Of a stretch of DNA of 51,843 nt, positions 1 to 51,843 are shown piece after piece; positions within the stretch are counted from its first letter, which is position 1, and each line of letters begins with the position of its first letter. The notes under the pieces were generated by a model. The model was not told the DNA's origin and searched no databases. It saw only the letters and a list, made by a program, of their open reading frames with translations. The position numbers were made by a program, and so were the translations under genes. Where the stretch lies: the NCBI GenBank assembly GCA_026989395.1, contig JALSJK010000136.1, positions 1-51,843 on the forward strand. Reading direction: 5' to 3'. The DNA comes from Methylomonas sp. (GTDB taxonomy: Bacteria > Pseudomonadota > Gammaproteobacteria > Methylococcales > Methylomonadaceae).

Positions 1-2
1 GC

Positions 3-107
3 TTAAATTTACTTCAGAAGGAATCTTCTACAATGAGTATGAATAAAAAAAGACTGAAAGCTGCATGGAATGATAGTTTCCGATTTAAGCTGTTATTTGG
101 AAAATGA
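3..107 (+). CDS. C-terminal fragment of a repeat-borne ORF (partial at window edge)
   Basis: An open frame enters from the left edge and ends at a TGA at 105-107. Its visible residues (LNLLQKESS, then MSMNKKR and about 17 more) match the C-terminus encoded on the minus strand at 17576-17815 almost residue for residue, with several synonymous changes. That suggests a paralogous coding sequence rather than chance. This copy keeps a Trp codon (TGG at 66-68) where the other copy has a TGA stop, so it runs 12 residues past the point where the other copy stops. The longer copy loosely resembles the tail of IS-type transposases, but I cannot name a family. The 5' part lies outside the window. Confidence 0.4.
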   Translation, partial: LNLLQKESSTMSMNKKRLKAAWNDSFRFKLLFGK

Positions 108-123
108 TTTTAATGCGTTTGCC
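3..123 (+). repeat. Inverted long-range repeat, left copy
   Basis: These 121 bases align without gaps to the reverse complement of 17521-17641, with 12 mismatches (about 90% identity). Similarity stops abruptly after 123. The copy probably continues beyond the left window edge. The two copies are in opposite orientation about 17.5 kb apart. Confidence 0.85.
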
Positions 124-325
124 CTGAGTAGTTATACTCACTAAAAATAATGGGCCTGGTTCTCCACTGAGGACTAGTCCACGCCCATGCTGGTCGTACA
201 CCAAAAAATCCAGCTGACCATTTTAAGTGTCACGCTTTTTGCAGAAAGGCAAAATCCATGCCGCTTTAAATGACATCTGATTTAGACGTTGGACTGTCGT
301 CAATGAATCACGAAGATATCACAAC

Positions 326-331
326 AAGGAG
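326..331 (+). promoter_or_regulatory. Shine-Dalgarno deciding the amidohydrolase start
   Basis: AAGGAG lies 7 bases before the ATG at 339. The upstream in-frame ATGs at 270 and 303 have no comparable site, and starting at 339 places a signal peptide at the N-terminus. Confidence 0.7.
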
Positions 332-338
332 AATTTCC

Positions 339-2096
339 ATGGCTCTATCAAGACTTAATCGATGCTTTCTAACCAGCCTGCTCTTCGTGGTAACCGGCGT
401 AGGTGCTGTGCATGCTCAAAGCGAGCATCCGATTGTTGTTTTCGTTGCCAAGAAAATCTACACGATGGATCCAGGCTGGCCTACCGCTACAGCCGTTGCT
501 GTTAGAGATGGTAAGATACTCTCCGTCGGCTCAATGGAAGACCTTCAGCCGTGGCTCAAGGGTCGTGAGTATAAAGTCATCGATTCGTTCAAAAACAAGA
601 TTTTGTTTCCAGGCTTCATCGAATCTCACGGACATCCGTTTCTTGGCGGCACCTTGATGCGTTTGCCCCTGCTCACCCACTACGACACACCGAATCCATA
701 CGGACCGCCATTCAGAGGATTGAAGACCCGTGAGGCTGCACTCGCAAAGCTTAAAGAATATGAGAGTGCGCTAGCTGATCCAAATGAACTCCTTGTCGCT
801 TGGGGATTCGATTCAGTGGTGTACGGTGGGCATCTTACGCGCCACGACTTGGACAAGATCTCCTCCACCCGGCCAATCATCGTCTGGGATGCTTCCGAGC
901 ATTTCGCCTATCTAAATTCGGCTGTGATCAAACAGCGAGGGTATACATCGGGGTTAGCCAAAAAAATCAATGGTGTTCAGCTAGGCAGCGATGGCGAACT
1001 CAACGGGCAGTTTCTGGGCACCACAGCAGCGACTTTCGCCTTGGGCGACTTCCTCAAATCTCGGAGCGAACCGGAGCAGGCCAAAAAATCGCTCGATTTC
1101 ATGATCGATCTGAGTGTTCAGGGTGGGATCACCACACAATCCGAACTCGTGTTGGGCATAATCAATCCGGAAGGAGAGGCAAGGATGTACAGCGAGTACT
1201 TCAATGATCCCAAGACACCAATGCGGCTAGTCGCGGTTTCGGATATCGAGGGGCTTAACGCGGCCAAGAAAGAAAAAGCCGTTGATTATGTGCTGGAACT
1301 TCAGCAGCAGAGTACGGACAAGATCATTTTTCGAGGAGTGAAATCGTTCTCGGACGATTCCTTCCTGGGTTTTGGCATGATGGTAGGCAATCCCGGCTAC
1401 ATCAGTGGACGGGAAGGAATCTTCATCAATAAAGGGGAGGAATTCGTGCAACAACTTCTTCCTTACTGGAAGGCGGGATTACAGATTCACATCCACACTA
1501 ACGGCAACCTCGGCAACGAGAATACTATCGATACACTCGCCAAGCTGCAAAGTCGGTATCCCCGCTTTGATCATCGCTTTACCCTTCAACATTATGGTAT
1601 CTCGACACCTTCTCAAGCCAAGCGGTTGAAAGCACTCGGTGCGGTCGTGAGTATCAATCCATATTACCTGTACCAACGTGCAGAGATTAATCGCGAGCAT
1701 ATCGGAACCGAGCGCGCCTATCTGGCCGCACGATACCGCACACTACTCGACGCTGGCATCCCAACCACCATGCACTCAGATACACCGATCGGGCCGGCAA
1801 AACCACTGGAATGGGTGTGGATAGCTGTCAACCGATTTGGCCAATCCGGGAAAACGCTCGCTCCGGCAGAGCGAATCACGACAAACGAGGCGATGCGCAT
1901 GATCACGATTGATGCCGCTTATTCGCTTGGAATTGACGATCTGATCGGCAGTATTGAACCGGGAAAATTTGCAGATTTCACGGTGCTCGAACAAGACCCT
2001 TACCAGAGCACACCTGAGAAATTGCGTGACATTCAAATTTGGGGAACAGTCATTGGGGGGAAGGTCAACCCTGTTAGAAAAATTCGGCCTCAATGA
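339..2096 (+). CDS. Exported amidohydrolase, Amidohydro_3 / YtcJ-like
   Basis: Metal-dependent hydrolase of the YtcJ-like amidohydrolase branch. From the 339 start the protein is 585 aa and begins with a signal peptide (a charged MALSRLNR, a hydrophobic stretch, then AHA-like cleavage near VHAQ). A short beta-sandwich segment precedes an HxH metal motif in ESHGHPF; a later HIHTNG and a C-terminal MHSDTP complete the usual metal-site pattern. The C-terminus has the family's GSIEPGKFADF signature. Substrate is unknown. GC content and codon use (many GGC, CGC, ATC codons) look different from the AT-rich neighbours, and a repeat-borne ORF fragment lies just upstream, so transfer from another genome is likely. 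No operon partner follows; the next genes are on the other strand. Confidence 0.82.
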   Translation: MALSRLNRCFLTSLLFVVTGVGAVHAQSEHPIVVFVAKKIYTMDPGWPTATAVAVRDGKILSVGSMEDLQPWLKGREYKVIDSFKNKILFPGFIESHGHPFLGGTLMRLPLLTHYDTPNPYGPPFRGLKTREAALAKLKEYESALADPNELLVAWGFDSVVYGGHLTRHDLDKISSTRPIIVWDASEHFAYLNSAVIKQRGYTSGLAKKINGVQLGSDGELNGQFLGTTAATFALGDFLKSRSEPEQAKKSLDFMIDLSVQGGITTQSELVLGIINPEGEARMYSEYFNDPKTPMRLVAVSDIEGLNAAKKEKAVDYVLELQQQSTDKIIFRGVKSFSDDSFLGFGMMVGNPGYISGREGIFINKGEEFVQQLLPYWKAGLQIHIHTNGNLGNENTIDTLAKLQSRYPRFDHRFTLQHYGISTPSQAKRLKALGAVVSINPYYLYQRAEINREHIGTERAYLAARYRTLLDAGIPTTMHSDTPIGPAKPLEWVWIAVNRFGQSGKTLAPAERITTNEAMRMITIDAAYSLGIDDLIGSIEPGKFADFTVLEQDPYQSTPEKLRDIQIWGTVIGGKVNPVRKIRPQ

Positions 2097-2165
2097 GTTG
2101 CGGAATGGTATCCGTGTAAGTTCGAACATGAAGTGTAGTAATTGCGTGTCAGGAACGTCGCCAGC

Positions 2166-3344
2166 CTAACCTGGGTTGAAGTCCAGCGTACACAGTTCTT
2201 TGGCGGCATGTAACTCACCATTTAACAGCATGTTTTTTAATTGATTGCTACGCTGCATATAAGTATCGGTCAATTCTTTAAATGCCTGTGGTAAATGGTG
2301 ATGTTCCAGTCGGGATAAATGGCCATCAAATGCGGCGGATACACTTAAAAGGTCCAACAAGAAATAACGTTCCTTATCTGACACTTCATCCAGTAGAGAT
2401 AAAAAATCATCCCAGTTATCGTATTCTTTAGATTGGTTTATCTGAAAAGTATTGCTCAACCTAAGCAACAACACCAGCATATTAGGATGATAATGCTGCG
2501 CCAGAACCATCATGGTGGCAACTGCCCGGATAGCGCCTTCGCGTGCTTTGGGGCTGAGCTGTTCAATAAATTCATCGGTCAGGATATGCGTTACGATATG
2601 ATCAGCCAAGCGGTTGCCAAACAATCTGAGTCTGGCTTCTCTGGCGACTTTATACATGGTAAAAGCATCCCAGAAACCGGTAATCGGGCTGGCAACCCAA
2701 TTAAAGGCAAAACGAATTTCACCTTTACCCAAAATCCTGACCAGCAAAAATTTAACCAACATACTACTGAGTATGACTTTAGCCTTATAAAGCAAAGTCA
2801 CCAGGAGCAATTTGGATTTGGAAAGATGTTTCAGTGGGTCTATCCCTAAAAAATGAATGACTGGATCAGGGACTTCCAAAGCGGCACGAGCCAATATATT
2901 GGGTACGGCATCATCACCCGGTAAACAGGAGCCTTTGGTGGCCCGGTTATGGCCGGTCAAACAGGCCAGACTGTAAACCGTATTCAATCCCAGCCAGAAT
3001 AACACAGCCATTTCCAGCACTAACATGACCGCCAGCGTGCCGCCATAGAGAAAATAATACGGAACCGTTTCCATAGAAGCCTTGAATTTCCATTCAATCC
3101 AGATGGTTACAAATGTTGTCAAAGCGCCAATAGCAAAGGCAATAACAGCAGCAAAAGCGGTAATGCTGGATGTCAGCGATTTTAGCGTGATATCCGGTGG
3201 AAGCTGATCAATCTGTATATTCTCAATATCGGCAGTGCCTGCTTTTTCAGCTAGATAACGATAATATTTAACTCCTATCTGTTCCAGAAAGCCGGGTTGT
3301 TCTTCTCTGACATAGCTGGTTTTCGTTGAGTCATTCTGAGACAT
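2166..3344 (-). CDS. Integral membrane protein, partner of the DUF3754 gene
   Basis: A protein of about 392 aa with two clear hydrophobic hairpin segments in the first third (around residues 60-85 and 105-130), another apolar stretch near 185-205, and a soluble helical C-terminal half. I do not recognise a named domain. The start is set at the ATG at 3342-3344 because a GGAGG lies 6 bases upstream (3351-3355) inside the end of the preceding gene; the longer frame from 3389 would overlap that gene by 43 bases. The gap to the upstream DUF3754 gene is 2 bases, so the two are almost certainly co-translated and may work together. The function is unknown. Confidence 0.75.
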   Translation of the reverse strand: MSQNDSTKTSYVREEQPGFLEQIGVKYYRYLAEKAGTADIENIQIDQLPPDITLKSLTSSITAFAAVIAFAIGALTTFVTIWIEWKFKASMETVPYYFLYGGTLAVMLVLEMAVLFWLGLNTVYSLACLTGHNRATKGSCLPGDDAVPNILARAALEVPDPVIHFLGIDPLKHLSKSKLLLVTLLYKAKVILSSMLVKFLLVRILGKGEIRFAFNWVASPITGFWDAFTMYKVAREARLRLFGNRLADHIVTHILTDEFIEQLSPKAREGAIRAVATMMVLAQHYHPNMLVLLLRLSNTFQINQSKEYDNWDDFLSLLDEVSDKERYFLLDLLSVSAAFDGHLSRLEHHHLPQAFKELTDTYMQRSNQLKNMLLNGELHAAKELCTLDFNPG

Positions 3345-3346
3345 TA

Positions 3347-4621
3347 TTAGCCTCCTGATTGCAGATCTATATTCATTATTTGATTCCATTGCTGTTTTAA
3401 ATTTTGCAAGGCCGAGGATAAAGGTTGTGCCTGAAATCCCCCGTTCTTTGCTATCAGCAAGCCAGCCTGCTGTAGTTTGGCCAAGCCATCATCAATTTCA
3501 AAATCCATGGGCAGAGCATATTGTTTGTTAATATATGACTCAATGTGTTGATCCAGACTTTCCCGGTCACAGGGTCCTTCAGCGAGTAAAAAAAAATAAG
3601 CCAGGATAGCCTCCTTGCATTCTTCAGTTTCAGCCATATCTGCAAGATAGCTTAAGGCTCCCATATTGGTATCAAGACTGTAAAAATAAAGATTACGCGT
3701 CAAAATGGCGCTGTATTTCGCACGCTGAGAGAAAATCTTGGATATTTGCCGCCACAATACCCCCAGCAAACCACCAATGGCCATTAAAGCCGACATCGGA
3801 TCAATCGCTGCACTCAGCTTGCTAACGGTGGCCATGACTCCACCAGCCGTACCACTGCCACCCAAAACAGCCAGCTTAATCTTGTCAAAGAGTCTGATTT
3901 GTACCCGGGTGTTGGGAAATAACATTTCCAAATCAGCTCGGGGAATATCCTTAAACATTTTTAAATAAACGATTTCATGGTCGCCATCCACACCCAAAGC
4001 CTTAAGAGCTTCATCGGCTTTTTTTTCAGCCTTTTGATGGCTGATTTTTTTGTCGTTTACCAAGTGTTCAACCCATTGTTGCTTGTTTTTCGGCTGTAAC
4101 AAAACAAACAGGCGTCGATAAATCAATACATCAACCGGTTTTTTCTTAAATTGCAGTCGTTTCCAGTCCCTGTGTAATTCGGTGTGAATGGCAGAACCTC
4201 GGTAATACAAAGTAACTTCGACAAATTCATCAAAATCAACCGAAACTTTTACTCCGTGAGGCGATATTTTATTCAATGCCTCATTAAGAGCCTGTTCTGA
4301 AAGACGCTCATAATTGGCCTGATCGAGGACCTCATATAAACGGTCTTTAAAATCAGACAAGGTCTGGTCTTTTTCAGAAATGCCCAGAATCAAACTATCC
4401 CGGTCAGGATTAAAGGGGCGGTAAAAATATTTTAATTGCTCAAGTTTTTGGTGGCTCCAAGCATGAAACAAAGCTGTATAAGCATGGCAGAACTGGCGGA
4501 ATTCAGTTTGCTGAGAGGGGGGTAATATATTAGAAGAAATAAGGTCGGCTATCAGCCTTTCCAGGCTGACAGGAATAAAGCGTTCCAGAATATCGGACTG
4601 ATAACGTATGTTTTTTTTCAT
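3347..4621 (-). CDS. DUF3754 (TMEM143-like) family protein
   Basis: A 424-aa protein matching the DUF3754 family shared by bacteria and the mitochondrial protein TMEM143. The diagnostic part is the C-terminal half: a segment around residues 215-232 reading ADLEMLFPNTRVQIRLFD, a Gly-rich apolar stretch (GGSGTAGGVMATV), a second apolar segment (AIGGLLGVLWRQI), then ILTRNLYFYSLDTN and a helical tail with an EEC..A...YFFL pattern. The N-terminal half is soluble. The biochemical role of the family is not known to me. It is the first gene of a two-gene unit with the membrane protein ending at 2166. Confidence 0.8.
   Translation of the reverse strand: MKKNIRYQSDILERFIPVSLERLIADLISSNILPPSQQTEFRQFCHAYTALFHAWSHQKLEQLKYFYRPFNPDRDSLILGISEKDQTLSDFKDRLYEVLDQANYERLSEQALNEALNKISPHGVKVSVDFDEFVEVTLYYRGSAIHTELHRDWKRLQFKKKPVDVLIYRRLFVLLQPKNKQQWVEHLVNDKKISHQKAEKKADEALKALGVDGDHEIVYLKMFKDIPRADLEMLFPNTRVQIRLFDKIKLAVLGGSGTAGGVMATVSKLSAAIDPMSALMAIGGLLGVLWRQISKIFSQRAKYSAILTRNLYFYSLDTNMGALSYLADMAETEECKEAILAYFFLLAEGPCDRESLDQHIESYINKQYALPMDFEIDDGLAKLQQAGLLIAKNGGFQAQPLSSALQNLKQQWNQIMNIDLQSGG
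3351..3355 (-). promoter_or_regulatory. Shine-Dalgarno fixing the start at 3344
   Basis: Reverse complement GGAGG, 6 bases before the ATG at 3344, lying just upstream of the stop codon of the DUF3754 gene (3347-3349). It favours the short start of the downstream gene and implies translational coupling. Confidence 0.7.
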
Positions 4622-4828
4622 TGAAATAACTGTCCATAAAAAATTACCGCGCCTATCTTCCTTAAAAAATGCAGATAATGCAATGCAAAATCAGGCTTGG
4701 TTTAAATTGATTCAATCAAAAAAGTGAGCAAAAGTGTTGGACGACAATTACCCTGGCCGGTCGGCGATCATTATCTTGATACATCGGTTGGTTATGTGCC
4801 TCTTGAATTATTTAAGATAAATTGGGTG

Positions 4829-5314
4829 TTATGGCCCTAGAATTACCTCTTTAGCCTTAAGGTCTATTTCAATGAGGTACGGCGCCACAAACCCTTTATA
4901 CTTAGATTTGAAACTATCGGGGAGGTTCTTCCAGCCGGTAATGCTTGTTCGGCAGTTCTTTGAACCACAGCGGCATTTATACGGAAAGTATTCGATACAA
5001 TAATTTCTCATTGCATAATCAAATGTTATTTCATCTCCAATCTCGATAGCCTGCATCGCAATGAAGTCATGAGCTCCGGTTATATTAAGACTTATCCCGC
5101 AATTTGGGCTGCAAGAATGGTTAACTTTGGTGATTTTTCCACGATGCAGGGCGTAGCGAAATTCCCCCATCTGTGAAGCGTGCGAGTGATTGTTATCAAT
5201 ATCATCTTCTTCGATTTCGCCGATCATGACAATATCGCCTGTATGGAACTGCTTTGTAGCAAATATACCTTCGCCTTTTTCAAGGGAATCTAACAATTCG
5301 TATCCAACGTTCAT
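4829..5314 (-). CDS. Small SET-domain protein (putative lysine methyltransferase)
   Basis: A 161-aa stand-alone SET domain. The core AdoMet/lysine-channel motifs are intact: GEGIFAT near residues 14-20, NHSCSPNC at 65-72, EITFDY at 95-100 with the catalytic Tyr100, and a post-SET-like cysteine cluster (C114, C116, C121) that could bind zinc. Such proteins transfer a methyl group from AdoMet to protein lysines; the bacterial target is unknown. It is a single-gene unit, flanked upstream by a 10-bp-stem inverted repeat at 5356-5381 and a palindromic repeat at 5392-5451. Confidence 0.85.
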   Translation of the reverse strand: MNVGYELLDSLEKGEGIFATKQFHTGDIVMIGEIEEDDIDNNHSHASQMGEFRYALHRGKITKVNHSCSPNCGISLNITGAHDFIAMQAIEIGDEITFDYAMRNYCIEYFPYKCRCGSKNCRTSITGWKNLPDSFKSKYKGFVAPYLIEIDLKAKEVILGP

Positions 5315-5355
5315 TGGGTGTTCCTTATCTGCGAGCTGGGCTCAAGAGTTACCAC

Positions 5356-5381
5356 AATAACACATATGCAAATGTGTTATT
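5356..5381. promoter_or_regulatory. Perfect inverted repeat upstream of the SET gene
   Basis: AATAACACAT and its exact reverse complement are separated by 6 bases. It lies 42-67 bases before the SET gene start, where an operator or promoter would sit. There is no T-tract on the minus strand to suggest a terminator. The function is inferred from position only. Confidence 0.4.
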
Positions 5382-5391
5382 TGTACGCTTT

Positions 5392-5451
5392 TATACTTCG
5401 CGAGGTCACGAATGCGCTATAAATTCCGCATTCGTAACCGCGCGAAGTATA
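5392..5451. repeat. 60-bp palindromic repeat (minimal member of dispersed family)
   Basis: The left arm begins TATACTTCGCGAGG and the right arm ends CGCGCGAAGTATA. The arms of about 25 bases are near-perfect inverted copies around a short AT-rich centre. Both arms match the ends of the 164-bp element at 7572-7735, including the inner CTATAAATTCCGCA. Confidence 0.8.
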
Positions 5452-5568
5452 AGTTGGGAATGATTTATACGAAAATGCGCTTTGTCTGGCTCGCGTTTCA
5501 GAATATCAAGGAGTTTAGCATTGAACAGCCCGGGTCACGGGTCACGAGTCCCTTAATCCGGCAGTCTC

Positions 5569-6879
5569 TTAGATTAATTTACCCCAAAGATCATGTTCAT
5601 CGGCTTCTTCAATTTCAACGTTGACAAAATTACCGACCTGTAAATGGGTTGCGTCATCAATAAAAACTTGGCCGTCGATTTCCGGTGCGTCTGACATACT
5701 TCTGGCGACCGCTCCTTCCTCAACGACTTCATCAATAAGCACGGTTTCATGTTTTCCAATCCGGTTTTGCAATCGCTGGGTGCTGATGGCTGATTGATGC
5801 TTCATAAACCGGGCTAACCGCTGTTGCTTTACTTCTTCCGGTAATTGCCCTGGCAATTGGTTGGCATGAGCGCCTTTAACTGGCGAATAAGCAAAACAGC
5901 CAACCCGATCTAGTTGCGCTTCGGTTAGAAAATCCAGTAATTGTTCAAATTCCTGTTCTGTTTCCCCTGGAAACCCAACAATGAAGGTGCTGCGAATAGT
6001 AATTTCAGGACAAATTTCTCGCCATGCCTTGATTCGCTCCAAATTGTTTTCAGAAGCGGCGGGACGCTTCATCAGTCTTAAAATTCTGGGGCTGGCATGT
6101 TGGAAGGGGATATCAAGGTAAGGCAGGATTTTTCCTTCCGCCATTAACGGCACAATTTTGTCAACGTGAGGATAAGGATAGACATAATGCATTCTGATCC
6201 AGATACCCAGTTCTCCTAGCGCATCAGCCAAGTCGTAGAAACGGGTTTCAAGTTGTCGGCCTTGCCAGGTATCGGATTGATAGCGAGTATCAACACCATA
6301 AGCGCTGGTGTCCTGAGAAACTACTAAAAGTTCTTTTACACCTGCATTTGCCAGAAGTTCAGCTTCTTTCAAAACTTCAGAAACTGGCCGGCTGATCAGG
6401 TCGCCACGCATTGAAGGAATAATGCAAAAACTACAGCGGTGGTTACAGCCTTCGGAAATCTTCAAATACGCATAATGTTTGGGTGTCAATTTAATGCCTT
6501 GTGGCGGTATTAAACTGGTAAATGGATCGTGTTCTGGGGGGAGGTGTTTGTGAACCGCAGATATGACATCTTCCAAGGCATGAGCCCCGGTGATTTCCAG
6601 CACCTTGGGGTGACGGTCTCTGATTTCCTGTTCTCTGGCGCCGAGGCAGCCCGTGACAATGACTTTACCGTTTTCTGTTAATGCTTCACCAATACTGTCC
6701 AATGATTCCTCAACGGCAGCATCAATAAAACCACAGGTATTAACAACAACCAGATCGGCGTCTTGATAGCTGGGCGTTATTTCATAACTTTCTGAGCGTA
6801 AGTGGGTCAGAATACGCTCACTATCGACCAATGCCTTTGGGCAGCCCAGGCTGATGAAGCCAATTTTTTTTGCACTCAT
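5569..6879 (-). CDS. rimO: Ribosomal protein S12 methylthiotransferase RimO
   Basis: A radical-SAM methylthiotransferase that modifies an aspartate of ribosomal protein S12. At 436 aa it has the normal RimO length. The N-terminal UPF0004 domain carries cluster cysteines C13, C49 and C78. The radical-SAM domain has the CxxxCxxC motif at C145, C149 and C152 followed by IPSMRG. A C-terminal TRAM domain covers roughly residues 370-436. RimO rather than MiaB is indicated by the start [21 protein letters not shown] and by the lack of the MiaB N-terminal extension. It is 78 bases downstream of the DUF2058 gene and may share its transcript. Confidence 0.97.
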
Positions 6880-6957
6880 ATAAGACTGTTTTCTTTAAAA
6901 ATATTCAAGGGGTGAAAATATGTGGGGGCAGGTGATGCTTTCAGTGAAAATACTGTT

Positions 6958-7491
6958 TTACCACATCAAGTCGTCAGGCACTTGAAAATCAGCATAAGGA
7001 TCATCTTCAGCCGTTTTGGAATCAGTTTCTCTGTCAATGATTTGCACGATATAGCTGTTATCCCGTTGGCTGATTTTTTCTGCAACCTGAGCAGGAACCA
7101 GCTCATAAGTATCTTTTAATCTGACAATCGCTAATTTTCCCTTACTCAGTTGCTCGCGTATGTTTTCAGAAATATAAATGGTTTTAACATGATTATTATC
7201 ATTGAAATGATAAGGTGCGCCATCTTGATTCTGAGGTTGCCGGTTTAGCTCTATTAATTGTTTGATTTGTGCTGCAATAGCATGTTGCTCCGCCTGTTTC
7301 TGCTTTTGCTGGTTGAGTTCTCGGTCGCGGGCAATTTTTTCCTGTCGGGCCTGTTCAGCAGTTAATTTGGCTTCATCAGTAATATTTTGTTTGGTTTTGC
7401 GTTGCTTGCGTTTCTCGGATTTGACCTTTTTAACCTGATTCTTGTTGACGAGTCCAGCATTGAGTAGTTGATCTTGCAGTGATTTGGACAT
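6958..7491 (-). CDS. DUF2058 family protein (YaiL-like)
   Basis: A 177-aa protein matching DUF2058, a gammaproteobacterial family with no firmly established function (sometimes labelled nucleoprotein or polynucleotide-processing-associated). It starts MSKSLQDQLLNAGLVNKNQ, has a long Lys/Arg/Gln-rich charged coiled-coil region (about residues 20-85), then a compact domain with PYHFNDNNHVKTIYIS and REQLSKGKLAIV. The basic N-terminus would suit nucleic-acid binding, but that is inference. It lies upstream of rimO on the same strand. Confidence 0.88.
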   Translation of the reverse strand: MSKSLQDQLLNAGLVNKNQVKKVKSEKRKQRKTKQNITDEAKLTAEQARQEKIARDRELNQQKQKQAEQHAIAAQIKQLIELNRQPQNQDGAPYHFNDNNHVKTIYISENIREQLSKGKLAIVRLKDTYELVPAQVAEKISQRDNSYIVQIIDRETDSKTAEDDPYADFQVPDDLMW

Positions 7492-7571
7492 AGCGAGGAA
7501 GCTTAAATCTAAAAATTAAATTATATCTGATTGCGTTTGTTTTGCCGTATGTTTTCTAAAAACACATGGAC

Positions 7572-7735
7572 TATACTTCGCACGGTCACGACTGCGGATT
7601 GCTAACGACTGAGTTTTTGCCGATAGCTGCGTTACTAAAACAGTTGCGTAGCTTGCTATACGCCTATTTTAATGCCTTGCTCTCGACAAAAATCAGTATG
7701 CTATAAATTCCGCAGTCGTGGTCGCGCGAAGTATA
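7572..7735. repeat. 164-bp MITE-like element with terminal inverted repeats
   Basis: The ends are inverted copies about 26 bases long, 23 of them matching: left at 7572-7597, starting TATACTTCGCACGG, and right at 7710-7735. It has no ORF of note. The interior contains a smaller palindrome (GCGTAGC...GCTATACGC near 7645-7662). Terminal TA dinucleotides fit a TA-targeting transposon-derived element. Relatives lie at 5392-5451, 32561-32719 and 50347-50409. Confidence 0.8.
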
Positions 7736-7750
7736 CATAAAAAAATGATT

Positions 7751-8608
7751 TTAATGTTTTGTTTGAATCAATGAGGCAAGATCATTTGCATGGTTTTCTA
7801 GTTGCTGGCTAATCAGTGTCTGTAAATTTACTGCACTTGGACTTTTATCGCCATGGTTTTGAGCTAAAGTGATGGCGTTACTCGCAGCTGCATAATTGTG
7901 CTTCAGATAGTAAAGGGTAGCAAGCATGAATGCATGATCAGTTGCAGGCGTTTTAACTAAAGAAAATTTATTGATCAAATTGTTGATCAAAGTGAGGCTT
8001 TTTTTATCGAGATGTCGATCGCCCAAGGAATTTGGGTTGATTTTAAAAGTCGCAGGATTGGTGGCAAACACATTTCTCATTACTTTTGTAGCAACAGCCA
8101 GATTTCCTAAAGAGGCGGCGGTGAGTGCATAACCCACTTTTGGTAGCCCGGAGTTTGGGTTATTTTCAGCATTCTGAATAAAGTAGTCTAATGCAATATC
8201 ATATTCTCCATGTTTAAGGGCATCCCATGCGATATTTTTTAACCCAGACGAGCTGGAAGTTTCGCGTAAGCCGGAACCATCATCAACAAAAACTTTGATA
8301 TTGGTAGGGACAGTGCCGAGAGTGAACGAAACTGGATAATAGTAATAATCTCTGTAATAGGGGGCGGAGCTGTAGCTTAGGCTCGAATAAGTTAAGGATT
8401 CATAAGGCCTTGAATACCCGTAATATCTGGAATAACCAGAAAAACTGGTTTGTCGGGAGTAAGATCGATAGGGCGAGTGCTGATAGAAATATTGATATCT
8501 GGAATGAGGATAATAGCTGTTTTCCCAGGCTGAACAAATCTGTGGAGCAAAAACAACAGTAGACACAAAACCAGAAATCACCAATAAATTTAGAAGAGAT
8601 GTTTGCAT
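7751..8608 (-). CDS. Secreted Tyr/Ser-rich protein with TPR-like C-terminal region
   Basis: A protein of about 285 aa with no recognised family name. The start at 8606-8608 is preferred because GGAGG sits 8 bases upstream (8617-8621) and a clean signal peptide follows (MQTSLLNLLVISGF, cleavage after ICSA). Residues about 28-90 are very rich in Tyr, Ser and Arg, with repeated YxxY and SYS motifs, resembling a low-complexity surface or envelope segment. The C-terminal two thirds are helical with TPR-like periodicity (an ALKHGEYDIALDYFIQNAE helix pair, later YYLKHNYAAASNAI). It is likely periplasmic or surface-exposed. It is transcribed alone. Confidence 0.6.
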   Translation of the reverse strand: MQTSLLNLLVISGFVSTVVFAPQICSAWENSYYPHSRYQYFYQHSPYRSYSRQTSFSGYSRYYGYSRPYESLTYSSLSYSSAPYYRDYYYYPVSFTLGTVPTNIKVFVDDGSGLRETSSSSGLKNIAWDALKHGEYDIALDYFIQNAENNPNSGLPKVGYALTAASLGNLAVATKVMRNVFATNPATFKINPNSLGDRHLDKKSLTLINNLINKFSLVKTPATDHAFMLATLYYLKHNYAAASNAITLAQNHGDKSPSAVNLQTLISQQLENHANDLASLIQTKH

Positions 8609-8616
8609 GTTATCCG

Positions 8617-8621
8617 CCTCC
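8617..8621 (-). promoter_or_regulatory. Shine-Dalgarno fixing the start at 8608
   Basis: Reverse complement GGAGG, 8 bases before the ATG at 8608. It favours the internal start over the longer frame from 8632 and puts the signal peptide at the N-terminus. Confidence 0.65.
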
Positions 8622-8771
8622 AGTTTATCCATTATTAATTGGACAGCATTTCAAATGGTACGGTTCAAAAGCTTTAAAAGCAAAATTCGAATCTCCACGC
8701 TCTTCAGCTATATTTTCCTGTCATAATACCAAAACAAACATGAATAACAGGAAAACAAAAATAAGAAAGCA

Positions 8772-8960
8772 ATGAAAATAAAAATATTTGTTGGAATAAT
8801 GGGGCCTTGTTTGTTATTACAAGGCTGTTTTTTGACCAAGGTCGTTTCTGTGCCGATGCGAGTGGGTGGAGCGGTTGTTTCAATCGTGCCGGTCGTTGGG
8901 AATTCAGCGCATGATGCAATTGATACGGCGGCTGATTTTGTAGATGACGCGCCTTTTTAA
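8772..8960 (+). CDS. Small lipoprotein, DUF6726-like
   Basis: A 62-aa predicted lipoprotein. It has a short charged start (MKIKIF), a hydrophobic stretch and a lipobox LLQGC with Cys19 as the lipidation site. The mature part (TKVVSVPMRVGGAVVSIVP, then a short acidic tail) resembles the DUF6726 small-lipoprotein family as I remember it. The function is unknown. It lies 121 bases upstream of fhcB on the same strand, but the long hairpin at 8965-9052 separates them. Confidence 0.7.
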   Translation: MKIKIFVGIMGPCLLLQGCFLTKVVSVPMRVGGAVVSIVPVVGNSAHDAIDTAADFVDDAPF

Positions 8961-8964
8961 TAGA

Positions 8965-9052
8965 TTGGGGGGCTAACTATATGGGTTTTATGCTGCAATC
9001 AGGTTAAAATAACCGATTTTGTAGCAGTAAAGAAGAAAAGTTAGCCTCCCAA
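8965..9052 (+). promoter_or_regulatory. Long multi-tier hairpin between the lipoprotein gene and fhcB
   Basis: The outer stem pairs 8965-8978 with 9039-9052 (14 positions, one G-U). The inner stem pairs 8991-9000 with 9015-9026 with small bulges, capped by a GGTTA/TAACC stem at 9002-9014. A T-rich run follows the right arm, so it may terminate the lipoprotein transcript. If the fhc promoter lies upstream, it could instead act as an RNA leader. It ends 29 bases before the fhcB start. Confidence 0.55.
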
Positions 9053-9081
9053 CTTCATTTTTTATTAATAGAGAGAGTTCT

Positions 9082-10350
9082 ATGACTGAAATTACCGATG
9101 TGCCCAGCCCCTTTTGTGGAATCGGTACAGACGATTTGGCTATTCAAGTAGATGGAAATTCACTGAAAGTTACCCAAAATGGTTGTTCCGTAAATACTCC
9201 AGCATTTGAACAACCCCTTGCTGAGACCCGCCCTAAAATCAATGGAAAAGAAGTTAGTCTTGATGATGCTATCAGCAAAGCGGCAGATTTATTGCGAGAT
9301 GCAAATCAACCAGTTTTCGGTGGTTGTGCAACCGATGTTAACGGGATGCGGTCATTAATGGCATTAGCCGATCGAAATGGTGCTGTTGTTGATAATATTG
9401 GATTCAATGCGGCCAAACGTAATTTTTTGGCCATGCAGGATTCCGGCTGGATGAATACCACACTGGCCGAGATTAAAAACCGCTGTGATGTATTAGTCGT
9501 CATTGGCGTTGATCTGGAAGCTTTTGCTCCTCGTTTCTTTGAACGTTATATCTGGAATGAAGATGCAATGTTTTTGGACGATACCAGTAGCCGCAGTATC
9601 ATTTATCTGGGTAAGGCTCCTTCAGGAAAAGCGTCAACATCGCCAAAGAGAAAGAAAGCCAAGGTTTATGAATGTGCAGATCAGGATTTGCCGGAAGTGA
9701 TGTCTGTTTTAAGAGCCTTGGTCAAGGGCAAACCGGTAGCTGCCGAGCAAGTGGGTGGTGTGGCAGTGAAAGATTTACAGAAAATTACTGAGCAACTGAC
9801 AAAGGCCAAATACGGGGTTGTGGTATGGGGAGCTGGCGCTCTGGATTTTGCCCATGCGGAATTAACGGTACAAGCCCTCTGTGAAATCGTTAAGGATGTT
9901 AATGAGCTGGGTACCAGATGTTCAGGTTTTCCATTAGGCGGCAAGGAAGGTGATCAAACTGCCAATCAGGTTTGTGGTTGGCAAACGGGTTATCCTGCGA
10001 GGATGCGATTTTCCAGTGGTTTTCCAGAGTATGATCCATTTTTGTATGACAGTCAGAGAATATTGGGCAATGGCGAGGCAGATGTGTTGCTTTGGGTGCA
10101 TGCCTTTAATTCTGACAGCCATCCACCAAAAACTGATATTCCGGTAATCGTGCTAGGGCGATCTGGAATGAAGTTAGATAATGAACCTGATGTCTTTATT
10201 CCAGTTGGCACTCCGGGTATTGATCATGCTGGCCATGCTTACCGGCTGGATAATGTTGTCGCTATCAGGCTGAAAAAATTAAGAGATTCCGGACTGCCCA
10301 GTACTTTTGAAGTTCTGGCAGCCATTGAACAAGCTTTGCAGGAAAAGTAA
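9082..10350 (+). CDS. fhcB: Formyltransferase/hydrolase complex subunit B
   Basis: A 422-aa homologue of formylmethanofuran dehydrogenase subunit B (FwdB/FmdB, molybdopterin oxidoreductase fold). It is the first gene of fhcBADC, which in methylotrophs forms the formyltransferase/hydrolase complex producing formate from formyl-tetrahydromethanopterin. Recognisable segments are PFCGIGTDDLAI at the N-terminus, FGGCATDVNGMRSL near residue 75, and a late GRSGMKLDNEPDVFIPVGTPGIDH. In methylotrophs this subunit is thought not to act as a redox enzyme. A GAGAGAG ribosome site precedes the ATG. The stop codon directly abuts the fhcA start. Confidence 0.95.
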   Translation: MTEITDVPSPFCGIGTDDLAIQVDGNSLKVTQNGCSVNTPAFEQPLAETRPKINGKEVSLDDAISKAADLLRDANQPVFGGCATDVNGMRSLMALADRNGAVVDNIGFNAAKRNFLAMQDSGWMNTTLAEIKNRCDVLVVIGVDLEAFAPRFFERYIWNEDAMFLDDTSSRSIIYLGKAPSGKASTSPKRKKAKVYECADQDLPEVMSVLRALVKGKPVAAEQVGGVAVKDLQKITEQLTKAKYGVVVWGAGALDFAHAELTVQALCEIVKDVNELGTRCSGFPLGGKEGDQTANQVCGWQTGYPARMRFSSGFPEYDPFLYDSQRILGNGEADVLLWVHAFNSDSHPPKTDIPVIVLGRSGMKLDNEPDVFIPVGTPGIDHAGHAYRLDNVVAIRLKKLRDSGLPSTFEVLAAIEQALQEK

Positions 10351-12018
10351 ATGTTAACAAAATTAACAGGCGGTATTGTCTACGACCCTGCAAACGGGGT
10401 AAACGGCAAGCAGAAAGATATTTTTATCAAAGATGGGCGAATTATCAAAAAGCCGGGAAAAGATGCCAGAATTGACAAGGAATACAATATAAAAGGTAAA
10501 GTCGTGATGGCCGGTGCGATAGATTTGCATACCCATATTGGTGGCGGCAAGGGCAATATTGCCAGAATGCTGATGCCGGAAAATCATCGCATCGATCCAG
10601 TTGCACATACTGATTTGACCCGGGCAGGATGTGGTCATGCCATGCCCAGCACTTTTCTGACCGGTTACCGTTACGCAGAAATGGGCTATACGGCAGCTTT
10701 TGAACCGGCGGTTCTGCCAATCAATGCCAGACAGGCACATATGGAAATGGGTGATGTCCCGATTCTGGATAAAGGTGGATATGTGCTGATGGGTAGCGAC
10801 GATTATCTGCTCAGAATGATGACTGCGAATAAGGATCAGCAGGCTATTAATGATTATGTGGCCTGGACGATTCGTGCTGCACAGGGTGTTGGCATCAAGG
10901 TAGTGAATGCAGGTGGCATTAATGCCTTTAAATTTAATCAGCGCAAGCTGGATCTGGATGAAAAAAATAGTTACTACAATGTCACACCCCGGGATATTTT
11001 GAAAACCCTGGCAACGGCGGTGAAAGAGCTGGGAATCAAGCACCCGTTACATGTGCATGGCAGTAATCTGGGTGTGCCGGGGAATATAGAAACAACCTTG
11101 AATTCAATAGAGGGCGTGGAAGGGTTGCCAATGCATTTAACGCATGTACAGTTTCACAGTTACGGCACTGAAGGCGACTTCAAATTTTCATCAGGAGCCG
11201 CCCAGATTGCAGAGGCAGTTAATAAAAACAACAATATTTCCCTGGATGTCGGGCAGATCATGTTTGGTCAGACGGTAACAGCATCGGGTGACAACATGCG
11301 TCAGTATGCTAATCATGGTTTTGCCAGTCCGAATAAATGGGTGTGTATGGATATTGAGTGTGATGCCGGTTGTGGTTTGGTACCTTTCAAATATCGGGAT
11401 CAAAATTTTGTGAATGCATTGCAATGGGCGATTGGACTGGAAATTTTTCTGTTGGTTGATGATCCGTGGCGGATTTTTCTGACCACCGACCATCCTAATG
11501 GCGCGCCTTTTACCTCGTATCCGCATTTGATCAGGTTATTAATGGACAAAAGTTTCCGCAACGATATGTTGGCAACGCTCCATCCTGAAGCCCAAAAAAT
11601 GACTACGTTAGCGTCAATTGACAGGGAATACAGCCTTGAAGAAATTGCTATTTTGACGCGTGCGGGCGCGGCAAAAATTACTGGTCTGGTAGGTCGCGGC
11701 GGTCTGGCAGATGGTGATTTTGCAGATATTACGGTTTATACCGAAAACAAGGACAGGGAGAAGATGTTTGCCAAACCGGTTTATGTATTCAAGGATGGTG
11801 AAATGGTTGCCAAACATGGCAAGATTGTAAAAGTGACCTGGGGAACAACTCACGTAGTTCGTCCAGAATATGACAAGTCAGTGGAAAAGGACCTGGAAAA
11901 ATATTTTAATCGTTACATGACCATGAAAGTGGGGAATTTCACCATTAGTGATGATGAATTGACCGAGGATGGTCGCGGCAGTATTACTGTGCATCCAACT
12001 GTAGGAGGTAAAGTATGA
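10351..12018 (+). CDS. fhcA: Formyltransferase/hydrolase complex subunit A
   Basis: A 555-aa amidohydrolase-fold subunit, homologue of FwdA/FmdA, that hydrolyses the formyl group to formate. The metal-binding HTH motif is in IDLHTHIGGG (about residues 57-66). Further His residues sit in PLHVHGSNLG and MHLTHVQFHSYG, and a late TTDHPNG supplies the Asp-containing motif. The C-terminal GRGGLADGDFADITVY is a typical amidohydrolase closing segment. The start codon follows the fhcB stop with no gap, and the end overlaps fhcD by 4 bases (ATGA), indicating translational coupling. Confidence 0.97.
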   Translation: MLTKLTGGIVYDPANGVNGKQKDIFIKDGRIIKKPGKDARIDKEYNIKGKVVMAGAIDLHTHIGGGKGNIARMLMPENHRIDPVAHTDLTRAGCGHAMPSTFLTGYRYAEMGYTAAFEPAVLPINARQAHMEMGDVPILDKGGYVLMGSDDYLLRMMTANKDQQAINDYVAWTIRAAQGVGIKVVNAGGINAFKFNQRKLDLDEKNSYYNVTPRDILKTLATAVKELGIKHPLHVHGSNLGVPGNIETTLNSIEGVEGLPMHLTHVQFHSYGTEGDFKFSSGAAQIAEAVNKNNNISLDVGQIMFGQTVTASGDNMRQYANHGFASPNKWVCMDIECDAGCGLVPFKYRDQNFVNALQWAIGLEIFLLVDDPWRIFLTTDHPNGAPFTSYPHLIRLLMDKSFRNDMLATLHPEAQKMTTLASIDREYSLEEIAILTRAGAAKITGLVGRGGLADGDFADITVYTENKDREKMFAKPVYVFKDGEMVAKHGKIVKVTWGTTHVVRPEYDKSVEKDLEKYFNRYMTMKVGNFTISDDELTEDGRGSITVHPTVGGKV

Positions 12019-12911
12019 TCATTAATGGCGTAACCATCGATAAAACTTTTGCTGAAGCTTTTCCAATGAAAGCAACACGGGCGATCATTACCGCCCAAAA
12101 TGAAAAGTGGGCAATGATTTCCGCGCAGGCCATGACCGGTTTTGCGACATCGGTGATTGCCTGCGGTTGTGAAGCGGGTATTGAGCGGCTGTTGGAGCCA
12201 TCTGAAACACCGGATGGTCGCCCTGGTGTAGCTATTTTGATTTTTGCCATGGGCGGCAAGGGTTTGGCCAAACAACTGGAAACCAGAGCCGGGCAATGTG
12301 TTCTGACTTCACCGACATCAGCTTTATTTGCAGGGCTTGATGAAGGTAAAAAAATACCGTTGGGAAAAAACTTGCGCTATTTTGGCGACGGTTTTCAGAT
12401 CAGTAAATTGATTGACGGCAAACGTTACTGGCGTGTTCCAGTTATGGATGGTGAGTTTTTAACTGAGGCGACAACAGCTCAGGTTGAAGCAGTCGGTGGC
12501 GGTAATTTTTTGGTACTTGCCGAGTCCCAACCTCAGGCGCTTGCAGCCTGTGAAGCGGCAATCGAGGAAATGCGAAAAATTCCGAATGTGATTATGCCTT
12601 TTCCAGGCGGTGTGGTTCGTTCTGGATCAAAAGTCGGCTCAAAATATCCGGCATTGGGAGCTTCTACTAATGACGCTTTTTGTCCAACTTTGAAAGGAGT
12701 GACCAAAACGGATTTATCACCGGAAATTGAATCGGTGATGGAAATTGTCATTGATGGCTTGACCAAAGAAGATATTGACAAAGCAATGCGCGTGGGTATT
12801 CAGGCGGTTTGTGATTTAGGCGAAAAAGAAGGTATCAAGCGGATCAGTGCTGGTAACTATGGCGGAAAGCTAGGGCCGTTCCACTTCCATCTTCAGGAGA
12901 TTATGGCATGA
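12015..12911 (+). CDS. fhcD: Formylmethanofuran--tetrahydromethanopterin N-formyltransferase
   Basis: A 298-aa protein (Ftr/FhcD) that moves the formyl group between tetrahydromethanopterin and the methanofuran-type cofactor within the complex. It has full family length and starts MIINGVTIDKTFAEAFPMKATR, with typical segments MTGFATSVIACGCEAGIE, GDGFQISK and a C-terminal KLGPFHFHLQEIM. A GGAGG site inside the fhcA end precedes the ATG, and the gene overlaps fhcC by 4 bases. This is the gene most diagnostic of archaeal-type C1 metabolism in the window. Confidence 0.97.
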   Translation: MIINGVTIDKTFAEAFPMKATRAIITAQNEKWAMISAQAMTGFATSVIACGCEAGIERLLEPSETPDGRPGVAILIFAMGGKGLAKQLETRAGQCVLTSPTSALFAGLDEGKKIPLGKNLRYFGDGFQISKLIDGKRYWRVPVMDGEFLTEATTAQVEAVGGGNFLVLAESQPQALAACEAAIEEMRKIPNVIMPFPGGVVRSGSKVGSKYPALGASTNDAFCPTLKGVTKTDLSPEIESVMEIVIDGLTKEDIDKAMRVGIQAVCDLGEKEGIKRISAGNYGGKLGPFHFHLQEIMA

Positions 12912-13717
12912 GTGCATTAACTTTTACCTTAAAACAAAGAACGGATCAACGTGTCGATATGTCGCCACTGGTGTGCCAAAAACTTTCTGGAATGGAGCCA
13001 GCCGAAATTGCTGCGATTGAGTTACAAAATGGCAAAAGCAAAGTGCGGGTTGATTCATTATTCAAAATTTCCGGTTCTGACAGTCACAACATCCAGTTTA
13101 AAAACAGTTTCGGAAAACTGGATTTTATTGGTAAAGATCTGACCGAAGGCTCAATTCATGTTGAAGGAGATGTAGGCGCATATTTGGGTATGGGAATGTC
13201 TGCAGGAGCAATTGACGTTTTTGGCAATACCGATATTTATGCAGCTTGCGAAATGAAGGGCGGACAGTTGGTCATTGATGGTAACGCCGGTGATTTTTTA
13301 GGTGCCGCAATGGTTGGCAACAAACAAGGCATGAAAGGCGGCGTTGTGATTGTTAAAGGCAGTGTCGGTGACCGAGCCGGCGATCACATGCGTCGCGGGG
13401 TGATGCTGATCGAGGGCGATACGGGTGATTATTGTGGTTCCAGAATGGTGGCAGGAACGATTGCTGTTTTGGGGAAAACCGGACGGTTTCCTGGATATAT
13501 GATGAGTCGAGGCACATTGTTGCTTTGGACTCAGCCGCAGCTTTCTGCTAGTTTTAATGACTGTGGTGCCCATACCTTGGCTTTTTTGCCAATCCTGTTA
13601 AATTCCTTCAAGAAATATAATTCCAGATTTGCTGAGGTTGATACTTTTAATCGAGTTCAACGCTTTGGAGGCGATATGGCGGAGAAAGGACTCGGTGAAA
13701 TTCTGGTCAAAATTTAA
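12908..13717 (+). CDS. fhcC: Formyltransferase/hydrolase complex subunit C
   Basis: A 269-aa homologue of FwdC/FmdC with the family's right-handed beta-helix (GXGXG-repeat) architecture. The middle of the protein is a run of short Gly-rich repeats such as VEGDVGAYLG, IDGNAGDFLG, VKGSVGDRAG and IEGDTGDYCG. It is a structural subunit bridging the FhcA/B and FhcD parts. It overlaps fhcD by 4 bases and is followed after 19 bases by the SulP transporter gene, so the transcript probably continues. Confidence 0.96.
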   Translation: MSALTFTLKQRTDQRVDMSPLVCQKLSGMEPAEIAAIELQNGKSKVRVDSLFKISGSDSHNIQFKNSFGKLDFIGKDLTEGSIHVEGDVGAYLGMGMSAGAIDVFGNTDIYAACEMKGGQLVIDGNAGDFLGAAMVGNKQGMKGGVVIVKGSVGDRAGDHMRRGVMLIEGDTGDYCGSRMVAGTIAVLGKTGRFPGYMMSRGTLLLWTQPQLSASFNDCGAHTLAFLPILLNSFKKYNSRFAEVDTFNRVQRFGGDMAEKGLGEILVKI

Positions 13718-13736
13718 GATGAATAAGGTAAGCAAT

Positions 13737-15434
13737 ATGTTAGATACCTCAAATTTACGAGGAGACTTTTTTGGTGGTTTAACAGCTGGCGTAGTGGCTT
13801 TGCCGTTGGCGCTGGCTTTTGGTGTACAGTCTGGAATGGGCGCAATTGCTGGACTATATGGTGCGATTGCAATTGGAATTATTGCTGCATGGTTTGGTGG
13901 AACGCCAACCCAGATTAGTGGGCCGACTGGTCCCATGACAGTGGTTTCAGCAGTCATTATTAGCAATGCTATTGATGCTCATGGTGGCAGTCTAGAATCA
14001 GCTCTGGGATTTATTATCTCCATTTTTCTGTTGGCCGGTGTTTTCCAGATTTTGCTGGGGATTTTCAAGGTTGGTCAGTATGTGCGCTATATGCCATATC
14101 CCGTTGTTTCCGGATTTATGAGCGGGATTGGCGTAATCATCATTGTTCTACAAATTTTCCCGTTTCTGGGGCATGCTTCTCCTAAAAAAATTCTGGATAT
14201 TTTTGCCACACTACCCAGCATTTTGGGGGATATTAACTTTGCTTCAGTAGGATTAGCAGTGGCGACGATTGCGACAATCTATTTATTCCCCAGAATTACC
14301 AAAGTCATCCCAAGTGCTTTGGTGGCATTGATTGTTTTGACAATCGTCTCAACTCTGATGAAACTTGAAGTTGCAATTATTGGCGATATTCCTGAGGGCT
14401 TTCCAAAGATAATGTTGGGAAAATTAGCCGATATTGACTGGATGCATCCAATGGTTCTTATTATTCCGGCTCTGACCTTGGCGGCATTAGGGACTATTGA
14501 TTCTTTGTTAACATCAATTGTTGCTGACAATATGACCAAAACCCGGCATGACAGTAATAAAGAACTAATTGGCCAGGGTCTAGGCAATATGGCGACTGCA
14601 GCAATTGCAGGTATTCCAGGTGCTGGCGCAACGATGCGTACCGTAGTTAACATTAAGTCCGGAGGCAGAACCAGACTTTCAGGAGTTGTCCACGGGGTTG
14701 CTTTATTGATTGTGCTTTTGGGCGCTGGCGCTTATGCCAAGTTAATACCTCTGCCGGTGCTGGCAGGTATTTTGATTACTGTTGGCATTGGTATTATTGA
14801 TTATAAAGGCATCAAGCATGTTGTTGATGTGCCTCGGTCGGATGCTTTTGTCATGCTGGTGGTCTTATTCATGACTGTGTTTGTTGATTTACTGCAAGCG
14901 GTAGCGGTGGGGATGGTGCTCGCTTCGGTGTTGTTCATGAAAAAAATGAGTGATATTGCGGAAGCCAGTTCAACTGAAGGCGGTGTGGAAGAGCATCATC
15001 AGGAACAAACGGAAAGCGAAACCGAGATTGTCGAATTGACCGATGACATTCGTCATAAGGTGTTTGTTAAAGCCTTTGACGGCCCGATTTTTTTCGGTTT
15101 TGCTTCCAAATTTCAGGAAATGACCGAACGCTCGCCTGATGTAGATGTGGTGATTTTGCGTATGGGCCGGGTACCCTATATTGATCAGTCCGGACTTTAT
15201 GCCATTGAAGATGCAGTGATGGCATTACAGGAAAAAAATATTCTGGTTTTGATTACAGAAATTCAGGATCAGCCAAAAGATATGCTTGGTAATGTCGGCT
15301 TAATTCCGGAAATAATTCCGGAAGAACATTTGTATCCGGATTTTAATTCCGCCATCAAGGCGCTGAGAACTGGCGAAGCATTTAAGGCGGTGCCGAAAAA
15401 AGAAAGTTATTCCTGGTCTTTCGTTAACTATTAG
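13737..15434 (+). CDS. SulP-family anion transporter with STAS domain
   Basis: A protein of about 565 aa with the SulP (SLC26-like) layout: an N-terminal LRGDFFGGLTAGVVALPLALAFG signature, 12-14 membrane segments to about residue 415, then a cytoplasmic STAS domain (FVKAFDGPIFFGFA..., with DVVILRMGRVPYIDQSG near the end). Substrates of this family include sulfate and bicarbonate; the sequence alone does not decide. The start at 13737 is chosen because AAGG lies 8 bases upstream and the frame from 13629 would overlap fhcC. With a 19-base gap from fhcC it is likely in the fhc operon, which hints at bicarbonate or another C1-related anion (inference). Confidence 0.88.
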   Translation: MLDTSNLRGDFFGGLTAGVVALPLALAFGVQSGMGAIAGLYGAIAIGIIAAWFGGTPTQISGPTGPMTVVSAVIISNAIDAHGGSLESALGFIISIFLLAGVFQILLGIFKVGQYVRYMPYPVVSGFMSGIGVIIIVLQIFPFLGHASPKKILDIFATLPSILGDINFASVGLAVATIATIYLFPRITKVIPSALVALIVLTIVSTLMKLEVAIIGDIPEGFPKIMLGKLADIDWMHPMVLIIPALTLAALGTIDSLLTSIVADNMTKTRHDSNKELIGQGLGNMATAAIAGIPGAGATMRTVVNIKSGGRTRLSGVVHGVALLIVLLGAGAYAKLIPLPVLAGILITVGIGIIDYKGIKHVVDVPRSDAFVMLVVLFMTVFVDLLQAVAVGMVLASVLFMKKMSDIAEASSTEGGVEEHHQEQTESETEIVELTDDIRHKVFVKAFDGPIFFGFASKFQEMTERSPDVDVVILRMGRVPYIDQSGLYAIEDAVMALQEKNILVLITEIQDQPKDMLGNVGLIPEIIPEEHLYPDFNSAIKALRTGEAFKAVPKKESYSWSFVNY

Positions 15435-15512
15435 CCAAGAAAATACGCCAAAATTTTATTCATTGGCTGCTATTCTGTGAGTAGGGCATGACTGGTTTCA
15501 TGCTCTATCGCC

Positions 15513-15547
15513 AAAGCCATTGCAGTTGAATGGCTTTTCTTTTTTTG
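15513..15547 (+). terminator. Rho-independent terminator after the fhc-sulP unit
   Basis: A 9-bp stem (AAAGCCATT with AATGGCTTT) around a 7-base loop is followed by a T-rich tract. A smaller hairpin precedes it at 15486-15503. It lies 79 bases after the transporter stop. Confidence 0.85.
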
Positions 15548-15607
15548 AATCTGTTAATGGCCACTTGATTTTGGAAAGTGAGTGATTAAACAAGAGCCAC
15601 AGAGCTG

Positions 15608-17398
15608 ATGAATAGTATACATGAGACTGGCAGTCCAGATAAAAAACTGGATATCAATGAAATTTTAATCTGGCTACAAAAAGACGGCATGATTTCGGTA
15701 AAGGATTACCAAAACTGTAAACAACAAGCCTTCAAGCCAAAAAATAAAGATACCCACCCCTTAAAGCTAATTGTCGAGTGCGAGACAGCAGATCAAACTC
15801 AACTAGGGAGAAATTTAACGCTTGAGGGGTTAACCCGGTGGTTGGCTGAAAAAGTAGATCTTCCTTATTATTATATTGATCCGTTGAAAATTGATGTTTC
15901 TTCAGTAACTTCAATTTTCAGTCAGGCTTATGCGGCCAATTACAATATTTTGCCGGTAAAAGTGACTGAAACCGATGTGATGGTTGCGGTATCCGAACCT
16001 TTTGTACATGCCTGGGAGGCTGATTTAGCTAAAATTCAGACCCGCAAGCTGAAACGGGTTTTGGCTAACCCGGATGAAATCAAACGTTATCTGGAGGAAT
16101 TTTATAATTTTTCCAAGTCCTTAAAAGGCGCTTCAATCAATTCGGCGCATAAAGTCGACAGTACTCTGCAAAACTTCGAGCAATTGGTTGAGTTGGGGAA
16201 AGTCAGTGATCTGGACGCTAATAATCATCATGTCGTCAATTTGGTCAGCTGGTTATTGCAATATGCGTTTGATCAGCGCGCCAGTGATATTCATATCGAA
16301 CCGCGCCGCGAACAGGCCAATGTCAGATTCAGAATTGATGGCGTGTTACATCAGGTTTATCAACTGCCTTCAAAAATTACCAATGCGGTGATGAGCCGGT
16401 TAAAAATTCTGGGTCGAATGGATATTGCAGAAAAAAGGATGCCTCAGGATGGAAGGATTAAAACCCAAGCTACGCAAGGCAAGGAAATTGAATTGAGGTT
16501 ATCAACAATGCCCACCGCATTTGGCGAAAAAATGGTGATGCGGATTTTTGACCCCGATGTGTTACTGCGAAATTTTCGCCAATTAGGGTTGAATAAACGG
16601 GAGCAGTTACTTTGGAAAAATATGAGCGGCCAGGCGCATGGGATAATTCTGGTTACAGGTCCGACTGGATCAGGAAAAACCACGACCTTGTATTCCACAT
16701 TAAAAAACCTGGCAAAACCCGAGGTCAATTTATGCACGGTTGAAGACCCCATTGAATTGATCGAACCCAGCTTTAACCAAATGCAAGTGCAGCAAAATAT
16801 AGGTTTAAGTTTTGCTAACGGTATTCGCACCCTGCTTCGGCAAGACCCGGATATTATCATGGTAGGAGAAATTCGTGATCTGGAAACCGCAGAAATGGCC
16901 GTGCAGGCCTCACTCACAGGTCATTTGGTGCTTTCCACTTTACATACCAACGATGCCCCTTCTGCCGTCACCCGGTTATTGGAAATTGGCATACCTGCCT
17001 ATTTGATTCAACAGACCTTGCTAGGAGTAATGGCGCAGCGATTATTGAGAGTGTTGTGTCCACATTGCAAAACAGCAGTGGAAATTGCTGACACAGAATG
17101 GGCCGCATTAATTGAGCCTTTCAAAGCTGACAAACCAAAAACGATTTATCAGGCGGCCGGTTGTAATGATTGCCGAAATACTGGTTATTCTGGCCGAATC
17201 GGAATTTATGAGATTTTTGAGAACTCTCCGACGCTAAAAAAACTCATGGTAGATGGTTGTGATAATGCAGCGATTCGAAAACAGGCAGTGACGGAAGGAA
17301 TGCGGCCATTACGATTTAGTGGCGCGGAAAAAGTGGCCAAAGGAGTAACGACAATTGAGGAAGTTTTGCGTGTTGTGCCGCAAGGGATTGAGCTTTGA
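15608..17398 (+). CDS. GspE/PilB-type secretion ATPase, orphan
   Basis: A 596-aa type II secretion/type IV pilus assembly ATPase. The N-terminal MshE/GspE-N-like domain covers about residues 85-175. The ATPase core has Walker A GPTGSGKT at 351-358, the Asp box, a Walker B-type DPDIIMVGEIRD, and the His box LTGHLVLSTLHTND. The GspE zinc-binding module (CPHC ... CNDC followed by RNTGYSGRIGIYE) is complete. No other gsp or pil genes lie beside it, so its machine is elsewhere; an ExeA-like gene occurs 7 kb downstream. It probably sits at the cytoplasmic face of the inner membrane. A start at the ATG at 15620 is also possible. Confidence 0.9.
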   Translation: MNSIHETGSPDKKLDINEILIWLQKDGMISVKDYQNCKQQAFKPKNKDTHPLKLIVECETADQTQLGRNLTLEGLTRWLAEKVDLPYYYIDPLKIDVSSVTSIFSQAYAANYNILPVKVTETDVMVAVSEPFVHAWEADLAKIQTRKLKRVLANPDEIKRYLEEFYNFSKSLKGASINSAHKVDSTLQNFEQLVELGKVSDLDANNHHVVNLVSWLLQYAFDQRASDIHIEPRREQANVRFRIDGVLHQVYQLPSKITNAVMSRLKILGRMDIAEKRMPQDGRIKTQATQGKEIELRLSTMPTAFGEKMVMRIFDPDVLLRNFRQLGLNKREQLLWKNMSGQAHGIILVTGPTGSGKTTTLYSTLKNLAKPEVNLCTVEDPIELIEPSFNQMQVQQNIGLSFANGIRTLLRQDPDIIMVGEIRDLETAEMAVQASLTGHLVLSTLHTNDAPSAVTRLLEIGIPAYLIQQTLLGVMAQRLLRVLCPHCKTAVEIADTEWAALIEPFKADKPKTIYQAAGCNDCRNTGYSGRIGIYEIFENSPTLKKLMVDGCDNAAIRKQAVTEGMRPLRFSGAEKVAKGVTTIEEVLRVVPQGIEL

Positions 17399-17408
17399 TA
17401 GGTTTGGC

Positions 17409-17436
17409 TTAACTGGGGAATAAGTTCCCCAGTTAA
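17409..17436. terminator. Perfect 12-bp hairpin after the GspE-like gene
   Basis: TTAACTGGGGAA and its exact complement surround a 4-base loop, 11 bases after the stop codon. No T-tract follows, so the terminator call rests on the strong stem and position. Confidence 0.55.
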
Positions 17437-17520
17437 CCTTGAGAAAGTCACTAATCCAATGCAAATGAATCAACTGAAGTAATATCTGCGTCCAACGTAA
17501 CTGTCCATCCAGCACCCAGG

Positions 17521-17641
17521 GGAAAACGCATTAAAATCAACTCCCAAATAACAGCTTAAATCGGAAACAAGCATTTCATGCGGCTTCCGGTCTTTTTTTA
17601 TTCATACTCATTTTAGAAGACTCCTTCTGAAGTAAATTTAA
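17521..17641 (-). repeat. Inverted long-range repeat, right copy
   Basis: The reverse complement of this segment matches 3-123 over 121 ungapped bases with 12 mismatches. It contains the 3' end of the ORF at 17576-17815 and about 55 bases beyond it. Similarity to the left copy stops at 17521. Confidence 0.85.
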
Positions 17642-17815
17642 CCCAACTGCGCAGCTTTTATTATCAATAATCGTTTTATATTTTCCGATGAGGTGAGGTT
17701 TAATGCCCGAGACGTCGTAAACTTGTTTTTGGCGCATCCCAGCTTTAGTTGTCGTTCGCAGATGAATGGTTTTATGTTCATCAGTCAATGGTCCATGAGG
17801 CATTATAAAACACAT
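17576..17815 (-). CDS. Hypothetical protein, transposase-tail-like, truncated by a stop
   Basis: A 79-aa frame; the internal Met at 17801-17803 (MPHGPL) is an alternative start. The segment IHLRTTTKAGMRQKQVYDV followed by IKPHLIGKYKTII resembles, from memory, the C-terminal part of IS4/IS5-type transposases, but no catalytic motif is present, so this would be a remnant. The last 21 residues are shared with the frame at 3-107. At the shared end this copy has TGA where the other has TGG; reading through would add 12 residues ending in LFGS. I therefore read it as a degraded member of a repeat-borne gene. Confidence 0.4.
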   Translation of the reverse strand: MCFIMPHGPLTDEHKTIHLRTTTKAGMRQKQVYDVSGIKPHLIGKYKTIIDNKSCAVGLNLLQKESSKMSMNKKRPEAA

Positions 17816-17888
17816 CTATTACTCGTTTAAGTACAAATGTAATGGTCTAATAAAATGGTAACGATAGAATCGTTGCTCTTTAAAAGAG

Positions 17889-17911
17889 TAATAATAACTG
17901 TGTTATTATTA
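17889..17911. promoter_or_regulatory. 10-bp-stem inverted repeat before the YcxB-like gene
   Basis: TAATAATAAC and its exact complement flank a 3-base loop, 37 bases before the start at 17949. It is AT-only apart from one pair, so it is a weak RNA hairpin and more likely an operator-like DNA site. The function is not shown. Confidence 0.3.
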
Positions 17912-17948
17912 GCGGCAATCGAAAACACTAAAAAACAATGAAAAAACG

Positions 17949-18482
17949 ATGCAAGAAATAGAATACCAGTTCCAGGAAGATGATTTAATCCAATACAATG
18001 AATTACAGTACGATAAAAATGAAGATTATGTAAAAAACATGAAACGTAATCGCTGGATGTATCCGGGATTTATGGCGTTGATAGCCCTGTTTTACTGGTC
18101 TTATTATGGAAATCTGGAGCAAGCTATATACATCCTGGTTATTGCTGTATTGTGGATGCTGGTGACACCTTGGGTGATTAAGTGGCAGATGAAACAGAAA
18201 ATTTTGGACAGTTATTCAGAAAAAGAAAGAAATAATATGTTTGGCCAATATCGGTTGTTTATTGATCCCAAAGACCCAAATTTTTTGCAGGAGCGTTCGC
18301 CTAGTGGTAAAAACAAGGTCGAATGGAAAGAGATGCTGAGGGTGGATTACGAGAAAGGCCAGGTGCATTTGGTGCTTGATAGTGGTGCGGTTTTAATAAT
18401 TCCGGTTAAGAAAGTTACTAAAGGCAATTTGGAGAAGTTTGCTGAAATGGTGGAGAAATTAATTGAAAAGCATGACAAGTAA
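17949..18482 (+). CDS. YcxB-like membrane protein
   Basis: A 177-aa protein with the layout of the YcxB-like C-terminal domain family. It has a soluble N-terminus, two adjacent membrane segments (about residues 37-75: MYPGFMALIALFYW and YILVIAVLWMLV), and a C-terminal beta-rich domain with W-K-E-M-L-R-V-D-Y and a closing VLIIPVKKVTKGNLEKF, which is the family's most recognisable part. The role is unknown. It stands alone between an inverted repeat upstream and a small opposing ORF downstream. Confidence 0.75.
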   Translation: MQEIEYQFQEDDLIQYNELQYDKNEDYVKNMKRNRWMYPGFMALIALFYWSYYGNLEQAIYILVIAVLWMLVTPWVIKWQMKQKILDSYSEKERNNMFGQYRLFIDPKDPNFLQERSPSGKNKVEWKEMLRVDYEKGQVHLVLDSGAVLIIPVKKVTKGNLEKFAEMVEKLIEKHDK

Positions 18483-18492
18483 TTTGAAATGC

Positions 18493-18672
18493 TTATAACA
18501 CACCATCACGCTTCTGAATGTAATATCGACAAGCGTCAACGCATTCTGGTTTGCTTGGATACGGCCCACTAATCATTTCAACAGTGAAAAACCACCAGCC
18601 ATATTCATTGAAGTAGTAACGATCTTGGGGTTTGAAAACAGGATGTCGAGGGCTTGTTTGTTTTTTCTGCAT
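18493..18672 (-). CDS. Small 59-aa protein, DUF6316-like
   Basis: A complete 59-codon frame fills the gap between the YcxB-like gene and yheS. Its product has R-x-Y-Y-F, an aromatic Y-G-W-W-F-F-T motif, then G-P-Y-P-S and a Cys-containing helix ending YIQKRDGVL. This order (R..YF, WYF.T, GPF, helical end) is what I recall for DUF6316-type small proteins of Gammaproteobacteria. An AGAAAG sits directly before the ATG, so the ribosome site is weak. It ends 10 bases from the convergent YcxB-like stop and is divergent from yheS. Confidence 0.6.
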   Translation of the reverse strand: MQKKQTSPRHPVFKPQDRYYFNEYGWWFFTVEMISGPYPSKPECVDACRYYIQKRDGVL

Positions 18673-18704
18673 CTTTCTATTTTAGCTAAGCTGATTTTTA
18701 AATT

Positions 18705-20609
18705 GTGCTGAATTTTAAAAATATTTGTTTACGTCGAGGCCCTGAAATTTTGTTTTCCGGCGCTTCATTTACTTTACATAATGGCCAAAAAATTGGCATC
18801 ACGGGCGCTAATGGAGTTGGAAAATCCAGCTTTTTTGCTTTCATTCGAAATGAGCTTCATCCTGATGAGGGCGATTTTTCAATGCCGCCTGGTTTACAAA
18901 TTGCCCATGTTGCGCAAGAAACACCAGCAGTTCATAGAGAAGCAATCGAATATGTCATCGATGGCGACCAGGAATTGAGGCGGCTTGAAGAGCAATTACA
19001 AGAGCAAGAACAAGCAGGCGATGGTGTAAGACTTGCTGAATTACATGAAAAGCTGGAAACATTAGGCGGTTATACCGCTCAATCACGAGCATCTCGATTA
19101 ATGAGTGGTCTTGGTTTTTTATCTTCGCAGGAGAGGATGGCAGTTGCCGAGTTTTCCGGTGGCTGGCGGATGCGTTTGAATTTAGCACAGGCATTGATGT
19201 GCCGGTCTGATGTGTTGTTACTTGATGAGCCAACCAACCATTTAGATCTGGATGCTGTGATTTGGTTACAGGATTGGCTGACTAAATATCAGGGGACTTT
19301 GTTGTTGATTTCACATGACCGGGAATTTCTGGATGCAGTGACCGATCATATTGTCCATATTGAACAAAAAACCGCGGAAATATATACTGGCAACTATAGT
19401 GCATTTGAAAAAACGCGCGCTGAAAAATTAGCCCAGCTGCAATCTGCATTCGAGAAACAGCAAAAGGAAATTGCTCACATGCAAAGTTTTGTGGATCGAT
19501 TTAAGGCTAAGGCAACTAAGGCGAAGCAAGCACAAAGCAGAATTAAGGCTTTGGAAAGAATGTCAGTGATTGCTCAGGCCCACGTTGATTCTCCGTTCGA
19601 TTTTCATTTTTCGCCAGCCGATAAATTACCAAATCCATTACTAAAAATTGAACAGGCCAATGTTGGTTATGATCAATCAGTCATTATTGAAAATATTAAT
19701 TTATCAATTTCTCCCGGAGACAGAATTGGTCTACTTGGGCCAAATGGGGCGGGCAAGTCAACTTTAATTAAAGTACTTGCCGGAGAAATGCAACCACTGG
19801 CGGGAGAGAAGCAAGAATCTGAAATGCTAAGAATCGGTTATTTTGCCCAACATCAACTTGAACAGTTACGACTTGATGAGAGTCCGTTATGGCATTTACA
19901 AAAGATCGATTCAAAAGCAACCGAAAAACAATTAAGAAATTTTCTGGGAGGATTTAATTTTCATGGGGATAAAGCCCTTGAAAAAGTAGCCCCTTTTTCA
20001 GGGGGCGAGAAGGCGCGATTGGTTTTGGCATTGATTGTTTATCAGCAACCTAATTTATTATTGCTGGACGAACCAACTAACCATCTTGATTTAGAGATGC
20101 GTCATGCACTAAGTGTAGCCTTGCAAGAATTTCAAGGGGCTATTGTCTTGGTGTCTCATGACCGCTACATGTTGCGTTCTGTTACTGATCAATTGCTGTT
20201 GGTGGCAAATAAAAATGTTCAGCTATTTGACGGTGATTTAGATGATTACAGACAATGGCTTGCTGAACAAAAACAGCAACAAGGCTATCAGCAAGCAGAG
20301 GTTTCTCCTGAATCAACTGTTTCCAGGAAGCAGCAACGAAAACTCGATGCGGAGCGTAGACAAAAGCTAAAACCTTTGTATGATGCAGTAAAAAAGGCGG
20401 AACAGAAAATGGAAAAATTGCATTGGCAGCAGCAACAATTAGAAAAAGTATTGGCAGATTCTGAAATCTACTCAGAAACTGAAAAGGATCGATTAAAAAA
20501 GGTGCTGCAAGAAAAAGCTCAGTTAGATAAGGCTATTGAAATAACAGAGTCGGATTGGCTTGCCGCGGGTGAGCGATTGGAATTAGCTGAAACCGAAAGC
20601 CATGTTTGA
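18705..20609 (+). CDS. yheS: ABC-F family ATPase YheS
   Basis: A 634-aa soluble ABC-F protein with two nucleotide-binding domains and no membrane domain. The first has Walker A GANGVGKS (about 34-41), the signature FSGGWRMRLNLAQAL and LLLDEPTNHLDLDAV. The linker carries FVDRFKAKATKAKQAQSR. The second has GPNGAGKST, FSGGEKARLVLALIV and again LLLDEPTNHLDLE. A basic, coiled C-terminal tail follows. The match to E. coli YheS is strong throughout. ABC-F proteins act on the ribosome. The start is GTG at 18705. The end overlaps the next gene by 8 bases. Confidence 0.95.
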   Translation: MLNFKNICLRRGPEILFSGASFTLHNGQKIGITGANGVGKSSFFAFIRNELHPDEGDFSMPPGLQIAHVAQETPAVHREAIEYVIDGDQELRRLEEQLQEQEQAGDGVRLAELHEKLETLGGYTAQSRASRLMSGLGFLSSQERMAVAEFSGGWRMRLNLAQALMCRSDVLLLDEPTNHLDLDAVIWLQDWLTKYQGTLLLISHDREFLDAVTDHIVHIEQKTAEIYTGNYSAFEKTRAEKLAQLQSAFEKQQKEIAHMQSFVDRFKAKATKAKQAQSRIKALERMSVIAQAHVDSPFDFHFSPADKLPNPLLKIEQANVGYDQSVIIENINLSISPGDRIGLLGPNGAGKSTLIKVLAGEMQPLAGEKQESEMLRIGYFAQHQLEQLRLDESPLWHLQKIDSKATEKQLRNFLGGFNFHGDKALEKVAPFSGGEKARLVLALIVYQQPNLLLLDEPTNHLDLEMRHALSVALQEFQGAIVLVSHDRYMLRSVTDQLLLVANKNVQLFDGDLDDYRQWLAEQKQQQGYQQAEVSPESTVSRKQQRKLDAERRQKLKPLYDAVKKAEQKMEKLHWQQQQLEKVLADSEIYSETEKDRLKKVLQEKAQLDKAIEITESDWLAAGERLELAETESHV

Positions 20610-21114
20610 GTTTACCAAATTAATATTTAGTATCTGTTTGCTACAAAAAGGGCCGCAAGATATCCCCTATTCTGTGCTTCTGTTCAGATTGACCATAGTT
20701 ATTTATGCATCAATTAGTTTTATGATTTTAATTTTATCAACGAATTGGTGGATGGCTTTGCAGCAGGTTTTAATTGGGATCGTATTAACTTTGGTTTTTA
20801 CCTGGTTGATTCTGTCCTATACGCGAAAAATTTCCCGGTTTTATCAAGCTGCGACTGCGTTATTCGGCACTGATGCAATGATAAATTTTTTTGCTGTTCC
20901 CGCATTGGCAAGCCTTGCAATAGGGATGACAGCAGGGCTTGCCAGTTTTGTGTTGATTGGTTTAATGGCATGGCATTGGCTTGTTAGTGGCCATATTTTC
21001 CGTCATGCATTGAATGTTAATTTGTTTTTTGGTCTGGGTGTTGCGTTGTTATATATTATTGGTTCATTCTGGGTAATGACGACGATTTTTCCTCAAATTG
21101 TAGAAGTGAGGTAG
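20602..21114 (+). CDS. Hypothetical four- to five-helix inner-membrane protein
   Basis: A 170-aa integral membrane protein with hydrophobic segments near residues 30-50, 55-75, 95-130 and 140-165 and short hydrophilic connections. I do not recognise the family with confidence; the overall look is of a YIP1-like or general DUF membrane protein. It overlaps yheS by 8 bases and is followed immediately by the universal stress protein gene, so the three are probably one transcript. Confidence 0.6.
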   Translation: MFEFTKLIFSICLLQKGPQDIPYSVLLFRLTIVIYASISFMILILSTNWWMALQQVLIGIVLTLVFTWLILSYTRKISRFYQAATALFGTDAMINFFAVPALASLAIGMTAGLASFVLIGLMAWHWLVSGHIFRHALNVNLFFGLGVALLYIIGSFWVMTTIFPQIVEVR

Positions 21115-21117
21115 TTG

Positions 21118-21564
21118 ATGATGGATGGGTATAAACATATTTTATTGGCCGCAGATTTTTCTGATCATGGTGAAGCAGTAGCTAGTCGAGCTAACGATTT
21201 GAAAGATAAGTATCAAGCAAAGCTTAGCATTGTCCATATTGTTGATTATTTACCGATAACCGATGCAACTTATGGCCCCATAATTCCTTATGATATGGAC
21301 TTAACAAATGAGTTAATGGATGTAGCAAAGCAAAAATTGGCAGATTTGGGCAAAAAACTGAATGTTGGGGAAGCGGACCAATGGCTGGAAATGGGGAGTC
21401 CCAAACTTGAAGTGGTAAGGATTGCCGAAGAAAACAATGTTGATTTGATTGTGGCGGGTTCTCACGGCAGGCATGGTTTGGCTTTATTGTTGGGTTCAAC
21501 AGTGAATGGCATTCTGCATCATGCGAAATGTGATGTGTTAGCAGTTCGATTGCAGGACGATTAA
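21118..21564 (+). CDS. Universal stress protein (UspA family)
   Basis: A single-domain Usp of about 148 aa. It starts with the typical YKHILLAADFSDHGEAV strand-helix and ends with the ATP-loop motif GSHGRHGLALLLGSTVNGILHHAKCDVLAV, which fits the G-2X-G-9X-G(S/T) pattern of ATP-binding members. The start is placed at the ATG at 21118, preceded by GAGGTAG; a TTG at 21115 is also in frame. It lies directly after the membrane protein and 2 bases before cobU. Confidence 0.92.
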   Translation: MMDGYKHILLAADFSDHGEAVASRANDLKDKYQAKLSIVHIVDYLPITDATYGPIIPYDMDLTNELMDVAKQKLADLGKKLNVGEADQWLEMGSPKLEVVRIAEENNVDLIVAGSHGRHGLALLLGSTVNGILHHAKCDVLAVRLQDD

Positions 21565-21566
21565 TT

Positions 21567-22085
21567 TTGCTGACATTGGTTCTGGGTGGTGTTCGATCTG
21601 GAAAGAGTCGTTATGCCGAACAATGCGCTAAAGATTCTGGGAAACAAGTTGTTTATATTGCTACTGCCACAATAACTGATAATGAAATGCAAAGTCGAAT
21701 CGAGCAGCATCGCATTCGGCGCAGCAGTGATTGGCTTACAATTGAAGAGCCAGTTCATCTGGCAGACGTTATTCAAAGATTTTCCGATAACAATTTTTTA
21801 TTAGTTGATTGTTTAACGCTGTGGCTTAGTAATATCATGTTTGATAATAAAGGTGAACTTCAGGAGTCAACTTTTGATCTTCAAACGGCTGCCCTATTGA
21901 AAGTATTGGAAAATACAGACAAAGAAATCACTCTGGTTACTAATGAAATTGGCTTGGGAGTGGTTTCTGCAGACAAAAAAACACGCCGGTTTGTAGATGA
22001 ATCTGGCTTGTTGCATCAACGAATTTCCCAATTGGCAGACAGGGTGGTTTTAATGACTGCCGGTCTGCCACAAATTCTGAAATAA
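21567..22085 (+). CDS. cobU: Adenosylcobinamide kinase / adenosylcobinamide-phosphate guanylyltransferase
   Basis: A 172-aa CobU/CobP enzyme that phosphorylates adenosylcobinamide and then attaches GMP. The P-loop GGVRSGKS is at residues 7-14. The HRIRRSSDW segment contains the His that takes GMP. VDCLTLWLSN and TNEIGLGVV are further family motifs. The only plausible start is TTG at 21567, giving the normal N-terminus MLTLVLGG. The Usp stop lies 2 bases upstream, so the gene is co-transcribed, and cobT follows after 22 bases. Confidence 0.95.
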   Translation: MLTLVLGGVRSGKSRYAEQCAKDSGKQVVYIATATITDNEMQSRIEQHRIRRSSDWLTIEEPVHLADVIQRFSDNNFLLVDCLTLWLSNIMFDNKGELQESTFDLQTAALLKVLENTDKEITLVTNEIGLGVVSADKKTRRFVDESGLLHQRISQLADRVVLMTAGLPQILK

Positions 22086-22107
22086 CACCGGCCAGAATTA
22101 TTTCTAC

Positions 22108-23148
22108 ATGGATTGGCTTAAAAATAAAATTTCTCCTCCTGACCAGGAGTTTTTACAGCAAGCATTACTGCGCCAAATGCAGTTGACTAAACCTCCCGGT
22201 TCCTTGGGAGTCTTGGAAGATATTGCGGTACGCCTTGCGGCAATGCAGCAAACAGAATTTCCTGATGCAGATAGAGTCTGGATCACTGTTTTTGCAGCTG
22301 ACCACGGTATTGCAGAGGAATCAGTGTCTGCTTTTCCGCAGTCAGTGACTTGTGAGATGTTAAAAAATTTTGCAGATGGAGGGGCGGCCATCAGCGTGTT
22401 GGCGAATCAAGTTGGTGCTAAACTCGAAGTCGTAAATGCCGGTACATGCAAAGAGATATTGGTGCCTGAAGTGATCCATTCACCGGTGGGGGCCGGGACA
22501 AAAAACTTTCTACGGCAACCGGCTATGACTAGGGAGCAGGTAGAAAAAGCACTGGTTGTGGGTAAGCAGGCAGTGGCACGTGCGTTAGATGATAATGCAC
22601 ATTTGTATATAGGCGGTGAAATGGGTATTTCCAATACAACAAGTGCCAGTGCTTGCGCCAGTGCAATTTTGAATATTGATGCGGCCGCATTAACGGGTGC
22701 CGGGACTGGGTTGAACGTGGATGGAATCAAGAAAAAAGAAGGGATTATTAGGAATGCTGTTCGTAAACATCAGCAAAATCTAAATAGTCCTGTAGCAGTT
22801 TTGCAATGCTTGGGAGGCTTTGAAATTGCAGCATTAACAGGAGCTTATTTACACGCAGCTCAGCAAAAATTACCGGTGATTGTTGATGGTTTTATTGCTA
22901 CAGTAGCTTCTTTAATTGCTGAGAAAATTATGCCTGGCGTGATTGAATGGTTTTTTTATGCGCATTGTTCGGCTGAAAAAGGGCATCGCTTGGTCTTGCA
23001 AGCTTTAAATGTAAAGCCAATTCTTGATTTTAATATGCGATTGGGTGAAGGAAGTGGCGCTGCCGTTGCTATTCCGGTTATTCGTTTGGCTTGTACATTG
23101 CATAATCGGATGGCTACTTTTGAAGAGGCAAATATTTCCAAGGAATAA
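22108..23148 (+). CDS. cobT: Nicotinate-nucleotide--dimethylbenzimidazole phosphoribosyltransferase
   Basis: A 346-aa CobT that makes alpha-ribazole phosphate from nicotinate mononucleotide and dimethylbenzimidazole for the lower cobalamin ligand. Visible signatures are LTKPPGSLGVLEDIA, VFAADHGIAEESVSAFPQSVT, GEMGISNTTSASA and the catalytic-Glu segment MRLGEGSGAA near the C-terminus. It is full length and sits between cobU and the TM2-domain gene. Confidence 0.96.
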   Translation: MDWLKNKISPPDQEFLQQALLRQMQLTKPPGSLGVLEDIAVRLAAMQQTEFPDADRVWITVFAADHGIAEESVSAFPQSVTCEMLKNFADGGAAISVLANQVGAKLEVVNAGTCKEILVPEVIHSPVGAGTKNFLRQPAMTREQVEKALVVGKQAVARALDDNAHLYIGGEMGISNTTSASACASAILNIDAAALTGAGTGLNVDGIKKKEGIIRNAVRKHQQNLNSPVAVLQCLGGFEIAALTGAYLHAAQQKLPVIVDGFIATVASLIAEKIMPGVIEWFFYAHCSAEKGHRLVLQALNVKPILDFNMRLGEGSGAAVAIPVIRLACTLHNRMATFEEANISKE

Positions 23149-23203
23149 CTTTTTTTGGTCAGGGGCGTTAGACGATAGTTAATATGGTGTTTTAATTTTT
23201 TGG

Positions 23204-23632
23204 ATGATGGGTAATGAGATGTTGGGAAAAATAAAAAGCTATGATGAAAAAGCCCAAATGGGGGTAATTGCCAATGAAGAGAATGAGTATGCTTTTCATA
23301 TTGATGACTGGGATGAAGATGTGCCGCCTGAAGAAGGCGACGAAGTTACTTTTGAAGAAAAGGACGGAGAAATTGGGAAAGTTACTTTGCTTGGAGCCAA
23401 ATTACCAAAACCCGAGCCGGTTAAATCACGTGTTATAGCTGGGTTGCTTGGTTTGATATTAGGCGCTGTAGGAGCGCATCGATTTTATCTGGGCTATTAT
23501 CGGGTTGGAATTTACCAGATTATTTTTACTGCAATCACTATGGGTTATGGGTTGCTTTGGGGATTTGTAGAAGGCTTTCTAATCATTAGTGGTAACTTTG
23601 ACAAGGATGCCAAAGGTCGTCCTTTAAAATAG
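23204..23632 (+). CDS. TM2-domain protein with cold-shock-like N-terminal domain
   Basis: A 142-aa two-part protein. The first 65 or so residues resemble a degenerate cold-shock/OB domain (MLGKIKSYDEKAQMGVIANE..., a very acidic DDWDEDVPPEEGDEVTF). The C-terminal half is a TM2 domain: a helix with LLGLILGAVGAHRFYLGYY and a second helix ending in WGFVEGFLIISG. It may start at the ATG at 23219, where the OB-like part begins. It sits between cobT and cobS with small gaps, although nothing in it suggests a cobalamin role. Confidence 0.8.
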   Translation: MMGNEMLGKIKSYDEKAQMGVIANEENEYAFHIDDWDEDVPPEEGDEVTFEEKDGEIGKVTLLGAKLPKPEPVKSRVIAGLLGLILGAVGAHRFYLGYYRVGIYQIIFTAITMGYGLLWGFVEGFLIISGNFDKDAKGRPLK

Positions 23633-23649
23633 CTCGTTAAAAAACAAAA

Positions 23650-24375
23650 ATGCAGCAGGCTTTTTGGTTGGCAGTGCAGTTTTTGACCCGTTTGCCAACG
23701 CCTAAAACCAGTATGGTAAATGATTGCCAAATTGGTGTTTCTGTACTGTTTTACCCTGTTGTTGGGTTATTAATCGGTTGTTTGCTAGCTATATTTTGCC
23801 TGTTGGTTCAGGGCGTGAATCAATATTTGCAGGCCGCATTAGTGCTGGCTTTCTGGGTTTTTCTGACTGGCGGGCTTCATCTTGATGGTCTGGCAGACTG
23901 TGCAGATGCTTGGGCAGGTGGTTTGGGCAGTAGGGAGCGAAGTCTGGCGATCATGAAAGATCCTGCTGCTGGACCAATAGCAGTAGCCATTCTATTTCTG
24001 GTCATGTTGGTTAAATGGTCGGCATTGATTTCATTAATCAGTAATCAGGAGTTTATTAAACTATTGGTCGTTCCAATGATGGGGAGGTTGTCAATACTGT
24101 TACTGATGTTATCAACATCCTATATCAGAGAACAAGGACTTGGAGCGATAATGAACAAAAACCTGCCAATGATGGAAACGTGGCTTGTTGTTCTGGTTAG
24201 CTTGATTATTTGTATCTGGATGCTGGGTTTTTTTGTTATTGTATCAGTTTGTCTGCTAATTTGGTTGCTGCGCCGAATAGCTTTACAACGACTAGGCGGA
24301 GTAACCGGAGACGTTTACGGTGCAGTGCTGGAAATAGTAGAAGCGGCGACAATGGTCTTTGCAGTTTGGAAATAG
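23650..24375 (+). CDS. cobS: Adenosylcobinamide-GDP ribazoletransferase
   Basis: A 241-aa polytopic CobS that joins adenosylcobinamide-GDP and alpha-ribazole(-phosphate) at the membrane. The N-terminus AVQFLTRLPTP and the HLDGLADCADAW motif (the metal-binding DGLAD...DA signature) are characteristic, followed by KDPAAGPIAV. Hydrophobic segments cover most of the rest, and the C-terminal GGVTGDVYGAVLEIVE is the closing family motif. It is the last of the three cob genes here. Confidence 0.95.
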   Translation: MQQAFWLAVQFLTRLPTPKTSMVNDCQIGVSVLFYPVVGLLIGCLLAIFCLLVQGVNQYLQAALVLAFWVFLTGGLHLDGLADCADAWAGGLGSRERSLAIMKDPAAGPIAVAILFLVMLVKWSALISLISNQEFIKLLVVPMMGRLSILLLMLSTSYIREQGLGAIMNKNLPMMETWLVVLVSLIICIWMLGFFVIVSVCLLIWLLRRIALQRLGGVTGDVYGAVLEIVEAATMVFAVWK

Positions 24376-24517
24376 GTCGCAAAAGTGGAGGATGGTGTGA
24401 ATATAAGATTTTTCGAGGCCCAGGCTCGGGCATATTAAATTCAGATTCTGTTAATCTAATGGATCTACAATTGCTTGCTTCACTCGAAAAATCGGGTGTA
24501 TTTAATTGGTAAAAATT

Positions 24518-26872
24518 ATGGCAAATGCATTCGCCGATATTAATCAATCCCTGTTCCATGTTACTGATCCTCTCAGGACGTTTATTAGTTCAGATAACAG
24601 CGAAAGTCTTGAAACCTTAATCGCGGGTATTAGAGAAAGAAAAAAATTTTTTCTGGTAACCGGACAACAAGGCTCTGGGAAAACAACGTTTATACAGCGG
24701 GCGGTTTGTGAGTTAGGATCAAAGACCAGGTTAATCAATCTTCATCGAGGTGCTCTTGATTTTCAGGAGTTGGTCGACTTCATTGGTCATGATCTCGATT
24801 CGAGTTTTTCTTTAGATGCTCCATTAAAAGATAAATTAAGTAGGCTGGGCAAATTGCTCGAAATGTGGTCATTACAACATTTAGTGATTGTAATTGATCA
24901 ATCGCTTAATATTCAGCAGCAATTGCTGGAAAATTTAATCAAGCTCAGTAATACAGAAATTTCTGATCAATGTTGCCCGCATTTGATTTTTGTGGGCTTG
25001 CCGAAATTTGAGGAAAAGTTACTGGCTGCTGGCTTACCTGCAGAAGTACTTGAAGGTGCTCTCTCATTGCAGATTGAACCACTTTCTGAAGACGAAGTAG
25101 TTGCCTACATTAATTTTCATTTGCAAAACCTTAAAAACCAAGGAAGGCATTTATTTTCTGATGATGCAATTAAAAGAATCGTTCATTACTCGAAAGGGTT
25201 GCCGAGGTTAATTAATCGTCTTTGTAGTTTGGCATTATTAACGGCGAAACTGGAAGAAAAATCGACAGTTAAGCCTGAAATGATCGAAGAAATTTTGCAG
25301 AACAGTTTGCTTTTGGGGAAAGAATGTGGCTATGTTGCCAATAAACCTATTGAGATTGGTGAGTCTGAGGCATTAGTTGAGCAGGAACTTCTGGCTGAAT
25401 CTAAATTAATTGCGCCAAAACCGGAAGTTAAGGGAAAAGAACCAGTTTCAGAAACTGATAGATATATTAAATTTTCCGATGCAATGGGAAAGGAAGTGTC
25501 TGATGAAGAAAAGGATGGATCACCAGAGGAAAATGATTTTGCCAGTGACAACAAAAAAATACCAAATGAGCCTATTAAGGAACTTGAAACAGTTTCTGAA
25601 GAGGCTAAGCGGAATATCTCAATTTTTTCTAACCAGACATCGACTTTTATAACTGCATTCATTATGGGCATGATTTTTTCAGCATTAATTGGGGCAGTTT
25701 TGTATTTTATGCAACAAACCAGTGAGGTGATGCCAGAAAATAAAATAGAAATTGCCAAAGCTGAACAAAATCAAAATTATGAAAAAATAAAACAGAAAAA
25801 AATAGCGGCACTTTTGGAGCGTTCTGAGCAGCAATTTGCAAAACAACAATTGATGACGCCTGGGCATGACAACGCATGGGAAAGTTATCGAAAAGTTCTT
25901 GATTTGGAGCCAGGTCATCCAAAAGCATTGGCAGGTATTGAAAAAATCAAGGACACTTTAGTGCTTTGGGCTAAGCAAGAGATTAAGCAAGAAAACTATC
26001 AACAGGCCGCTTATCATTATCGTAAGGCATTAGAGGCGTCTCCTAATGACCAAGGTATTGTTGAAGCATTGCGTGATATTGATAAAAAGGAATTATCAAA
26101 GAAAACCGTGGAGGTACCTGTTGTTAAAATAGCAGTTACCGATAATGAAAAGTATCAAATTGAACAATTACTAAAAAAGGCCGACCGGCAGTTGTCAGAA
26201 AAAAAATTAATGACGCCGGATGAAGACAGTGCTTGGTCCTCTTATAAAAAAATTCTGGCACTTGATCCCGAGCATCTACCGGCAAGAGAAGGTATAGAGA
26301 AAATTAAAGAGACCTATAAACTCTGGGCCAGGAATGAAATAAAAAAAGGGAATTTTAATCATGCCGCTTTTCTTTTGAGAAAGGCTTTGCAAATATCCCC
26401 GGATGATTCAGATATCCAAGAAATTGTGGCGAAAATTGAGGCTGGCAGTTCTACTACCGCATCTAGCTCGGTTCAACAAATTCATCGTGCGAATCGTAAA
26501 AATGCCCTGTCGCGAAGGGATTTTTATGAGCTGCTAAAGGATCCTTATGGGGTGGATGAGTTATTGGCTTTTGCTAAACAGCAAATTGCTAGAAAAAGAT
26601 TAACCAAGCCGGAAAGCGATAGTGCTTTTACTATTTATAAAATAATCCTCGAGCGTTATCCAACTCATCAGAAAGCCCTGGCGGGAATTAAGAAAATTAA
26701 AGATACTTATTTGCTTTGGGCGAGACACGAAATGAAAAAAGGAAATATAGATAAGGCCGAATTATTATACAGTAAGGCACTGGAGGTAGCGCCAGGCGAC
26801 CTAAATATAATGTCAACCTTAAAAAACCAATTCAAGAAGTCAAAGCCAACCTCTCCACCTCCGCGTAATTAA
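24518..26872 (+). CDS. ExeA/GspA-like AAA ATPase with three C-terminal tetratricopeptide-like repeats
   Basis: A protein of about 784 aa. The N-terminal AAA domain is of the ExeA/GspA type (Walker A GQQGSGKTT near residue 49; a sensor-like LIFVGLPKFEEKL; KGLPRLINRLCSLALL). A long acidic linker follows, one membrane segment at about 375-397, and three tandem units of about 95 residues (roughly 430-525, 545-642 and 668-778). Each unit contains a TP.xDxAxxxYxxIL core, a GIxKIKxTxxLWA helix and an AxxxYxKALExSP helix. It probably spans the inner membrane with the repeats in the periplasm. In the ExeA family the ATPase helps insert the secretin through peptidoglycan; the partner here is unknown. 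The ATG at 24518 is chosen over the TTG at 24506. Confidence 0.8.
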   Translation: MANAFADINQSLFHVTDPLRTFISSDNSESLETLIAGIRERKKFFLVTGQQGSGKTTFIQRAVCELGSKTRLINLHRGALDFQELVDFIGHDLDSSFSLDAPLKDKLSRLGKLLEMWSLQHLVIVIDQSLNIQQQLLENLIKLSNTEISDQCCPHLIFVGLPKFEEKLLAAGLPAEVLEGALSLQIEPLSEDEVVAYINFHLQNLKNQGRHLFSDDAIKRIVHYSKGLPRLINRLCSLALLTAKLEEKSTVKPEMIEEILQNSLLLGKECGYVANKPIEIGESEALVEQELLAESKLIAPKPEVKGKEPVSETDRYIKFSDAMGKEVSDEEKDGSPEENDFASDNKKIPNEPIKELETVSEEAKRNISIFSNQTSTFITAFIMGMIFSALIGAVLYFMQQTSEVMPENKIEIAKAEQNQNYEKIKQKKIAALLERSEQQFAKQQLMTPGHDNAWESYRKVLDLEPGHPKALAGIEKIKDTLVLWAKQEIKQENYQQAAYHYRKALEASPNDQGIVEALRDIDKKELSKKTVEVPVVKIAVTDNEKYQIEQLLKKADRQLSEKKLMTPDEDSAWSSYKKILALDPEHLPAREGIEKIKETYKLWARNEIKKGNFNHAAFLLRKALQISPDDSDIQEIVAKIEAGSSTTASSSVQQIHRANRKNALSRRDFYELLKDPYGVDELLAFAKQQIARKRLTKPESDSAFTIYKIILERYPTHQKALAGIKKIKDTYLLWARHEMKKGNIDKAELLYSKALEVAPGDLNIMSTLKNQFKKSKPTSPPPRN

Positions 26873-26887
26873 CGCATCGGTAACTTT

Positions 26888-26944
26888 AAGGTCGGCAGAC
26901 CTTTAATTATAAAAGGCAAGCAATATTTGATTTTGTTTGCCTTT
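26888..26944. terminator. Two adjacent hairpins between convergent genes
   Basis: The first stem AAGGTC/GACCTT spans 26888-26903. The second, AAAGGCAA/TTGCCTTT, spans 26912-26944 and on the minus strand is followed by a T-rich run. They separate the ExeA-like gene from convergent cspA and probably terminate both. Confidence 0.6.
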
Positions 26945-26966
26945 GTATTGCGACAAAAGGTAATTG

Positions 26967-27170
26967 TTATTCTGGATTTACGTTGACTGCTGCCAGGCCT
27001 TTAGGACCGTTTTCTATTTCAAACGATACTGTTTGGCCGGGTGTTAAAGTTTTAAACCCTTCTCCCTGAATAACTGAATGATGAACGAACACATCTTCAT
27101 CTCCTTCGGAAGGCTCTATAAAGCCAAAACCCTTGGTGTTGTTAAACCATTTCACGGTACCTGTCGCCAT
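26967..27170 (-). CDS. Cold-shock protein, CspA family
   Basis: A 67-aa single cold-shock domain. Both RNA-binding motifs are intact: RNP1 KGFGFI near residues 13-18 and RNP2 VFVHHS near 27-32. It starts [20 protein letters not shown]. It binds single-stranded RNA or DNA and can act as an RNA chaperone. A 234-base gap separates it from the upstream CBS gene, room for its own promoter and leader, so I treat it as a separate transcript. Confidence 0.95.
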
Positions 27171-27404
27171 TTTGAAAACTCCAACTTAATTTAATATATC
27201 GACTAAAATTGACATGGAGTTTGGCATTTTGGAGCATGCTCGCATTTACAGAGTATTAAACAGATAACACGCTTGTGCACCGGTGCCATTTATTCCATGT
27301 GCAATAAATTATAAAGATACTGCAGAGCATGTGCTATTTAGATTGATACATAAATATTCAGCATCTGCGAGTTCCCATTGTACTGCTATTTTCTCAGTTA
27401 TGCA

Positions 27405-27812
27405 TCAACATATTTTATAAAGTCCGTCTAACACCAAAGAATTGGGGCTTACCATTCCAATTATTGTTTCACCTTCCATGACTGGTGCTCTAACCAGGTT
27501 ATATGTTGCAAAAAGCCGAGAACAATATCGAATGTCCATTTCTGGTCGAACAGAAATCACCGGCACAGTCATGATTTCATATACATTAACACGCTCCGGA
27601 GCTCTATTTTTTGCTAAAACGTGACGAGCAATATCTGCGGAAGTGATTAGCCCAAATTCGTCATCTTCATGGCGTTTATTAACAATTAGCACAGAGGTTC
27701 TGGCTGTTTTCATGGTTTTTAGCGCTTCACCAATGGTGGCAATGCCGTCAACAGTTGTGAATTCGGGTTTCATGACATCACGAACCCGAATAATCTTTGG
27801 TTTAACGTTCAT
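27405..27812 (-). CDS. Two-CBS-domain regulatory protein
   Basis: A 135-aa protein made of a tandem CBS pair (first ending in TSVLIVNKRHEDDEFGLITSADIARHVL, second with MTVPVISVRPEMDIRYCSRLFATYNLVRAPVMEG and ending IGMVSPNSLVLDGL). CBS pairs bind adenine nucleotides or related ligands and gate partner proteins. It overlaps the PII-like gene by 4 bases (ATGA), so the two are translationally coupled. It is the last gene of the DUF1538 operon. Confidence 0.85.
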   Translation of the reverse strand: MNVKPKIIRVRDVMKPEFTTVDGIATIGEALKTMKTARTSVLIVNKRHEDDEFGLITSADIARHVLAKNRAPERVNVYEIMTVPVISVRPEMDIRYCSRLFATYNLVRAPVMEGETIIGMVSPNSLVLDGLYKIC

Positions 27813-28159
27813 ACATCATCCTCATATTCCTGTGCTAGCTCATTAACTTGATGCATGACGCCTATAGCATCTTCAACATCAATTTGTAAGGCAATGCCAG
27901 TGCCGGGTTTAGTGTCAAATTCGGCGGTTTTGGCTATTTCCTCCAAGATATGCCGGCTAAGATGTTCTTCGACCAGAAAAAGCAATACATCTCGTTGGTT
28001 TTCTAGTGTTAGTCCGAAAAAAGTTTTGGGTTGTTTCAGGCCTTCTCCGCGAGCATTATTAATAACTGTGGCGCCTTTCGCGCCATATTTTCGTGCCGTG
28101 TCAAGCACGAGGTCGGTTTTGTTGTCTTCGACAAATGCGATAATTAATTTAAAGTGCAT
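27809..28159 (-). CDS. PII-like signalling protein
   Basis: A 116-aa protein with the PII (GlnB) fold pattern. The first strand is FKLIIAFVEDNKTDLVLDTARKYGAKGATV, a shortened T-loop-like region follows (NARGEGLKQPKTFFGL), then a second strand-helix and the C-terminal DTKPGTGIALQIDVEDAIGV corresponding to the GDGKIFV segment of GlnB. The uridylylated Tyr of classical GlnB is absent and the T-loop differs, so it belongs with the PII-like proteins that control transporters rather than nitrogen-sensing GlnB. It is 16 bases downstream of a DUF1538 gene and coupled to the CBS gene. Confidence 0.75.
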   Translation of the reverse strand: MHFKLIIAFVEDNKTDLVLDTARKYGAKGATVINNARGEGLKQPKTFFGLTLENQRDVLLFLVEEHLSRHILEEIAKTAEFDTKPGTGIALQIDVEDAIGVMHQVNELAQEYEDDV

Positions 28160-28175
28160 AATAATATTCTCAAAA

Positions 28176-28946
28176 TTAAGTCAGGCTTCCCTTATTACGC
28201 CATTCAGCAATTTGAGCGTAACTCAAAACTGCGATGATTGGAAATAAACTGGCAAAAGCAATCAAGCCAAAGCCATCAAGTAATGGGTTTCGACCAGGGA
28301 CAGTTGAGGCCAGCTCTAGTCCTAGTGCGGTAACAAGCGGTACTGTGACGGTTGAAGTGGTCACGCCCCCTGAGTCATAGGCGAGACCAATAATGAGTTT
28401 TGGCGCAAAGATGGTTTGGATGATTACTATGATGTAACCTGCAACAATATACAAATACAGTTCTGTTCCCGTAATGATACGAAATGTTCCCAGTGCGATA
28501 CCAAATGCAACGCCAATGGAGACGGCTATTCTAAGACTAAAGGCATGAATTGCTCCTCCAGAAAGTTGTTCGGCTTTGATAGCGACAGCAATCAATGAGG
28601 GTTCTGCCAGTGTGGTGGCAAAACCAAGGCTTGCGGCAAATGCGTAAACCCAATAATAAGATAGCCAGCTGACTTTAGTTGCCTGAGAGTCAATGTTAAT
28701 GAATTCTGGGGTCGTCAGTTGGTGAGCCATTAATTCTCCCAAAGGGAATAACGCCATTTGCAGCCCTTGAAGAAACAGGGCGATACCTACGACAACATAG
28801 AGAAAGCCAAATAAGGTTTTTCCTGGATGTAAAATTGGTTTACGTATGATTACAATTTGAAAACCGATAATAATAGCGGCAATCGGTAAGACATCCCTTC
28901 CAGTGTCTAATAAAGTTTTGGAAAAAATAACTAGCCAATCAATCAT
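28176..28946 (-). CDS. DUF1538 membrane protein (second half-transporter)
   Basis: A 256-aa polytopic protein of DUF1538 with about seven hydrophobic segments. The signature is a loop [21 protein letters not shown] followed by [21 protein letters not shown]. An earlier [14 protein letters not shown] segment recurs in the neighbour. It shares this architecture with the gene upstream and overlaps it by 4 bases. DUF1538 proteins also occur, as I recall, as one chain of about 500 aa, so the two genes likely form one unit. They look like transporters, but the substrate is not known. Confidence 0.85.
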
Positions 28947-29677
28947 AATATGATGCCGTAGGCCATGACAAAAATCATCGGTGTAAGAGATGCAAACGCG
29001 ATTAAGCCAAATCCATCAGTCATTGGATTGCGGCCTTTAATGGCAGTTGCCAAGCCTACGCCTAGCGCCGTTACCAGAGGTACGGTAATGGTAGAAGTTG
29101 TTACCCCGCCAGAATCATAAGCAATACCGATAATTTCATCTGGCGCAAACGGGGTAATAACAACCACAATCGCATAACCGCTAATAATTAAATAATGCAG
29201 TGGCCAGCCATGCAGGATGCGTAATACGCCAATTACTATAGCGATGCCAACGGAAAATGCAACGGTGATGCGCAAACCAAATGCATAATTTGACTTGGCC
29301 GCATCGGAGTCATTAATGATATTTCCCAGGCTGGCAATTTCGGCAGCTTCATTGGTAACTGCTATTAAAGCAGGCTCGGCAATGGTAGTGCCAAATCCAA
29401 GGCAGAAAGCAAAGGCCAGCAGCCAAAATAAGCTGCCTTTTTGAGCAAATGCATAAGCCATGGATTCGCCAATTGGAAATAAACTAAGTTCCAGGCCGAT
29501 AATGAAAAATGTTAGACCCAATATTACTAATAGAGTGCCTGTAATCAAGTTAATAATGTCGGGCAACGGTTGTTCTATGACAAAAATCTGAAAAAATAAA
29601 ATAACAGTAAAAATCGGGACAAGATCGATGAAGCTTTCGAAAATTTGCTTAATGAATCGATTCTTAAGAAAGGTCAT
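28943..29677 (-). CDS. DUF1538 membrane protein (first half-transporter)
   Basis: A 244-aa polytopic DUF1538 protein, the first gene of a minus-strand operon. It carries [21 protein letters not shown] and the same [21 protein letters not shown] loop as its neighbour, then [20 protein letters not shown]. Six to seven hydrophobic helices are visible. The repeated AEP and DSGGVTTST motifs suggest duplicated half-transporters with a shared translocation site. It is divergent from the NdvB-like gene, with a 224-base promoter region between. Confidence 0.85.
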
Positions 29678-29901
29678 TAGTATATTTCTTTGCGTGTAAT
29701 CATTCCGATTGTACCGATAGTAAAATTTTTTTCAAAAGGGAAAATGGGCTAATTTTTTGTAAGTGTAGGAAATAGCGTACACTTTTCTCGTGGGAATTCA
29801 TATTCATTTAAGTATTAATGCCTATAGTGGAAATTCAAGAATAAATAAAAAAATCCTGATTGTTATCAGATGTGCTGTGTGAATATGGAGACTGATTTAC
29901 G

Positions 29902-32532
29902 ATGAAAAAATCTTTTGTTTTTATTATTACGCTGGTTTTGCTGGTTTTAGCCAATTTAGTATTTTGGGCTTATCTCAATCAGCCGCAAAATGCCCGGGAG
30001 TGGGACGGTGTGATGATGGGATTATCCTTCAACCCTATGCGTAGGCATCATGATCCATTCAAAAAACATTATCCTAACCAATGGGAAATTGAAGAAGATA
30101 TAGCACTTCTAGAAAATAAAGTGCATGCAATCCGGACATATAGTGTTAACAACGGTTTTGATAAAATACCAGAGTTGGCGCAAAAACATCATATTAATGT
30201 GACGCTTGGCGCTTGGATAGACAAGGATGCCGCTTCCAATCAACGAGAAGTGGATAGATTGATTGAGTTAAGTCGGCAAAACAGCCCAAATATTATCAGA
30301 ACCATGGTTGGAAACGAAGCGGTGCTCAGAAAAGATGTATCTGTCAGCGAGTTGATATATTTGATCCGACAGGTGAAAAGTCAAACATGGAGACCTGTTA
30401 GTACTTCAGAAACATGGGATATTTGGCTTAAATATCCTGAGCTTGGTGAGGAAGTCGACTTCATTGCTGCACATATTCTACCGTATTGGGAAGGAATTCC
30501 TGCAGATGAGGCTGTTGAGTATGTTTTTCAGCGTTATTATGACTTGCAGAAAGCATTTCCTGACAAGCAAATTATTATTACCGAAGTGGGCTGGCCATCC
30601 AATGGACAGCCAATAAAACAGGCTTCTGCTTCAATTATCAATCAGGCTCGGTTTCTTAGAGATTTTCTAAATCGTGCGCATGCCGAAAATATCGTCTACT
30701 ATGCTGTTGAGGCATTTGATCAGCCATGGAAGATGACCAGTGAAGGTTCATCTGGTGCCTATTGGGGTTTGTATGATGCTGAGCGCAAGCCAAAGTTTTC
30801 CATGCAAGGTGCTGTGCAAAAACTGCCAAAATGGCGTTATTGGGCAGTTGGTGCAGTTTCACTTAGCTTGCTTGTTACTTTCCTGTTTTTATTTAACAGA
30901 AAGCGCCTGAAATTACCTGGCGTGGTGTTTTTTGGCTTGATAGCCAATCTTGGCGCGTCAACCTTAGCTTGGACTGCATCCATTGGCGCGCATCAGTATC
31001 AAACAACCTTTACTGCTTTTTTGTGGATTATTTTATTATTGATGCAAGCGCTTGCAGTCTTGGTCTTGTTGGTAGAAAGCCTGGAATTGGTTGAGGTGTT
31101 ATGGAACCGGAATAGCACACGTAATTTCAAACCTTTAAAAGTCAGTCCGGATTTTGTTTTTCCAAAAGTATCTTTACACATTCCAATTCATAATGAGCCG
31201 CCAGAGATGGTCCGTCAGACACTGGAAGCGATTGACCGGCTTGATTATCCCAATCTTGAAGTGTTGGTAATCGACAATAACACCACTGATCCCGCTGTTT
31301 GGAAACCAGTTCGAGATGATTGTGCGCGCCTGGGTTCAAAGTTCCGTTTCTTTCATTTGGAAAATTGGCCAGGCTATAAGGCAGGAGCATTAAATTATGC
31401 GCTTGAGCAGACAGCAGAAGATGCTGAAGTCATTGCTGTTATTGATAGTGATTATATTGTCTCGCCGGACTGGTTAAAAAGCTTAGTGCCTTATTTTGAT
31501 AATCCTGAAGTTGGTTTTGTACAAGCCCCTCAAAATTACCATGATTGGAAGCAACATTGGTTTAAAACCTTAACGAACTGGGAATATGCTGGTTTTTTCA
31601 ATATCGGTATGGTGCAGAGGAACGAATATAACGCCATCATTCAACATGGCACCATGACCATGATTCGTAAAACGGCCCTTGAAGCTGTTGGAAAATGGGG
31701 AGAATGGTGTATTTGTGAGGATAGTGAGTTGGGAATTCGGCTTTACCGTGCCGGATATGATTCAGTTTATGTCAAAGATACCTTTGGCCGTGGCGTAACG
31801 CCATATACTTTTTCTGGTTACATCACGCAGCGGCATCGCTGGGTATATGGAGCCATGCAAATTATCAAGGCGCATTGGCGCAGTTTGCTTTCTTTTGGGA
31901 AAACTGACTTGACGCCTGCGCAGCGTTATTATTTTGTGGCAGGTTGGCTGCCGTGGTTTTCTGATGCGCTGGCATTAATTTTTACAGTCGCCAGTTTAAT
32001 TTTATCAGCGAGAATTTTTATTGATCCAGTTGCGGGTGAGTTGCCCATCGCAGCGTTTGTATTGCCCACTATAGGCCTGTTTGGCTTTAAATTAATTCGG
32101 AGTTTGTGGTTATATCGGGTGAGGGTTAAATGTACTTTACTCCAAACACTTGGCGCCACATTAGCCGGGTTGGCTTTAACCCATACTGTTGCCATAGCAA
32201 CACTACAAGGTTTGTTTACTTCAGGCCGTCCTTTTTTACGAACTCCAAAGTGCGAAAAAGAACGCCCTTTTTTTGCTGGCCTGATGACCATTCGTCAAGA
32301 ACTGGTATTTCTGGTTTTGCTCTGGACGGCGGCTTATTTTATGAGTACCTTGGAACACTTTGATAATATGACTGGTAAGCTATGGACAGCTGTCCTTTTA
32401 GTGCAGTCAGTTCCATATTTTGCATCCCTGCTGGTATTGCTGATCAATATTGGCCCAAATGTTAAAGAGCTTTCAGATGGTGTTGCAAAGACAAAGAAAA
32501 CTACGGGTGTTTCTTCTGGAACGGCGATTTGA
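29902..32532 (+). CDS. NdvB-like GH17-GT2 beta-glucan synthase
   Basis: An 876-aa fusion. After an N-terminal signal anchor, residues about 30-305 form a GH17-type glucanosyl domain with the usual two acids, Glu139 in GNEAVL and Glu228 in ITEVGWPSNG. Two or three membrane helices follow (about 312-395), then a family-2 glycosyltransferase domain with DSD at 515-517, the ED pair in CEDSELG (606-607) and QRHRW (643-647). More helices close the protein. This order matches NdvB-type enzymes that make cyclic or linear beta-1,3/1,6-glucans exported to the periplasm. It is monocistronic by appearance. Confidence 0.9.
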   Translation: MKKSFVFIITLVLLVLANLVFWAYLNQPQNAREWDGVMMGLSFNPMRRHHDPFKKHYPNQWEIEEDIALLENKVHAIRTYSVNNGFDKIPELAQKHHINVTLGAWIDKDAASNQREVDRLIELSRQNSPNIIRTMVGNEAVLRKDVSVSELIYLIRQVKSQTWRPVSTSETWDIWLKYPELGEEVDFIAAHILPYWEGIPADEAVEYVFQRYYDLQKAFPDKQIIITEVGWPSNGQPIKQASASIINQARFLRDFLNRAHAENIVYYAVEAFDQPWKMTSEGSSGAYWGLYDAERKPKFSMQGAVQKLPKWRYWAVGAVSLSLLVTFLFLFNRKRLKLPGVVFFGLIANLGASTLAWTASIGAHQYQTTFTAFLWIILLLMQALAVLVLLVESLELVEVLWNRNSTRNFKPLKVSPDFVFPKVSLHIPIHNEPPEMVRQTLEAIDRLDYPNLEVLVIDNNTTDPAVWKPVRDDCARLGSKFRFFHLENWPGYKAGALNYALEQTAEDAEVIAVIDSDYIVSPDWLKSLVPYFDNPEVGFVQAPQNYHDWKQHWFKTLTNWEYAGFFNIGMVQRNEYNAIIQHGTMTMIRKTALEAVGKWGEWCICEDSELGIRLYRAGYDSVYVKDTFGRGVTPYTFSGYITQRHRWVYGAMQIIKAHWRSLLSFGKTDLTPAQRYYFVAGWLPWFSDALALIFTVASLILSARIFIDPVAGELPIAAFVLPTIGLFGFKLIRSLWLYRVRVKCTLLQTLGATLAGLALTHTVAIATLQGLFTSGRPFLRTPKCEKERPFFAGLMTIRQELVFLVLLWTAAYFMSTLEHFDNMTGKLWTAVLLVQSVPYFASLLVLLINIGPNVKELSDGVAKTKKTTGVSSGTAI

Positions 32533-32560
32533 ATTTACAATTGCTTGCATCGCCTTGTTC

Positions 32561-32719
32561 AGGAACGCACATGGAATAACTTAAGCAACTTGCTTGTTTT
32601 TTATCCGTCTTCTGCGTCTGTAAAAATAGTTACATAGCTGACTATGCATCTATTTCTACGCCTTGAATACGAATAAAAACTACTGCGCCAGTTGCCCAAC
32701 TTTTTCCGTGCGAAGTATA
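32561..32719. repeat. Divergent 159-bp member of the palindromic repeat family
   Basis: The left end AGGAACGCACATGGAATAAC and the right end (CCGTGCGAAGTATA) are imperfect inverted copies. The centre (AGTTACATAGCTGACTATGC) aligns with the centre of the element at 7572-7735 at about 74% over 38 bases. It lies between the convergent NdvB-like and solute-binding-protein genes. Confidence 0.6.
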
Positions 32720-32720
32720 A

Positions 32721-33683
32721 TTAAAGAAACCAAAAAGTTTCATCGGCTAATTTGTTAGATGAGCCGGTAAGGCGATTTTTACTAATCTCTTTGAGCAGCA
32801 AATAAATTTTCTCAGCCGCTTTTTGTTGATTTGCTCCCCATTCCTTTACTAATCCTTGGCAATAGCGTTTTCGAAGTAAGTTTTGGGTCTCTCTGGAAGA
32901 AGTTTTAGTTAAAGGAATAATTTGTTGCCAGACAAGATCATTCTCACAAATTGAATTTTTTGCACTGATTGCTGCATTGAAATAAGCATTAAGCGCTTTT
33001 TGATTTTGTTTGGCCCAGCTTCGTTTAAAAACATAACCTAAGGTTGGAACAGCCACTGAAATTCCCAGTTCTTGCAGAATTTTCTTGCCGTTGAGTAATT
33101 GGTGATAGCCTTGTTCTTCAAGTCTTGCAGCGTAATGCCAATAAGTGATAGTGGCGTCCAGCCTATTTTTTATCAGTTGCTGATTGAGTAATGGCGGCGC
33201 TGCAAAAACTTTTTCTACGGATTGTCCTAGATCAAATTTTTGTTTTTTTGCCAAAGCGAGTAGTAATAGCCAGTTTTTGTCCAGCTCGCCACCAGCAATT
33301 CCTAAACGCTTTCCTTTAAGATCCTGCAGCTTGGAGATTTGATTTTTAGGGTTTGTGATTAATGCACCAGCAGTATTGGAGTAAGGGTAAAATGTTAAAT
33401 CAAAACCACTGGACCGTTGCCTGGAGACCCAAATCCAGTCGGAAATAATCACGTCCACTGAATCTGCCAAAAGGGCAATTTTTCCCGCTTGCGGATTTGC
33501 GACCGGTTGGATTGCAATATGGTATTGATCTGTATCCAGCAATCCTAGTTTTTTTAAAGCAGTTACCTCCCAGTTGACTGTTCCAAACGGGAGCACACCC
33601 AATCGGATAATGGTTTTTTCTGAAGCACTGAGATTGGTAATGAAAAGCAGTAGAACGCATAAGGTTTGCAAGATTATTTTCAT
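32721..33683 (-). CDS. Periplasmic solute-binding protein, NitT/TauT-like
   Basis: A 320-aa protein with a signal peptide (MKIILQTLCVLLLFITNLSA) and a mature part of the NMT1/SsuA type: RLGVLPFGTVNWEV, a segment counting DVIISDWIWVSRQ, the hinge motif LKGKRLGIAGGELDKNW and a C-terminal helical lobe. Such proteins deliver sulfonates, nitrate, taurine or pyrimidine precursors to an ABC importer. No permease or ATPase lies next to it, so it is an orphan here; the ligand is undetermined. It is divergent from moaA. Confidence 0.8.
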   Translation of the reverse strand: MKIILQTLCVLLLFITNLSASEKTIIRLGVLPFGTVNWEVTALKKLGLLDTDQYHIAIQPVANPQAGKIALLADSVDVIISDWIWVSRQRSSGFDLTFYPYSNTAGALITNPKNQISKLQDLKGKRLGIAGGELDKNWLLLLALAKKQKFDLGQSVEKVFAAPPLLNQQLIKNRLDATITYWHYAARLEEQGYHQLLNGKKILQELGISVAVPTLGYVFKRSWAKQNQKALNAYFNAAISAKNSICENDLVWQQIIPLTKTSSRETQNLLRKRYCQGLVKEWGANQQKAAEKIYLLLKEISKNRLTGSSNKLADETFWFL

Positions 33684-33803
33684 GGAATTGCTTGGAAGTT
33701 GCCGCGGGAAATACCACTATTCTAGCTGGAACTAGTATTGTTTGGAAACTAAGTGTTCAAAACTGGTAATATTAGTATTCTTGGAATATAAAAGATTGTG
33801 CTG

Positions 33804-34811
33804 ATGTCTGAAGTTACCGAACCAACCTTATTAATTGACCGCTTTGGAAGGCGTGTTAACTATTTAAGAATTTCTGTTACCGATCGCTGTGATTTCCGTT
33901 GTCTGTATTGCATGGAAGAAACTATGACGTTTCTGCCGCGTGCCCAGATTTTAACTTTGGAAGAAATTTATGCTTTGGCTAAAGCATTTACGGAATTAGG
34001 AGTTGAAAAAATCAGGATAACCGGAGGAGAGCCGCTGGTGCGTAACGGTGTATTGCAGTTAGTCGAACAGGTGGCTGAGTTGCCTGGTCTAATTGAGCTG
34101 GTGATGACCACCAATGGTTCGCAATTGGAAAAATTTGCTAAGCCACTGAGTGATGCCGGTATCAAGAGGCTGAATATCAGTCTTGATACCTTGAATGCCG
34201 GGAAATTTAAAATATTAACACGGAATGGCGATTTAAAAACTGTTCTGAAAGGAATTGAGGCGGCAAAGAAGGCAGGGTTTCATCGATTGAAGATCAATGC
34301 GGTGATTTTAAAAAACAGAAACCATGATGAAGTTGCAGACCTGGTTCGGTTTGCGATTAAGCATGAGATAGATATTAGTTTTATTGAAGAGATGCCCTTG
34401 GGGGTTGTGAGTCAGCATAATCGGTATGAAGCTTATTATTCCAGTGAAGAGATAAAACAAGATTTGCTGCAACAATTTACTTTATTGCCTTCCACGACAA
34501 AAACAGGTGGCCCATCCAACTATTTTCAGGTGCAGGGAACAGGAACCAGGGTTGGATTCATTTCACCACACAGTCATAATTTTTGTAGTGATTGTAATCG
34601 TGTCCGGCTAACGGCAGAGGGGCGTTTATTGTTATGCTTGGGAAATGAGCATTCAATGGATATGAAACAAGTGCTTAGAGCCAATCCGGGAAATCATGAA
34701 ATTGTTAAACAAGCCATTATCCAGGCAATGCAAATAAAACCGGAGAAGCATGAGTTTGTATTAAGTGATCAGCCAGTCATTTTACGACATATGAATGTGA
34801 CGGGAGGGTAA
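33804..34811 (+). CDS. moaA: GTP 3',8-cyclase MoaA
   Basis: A radical-SAM enzyme of about 335 aa that catalyses the first step of molybdenum cofactor synthesis. The N-terminal cluster motif CxxxCxxC is at C29, C33 and C36, and the C-terminal cluster cysteines are in FCSDC and later LLLCLG. The chain ends in Gly-Gly, as required for MoaA activity. An in-frame GTG at 33798 is an alternative start; I prefer the ATG at 33804. No other moa genes are adjacent. It abuts the rhodanese lipoprotein gene, which starts the next base after the stop. Confidence 0.96.
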
Positions 34812-35192
34812 ATGAAAGCAATTTTTAACCTATTATTGATTAGTGTTTTTGTTAGTGGATGTGGTACAACTGGAAAGCCAAATATGAAGCAGCAGGAATT
34901 ACTTAAATTAATTGAAATAAAGCAAGCCCCAGTAATTATTGATGTGCGTTCAGAGTCTGAATATAAGGGCGGACATGTGCCTGGGGCAGTTCATGTTCCG
35001 TTCTGGGCGGCATTTTCTCCTGACCAATTAGAAGGTAGAAAATCTTCTGATTTATTAGTGCTTTACTGTCAGCACGGGCCGCGTGCAGGGATTGCCAAGC
35101 TGGCTTTAAGTCTTTCCGGCTATGACAACATTGTTTATCTTGATGGCCATATGACCGCGTGGCTCAAGAAAAACCTGCCTGTAGAAAAATGA
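34812..35192 (+). CDS. Rhodanese-domain lipoprotein
   Basis: A 126-aa protein with a lipoprotein signal (lipobox VSGC, Cys17) and a single rhodanese domain: IIDVRSESEYKGGHVPGAVHVP and the active-site loop YCQHGPRAG with Cys86. It would sit in the periplasm, attached to a membrane, and could carry a persulfide. It begins on the base after the moaA stop and shares its transcript. A sulfur link to molybdenum-cofactor proteins is possible but unproven, because the domain is outside the cytoplasm. Confidence 0.88.
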   Translation: MKAIFNLLLISVFVSGCGTTGKPNMKQQELLKLIEIKQAPVIIDVRSESEYKGGHVPGAVHVPFWAAFSPDQLEGRKSSDLLVLYCQHGPRAGIAKLALSLSGYDNIVYLDGHMTAWLKKNLPVEK

Positions 35193-35207
35193 TTTTAGAG
35201 CTGTATT

Positions 35208-35231
35208 AAGGAATGCACACGGAATAATTTG
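35208..35231. repeat. Solitary end of the palindromic repeat family
   Basis: AAGGAATGCACACGGAATAA closely matches the repeat end at 38183-38205 and the left end at 32561. No partner arm is seen nearby. It lies downstream of the rhodanese gene. Confidence 0.5.
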
Positions 35232-35296
35232 CTAGTCATATAAATCAATATCTTAGAGTAATTCTGGCTGAATATACAAACCACCAGTTATGTAAA

Positions 35297-36049
35297 TTAT
35301 TGTTTTTTTCGGTGTTTATGATGGCGAAGTGCATGCCTTAACCATATCCAGCAACCGCTCAAAGCTAACAAGATAAACAATATTCCCGCAATATCAACCA
35401 TGAGGACACCGTAAGAGCCAAAAAACCGGCCGCTGTGAATATCCAGAATCAATCGCTCATAAGGAATTATTTTTTGTAATGATGATTGTCTGACTTTTTG
35501 CTTTAATTTTTCTGGCAGTTCTGCTGGTTTTGACCAGTTTATATTGTTTTTCTGGGCCAGTTGCCAGCTCAGTAATCCATCAGCAGAGAATACAATCTGC
35601 TTTTCTGATTCGATAAAAATGTTATGGTCACCAGAAATAGCGATTCTTGATATTGGTTTTTCGATGTTTTCAATAATATCGCCCTCGAAAGAAAGTAAAA
35701 TCAGCGAATCAGGAAATGCCAGTATGTAGAAGGAATCTGTTGCTACAGCACCAAGCAATGCTTGATTTTTTTTTAGTACGGGCTGTTGTTCAAGAAAAAT
35801 ATTTCCATCAATCTGAATAATCCATTGTTTGTTGGTTTTAAATGCAACCTTGATTTCCGCTGGTTTGATGTTATACCAATCAAGGATGGATATGGAATGT
35901 ACATATTGACTGTCAAGGTCTAAGTCATCAGTATGATTTAACAGGATGCCTGTGGTGGTGAGCATGACAATGAAAATGGCAATACAAAGACCCGTATAAC
36001 GATGGAATTTGAATAATAAACGCCAGAGCGATTTTCTGGTGTTTTTCAT
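35297..36049 (-). CDS. PepSY-associated transmembrane protein
   Basis: A 250-aa protein with an N-terminal LLFKFHRYTGLCIAIFIVMLT-type helix (the HRYTG motif typical of PepSY_TM proteins), a periplasmic beta-rich middle, then LDIHSGRFFGSYGVLMVD and a final membrane helix with a His/Lys-rich tail. PepSY_TM proteins often move electrons across the membrane, including in iron-siderophore reduction; the conserved His residues would be haem or metal ligands. It overlaps the FMN-binding protein by 4 bases and completes a three-gene set with the porin. Confidence 0.85.
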   Translation of the reverse strand: MKNTRKSLWRLLFKFHRYTGLCIAIFIVMLTTTGILLNHTDDLDLDSQYVHSISILDWYNIKPAEIKVAFKTNKQWIIQIDGNIFLEQQPVLKKNQALLGAVATDSFYILAFPDSLILLSFEGDIIENIEKPISRIAISGDHNIFIESEKQIVFSADGLLSWQLAQKNNINWSKPAELPEKLKQKVRQSSLQKIIPYERLILDIHSGRFFGSYGVLMVDIAGILFILLALSGCWIWLRHALRHHKHRKKQ

Positions 36050-36552
36050 TTTTGAATATACTGATTAAAAAGTAATGCGATGCGGGCAATTTTGGTCAGC
36101 GCATGGACAGATAGGGTTGCCCCCGAGATTCCATCAATGGGTTTATCGAGTTTTAAATCTGAATTAAGATTGGTTCCTTTGAATTGGTCGGTAAAAAAAT
36201 CATGCTTAACTTCCCAGCCCCGGCTTTCACGAAAGGCCAAGACTTTGATCCTTTTTATAGTGTTATTTTCTATGACAATGCCGACTGTAATAGGTTGGGT
36301 TTTGCCTATTTCATCAAGTATCCAAACTGAAAGTGAGTCTTTTTTCCAATAACGGGTTCTTAAGAATCCTGGTTTGTGGTCGAGAATTTTTTTGACTTGT
36401 TTTTTCAGGGTTTTGTTGATCCAAAGGATTTTTGGTTTTGGCGGGTTTTCTGAAAAAACTCCTTTCAAAAAATCATCCTGGCTTTGATATTGTTCGCCAA
36501 AAACAGAATAAGTAGGCAATAAAAAAAGCAAAATCAGGAAAAGCTTCAGCAT
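36046..36552 (-). CDS. FMN-binding periplasmic protein
   Basis: A 168-aa protein with a signal peptide (MLKLFLILLFLLPTYSVFG) and an FMN-binding domain. The flavin-attachment motif DGISGATLS is present with Thr146 as the expected covalent FMN site, which in other organisms is loaded by ApbE; no apbE is in the window. It overlaps the PepSY gene by 4 bases (ATGA) and lies 110 bases downstream of the porin. The likely role is periplasmic electron transfer between the PepSY membrane protein and an acceptor. Confidence 0.88.
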   Translation of the reverse strand: MLKLFLILLFLLPTYSVFGEQYQSQDDFLKGVFSENPPKPKILWINKTLKKQVKKILDHKPGFLRTRYWKKDSLSVWILDEIGKTQPITVGIVIENNTIKRIKVLAFRESRGWEVKHDFFTDQFKGTNLNSDLKLDKPIDGISGATLSVHALTKIARIALLFNQYIQK

Positions 36553-36662
36553 GTTGTTTGGATTTAATGGGCCTTGGTTTATTGATGGAAATCCCAGAAT
36601 TAAATACCCGATTCAAAAACACCCGTTAATAATGGGCGTTTCTGAATGAAGAAGGGATGCTA

Positions 36663-37952
36663 TTAAAACTGATAGCCTATGCCCAGGTCAAATCCTCTGA
36701 CATTGGAAGAGCCATCACGTTTGTCTTCATAAAAATAAGTGCCTTTCAATACTACGTTTTTATGTATCCACCAGTTTACCCCAGTTGACCAAATGTTGGA
36801 TTTCTTGAGAGATTTATTAAAATATTCCAGTTGCTCGAAACGTCCGTAAGCACCAACATCACCCATGGGGGTTGGAATTCGATAGCTTGGTTCAATATAC
36901 CAGCCGTATTGATTTTCTGCATCTTTTACAGTTGGATCATCAATGTCTAGATTCCACATTGCATATAAAGCCCGCCCAGAAAACGTTCCAGGACCAATAT
37001 CATGACTATAAATAATATGAGCTTCGTAGAGCGTACCGCCGCCAATGGGTATGCCGGTTTGTCGTTGTTCCATATCAGTTTGATGGAGAATGGTCGATGC
37101 CAGTTCCAGACCGGGTATGCCAGTGTATTTTATTCTGGCAGCAATAATCGGGTCAGAAACATCCTGTTTGCCAAGTTGTCCTCGACCGCTGCGTATTGAA
37201 TAATTTTCATCCAACTTAAGGCCGCTAGTAATTGCAAGATCCATACTGATGCCATTATCAAAATGAGCATTGGTACTAACTCCGGCTTCTCTCCAGGTGG
37301 TTGGAATAATTTTTTGTTCAATCTGATTTCGTTCTACACCGTAAAATGTGTCTGGTTCGTGCTTTTCATTAATAATACCGACAGGCATGAGAAACAGACC
37401 CGCTGAAGCAGATGCCCAATCAGTAAAATCATATTCCAGATAGGCTTGCTCTAATTCAATCACACCAGCTTTGCCGTCACCGGCAATTGCATGTTCCAAT
37501 TCAAGTTCGGAGAAAAAACGTAATTTGTCTGAAAAGTGATGATCAAAAAAGAGCACAAAACGATGGAAGTCAATTTCATTGGTGCGCTCACGAGGATCGC
37601 TTTCGGTTAAATGATTGTTATAGTGCAATTCTCCATAGCCACCAATGGTGGTTTTTTCCCACCAACCCGATTTGCCGGTTCCGGATTCAAGATTTTCAGC
37701 AACGGTATCAACAGCTTCAGCATTATTTGAAACTTGCTGTTGAGTTTCTTCAAACTGTTTTTTAAGTGCGGCATTTTCTTGCTTTAGCTGCGCATTTTCT
37801 GCACGAATGGCCGCTAGCTCTTTTGCTTGTTGGGCTTTATAGGCTTCAAATTGCTCAGCAAGTTGATTTGCTGTAATTGCCTGAGCGGTAGGAGATTGAG
37901 AGACAATCGTAGTTATGGCTATAGGCAGAAAAGATTTTTTGGAAAAGCGCAT
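36663..37952 (-). CDS. Outer-membrane porin with N-terminal coiled coil
   Basis: A 429-aa protein: a signal peptide ending near AQA, a short coiled coil (about residues 30-75, with an AQLKQENAALKKQFEE heptad run), a linker, then a beta-barrel of alternating strands from about residue 100 to a C-terminal Phe (IGYQF). Strand patterns such as GGYGELHYNNH and FRFFSELELEHA-like segments are typical of phosphate-selective or general porins. A Fur-box-like site sits 41 bases upstream. It is first in a likely operon with FMN-binding and PepSY genes. Confidence 0.85.
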   Translation of the reverse strand: MRFSKKSFLPIAITTIVSQSPTAQAITANQLAEQFEAYKAQQAKELAAIRAENAQLKQENAALKKQFEETQQQVSNNAEAVDTVAENLESGTGKSGWWEKTTIGGYGELHYNNHLTESDPRERTNEIDFHRFVLFFDHHFSDKLRFFSELELEHAIAGDGKAGVIELEQAYLEYDFTDWASASAGLFLMPVGIINEKHEPDTFYGVERNQIEQKIIPTTWREAGVSTNAHFDNGISMDLAITSGLKLDENYSIRSGRGQLGKQDVSDPIIAARIKYTGIPGLELASTILHQTDMEQRQTGIPIGGGTLYEAHIIYSHDIGPGTFSGRALYAMWNLDIDDPTVKDAENQYGWYIEPSYRIPTPMGDVGAYGRFEQLEYFNKSLKKSNIWSTGVNWWIHKNVVLKGTYFYEDKRDGSSNVRGFDLGIGYQF

Positions 37953-37992
37953 TAGTTGTTCCGTAATGATAAAAAATATCGTTTATAATATC

Positions 37993-38011
37993 AGTAATGA
38001 GAATCGTTCGC
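37993..38011. promoter_or_regulatory. Fur-box-like operator before the porin
   Basis: A 19-base site reading AGTAATGAGAATCGTTCGC matches the classical GATAATGATAATCATTATC consensus at 13 of 19 positions, including the central AATGA.AATC. It lies 41 bases before the porin start on the minus strand. The call is from the consensus by eye. Confidence 0.55.
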
Positions 38012-38182
38012 AATACCTATATGTCGTTTTCTGGAAGCTTTACTTTTTAGACTTGTCGAAGTAAGTTATTTGTAAATGAAAAGGGTATTTGGTTGTTAAA
38101 ATTCTTAAAATTTCAGTAAGATAATGCCTTGAATACTTCAATTCAGGTCTGTTTTGTCAAATTGCATTTTTTCCTCTTGCTT

Positions 38183-38205
38183 AGGAATGCGCACGGAATA
38201 AGTTG
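38183..38205. repeat. Solitary end of the palindromic repeat family
   Basis: AGGAATGCGCACGGAATAAG matches 35208-35231 and the left end at 32561. No second arm is visible in this gap. Confidence 0.5.
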
Positions 38206-38329
38206 GACGTTTCTTCAAGGTTGGAGTTTTATGTAATCTGATTTTCCCGGAAAATTGGTTGGTATCAATTTGACAAAGTATAGAATTGGACAGAGCTAAT
38301 AAATTTAGGAGAGAAAGGCGGGCAATTTA

Positions 38330-39364
38330 ATGAAAATAAAAGTAGGAATTGTGGGAGGGACAGGATATACCGGCGTAGAGCTACTACGAATTTTAGTCAA
38401 TCATTCTCAGGTGGAAATTTGCGTGGTAACATCGCGCTCAGATACCGGGAAAAGGGTTGATTCTGTCTATCCAAACTTTTTTGGGTTGCTGGATTTGCTG
38501 TTTTCTGAGCCGGAAATCGATAGGCTTGCTGAATGCGATGTGGTTTTTTTTGCTACGCCTAATGGCACTGCCATGTTAATGGCGAGGGAGCTATTGGATA
38601 GGGGTGTGAAGGTTATTGATTTGGCAGCGGATTTCAGAATTAAGAATATTGAAGTTTGGGAGAAATGGTATGGCCAAAAGCATGTTTGCCCTGAATTGGT
38701 TGCCGAGGCGGTTTACGGATTGCCGGAAGTGAATCGGGATAAAATTAAAAAAGCAACTCTGATTGCCTGTCCTGGATGTTATCCGACATCTGTGCAATTA
38801 GGATTTTTGCCTCTAATTGAAAATGGCTTGATTGATCTGGGCCATTTAATTGCGGATGTTAAGTCTGGTGTGAGCGGGGCGGGAAGGAAAGCCCAGGTTG
38901 GAATTTTAATGAGCGAGACAGGGGAAAGTTTTAAAGCCTATTCTGTTGCCGGACACCGGCATTTACCTGAAATTTCTCAAGGCCTGGAGCAAGCGGCGGG
39001 GTGTGATGTTCATTTAACGTTTGTACCGCATTTGACTCCGATGATTCGAGGTATTCACGCAACCTTATACGCAAAAATCAATAAAGGCAGTGGTGATTTG
39101 CAGGAGATATTTGAACACCGATATGCTGATGAGCCGTTTGTTGATGTTTTGCCGCGAGGCAATCATCCTGATACTAGAAATGTCCGGGGTAGTAACCGTT
39201 GTCAAATTGCAGTACATCAGCCAGAAAATAGCGATACTGTTGTGGTCTTATCAGTTATTGATAATTTAGTAAAAGGAGCGGCTGGGCAGGCGGTGCAAAA
39301 TATGAATTTAATATTTGGCCTGGATGAAAAAATGGCATTGGGAATTGTTCCTTTATATCCATAA
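38330..39364 (+). CDS. argC: N-acetyl-gamma-glutamyl-phosphate reductase
   Basis: A 344-aa NADPH-dependent reductase of arginine synthesis. The nucleotide-binding [15 protein letters not shown] is at the N-terminus, and the catalytic Cys150 is in [15 protein letters not shown] and a late [12 protein letters not shown] are further family motifs. It is a complete, ordinary-length ArgC. An AGGAGAG site lies upstream. It is followed after 63 bases by erpA on the same strand. Confidence 0.97.
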
Positions 39365-39427
39365 TCTTGATTAAAATGCTTGGTTTTGTCATAATCAAAT
39401 GGTTACGATTTAAATTATTATATTATT

Positions 39428-39760
39428 ATGAGCGAACCCATTATTTTTACTGATAGCGCGGCAAAAAAAGTTGGCGAATTGATTGCCGAAGAAGGGAACG
39501 AAAATTTAAAGCTTAGGGTGTATATTTCTGGCGGCGGTTGTTCGGGCTTCCAGTATGGATTTACATTTGATGAGGAAATCAACGAAGATGACACAACGAT
39601 TGAAAATGGTGGTGTTACCGTTTTGGTTGATGCCATGAGTGTTCAATATTTAACAGGCGCCGAGATTGATTATAAAGAAGATGTTTCTGGCGCCCAATTC
39701 GTTATTAGAAATCCAAATGCTTCTACAACTTGTGGTTGTGGTTCTTCTTTTTCGGTTTAG
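39428..39760 (+). CDS. erpA: Iron-sulfur cluster insertion protein ErpA
   Basis: A 110-aa A-type Fe-S carrier that delivers clusters to apoproteins. The three cluster cysteines are present: Cys38 in [11 protein letters not shown] and Cys102/Cys104 in the terminal TTCGCGSSF. ErpA rather than IscA is favoured by the FQYGF motif, the tail, and the argC-erpA-anmK-peptidase-tyrS order seen in other Gammaproteobacteria. Its stop lies 3 bases from the convergent anmK stop. Confidence 0.93.
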
Positions 39761-39763
39761 AAT

Positions 39764-40903
39764 TCAATTTTTAAGTTTGTTCGGAAAAGAAGATTTTTCC
39801 CCGGGGTAAATTCCGCCCAGTATTACGGATCTACAAGCACCTGTAACATCAGTCATATTTCCAGGCAAGCCATTAAAGGTTTGTCTGGCAAGCCATGCGA
39901 ATGCGACTGCTTCAACTTGGTCTGGGTGTAGTCCAAATTCTTGAGTTGAGTTGACTGGACAAGAAAATTCCTTTCTGAGTAATTTCATTAGCAAGTGGTT
40001 GTGGATGCCACCACCACAAACTAACAAACGATCAGGTGTAATGTCCGTTTTTATAATGGCCTTGGTAATTGATTGTGTCGTTAAATGGCACAAAGTAGCT
40101 TGTATATCTTCGGGTAAATATTTTTTTTTAGCGATTAAGTTGGCCAGCCATCCAGGAGAAAAGTATTCTTTGCCAGTACTTTTGGGCGGCTCGATGAAAA
40201 AATAAGGATCATTAAGCATTTCCTCCAGTAGTTCTTTCTGGCAGATTCCAGTGTCAGCCCAGTTGCCATTTTTATCGTAAGGGTTGTGCAGGTGGGTTTG
40301 AACCCAATAGTCCATTAGAGTATTTCCCGGTCCAGTATCAAAGCCACTAACCTTCTTTCTGCTCTCTTTTGGAAGCAATGTGATATTGGCAATGCCGCCG
40401 ATATTCAATATAACGCGGTTTTCACCAGGTGCAGAGAAAAATTCTTTATGAAAAGCTGGAACCAATGGCGCACCCTGGCCGCCGGCGGCAATATCTCTGC
40501 GCCTGAAATCAGTTATTGTAGTAATACCGGTTTCTTCTGCAATGATATTGGGGTTACCAATTTGTAGAGAAAAAGGATGATTTATAGTTGGTGCATGGTG
40601 CATGGTTTGGCCATGGCAGCCTATGGCTATAATGTCTTGAGATGAGTATGGTGTGCTTTTTAATAAATTTGAAATGGTTTGAGCGTATAAATGTCCAAGC
40701 TGATTATCAAGCTGGCCGAGTTGCTCTAAAGAAATTAAGTTTGAGGGGTTTGAAAGTCGGCGAATCTTCGTAACAATTGTTTTTGAAAACGGCGCATAAA
40801 GAGAGGCAACGACATTCGGCTTTTTTGCGCTGAAATCAACCAGGCTGGCATCAATGCCATCCATGCTGGTGCCAGACATAAGCCCAATAAAAAATTCAGT
40901 CAA
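39764..40903 (-). CDS. anmK: Anhydro-N-acetylmuramic acid kinase
   Basis: A 379-aa AnmK that phosphorylates anhydroMurNAc during cell-wall recycling. The N-terminus FIGLMSGTSMDGIDA is the family's ATP-binding signature. Also visible are GCHGQTMHHAP, ILNIGGIANITLLP and a C-terminal GGGIHNHLLM. It ends 3 bases from convergent erpA. The M23 peptidase gene lies upstream on the same strand, 95 bases away. Confidence 0.96.
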   Translation of the reverse strand: MTEFFIGLMSGTSMDGIDASLVDFSAKKPNVVASLYAPFSKTIVTKIRRLSNPSNLISLEQLGQLDNQLGHLYAQTISNLLKSTPYSSQDIIAIGCHGQTMHHAPTINHPFSLQIGNPNIIAEETGITTITDFRRRDIAAGGQGAPLVPAFHKEFFSAPGENRVILNIGGIANITLLPKESRKKVSGFDTGPGNTLMDYWVQTHLHNPYDKNGNWADTGICQKELLEEMLNDPYFFIEPPKSTGKEYFSPGWLANLIAKKKYLPEDIQATLCHLTTQSITKAIIKTDITPDRLLVCGGGIHNHLLMKLLRKEFSCPVNSTQEFGLHPDQVEAVAFAWLARQTFNGLPGNMTDVTGACRSVILGGIYPGEKSSFPNKLKN

Positions 40904-40998
40904 TTTGTTGTGAGCGTATTAAAATTTTTTAAAGCAACTTTGTTGATAAAAAAATAACCCTGTTAGTTTCAAATTAAATAAATATGCTATGTTAGCTA

Positions 40999-42291
40999 CT
41001 AGTTTCCATTTTTTGCCAATAAGGTTTTCTTGGTTTGTTCAAGTTGCGCTAATAATGGACTGGTCTGGCGTTTGAATTCAGCCATCAGGTATTTGTTAAT
41101 GGGTTTATGATGGGGTAGCTTTACAGTTAATGGGTTGCGATGGGCGCCATCAATGCGAAATTCATAATGTAAATGGGGGCCGGTGGCTAACCCTGACTTT
41201 CCGACATAACCAATGACTTCCCCTTGTTTTACTTGATCGCCTTTTCTCAGGCCGCTTTTGTATTTGGATAAATGGGCATACAAAGTACTGTAGTGCTGGC
41301 CATGTTGGACAATAACAACGCGCCCATAGCCTCCTTTATGGCCGCGGAAGGTAACTTTTCCATCGCCGGTAGTTTTTACTGGGGTTCCTGTTTTGGCAGC
41401 GTAATCAACGCCTTTATGAGCACGGATTTTGTTGAGAACGGGGTGTTTACGTCTTAGATTAAAACGAGAACTGATTCGAGCAAAGTCGACTGGAGTGCGT
41501 AAAAATGCTTTCCGCATACTCCTGCCGTCAGGAGTGTAATAATTTGTTTTGCCGTCTTCGTCTTCGAACATAACTGCGGTGTACGTTTTACCGCGATTAA
41601 CAAATTCCGCGGCAATAATATCCCCGGTCATGATTTCTTTATCGTCCACATAAAGTGTTTTGTAAAGAACTGTAAACTGATCTCCTGGCCGTAAATTCAG
41701 GGCAAAATCAACGTCCCAAGCAAAAATATCAGCAAGCTGCATAATTAATCTATCCGGAAGCCCCGCTTTTTTGCCATCAACATACAATGAAGAGCTGATA
41801 ATAGCCTGGGCTGAGCTGATGCGAGCTTCAATATCTTTACTGATCAGTTCAACCGCAAATCCTTCCTTGCTACGAGTTGCGATGAGCGTTTCTAAAATAT
41901 TACGTGGATATATCAGTTGCTCAAGGTTACCGTCTTTGTCAGTTTTGATTTCTAGTGTCTTGCCAGGGAGGATTTTTGCAAAATCTCTACCGTGGGGTTT
42001 GGCGTGAGTGATATGGTATAAATCTGTGAAGCTTAGCTTAAGTTTGCGGAAGATGCCTGAAAGTGAGTCGCCTGCCTGCACAGGATAATGTTCTGTGTGG
42101 AGATTATTGGCTGGTATCTCAGGTAAAATTTTAGTTTTATCTAAGGATGCTATTGTGTTGGTAGCAGGTGTTGTGGCTTCAAGAACTTCTATAATTCTTT
42201 CTTTTTCGCTTTCGGAAGGCATTAATGCATAACTAACGCTGGCTACGATGGCAGCACTTATACCGAAAATGATTAGATTGTAATTTTTCAT
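40999..42291 (-). CDS. M23 peptidoglycan endopeptidase, MepM-like
   Basis: A 430-aa protein with an N-terminal membrane anchor (about residues 5-23), a LysM/OapA-like domain (about 67-115, with VQAGDSLSGIF), a linker domain, and a C-terminal LytM (M23) domain. The zinc ligands are all present: His292 and Asp296 in HKGVDYA, and His375 in PHLHYEF, with His373 as the catalytic partner. It cleaves peptidoglycan cross-links and acts in the periplasm. The gene order beside tyrS matches mepM-like genes of other Gammaproteobacteria. Confidence 0.92.
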   Translation of the reverse strand: MKNYNLIIFGISAAIVASVSYALMPSESEKERIIEVLEATTPATNTIASLDKTKILPEIPANNLHTEHYPVQAGDSLSGIFRKLKLSFTDLYHITHAKPHGRDFAKILPGKTLEIKTDKDGNLEQLIYPRNILETLIATRSKEGFAVELISKDIEARISSAQAIISSSLYVDGKKAGLPDRLIMQLADIFAWDVDFALNLRPGDQFTVLYKTLYVDDKEIMTGDIIAAEFVNRGKTYTAVMFEDEDGKTNYYTPDGRSMRKAFLRTPVDFARISSRFNLRRKHPVLNKIRAHKGVDYAAKTGTPVKTTGDGKVTFRGHKGGYGRVVIVQHGQHYSTLYAHLSKYKSGLRKGDQVKQGEVIGYVGKSGLATGPHLHYEFRIDGAHRNPLTVKLPHHKPINKYLMAEFKRQTSPLLAQLEQTKKTLLAKNGN

Positions 42292-42609
42292 TGTTGATTT
42301 GGTCGTAAAGCGATTATTATTAATTAAGAAGAACGATCAGTCTCAAAAAGATGGAGCTTATATTTAATATTTCCAACAACAAAATTAAACATATTTTTTC
42401 TGCCAAAATTTATGAAAATAACTAAAACTCTGGTAAAACTTAACAAATTTTAAGACAATTTAATGGTATAAGGCAAATTATAGCGTAGTCTTCTTTTGTT
42501 TGCTGCCATTAACTTAGCTTTTATTTTGATTTCGTTAACATTTTTGTTATGGGGTGAAAATTTTTTATGGCAATAATGACCTTTTTGAAATTCCTGAATA
42601 TGGAGAGTA
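42292..42609. other. 318-base divergent intergenic region
   Basis: Very AT-rich spacer between the M23 peptidase gene and tyrS, expected to hold both promoters. I see no convincing ORF, RNA gene or strong hairpin here. Confidence 0.6.
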
Positions 42610-43809
42610 ATGTTGTATAAAGAAGTACTGGAAAACTTGCGTCGAGGATCTGACGAAATTTTAATCGAGGATGAATTGATAAAAAAACTGGAGGAAAACC
42701 GGCCTCTGCGCATTAAAGCCGGATTTGATCCAACTGCACCCGATTTACATCTTGGGCATACAGTACTGATTAACAAGTTAAGGCAATTTCAGGATTTGGG
42801 GCATGATGTTTTGTTTCTGATTGGAGATTTTACCGGCATGATTGGTGATCCGACGGGCAAAAACGCCACCAGAAAGCCTTTGACGCAAGAGCAGGTGATG
42901 GAAAATGCCAAAACCTATCAGGAGCAAGTCTTTAAAATCTTGGATCCAGAAAAAACCCAAGTAATGTTTAATTCGACTTGGATGAATAAGTTGTCTCCTG
43001 CTGAATTAATACAGTTGGCGGCAAAGCATACGGTTGCAAGGATGTTAGAAAGAGACGACTTCAGCAAACGCTATAAAGGCGGCCAGCCGATTGCAATTCA
43101 TGAGTTTTTGTATCCTTTGATACAGGGCTATGATTCCGTAGTGATGAAGGCGGATGTGGAATTAGGGGGGACTGATCAGAAATTTAATTTGTTGGTTGGA
43201 AGGCAGTTGCAGGAGGTTTATGGGCAAAAACCGCAGGTGGTTCTGACCATGCCGATTCTTGAAGGGCTGGATGGGGTGCAGAAAATGTCCAAGTCCTTGA
43301 ATAATTATATCGGCGTGGCAGATTCACCAAATGATATGTTTGGTAAGATCATGTCTGTTTCGGATGAATTAATGTGGCGATATTTTGAGTTGTTGAGCTT
43401 TCGACCAATTGCTGAAATCAGTCAATGGCAACATCAATGTCAACAAGGCGCAAACCCCAGGAATTATAAGGTCATGTTGGCGCAGGAAATAATTGAGCGC
43501 TTTCATGACAAGCAAGCTGCTGAAAAAGCGCTTAAGGATTTTGAGGCGCGTTTTAAGCAGGGCGCTATTCCTGAGGATATTCAAACTGTTGAATTATCAA
43601 CATCGAATGAGTATTATGCAATTGCAAATTTGTTGAAAGATGCCGGGTTGACCGCTAGTACATCGGAAGCAATTAGAATGATCAAACAAGGAGCCTTAAA
43701 AATTGATGGAGAAAAGATCTCCGATCCTAAATTGCAAATTCCAGTTAATACCGACCAGGTATATCAGCTTGGTAAAAGAAAATTTGCCCGAGTTGCTGTC
43801 ACATCCTGA
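42610..43809 (+). CDS. tyrS: Tyrosine--tRNA ligase
   Basis: A 399-aa class I aminoacyl-tRNA synthetase of the type found in many Gammaproteobacteria (TyrRS-2, with no long C-terminal insertion). The HIGH-equivalent HLGH is at residues 47-50 and KMSKS at 225-229. A C-terminal S4 RNA-binding domain covers about residues 335-395. The ATG at 42610 follows a GGAGAG with only 2 bases of spacing, so a slightly later start cannot be excluded. A tRNA gene follows downstream. Confidence 0.96.
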
Positions 43810-43842
43810 TTTAGCATTTTATGATGAAAGCCGGTTTTTTGA

Positions 43843-43848
43843 TATAAT
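43843..43848 (+). promoter_or_regulatory. -10 promoter element of the tRNA gene
   Basis: A perfect TATAAT ends 9 bases before the tRNA 5' end, suitable for a short leader. No clear -35 hexamer is seen. Confidence 0.55.
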
Positions 43849-43857
43849 TGCGGTCAC

Positions 43858-43931
43858 GTCCCCGTAGCATAACAGGATAATGCCACCCCCTCCTAAGGGG
43901 TAGATTAGAGGTTCGAATCCTCTCGGGGACG
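43858..43931 (+). tRNA. tRNA-Arg (anticodon CCU)
   Basis: A cloverleaf can be folded by eye: acceptor stem GTCCCCG with CGGGGAC, an anticodon stem ACCCC/GGGGT around a loop CTCCTAA giving anticodon CCT (reading AGG), and a T-arm AGAGG-TTCGAAT-CCTCT. The discriminator base is G. The terminal CCA is not encoded; GCA follows the acceptor stem. Confidence 0.93.
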
Positions 43932-43943
43932 CATTTGCCCAAA

Positions 43944-44141
43944 TTAGTCATCGTCTCTTTTTGCTTCAATTTGTATCAAATTACCCTCGTGATCAATGGC
44001 AATTGAGAAAAAAATCGGGGTGCAGCAAACAGAGCAATCCTCATGATATTCTTGGCTGCCGGCGCTAGAATCAATCAAAATTGATATTGTTTCTCCGCAA
44101 TAAGGACAGGTAATCTGCGTTTCATCCTGGATATGGAGCAT
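43944..44141 (-). CDS. CPXCG-motif cysteine-rich protein
   Basis: A 65-aa protein starting at the ATG at 44139-44141, one base after the def stop, so it is coupled to def. It has a CPYCGE motif near residue 12 and a second pair C-S-V-C-C around residue 38, the layout of the small CPXCG zinc-ribbon family. The rest is acidic. The function is unknown. The tRNA gene lies just beyond its end, on the other strand. Confidence 0.85.
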   Translation of the reverse strand: MLHIQDETQITCPYCGETISILIDSSAGSQEYHEDCSVCCTPIFFSIAIDHEGNLIQIEAKRDDD

Positions 44142-44142
44142 T

Positions 44143-44667
44143 TTAATCAATAATTTGTTTGTTAAATTCCTTTTCGGAAATGATATCCTGGTTATTTTCA
44201 ACACGATCAAGATAGACCTTGCCTTCAAGATGATCATATTCATGTTGAAAAACTCTGGCGATAAAGTTTTTAAGTGTTTGGCGGGTTTGTTTTCCCTGTT
44301 GATCAGTATAGCTAATCTCAATTAATGTGAATCTTGGCACTAGCGCCCGGATTCCTGGTATGCTCAGACACCCTTCCCAGTCTTTTTGTTGCTTTTCTGA
44401 TAACATTCGAAAATCGGGGTTGATCATAACAGTTGGTTCCATAAAAGGAGCGTTCGGATAGCGGGGCGTTGGGCGCGAAGCCAGGATAATAATGCGGTAA
44501 GGTTCATAAATTTGTGGGGCTGCGAGGCCAACGCCGTTGGATTCAGATAAAGTTGCCTGCATGTCGTTGACAATATCTCGAGCAATGTTAGAGTCAAAGC
44601 GAATTTCTTCTGCTTTAGTTCGTAATATTGGCGCGCCTAGTAGTGCGATTTGTCTTAGTTTGCCCAT
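44143..44667 (-). CDS. def: Peptide deformylase
   Basis: A 174-aa metallohydrolase that removes the formyl group from nascent proteins. All three motifs are intact: GVGLAAPQI (45-53), EGCLSIP with Cys100, and QHEYDHLEG with His142, Glu143 and His146. It is somewhat divergent from the usual def located next to fmt, so it may be a second copy; fmt is not nearby. It is divergent from folD. Confidence 0.95.
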   Translation of the reverse strand: MGKLRQIALLGAPILRTKAEEIRFDSNIARDIVNDMQATLSESNGVGLAAPQIYEPYRIIILASRPTPRYPNAPFMEPTVMINPDFRMLSEKQQKDWEGCLSIPGIRALVPRFTLIEISYTDQQGKQTRQTLKNFIARVFQHEYDHLEGKVYLDRVENNQDIISEKEFNKQIID

Positions 44668-44751
44668 GTCTAAAAAAATAATATAAAGTTTGGATATACT
44701 ATAAACAATCGGTCAGCTGATGACCATAAAATCAAATGATAGGAATTGAAT

Positions 44752-45609
44752 ATGACTGCGAAAATAATTGATGGAAAAGAGATTGCTGTTAAAGTTCGTC
44801 AGCAATGGAAAGAGCGTGTTGATAAATTAAAAGAGTCAGGAATCTTGCCAGGTTTGGCAGTTATTATTGTAGGCGACAATCCTGCCTCACGGGTTTATGT
44901 GCGCAATAAAATTAAAGCCTGTCATGAGGTAGGTATGCATTCAGAGCTGCATGATTTACCTGAAGATATTAGTGAAACTATGCTGCTTGAAGCCATTGAA
45001 AGGCTTAATCAAGATAAAACTATACATGGTATTTTAGTGCAATTACCGTTGCCTGAGCATATTGATGTTAACAGGGTTTTGGAAACCATTGCTGTTGAAA
45101 AAGATGTTGATGGCTTCCATCTATATAATTTGGGGGGGTTGGTAGCGGGTAATACCGTGTTTCCTCCTTGTACTCCTTATGGAGTGCAATGCTTGTTGGA
45201 ATATTGCGAAATATCTATTGAAGGCGAAAACGCGGTCATTGTCGGTCGTAGTAATATTGTTGGTAAGCCGATGGCTTTAATGTTGTTACAAAAAAGTGCA
45301 ACAGTGACAGTATGCACATCGAAAACCAAGGATTTGAAGCAATTTACTTCGTTAGCGGATATTTTGGTTGTGGCAACAGGTAAGCCAAATTTAATTACTG
45401 CTGATATGGTTAAGCCTGGAGCAACAGTGATTGATGTTGGAATAAATAGACTGGATGATGGGCGTCTGGTTGGTGATGTTGATTTTGAAGGGGTAAAAGA
45501 GGTGGCTGGCTATATTACTCCGGTTCCTGGCGGCGTGGGACCAATGACGATAACAATGTTGGTTGCTAATACGGTGATTGCGGCTGAGCAGAAACTTGGG
45601 GCGGAATGA
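44752..45609 (+). CDS. folD: Bifunctional methylenetetrahydrofolate dehydrogenase / cyclohydrolase
   Basis: A FolD of about 285 aa that interconverts methylene-, methenyl- and formyl-tetrahydrofolate. Visible motifs: [18 protein letters not shown], the catalytic-site [29 protein letters not shown] (NADP site) and the C-terminal [15 protein letters not shown]. The ATG at 44752 is favoured over the TTG at 44746 because AGGA lies 7 bases upstream. In a methylotroph it supplies the folate branch of C1 assimilation. Confidence 0.96.
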
Positions 45610-45634
45610 GGAATAGAAAAGGTTTGGCCCCTTT

Positions 45635-45681
45635 AAGATACTTTTTGCATTAAAGTGTAAATTTAGCGCAAAAAGTATCTT
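45635..45681. terminator. Perfect 14-bp stem between convergent folD and PEP-CTERM genes
   Basis: AAGATACTTTTTGC and its exact complement enclose a 19-base loop. The stem contains T- and A-tracts on either side, so it could stop transcription from both directions. Confidence 0.65.
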
Positions 45682-45703
45682 GTTGAGACCGATATGGTTA
45701 TGA

Positions 45704-46513
45704 TTACGCTGATTTACGTTTATTGCTGAACCACCCTAACAGTCCAAGGCCGCTGAGAAATAAGCCAAGGGCGGGAGGGAGTGGAACGTCAGAAGGTGGA
45801 TTGATTACTGCTGATTCTACAGATAGAATGCCTGTTCCAATTTCGCGGCTGCATGAGTCAAAAGTAGTGCCGCCGCAATTAAAGGCGCCAAAAAATAATG
45901 GGAATACCATGTGTCCATCAACTATATCCGCCAAAGAAATTTCAGTTTCAATATTAAACAGGACGTCCTTGTCGTCCTCGATGCCTAGTTGCTCCTTGTC
46001 ACTGTCAACAAGCTTGAAGGTTAAATTGTCAGCGCCACCAGATTGAGTGAAATAGCCGCCCTTAGTGTCAGGGACAACATCAAAAGTTGCAATTTTGAGT
46101 CCGTCTGTGTAGGTGAGGGCGTCATGTTCATCGGCAGTTGTAAAATTATCCAAGTAGACGGTCATTTGGTTAGAGATGCCTGGAACCGAAAGCCCGTGGT
46201 TAAAGGATAGTTTTCCAGTCGCAGGGTCGTATCCGGTAAAGGCTCCGGCTATGTTGTAGCTTGCAGTCAGCTGAAGTCCATCGATATTCGCATCAATCAA
46301 TGCGTATCCAGTTCCAGTAAAAAAATCACCTGGTGATGGTATGCCTTTGCCCGGTATGCTCAAATTATCAGTTATAACCACATGGTTAATAGCGTTAAAG
46401 GCAACTTTGTTGTTTAGCATTCCCAGTAAGGTTTTGCTTTCAACCGACGCCTGCGATGGGTTGCTAAATAATAGCAGCGTTGAGATAGTTAGGGGTAGTA
46501 TGGTTTTTTTCAT
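45704..46513 (-). CDS. PEP-CTERM sorting-domain protein
   Basis: A 269-aa exported protein with a signal peptide (MKKTILPLTISTLLLFSNPSQA) and a C-terminal PEP-CTERM/VPLPA-type sorting domain: VPLPPALGLFLSGLGLLGW followed by a basic FSNKRKSA. The body is a beta-rich domain without recognised catalytic motifs. Exosortase would cleave near the VPLPP motif and release or anchor it on the surface, often with exopolysaccharide. No exosortase gene is in the window. Confidence 0.9.
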   Translation of the reverse strand: MKKTILPLTISTLLLFSNPSQASVESKTLLGMLNNKVAFNAINHVVITDNLSIPGKGIPSPGDFFTGTGYALIDANIDGLQLTASYNIAGAFTGYDPATGKLSFNHGLSVPGISNQMTVYLDNFTTADEHDALTYTDGLKIATFDVVPDTKGGYFTQSGGADNLTFKLVDSDKEQLGIEDDKDVLFNIETEISLADIVDGHMVFPLFFGAFNCGGTTFDSCSREIGTGILSVESAVINPPSDVPLPPALGLFLSGLGLLGWFSNKRKSA

Positions 46514-47135
46514 GATTTTTCCTCAGTTAAAGTTTCTGAAACATAAGGTGAGAATGGCTTTGCTGGCTGAATATAAGGAAGTGGAGGTGTATATCAAGAA
46601 CAAAGCAATCTACTCGCCTTAGGTGTTAGGATACATAAATTATTTTCTTAAGTAAAATTTAATGTTAGTAGTGTAGTAATTTTTGTTGCTTTTTCGAGCG
46701 ATTTAGTTGCCAAAAAGTAACAGTCTAGTTGTTTTGTTGTGCTGCGTCAAATGCTTGTTGCTAAATAAATCTTTAGCCCATGTAAAAATAATATTTGTAA
46801 TTTCAATACAGTATGGAATATTTCTTAAGTTAAGTGAGTTTTATGTTTAAGGGAAAGTATTGTTGTGCCAATAACTGAAAAATCTTTTTATGTCGGCAAA
46901 AATTGCCTAAAATTTCTAACGGGAAACTTAATCTTTTGAAATCATAGGTTGATGCAGCTGAATGCCACCTGAATTTTTGGAGGAAGAAAGTTTTATGATT
47001 TCCATCTGGGAGCCAATAAAATAAATCTCTGTCGTCAGAAACTAATACAAATATAATAGGTCAGTTACACGTTGTCCTTGTTATTCAAGTTTAGTTTGAT
47101 GAACTGAGATTTTTATAATTTGCTATTGGTTCCCC
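46514..47135. other. 622-base AT-rich gap before the multicopper oxidase
   Basis: The longest gene-free stretch. No ORF of convincing coding character, no RNA gene and no strong hairpin was found. It should hold the divergent promoters of the PEP-CTERM gene and the multicopper oxidase operon. One very short frame (46995-47024) has a GGAGG upstream but encodes only 9 residues. Confidence 0.6.
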
Positions 47136-48800
47136 ATGTTGAGAAGTGCGCTTATTTTTTTACTTTTAATTTTGCTTGTTTCGGTATATTGGCTGTTGCC
47201 TTCGCCAGTAGAAAAATCCGCACTGAATATTCCGGCAACGGTTTCTGATTCTGCGCGTCAATCTTCAGGATACGTCAATCCATGCCAAAATGATTTTTCG
47301 GAATGGCGTGAAGGTTTTGAAATTGAAGGTGTGGAAATTAATCCTTCGCCATTTTGTCAGCCCGATAATCCTTATGAAATCGCCACTTTTGTGAAAGGCG
47401 TGAATAATGTTTCCATGCAGACTTTGATGCAAACACGGTTAGCGGAAGATTTTCTGACTAAAACCGATGATCTTGATGGCGATGGTGATCCAGATATTAT
47501 CAGAATTAAAATGGAAGTGATCGAACTTAACGGATTTACTCCAGATGGAGATTACGTTTTTCCTGCTTATGATATTGCTCCCGGCATTCAGCCCGGGTTA
47601 TGGGTGTTTGCCCCCAAAACCCGTGGCATGGCAGAAAAGCATTTTCGCTCCAAAATAGCGCATGCATTGCTGCGAGCTCCTTCGCCGGTGATTCGAGTAG
47701 AGCAGGGTGATAAAGTTTATATTACTTTGGAAAACACCCATTACTTTCCTCATACCATTCATTTTCACGGGGTTGACCATCCCTGGCGATTAAAAAACGG
47801 AAAAAATAATGATGGCGATCCAACGACTGGAGCGCCAGCAGTATTTCCTGGGGAAAAGCGAACTTATGAAATGCAACCCAGGCAAGCAGGAACGATGTTT
47901 TATCATTGCCATGTGCAAACGGATAAGCATTTGGTGATGGGGCTGAATGGTATGTTTGTCGTAGAAGAAAACCGTCCCAACAACTGGGTACAGACTTTTA
48001 ATGTTGGTGCCGGCCAGGTTAGACATCCGTCTGTTGCTGTTAAAGAAGCCTATGATCAGGAATACGATTTGCATTACCAGGCGATTGATAAAAAGCTGGC
48101 AACAATTATTCAGCAGGCAAATGATCCCAGGCTTGTCGCGAAAAGGATGAATCGGCAATACAATATGACCGAGGCATCAGAAAATTATTTTTTGCTGAAT
48201 GGCCATTCATTTCCTTATACCTTGCGCGATTCGATGGTTGTCGTTAAACCCAATCAAAAAATCAAACTCCGTATAGCGAATGCTCAGCGCTCAGCAATGG
48301 CTATACATTTTCATGGGCATAAGGCAAAAGTAACTCATTTTGATGGTGTGCCTTTGTTGCCTGCGGCCCAGGTAACTAGGGACGTTTTTGAAATTGCTCC
48401 TGCACAACGCATTGATTTGAACTTGCAAACAGAAAATGACGGTTTGCATAGTTTTGGACCCGGAGTCTGGTTGTTTCATGATCATGTTGAAACCGGAATT
48501 ACCACGGATGGCATGGCGCCGGGAGGAAATATCAGCACCGTGGTTTATCAGGATTTACTCGATGATATGGGGATGCCAAAAATTCGGGAAGAACCTGTCA
48601 ATCGGTATTTCAACAAGAATTATTATGCCAAAAAGAATCCGGTCTGGAATATGGGAGATTTCAAACAATTATTAGGTGATGCCGGAATGCTGGAAGTCAA
48701 CTATTTTCGACTGATTATGTTGGGTCTGATTTCGGGGTTGATTGCGGCGATATTGTTTTTTCTGGTTCGTCAGCCATCAGGGAATGGAGATCAAGAATGA
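47136..48800 (+). CDS. Membrane-anchored multicopper oxidase with one type-1 site
   Basis: A 554-aa protein with an N-terminal signal/anchor (about 1-20) and a C-terminal membrane helix (about 524-545). The first oxidase domain has HTIHFHG (His206, 209, 211) and YHCHVQTDKH (His257, Cys258, His259, His265), the type-1 Cys pattern. The second domain has HFHGHK (391-395) but HDH at 448-450, so Asp449 replaces the type-1 Cys. The trinuclear-site His pairs are kept in both domains. This fits two-domain oxidases with the blue copper only in domain 1. It likely works in the periplasm. The stop overlaps the cupredoxin gene by 4 bases. Confidence 0.85.
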   Translation: MLRSALIFLLLILLVSVYWLLPSPVEKSALNIPATVSDSARQSSGYVNPCQNDFSEWREGFEIEGVEINPSPFCQPDNPYEIATFVKGVNNVSMQTLMQTRLAEDFLTKTDDLDGDGDPDIIRIKMEVIELNGFTPDGDYVFPAYDIAPGIQPGLWVFAPKTRGMAEKHFRSKIAHALLRAPSPVIRVEQGDKVYITLENTHYFPHTIHFHGVDHPWRLKNGKNNDGDPTTGAPAVFPGEKRTYEMQPRQAGTMFYHCHVQTDKHLVMGLNGMFVVEENRPNNWVQTFNVGAGQVRHPSVAVKEAYDQEYDLHYQAIDKKLATIIQQANDPRLVAKRMNRQYNMTEASENYFLLNGHSFPYTLRDSMVVVKPNQKIKLRIANAQRSAMAIHFHGHKAKVTHFDGVPLLPAAQVTRDVFEIAPAQRIDLNLQTENDGLHSFGPGVWLFHDHVETGITTDGMAPGGNISTVVYQDLLDDMGMPKIREEPVNRYFNKNYYAKKNPVWNMGDFKQLLGDAGMLEVNYFRLIMLGLISGLIAAILFFLVRQPSGNGDQE

Positions 48801-49441
48801 AAAAGTTAATTTTCTTTTTTTTATTATTTTTCTCCCAGTTGAGCTTTTCTGCAATGAATCATAACGGAATGACCATGGATGAAAAAGGAATGGTAATGAA
48901 TAGTAACCCGGATACATTACCAAAAGATTGCAAGAAGATTTCTGAAGATGTACATTTTACGGTACATGCAGGCCACAAATACGCAAAAAAATTCAATGGC
49001 AAAATGTATGCTTTTGATCAGCAACAATGGGACGTTAAGCCCTGTAGCCGCATCAAAATTACTTTTATTAATGATGATGACATTCGGCATCAATTTATGA
49101 TTCACGGCTTGCCGGGTTATTTATATCCCAAGGGAATGTTTCATATTGAGCTTTATGGAAAAGGCGAAAAAGAAGGTTTTTTTATAGTTCCCAGTCAGCC
49201 TAAAACCTATTTGGTGCATTGTGAAGTTCCGCAGCATATGGAAAAAGGCATGAAAGCACAACTCAAAGTAGCGGGAGGAGACCAGGATTTACCTAGTATT
49301 CCCGGCCTGACCGAACCAGTCACTCCTGATAGCTATGAGGTCAGTTGGAATCAAGCGAGCTGGGCAATTTTGGTTTTATCAGTGCTGGTTGGTTTTGCTG
49401 GGCCATTTTTTCTGCTGATGAGGTATAAGAACAGCAAGTGA
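48797..49441 (+). CDS. Membrane-anchored cupredoxin
   Basis: A 214-aa protein with a signal peptide (to about residue 19), a Met-rich HNGMTMDEKGMVM stretch that may bind copper, and a cupredoxin domain. Candidate type-1 ligands are His98 or His103, Cys142, His147 and Met152 (HCEVPQHMEKGM). A C-terminal membrane helix (about 187-209) anchors it. It is translationally coupled to the multicopper oxidase by a 4-base overlap and probably passes electrons to or from it. Its end overlaps cmoM by 4 bases. Confidence 0.8.
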   Translation: MKKLIFFFLLFFSQLSFSAMNHNGMTMDEKGMVMNSNPDTLPKDCKKISEDVHFTVHAGHKYAKKFNGKMYAFDQQQWDVKPCSRIKITFINDDDIRHQFMIHGLPGYLYPKGMFHIELYGKGEKEGFFIVPSQPKTYLVHCEVPQHMEKGMKAQLKVAGGDQDLPSIPGLTEPVTPDSYEVSWNQASWAILVLSVLVGFAGPFFLLMRYKNSK

Positions 49442-50238
49442 AAAAGCAGGGAGTAGCCAGCGGAGATCGAAATTTTGATGATTTGGCAGAGCGGTTTGAA
49501 CAGCGCATTTATGGTAGTAACAAGGGCGCAATTCGCCAGGCAGTAATCTGGCGGGATCTGGAAAGTGTTTTAGCTAAAAATAGCAAATTGCGCGTTCTTG
49601 ATCTTGGGGGTGGCTTGGGTTATTTTTCTATAAAACTGAGTCAATTGGGACATGATGTCTGTTTTACTGATATTTCTCCTGTCATGACTCAAAAAGCCAT
49701 AGAGTTAGCCAGCCAGGCAGGTGTAGATGGGAAGATTGATTGGAATATCTTGTCTTATCAAAAGTTCGCAGAGCAACATCAAGGCAAGTTTGATCTGGTT
49801 CTGTGTCATGCTTTACTCGAGTGGCTGGAGCAGCCGGAGCTGGTTTTTCCATCCATAGTCAATTTGCTGGAGGTAAACGGTAGATTGTCTTTATGCTTTT
49901 ATAATCCTGCCGGGATGGTTTACCATAATTTGATTCGCGGTAATTTTAACCGGGTAGAGCGCCAAGAGTATTATCGATCCGATAAAGGCAGTCTCACACC
50001 TGATAATCCCTGTTCGGTTAAAGAAGTTAGGCAATGGCTTTTTGAGAATCACTTCGGTATTGAAACGGTCAGTGGTATTCGTGTTTTTAGCGATTATGTT
50101 GTTGAAAAACGCGGTGGACTGAAATCACCCGAGGCAGTTTTGAGGATGGAGCTGGAATATTCTCAGAGCGAGCCGTACAAATGGCTGGGGCGTTATTTAC
50201 ATTTTATGGTGAGCAGACGCTTATACCAGTCCCAATAA
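49438..50238 (+). CDS. cmoM: tRNA 5-carboxymethoxyuridine methyltransferase CmoM
   Basis: A 266-aa class I methyltransferase similar to E. coli CmoM across its length: the start region DRNFDDLAERFEQRIYGSNKGAIRQAVIWRDLE, the AdoMet motif LDLGGGLGYFSIKL, HALLEWLEQPE, LSLCFYNPAGMVYHNLIRGNF and GIRVFSDYV. It methylates 5-carboxymethoxyuridine in tRNA anticodons. It starts with GTG overlapping the cupredoxin stop (GTGA), giving a three-gene coupled unit whose third member does not obviously match the first two. No cmoA/cmoB is present. Confidence 0.93.
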   Translation: MKKQGVASGDRNFDDLAERFEQRIYGSNKGAIRQAVIWRDLESVLAKNSKLRVLDLGGGLGYFSIKLSQLGHDVCFTDISPVMTQKAIELASQAGVDGKIDWNILSYQKFAEQHQGKFDLVLCHALLEWLEQPELVFPSIVNLLEVNGRLSLCFYNPAGMVYHNLIRGNFNRVERQEYYRSDKGSLTPDNPCSVKEVRQWLFENHFGIETVSGIRVFSDYVVEKRGGLKSPEAVLRMELEYSQSEPYKWLGRYLHFMVSRRLYQSQ

Positions 50239-50346
50239 GTTCTCGTATGTTCCTTCTTCTGATGGAGAAGGTAGGGGGGTGGAGAATTGAAAATATAAAC
50301 TTATTGGGGTTGGTATTAAAAATAGATAGGACTTATGAACTGAATC

Positions 50347-50409
50347 TAACTCAGCTATCGGCAAAAACTTAGTCGTTAGAAACCCGCAGTCGTGGCCGCG
50401 CGAAGTATA
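50347..50409. repeat. Half-element of the palindromic repeat family
   Basis: Its reverse complement starts TATACTTCGCGCGGCCACGA and aligns well to the left end of the element at 7572, through TTTTTGCCGATAGCTG. Only one terminal arm (50384-50409) is present. It directly abuts the broken cupin gene. Confidence 0.75.
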
Positions 50410-50410
50410 G

Positions 50411-50682
50411 CGTAATACCCGGTTTCTAACCAGATATTGAAAGCTTTGTCATACACTCGGCCGCTGACGATAAAAATTTCTTCAGGATATTGGTGGCTTT
50501 TACCTCCAAAAGGCGTGGTGTCTGCACCTGGGAAGAATCTGGTTAAGCGAGTATATGCTCCCGACTGGATCCAGACTAAGCGTTAATTCTTCAGCCATAC
50601 CTTCCAGCCCATCAATAGGTTGCCATTTGTTTTTATTTTCTTTTTTTAATGGATTCCGATAAGTGATGGTGGATTTGGGCAT
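50411..50682 (-). pseudogene. ChrR-like cupin gene, frameshifted and truncated
   Basis: The frame starting at 50682 reads MPKSTITYRNP to about SLDP and is then out of register. From about 50563 the coding sense continues in another frame: SGAYTRLTRFFPGADTTPFG, then SHQYPEEIFIVSGRVYDKAF and ETGYYA, which is the heart of an anti-sigma-type (ChrR) cupin domain. The cupin then runs straight into the repeat end at 50409 and loses its C-terminal strands. It therefore has one frameshift in the region of the SLDP codons plus a lost 3' end. A sequencing error could explain the frameshift but not the truncation. Confidence 0.75.
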
Positions 50683-50711
50683 TTGATTAATTTAATAAGC
50701 TTTACGAATAC

Positions 50712-51050
50712 TTATGGCTTTTTATCCGAACCCGGGTTGAAAATAGTGGAGACCTTTGAACTGCTATCAGATTCTTTTGAAGTTGGAATTATTTTCGCCA
50801 TTCCTTGTTTTTTAACTTCATCGATTCTAATGATCTCATGCATGGGGATGAAAGAGCGTTTGACGCTATTGAATTCTGAACGAAGCTTATCTTCTGAGGG
50901 ATCAACAACAATGGCACTTTTCTCACCAAAAACAAAATCTTCCACAATAACAAAACCATACATATCGCCTTGATAGACGTGTTTGGCGTAAATTTCGTAA
51001 ACTTGTTTCTGGTTAAAAAAAACCACTTTATATATAAGCTTATCTGACAT
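50712..51050 (-). CDS. DUF1820 family protein
   Basis: A 112-aa protein that matches DUF1820 of Gammaproteobacteria: LIYKVVFFNQKQVYEIYAK, YQGDMYGFVIVEDFVFGE, VVDPSEDKLRSEF and a VKRSFIPMHEIIRIDEV core. The Ser-rich tail is not conserved. The function is unknown. It is upstream of the broken cupin gene on the same strand, with a 29-base gap. Confidence 0.92.
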   Translation of the reverse strand: MSDKLIYKVVFFNQKQVYEIYAKHVYQGDMYGFVIVEDFVFGEKSAIVVDPSEDKLRSEFNSVKRSFIPMHEIIRIDEVKKQGMAKIIPTSKESDSSSKVSTIFNPGSDKKP

Positions 51051-51131
51051 ACAGTTCTCAAAAAAAATATAATAGAGCTATTGTAGCACCGATATTCTGA
51101 ATTAACTCAACGGGTCAAGAGGCATCAAGAA

Positions 51132-51575
51132 ATGAAATACCGAATTTATCTATCTGGCGAAATTCACACTGATTGGCGGGAGCAAATCAAACATGGGATT
51201 TTGGAAAATAATCTGGCTATTGAGGTTTTCAGTCCAGTTACCGACCATGAAAAAAGTGATAATGTTGGCGAAGAAATCCTGGGAAAAGAAACAAATAATT
51301 TTTGGAAGGATCATAAAGCTTCAAAAATCAATGCATTGCGAACTCAGACTGCCATTAAAAAGTCAGATATTGTTATCGTGCGTTTTGGGGATAAATACAA
51401 ACAATGGAATGCTGCTTTTGATGCCGGGATTGCCATTGGTTTAGGCATACCTGTTATTGTCATGCATGCGCCAGAATTAACTCACCCGCTTAAAGAAATT
51501 GATGGTTTGGCGATGGCGGTTACTGAAACGCCGCAACAGGTTGTTGAAATTTTAAAGTATATTTCCCAGCTATAG
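51132..51575 (+). CDS. YtoQ family protein
   Basis: A 147-aa protein matching YtoQ (nucleoside 2-deoxyribosyltransferase-like fold): IYLSGEIHTDWREQI, FSPVTDHEKSDNVGEEILG, and the SDIVIVRFGDKYKQWNAAFDAGIAIGLG segment. The activity is not established. It is divergent from the DUF1820 gene. Confidence 0.93.
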   Translation: MKYRIYLSGEIHTDWREQIKHGILENNLAIEVFSPVTDHEKSDNVGEEILGKETNNFWKDHKASKINALRTQTAIKKSDIVIVRFGDKYKQWNAAFDAGIAIGLGIPVIVMHAPELTHPLKEIDGLAMAVTETPQQVVEILKYISQL

Positions 51576-51739
51576 AATGACTTATTTTTTACATTACTTG
51601 TAACTATTCAGCATATTTAATTTAGCTAAAATCACTCAATGTTAGTGGCTTATGGAAGAAGTGTATGTGTCATGGATGACACAATCAAGTCTACATGGAC
51701 GTATTTACGGCGTCTTGGGTGAAGCCTCAATATGATGTT

Positions 51740-51843
51740 TCATGTATAACATTGCGTCCCATATTGATTAATTTTATTCCAGAATTGTTCCCATCGATCG
51801 CCGGATTGAACAAGCGATCTTAAACTGAGAATAATTCCTGCCC
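51740..51843 (-). CDS. Possible C-terminus of a gene beyond the right edge
   Basis: A frame entering from the right edge encodes SLRSLVQSGDRWEQFWNKIN and ends at a TGA at 51740-51742. Codon choice and residue mix look coding, but only 33 residues are visible, so the family cannot be named. Confidence 0.3.
   Translation of the reverse strand, partial: AGIILSLRSLVQSGDRWEQFWNKINQYGTQCYT

Follow-up and report, generated by a model that had tools for sequence, protein, structure and literature searches.

What would two small proteins of putative sensory type control when their genes share an operon with a pair of DUF1538 membrane proteins? This question is raised by four genes in the window, that is, the whole stretch of 51,843 nucleotides of Methylomonas sp. 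that was analysed, which belongs to a genome of 3.27 Mb, 98% complete and in 182 contigs. The contigs with named hosts that come closest to the first of the membrane proteins are from Methylococcaceae, for example a Methylomonas MAG with 91% identity. The first-pass annotation had described four minus-strand genes separated by 4-base overlaps or a 16-base gap, and this structure was found again at the positions of Table 1. The overlaps are those of the umpA/umpB and PII/CBS junctions, and the gap lies between umpB and the PII gene.

Table 1. Genes of the DUF1538 operon in the window
Feature	Position	Strand	Pfam evidence
umpA-type DUF1538 membrane protein, 244 aa	29677-28943	-	PF07556 237.2 bits, 1.5e-70
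umpB-type DUF1538 membrane protein, 256 aa	28946-28176	-	PF07556 219.1 bits, 5.5e-65
PII-like protein, 116 aa, short T-loop	28159-27809	-	PF00543 39.3 bits, 8.5e-10
Stand-alone tandem-CBS protein, 135 aa	27812-27405	-	PF00571 58.9 bits, two stretches

The operon is followed downstream, on the same strand, by a cold-shock gene, and upstream there is a large divergent glycosyltransferase gene (29902-32532, plus strand), whose product of 876 aa has a GH17-like part and then a family 2 glycosyltransferase. Elsewhere in the window (24506-26872, plus strand) a 788-aa protein carries an AAA ATPase domain and three TPR_2 stretches. At the gathering threshold Rfam reported no family at the operon, its sole match in the window being a tRNA elsewhere, and on this result the candidate of a riboswitch acting on the operon was rejected. 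Promoter-like sites (6) were not above chance, the shuffled sequences having 8.2 on average. For terminator-like sites the count was 6 and the shuffle mean 2.6, yet all six are on the plus strand, opposite to the operon.

Both membrane proteins belong to DUF1538, with scores (Table 1) above the curated cut-off of 22.6 bits of PF07556, and they share the 11-residue loop and the AEP motif that had been noticed on first inspection. The NCBIfam models separate the two in a reciprocal manner: the first scores 373 bits with UmpA and 189 with UmpB, the second 323 bits with UmpB and 209 with UmpA. These scores place the pair below the equivalog cut-offs (373 versus 490 bits for UmpA, NF041627; 323 versus 500 bits for UmpB, NF041628), and the UmpA cut-off was reached in none of the 369 gammaproteobacterial genomes sampled. 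The initial description of the substrate as unknown was wrong as it stood, since NCBIfam names the families UmpA and UmpB and a DUF1538 pair, UmpAB of Halomonas zhaodongensis, has been published as a two-component Na+(Li+,K+)/H+ antiporter (PMC5484666); we have replaced that reading.

In the same paper umpAB, when co-expressed, gave pH-dependent antiport and tolerance to salt and alkali in an E. coli without three antiporters of its own, UmpA and UmpB were reported to form a heterodimer, and homologues from Methylosarcina and Methyloglobulus are named (PMC5484666). The active Halomonas clone ended with umpB and a subclone of the two genes conferred salt tolerance (PMC5484666), and as umpAB is active without further genes, transport does not require the small proteins, as expected if these are regulators. 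The terms P-II, PII and CBS have no match in the main text of PMC5484666. In an independent machine-learning study DUF1538 was among the key features of pH adaptation (PMC13255231). Monovalent cation/H+ exchange is thus the probable activity of such a membrane pair, as judged from one group's assays, and by kinship to UmpAB the window pair probably acts as a Na+(Li+,K+)/H+ antiporter too.

The AlphaFold2 model of the window UmpA (pLDDT 87.8, pTM 0.82) consists of helices only, which are interrupted at residues 99-102 (AEP motif) and at residues 193-198, in and after the DSGGVTTST loop. Ion transporters usually show broken helices at conserved charged motifs, and the breaks of the model are compatible with a cation path, although they do not prove one. 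No confident structural match to this fold was obtained with Foldseek (best E 0.66), and the best Z of VIA over 683 chains was 5.4, the matches pointing to no single family; this does not imply a new fold. A search of the PDB by sequence likewise returned no confident relative of UmpA, the only match of the UmpA profile having an E value of 0.28.

The first-pass annotation had further assigned a PII-like fold to the third protein and remarked that it lacks the T-loop tyrosine of GlnB, and both statements held. Its Pfam score (Table 1) exceeds the P-II cut-off of 25 bits, and the AlphaFold2 model (pLDDT 75.7, weakest at residues 39-41) has the PII fold, matching GlnK1, CPII, TTHA0516 and SbtB in Foldseek with E values of 5e-6 to 3e-5 and a probability of 1.00; SbtB structures were found at 2.5e-05 to 6e-05 among the 50 matches listed. 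A PII profile run against the PDB gave 11 matches, mostly named PII proteins, all at E 0.048 or worse.

Alignment with the GlnB of the same genome confirmed that the T-loop has no tyrosine and is 5 residues shorter. For the tyrosine that is uridylylated and for the numbering of Lys90, Arg101 and Arg103 we assume the E. coli GlnB scheme. In the window protein these three basic residues correspond to Ile, Gly and Met, so canonical ATP binding is doubtful and the protein is not of the GlnB/GlnK type. Nor is it an SbtB, in which a C-terminal redox-sensitive R-loop carries a disulfide (PMC10991534), whereas the window protein contains no cysteine and hence no such R-loop.

Positions that are invariant across 68 sequences include A36-R37-G38-E39-G40, F47, G49, R56, R69, G86, G88 and D97. 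The T-loop stretch is conserved in close relatives, as would be expected of a partner-binding segment, and varies in more distant PII-like members. Judged by these sequence features the protein is of a distinct subgroup, characterised by a short T-loop without tyrosine and by an RGxG motif at its base. The host genome holds four other PII-family loci (contigs C26, C78 and C95), of which two are GlnB/GlnK-like (115 bits each), one is intermediate (64 bits) and one weak (25.5 bits). The diadenylate cyclase domain PF02457 was not found in this 98% complete genome, and c-di-AMP is accordingly disfavoured as a ligand in the host.

The tandem-CBS fold that had been proposed for the fourth protein was likewise upheld, by the two PF00571 stretches and by its top relative in the PDB, the CBS part of the cyanobacterial CBS-CP12 protein (5nmu, 4.7e-26, residues 5-127). 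The window protein differs from the latter in its length (135 versus 208 aa), the match ends at residue 124 of the 5nmu chain, and Pfam reported no CP12-like part in it. Binding of nucleotides, a general property of CBS pairs with examples in PMC10710835, is to be expected of the window protein by analogy.

Is the association of these four genes more than an accident of one genome? Among the first 131 loci, a set in which the genomes are not all distinct, all four genes were present in 123, every one of them scoring above 120 bits, and in the remaining 8 the locus was truncated by a contig end. Such an arrangement is far more frequent than chance would produce. Among 398 sampled genomes of Pseudomonadota, DUF1538 (PF07556) was found in 126, the PII subgroup (profile of alignment A1, E <= 1e-6) in 127 and both in 121, with a Fisher p of 2e-87 that has to be read with the non-independence of related genomes and the heavy sampling of family f47 in mind. 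The PII gene was present in 81/81 DUF1538 genomes of good quality (>= 90% complete, <= 5% contaminated), and the five DUF1538 genomes without a PII match all fall outside those limits.

Linkage was equally close. With distances counted between the listed DUF1538 matches and the best 121 PII matches (29 weaker ones being left out), the PII gene lies at 2.5 kb or less and on the same strand in 90 of the 93 genomes with listed DUF1538 matches, and it is downstream in 145/145 listed pairs within 2.5 kb. No listed DUF1538 was nearby for 28 of the 121 PII matches used, which are cases of unlisted DUF1538, contig breaks or orphans. The CBS subgroup (E <= 1e-25) occurred in 67 of the 398 genomes, in every case together with DUF1538 and PII, and 66 of its 69 matches are at most 600 bp from the PII gene.

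When 369 gammaproteobacterial genomes were sampled evenly, with the UmpA model standing for DUF1538, the counts were comparable: UmpA in 126, PII in 124 and both in 121. Five genomes had UmpA without a PII match (G592, G634, G640, G679 and G725); as three of these are good-quality genomes, namely G592, G679 and G634 (the last with a weak UmpA match, 1.7e-4), the rule admits exceptions. A profile derived from close relatives may also have overlooked divergent PII partners. Three genomes had PII without UmpA, namely G549 and G758, where PII-CBS adjoins a contig end, and G636, with a weak UmpB trace of 18 bits upstream of PII-CBS. When the 112 of the 126 genomes for which UmpA matches were listed, weaker and repeated ones being set aside, are compared with all 136 PII matches, the PII gene is found at 2.5 kb or less and on the same strand in 107, and it is downstream in 106 of the 108 pairs within 2.5 kb. 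For the other five genomes, UmpB is beside PII in G492 and G548 and PII is near a contig end in G487 and G641, which leaves G486 as the sole one unexplained.

Rare co-occurrence had been named in advance as the observation that would speak against a regulated transporter, and what we found was frequent DUF1538/PII coupling, with 121 genomes shared out of 126 and 127 in one sample and out of 126 and 124 in the other. The earlier suggestion of DUF1538 with PII and CBS partners proved real and widespread, but it has to be amended in that CBS is not universal (60/69 loci, see below) and PII nearly so. PII is a near-obligate partner of DUF1538 and CBS a lineage-dependent addition.

The architectures were compared in 69 gammaproteobacterial loci of 66 families, picked by their PII match from genomes that also have DUF1538, at about one locus per family. 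For families f187, f144 and f190 a genome with both genes was taken over one with PII only, and for G799 the copy beside DUF1538 was taken over a stronger orphan; G487, G492 and G548 were left out, their PII and UmpA matches being on different contigs. The genomes and copies skipped in this way were later inspected as a recheck. Fifty-one loci have the order pair-PII-CBS, six have fused DUF1538-PII-CBS, six fused DUF1538-PII and two pair-PII. Single cases are three DUF1538 domains with PII-CBS, PII-CBS with a fused DUF1538, fused-PII-fused and, in G486, PII-CBS without an adjoining DUF1538. DUF1538 therefore adjoins PII in 68 of the 69 loci, and CBS is present in 60. The three domains of the first single case (L212) stand in a row, one A-type and two B-type, ahead of PII-CBS. 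In L175 the order is altered, PII-CBS preceding the fused DUF1538 gene, and the cluster is kept. Some umpB genes have long stop-to-stop frames, which had been candidates for protein fusions but turned out to be overlaps.

UmpA matches were also obtained in nine plasmid records. A PII domain stands next to DUF1538 in all seven plasmid loci inspected, Clostridia included, with no CBS match in these seven, and the five clostridial plasmid loci encode one fused double-DUF1538 protein each. Linkage to PII thus persists where DUF1538 is a single fused protein, and in Clostridia. In four clostridial plasmids (L132, L134, L136 and L137) the next ORF contains two PII-like stretches, the first scoring weakly. 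In another locus (L157:3958-4678) the fused DUF1538 gene is followed by two separate PII-like genes, and at G706:C22:18740-19087 an additional copy of PII contains a single in-frame TAG.

Copies of the PII subgroup also exist away from DUF1538. Such orphans were seen beside genes with an SH3_3 domain (L140, L145 and L146), beside Dus genes (L148 and L149) and beside ETF-QO genes (L139 and L142), and a further one is present in G799 (L240).

From the above we are inclined to propose that the operon encodes an UmpAB-type two-subunit monovalent cation/proton antiporter together with cytoplasmic regulators dedicated to it. In this model the PII-like protein, which is presumably trimeric, would bind UmpAB from the cytoplasmic side by way of the short conserved segment of its T-loop and would switch transport in response to a small ligand, for which an adenine nucleotide is the likeliest candidate. 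A second, lineage-dependent nucleotide input would come from the CBS-pair protein, either through the PII-like protein or together with it, and the outcome would be an exchange of Na+, K+ and H+ tied to the energy or metabolic state of the cell. We infer the gating, the ligands and the contacts, and we regard a cation/H+ antiporter under the gating of a dedicated PII-like protein, and with CBS as second input, as a reasonably likely account of the operon. Gating by the PII-like protein is suggested by analogy, because PII proteins directly bind and control AmtB and SbtA. Several points weigh against the proposal: the window PII lacks the three basic residues named above, so that canonical ATP binding is doubtful; antiport rests on the heterologous assays of one laboratory, with the window proteins under the equivalog cut-offs; 5 of the 126 DUF1538 genomes have no PII match in each sample; and of the 28 PII matches without a listed DUF1538 nearby some are orphans.

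Known systems resemble parts of this arrangement. Halomonas UmpAB shares with the window the adjacent, overlapping DUF1538 pair and the reciprocal assignment to A-type and B-type, and differs from it in the scores already given. AmtB and SbtA are controlled by PII proteins through direct binding, and the PII-controlled transporters tabled in PMC10710835 include AmtB, Amt1, Nrt, UrtABCDE and SbtA, UmpAB not being among these. The bicarbonate transporter SbtA has a PII-like partner, SbtB (PMC10710835), whose structures the window PII model matches; the differences, besides the missing cysteine, are that no PDB entry is confidently related in sequence to the window UmpA and that the window has an extra CBS protein. 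In AmtB-GlnK a PII-type gene is linked to a membrane transporter gene as well (PMC10710835), whereas the window PII protein departs from GlnK in the T-loop features described above. PII-NG is a non-canonical PII protein whose gene lies in a cation/proton antiporter operon, that of CzcABC, but there the transporter is a metal efflux pump and the PII gene is first in the operon (PMC7726332).

The same data could be read otherwise. The pair might be a regulated transporter whose physiological substrate is not Na+/K+, the antiport in E. coli being a side activity and PII and CBS tuning another ion or a metabolite. The group that described UmpAB has, with the same complementation screen, assigned Na+/H+ antiport to several uncharacterised families (PMC6055358, PMC5996927, PMC7221264), the host is a methanotroph, a group in which DUF1538 pairs are common, and the shortfall against the equivalog cut-offs would also suit another substrate. 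Against this, the vesicle assays and the alkaline-pH phenotype (PMC5484666) favour cation/H+ exchange, as does the independent appearance of DUF1538 among pH-adaptation features (PMC13255231), and we consider a different substrate rather unlikely.

It is still less probable, in our estimate, that the membrane pair is mainly a sensor or anchor which sequesters the PII-like and CBS proteins, these controlling something else. Sequestration of GlnK by AmtB is a precedent (by a reference in PMC10710835), and the same PII subgroup does occur beside unrelated genes; on the other hand the orphans of the 398-genome sample are mostly in families f55 and f68, where DUF1538 too is present in most of the genomes listed, apart from the orphans the PII and CBS genes are closely linked to DUF1538, and transport by UmpAB is published (PMC5484666). 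An equally slight chance is given to the two small proteins being no switches but subunits with a part in structure or assembly, without which activity would be incomplete: a near-obligate PII linkage would suit an essential subunit just as well, but Halomonas umpAB alone is active in E. coli (PMC5484666), and CBS is missing from 9 of the 69 loci and unmatched in the seven plasmid ones.

How much of the gated antiporter is new? Within the open-access main texts searched, none was found that ties DUF1538 to PII or CBS, and the only match to "PII" in the DUF1538/UmpAB papers among them is inside a printed consensus sequence. The suggestion of an undescribed system consequently appears to stand for the regulatory part, within the open-access texts searched, and falls for the membrane pair, which is known as UmpA/UmpB (PMC5484666). 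What emerges is a real and widespread regulatory module, apparently undescribed in those texts, on a known transporter. We give roughly even chances to the wider generalisation of a widespread PII-gated cation/proton antiporter whose membrane half would be DUF1538/UmpAB and whose dedicated valve would be the short-T-loop PII subgroup, doubled in some lineages with a fused transporter, with CBS as a second adenylate input.

If the proposal is true, PII control would extend from the uptake of nitrogen and carbon to ion and pH homeostasis, and a target would be named for an unassigned PII subgroup. It would also explain how the metabolic state could switch a monovalent cation/H+ antiporter, and DUF1538 would gain a regulated role outside the halophiles.
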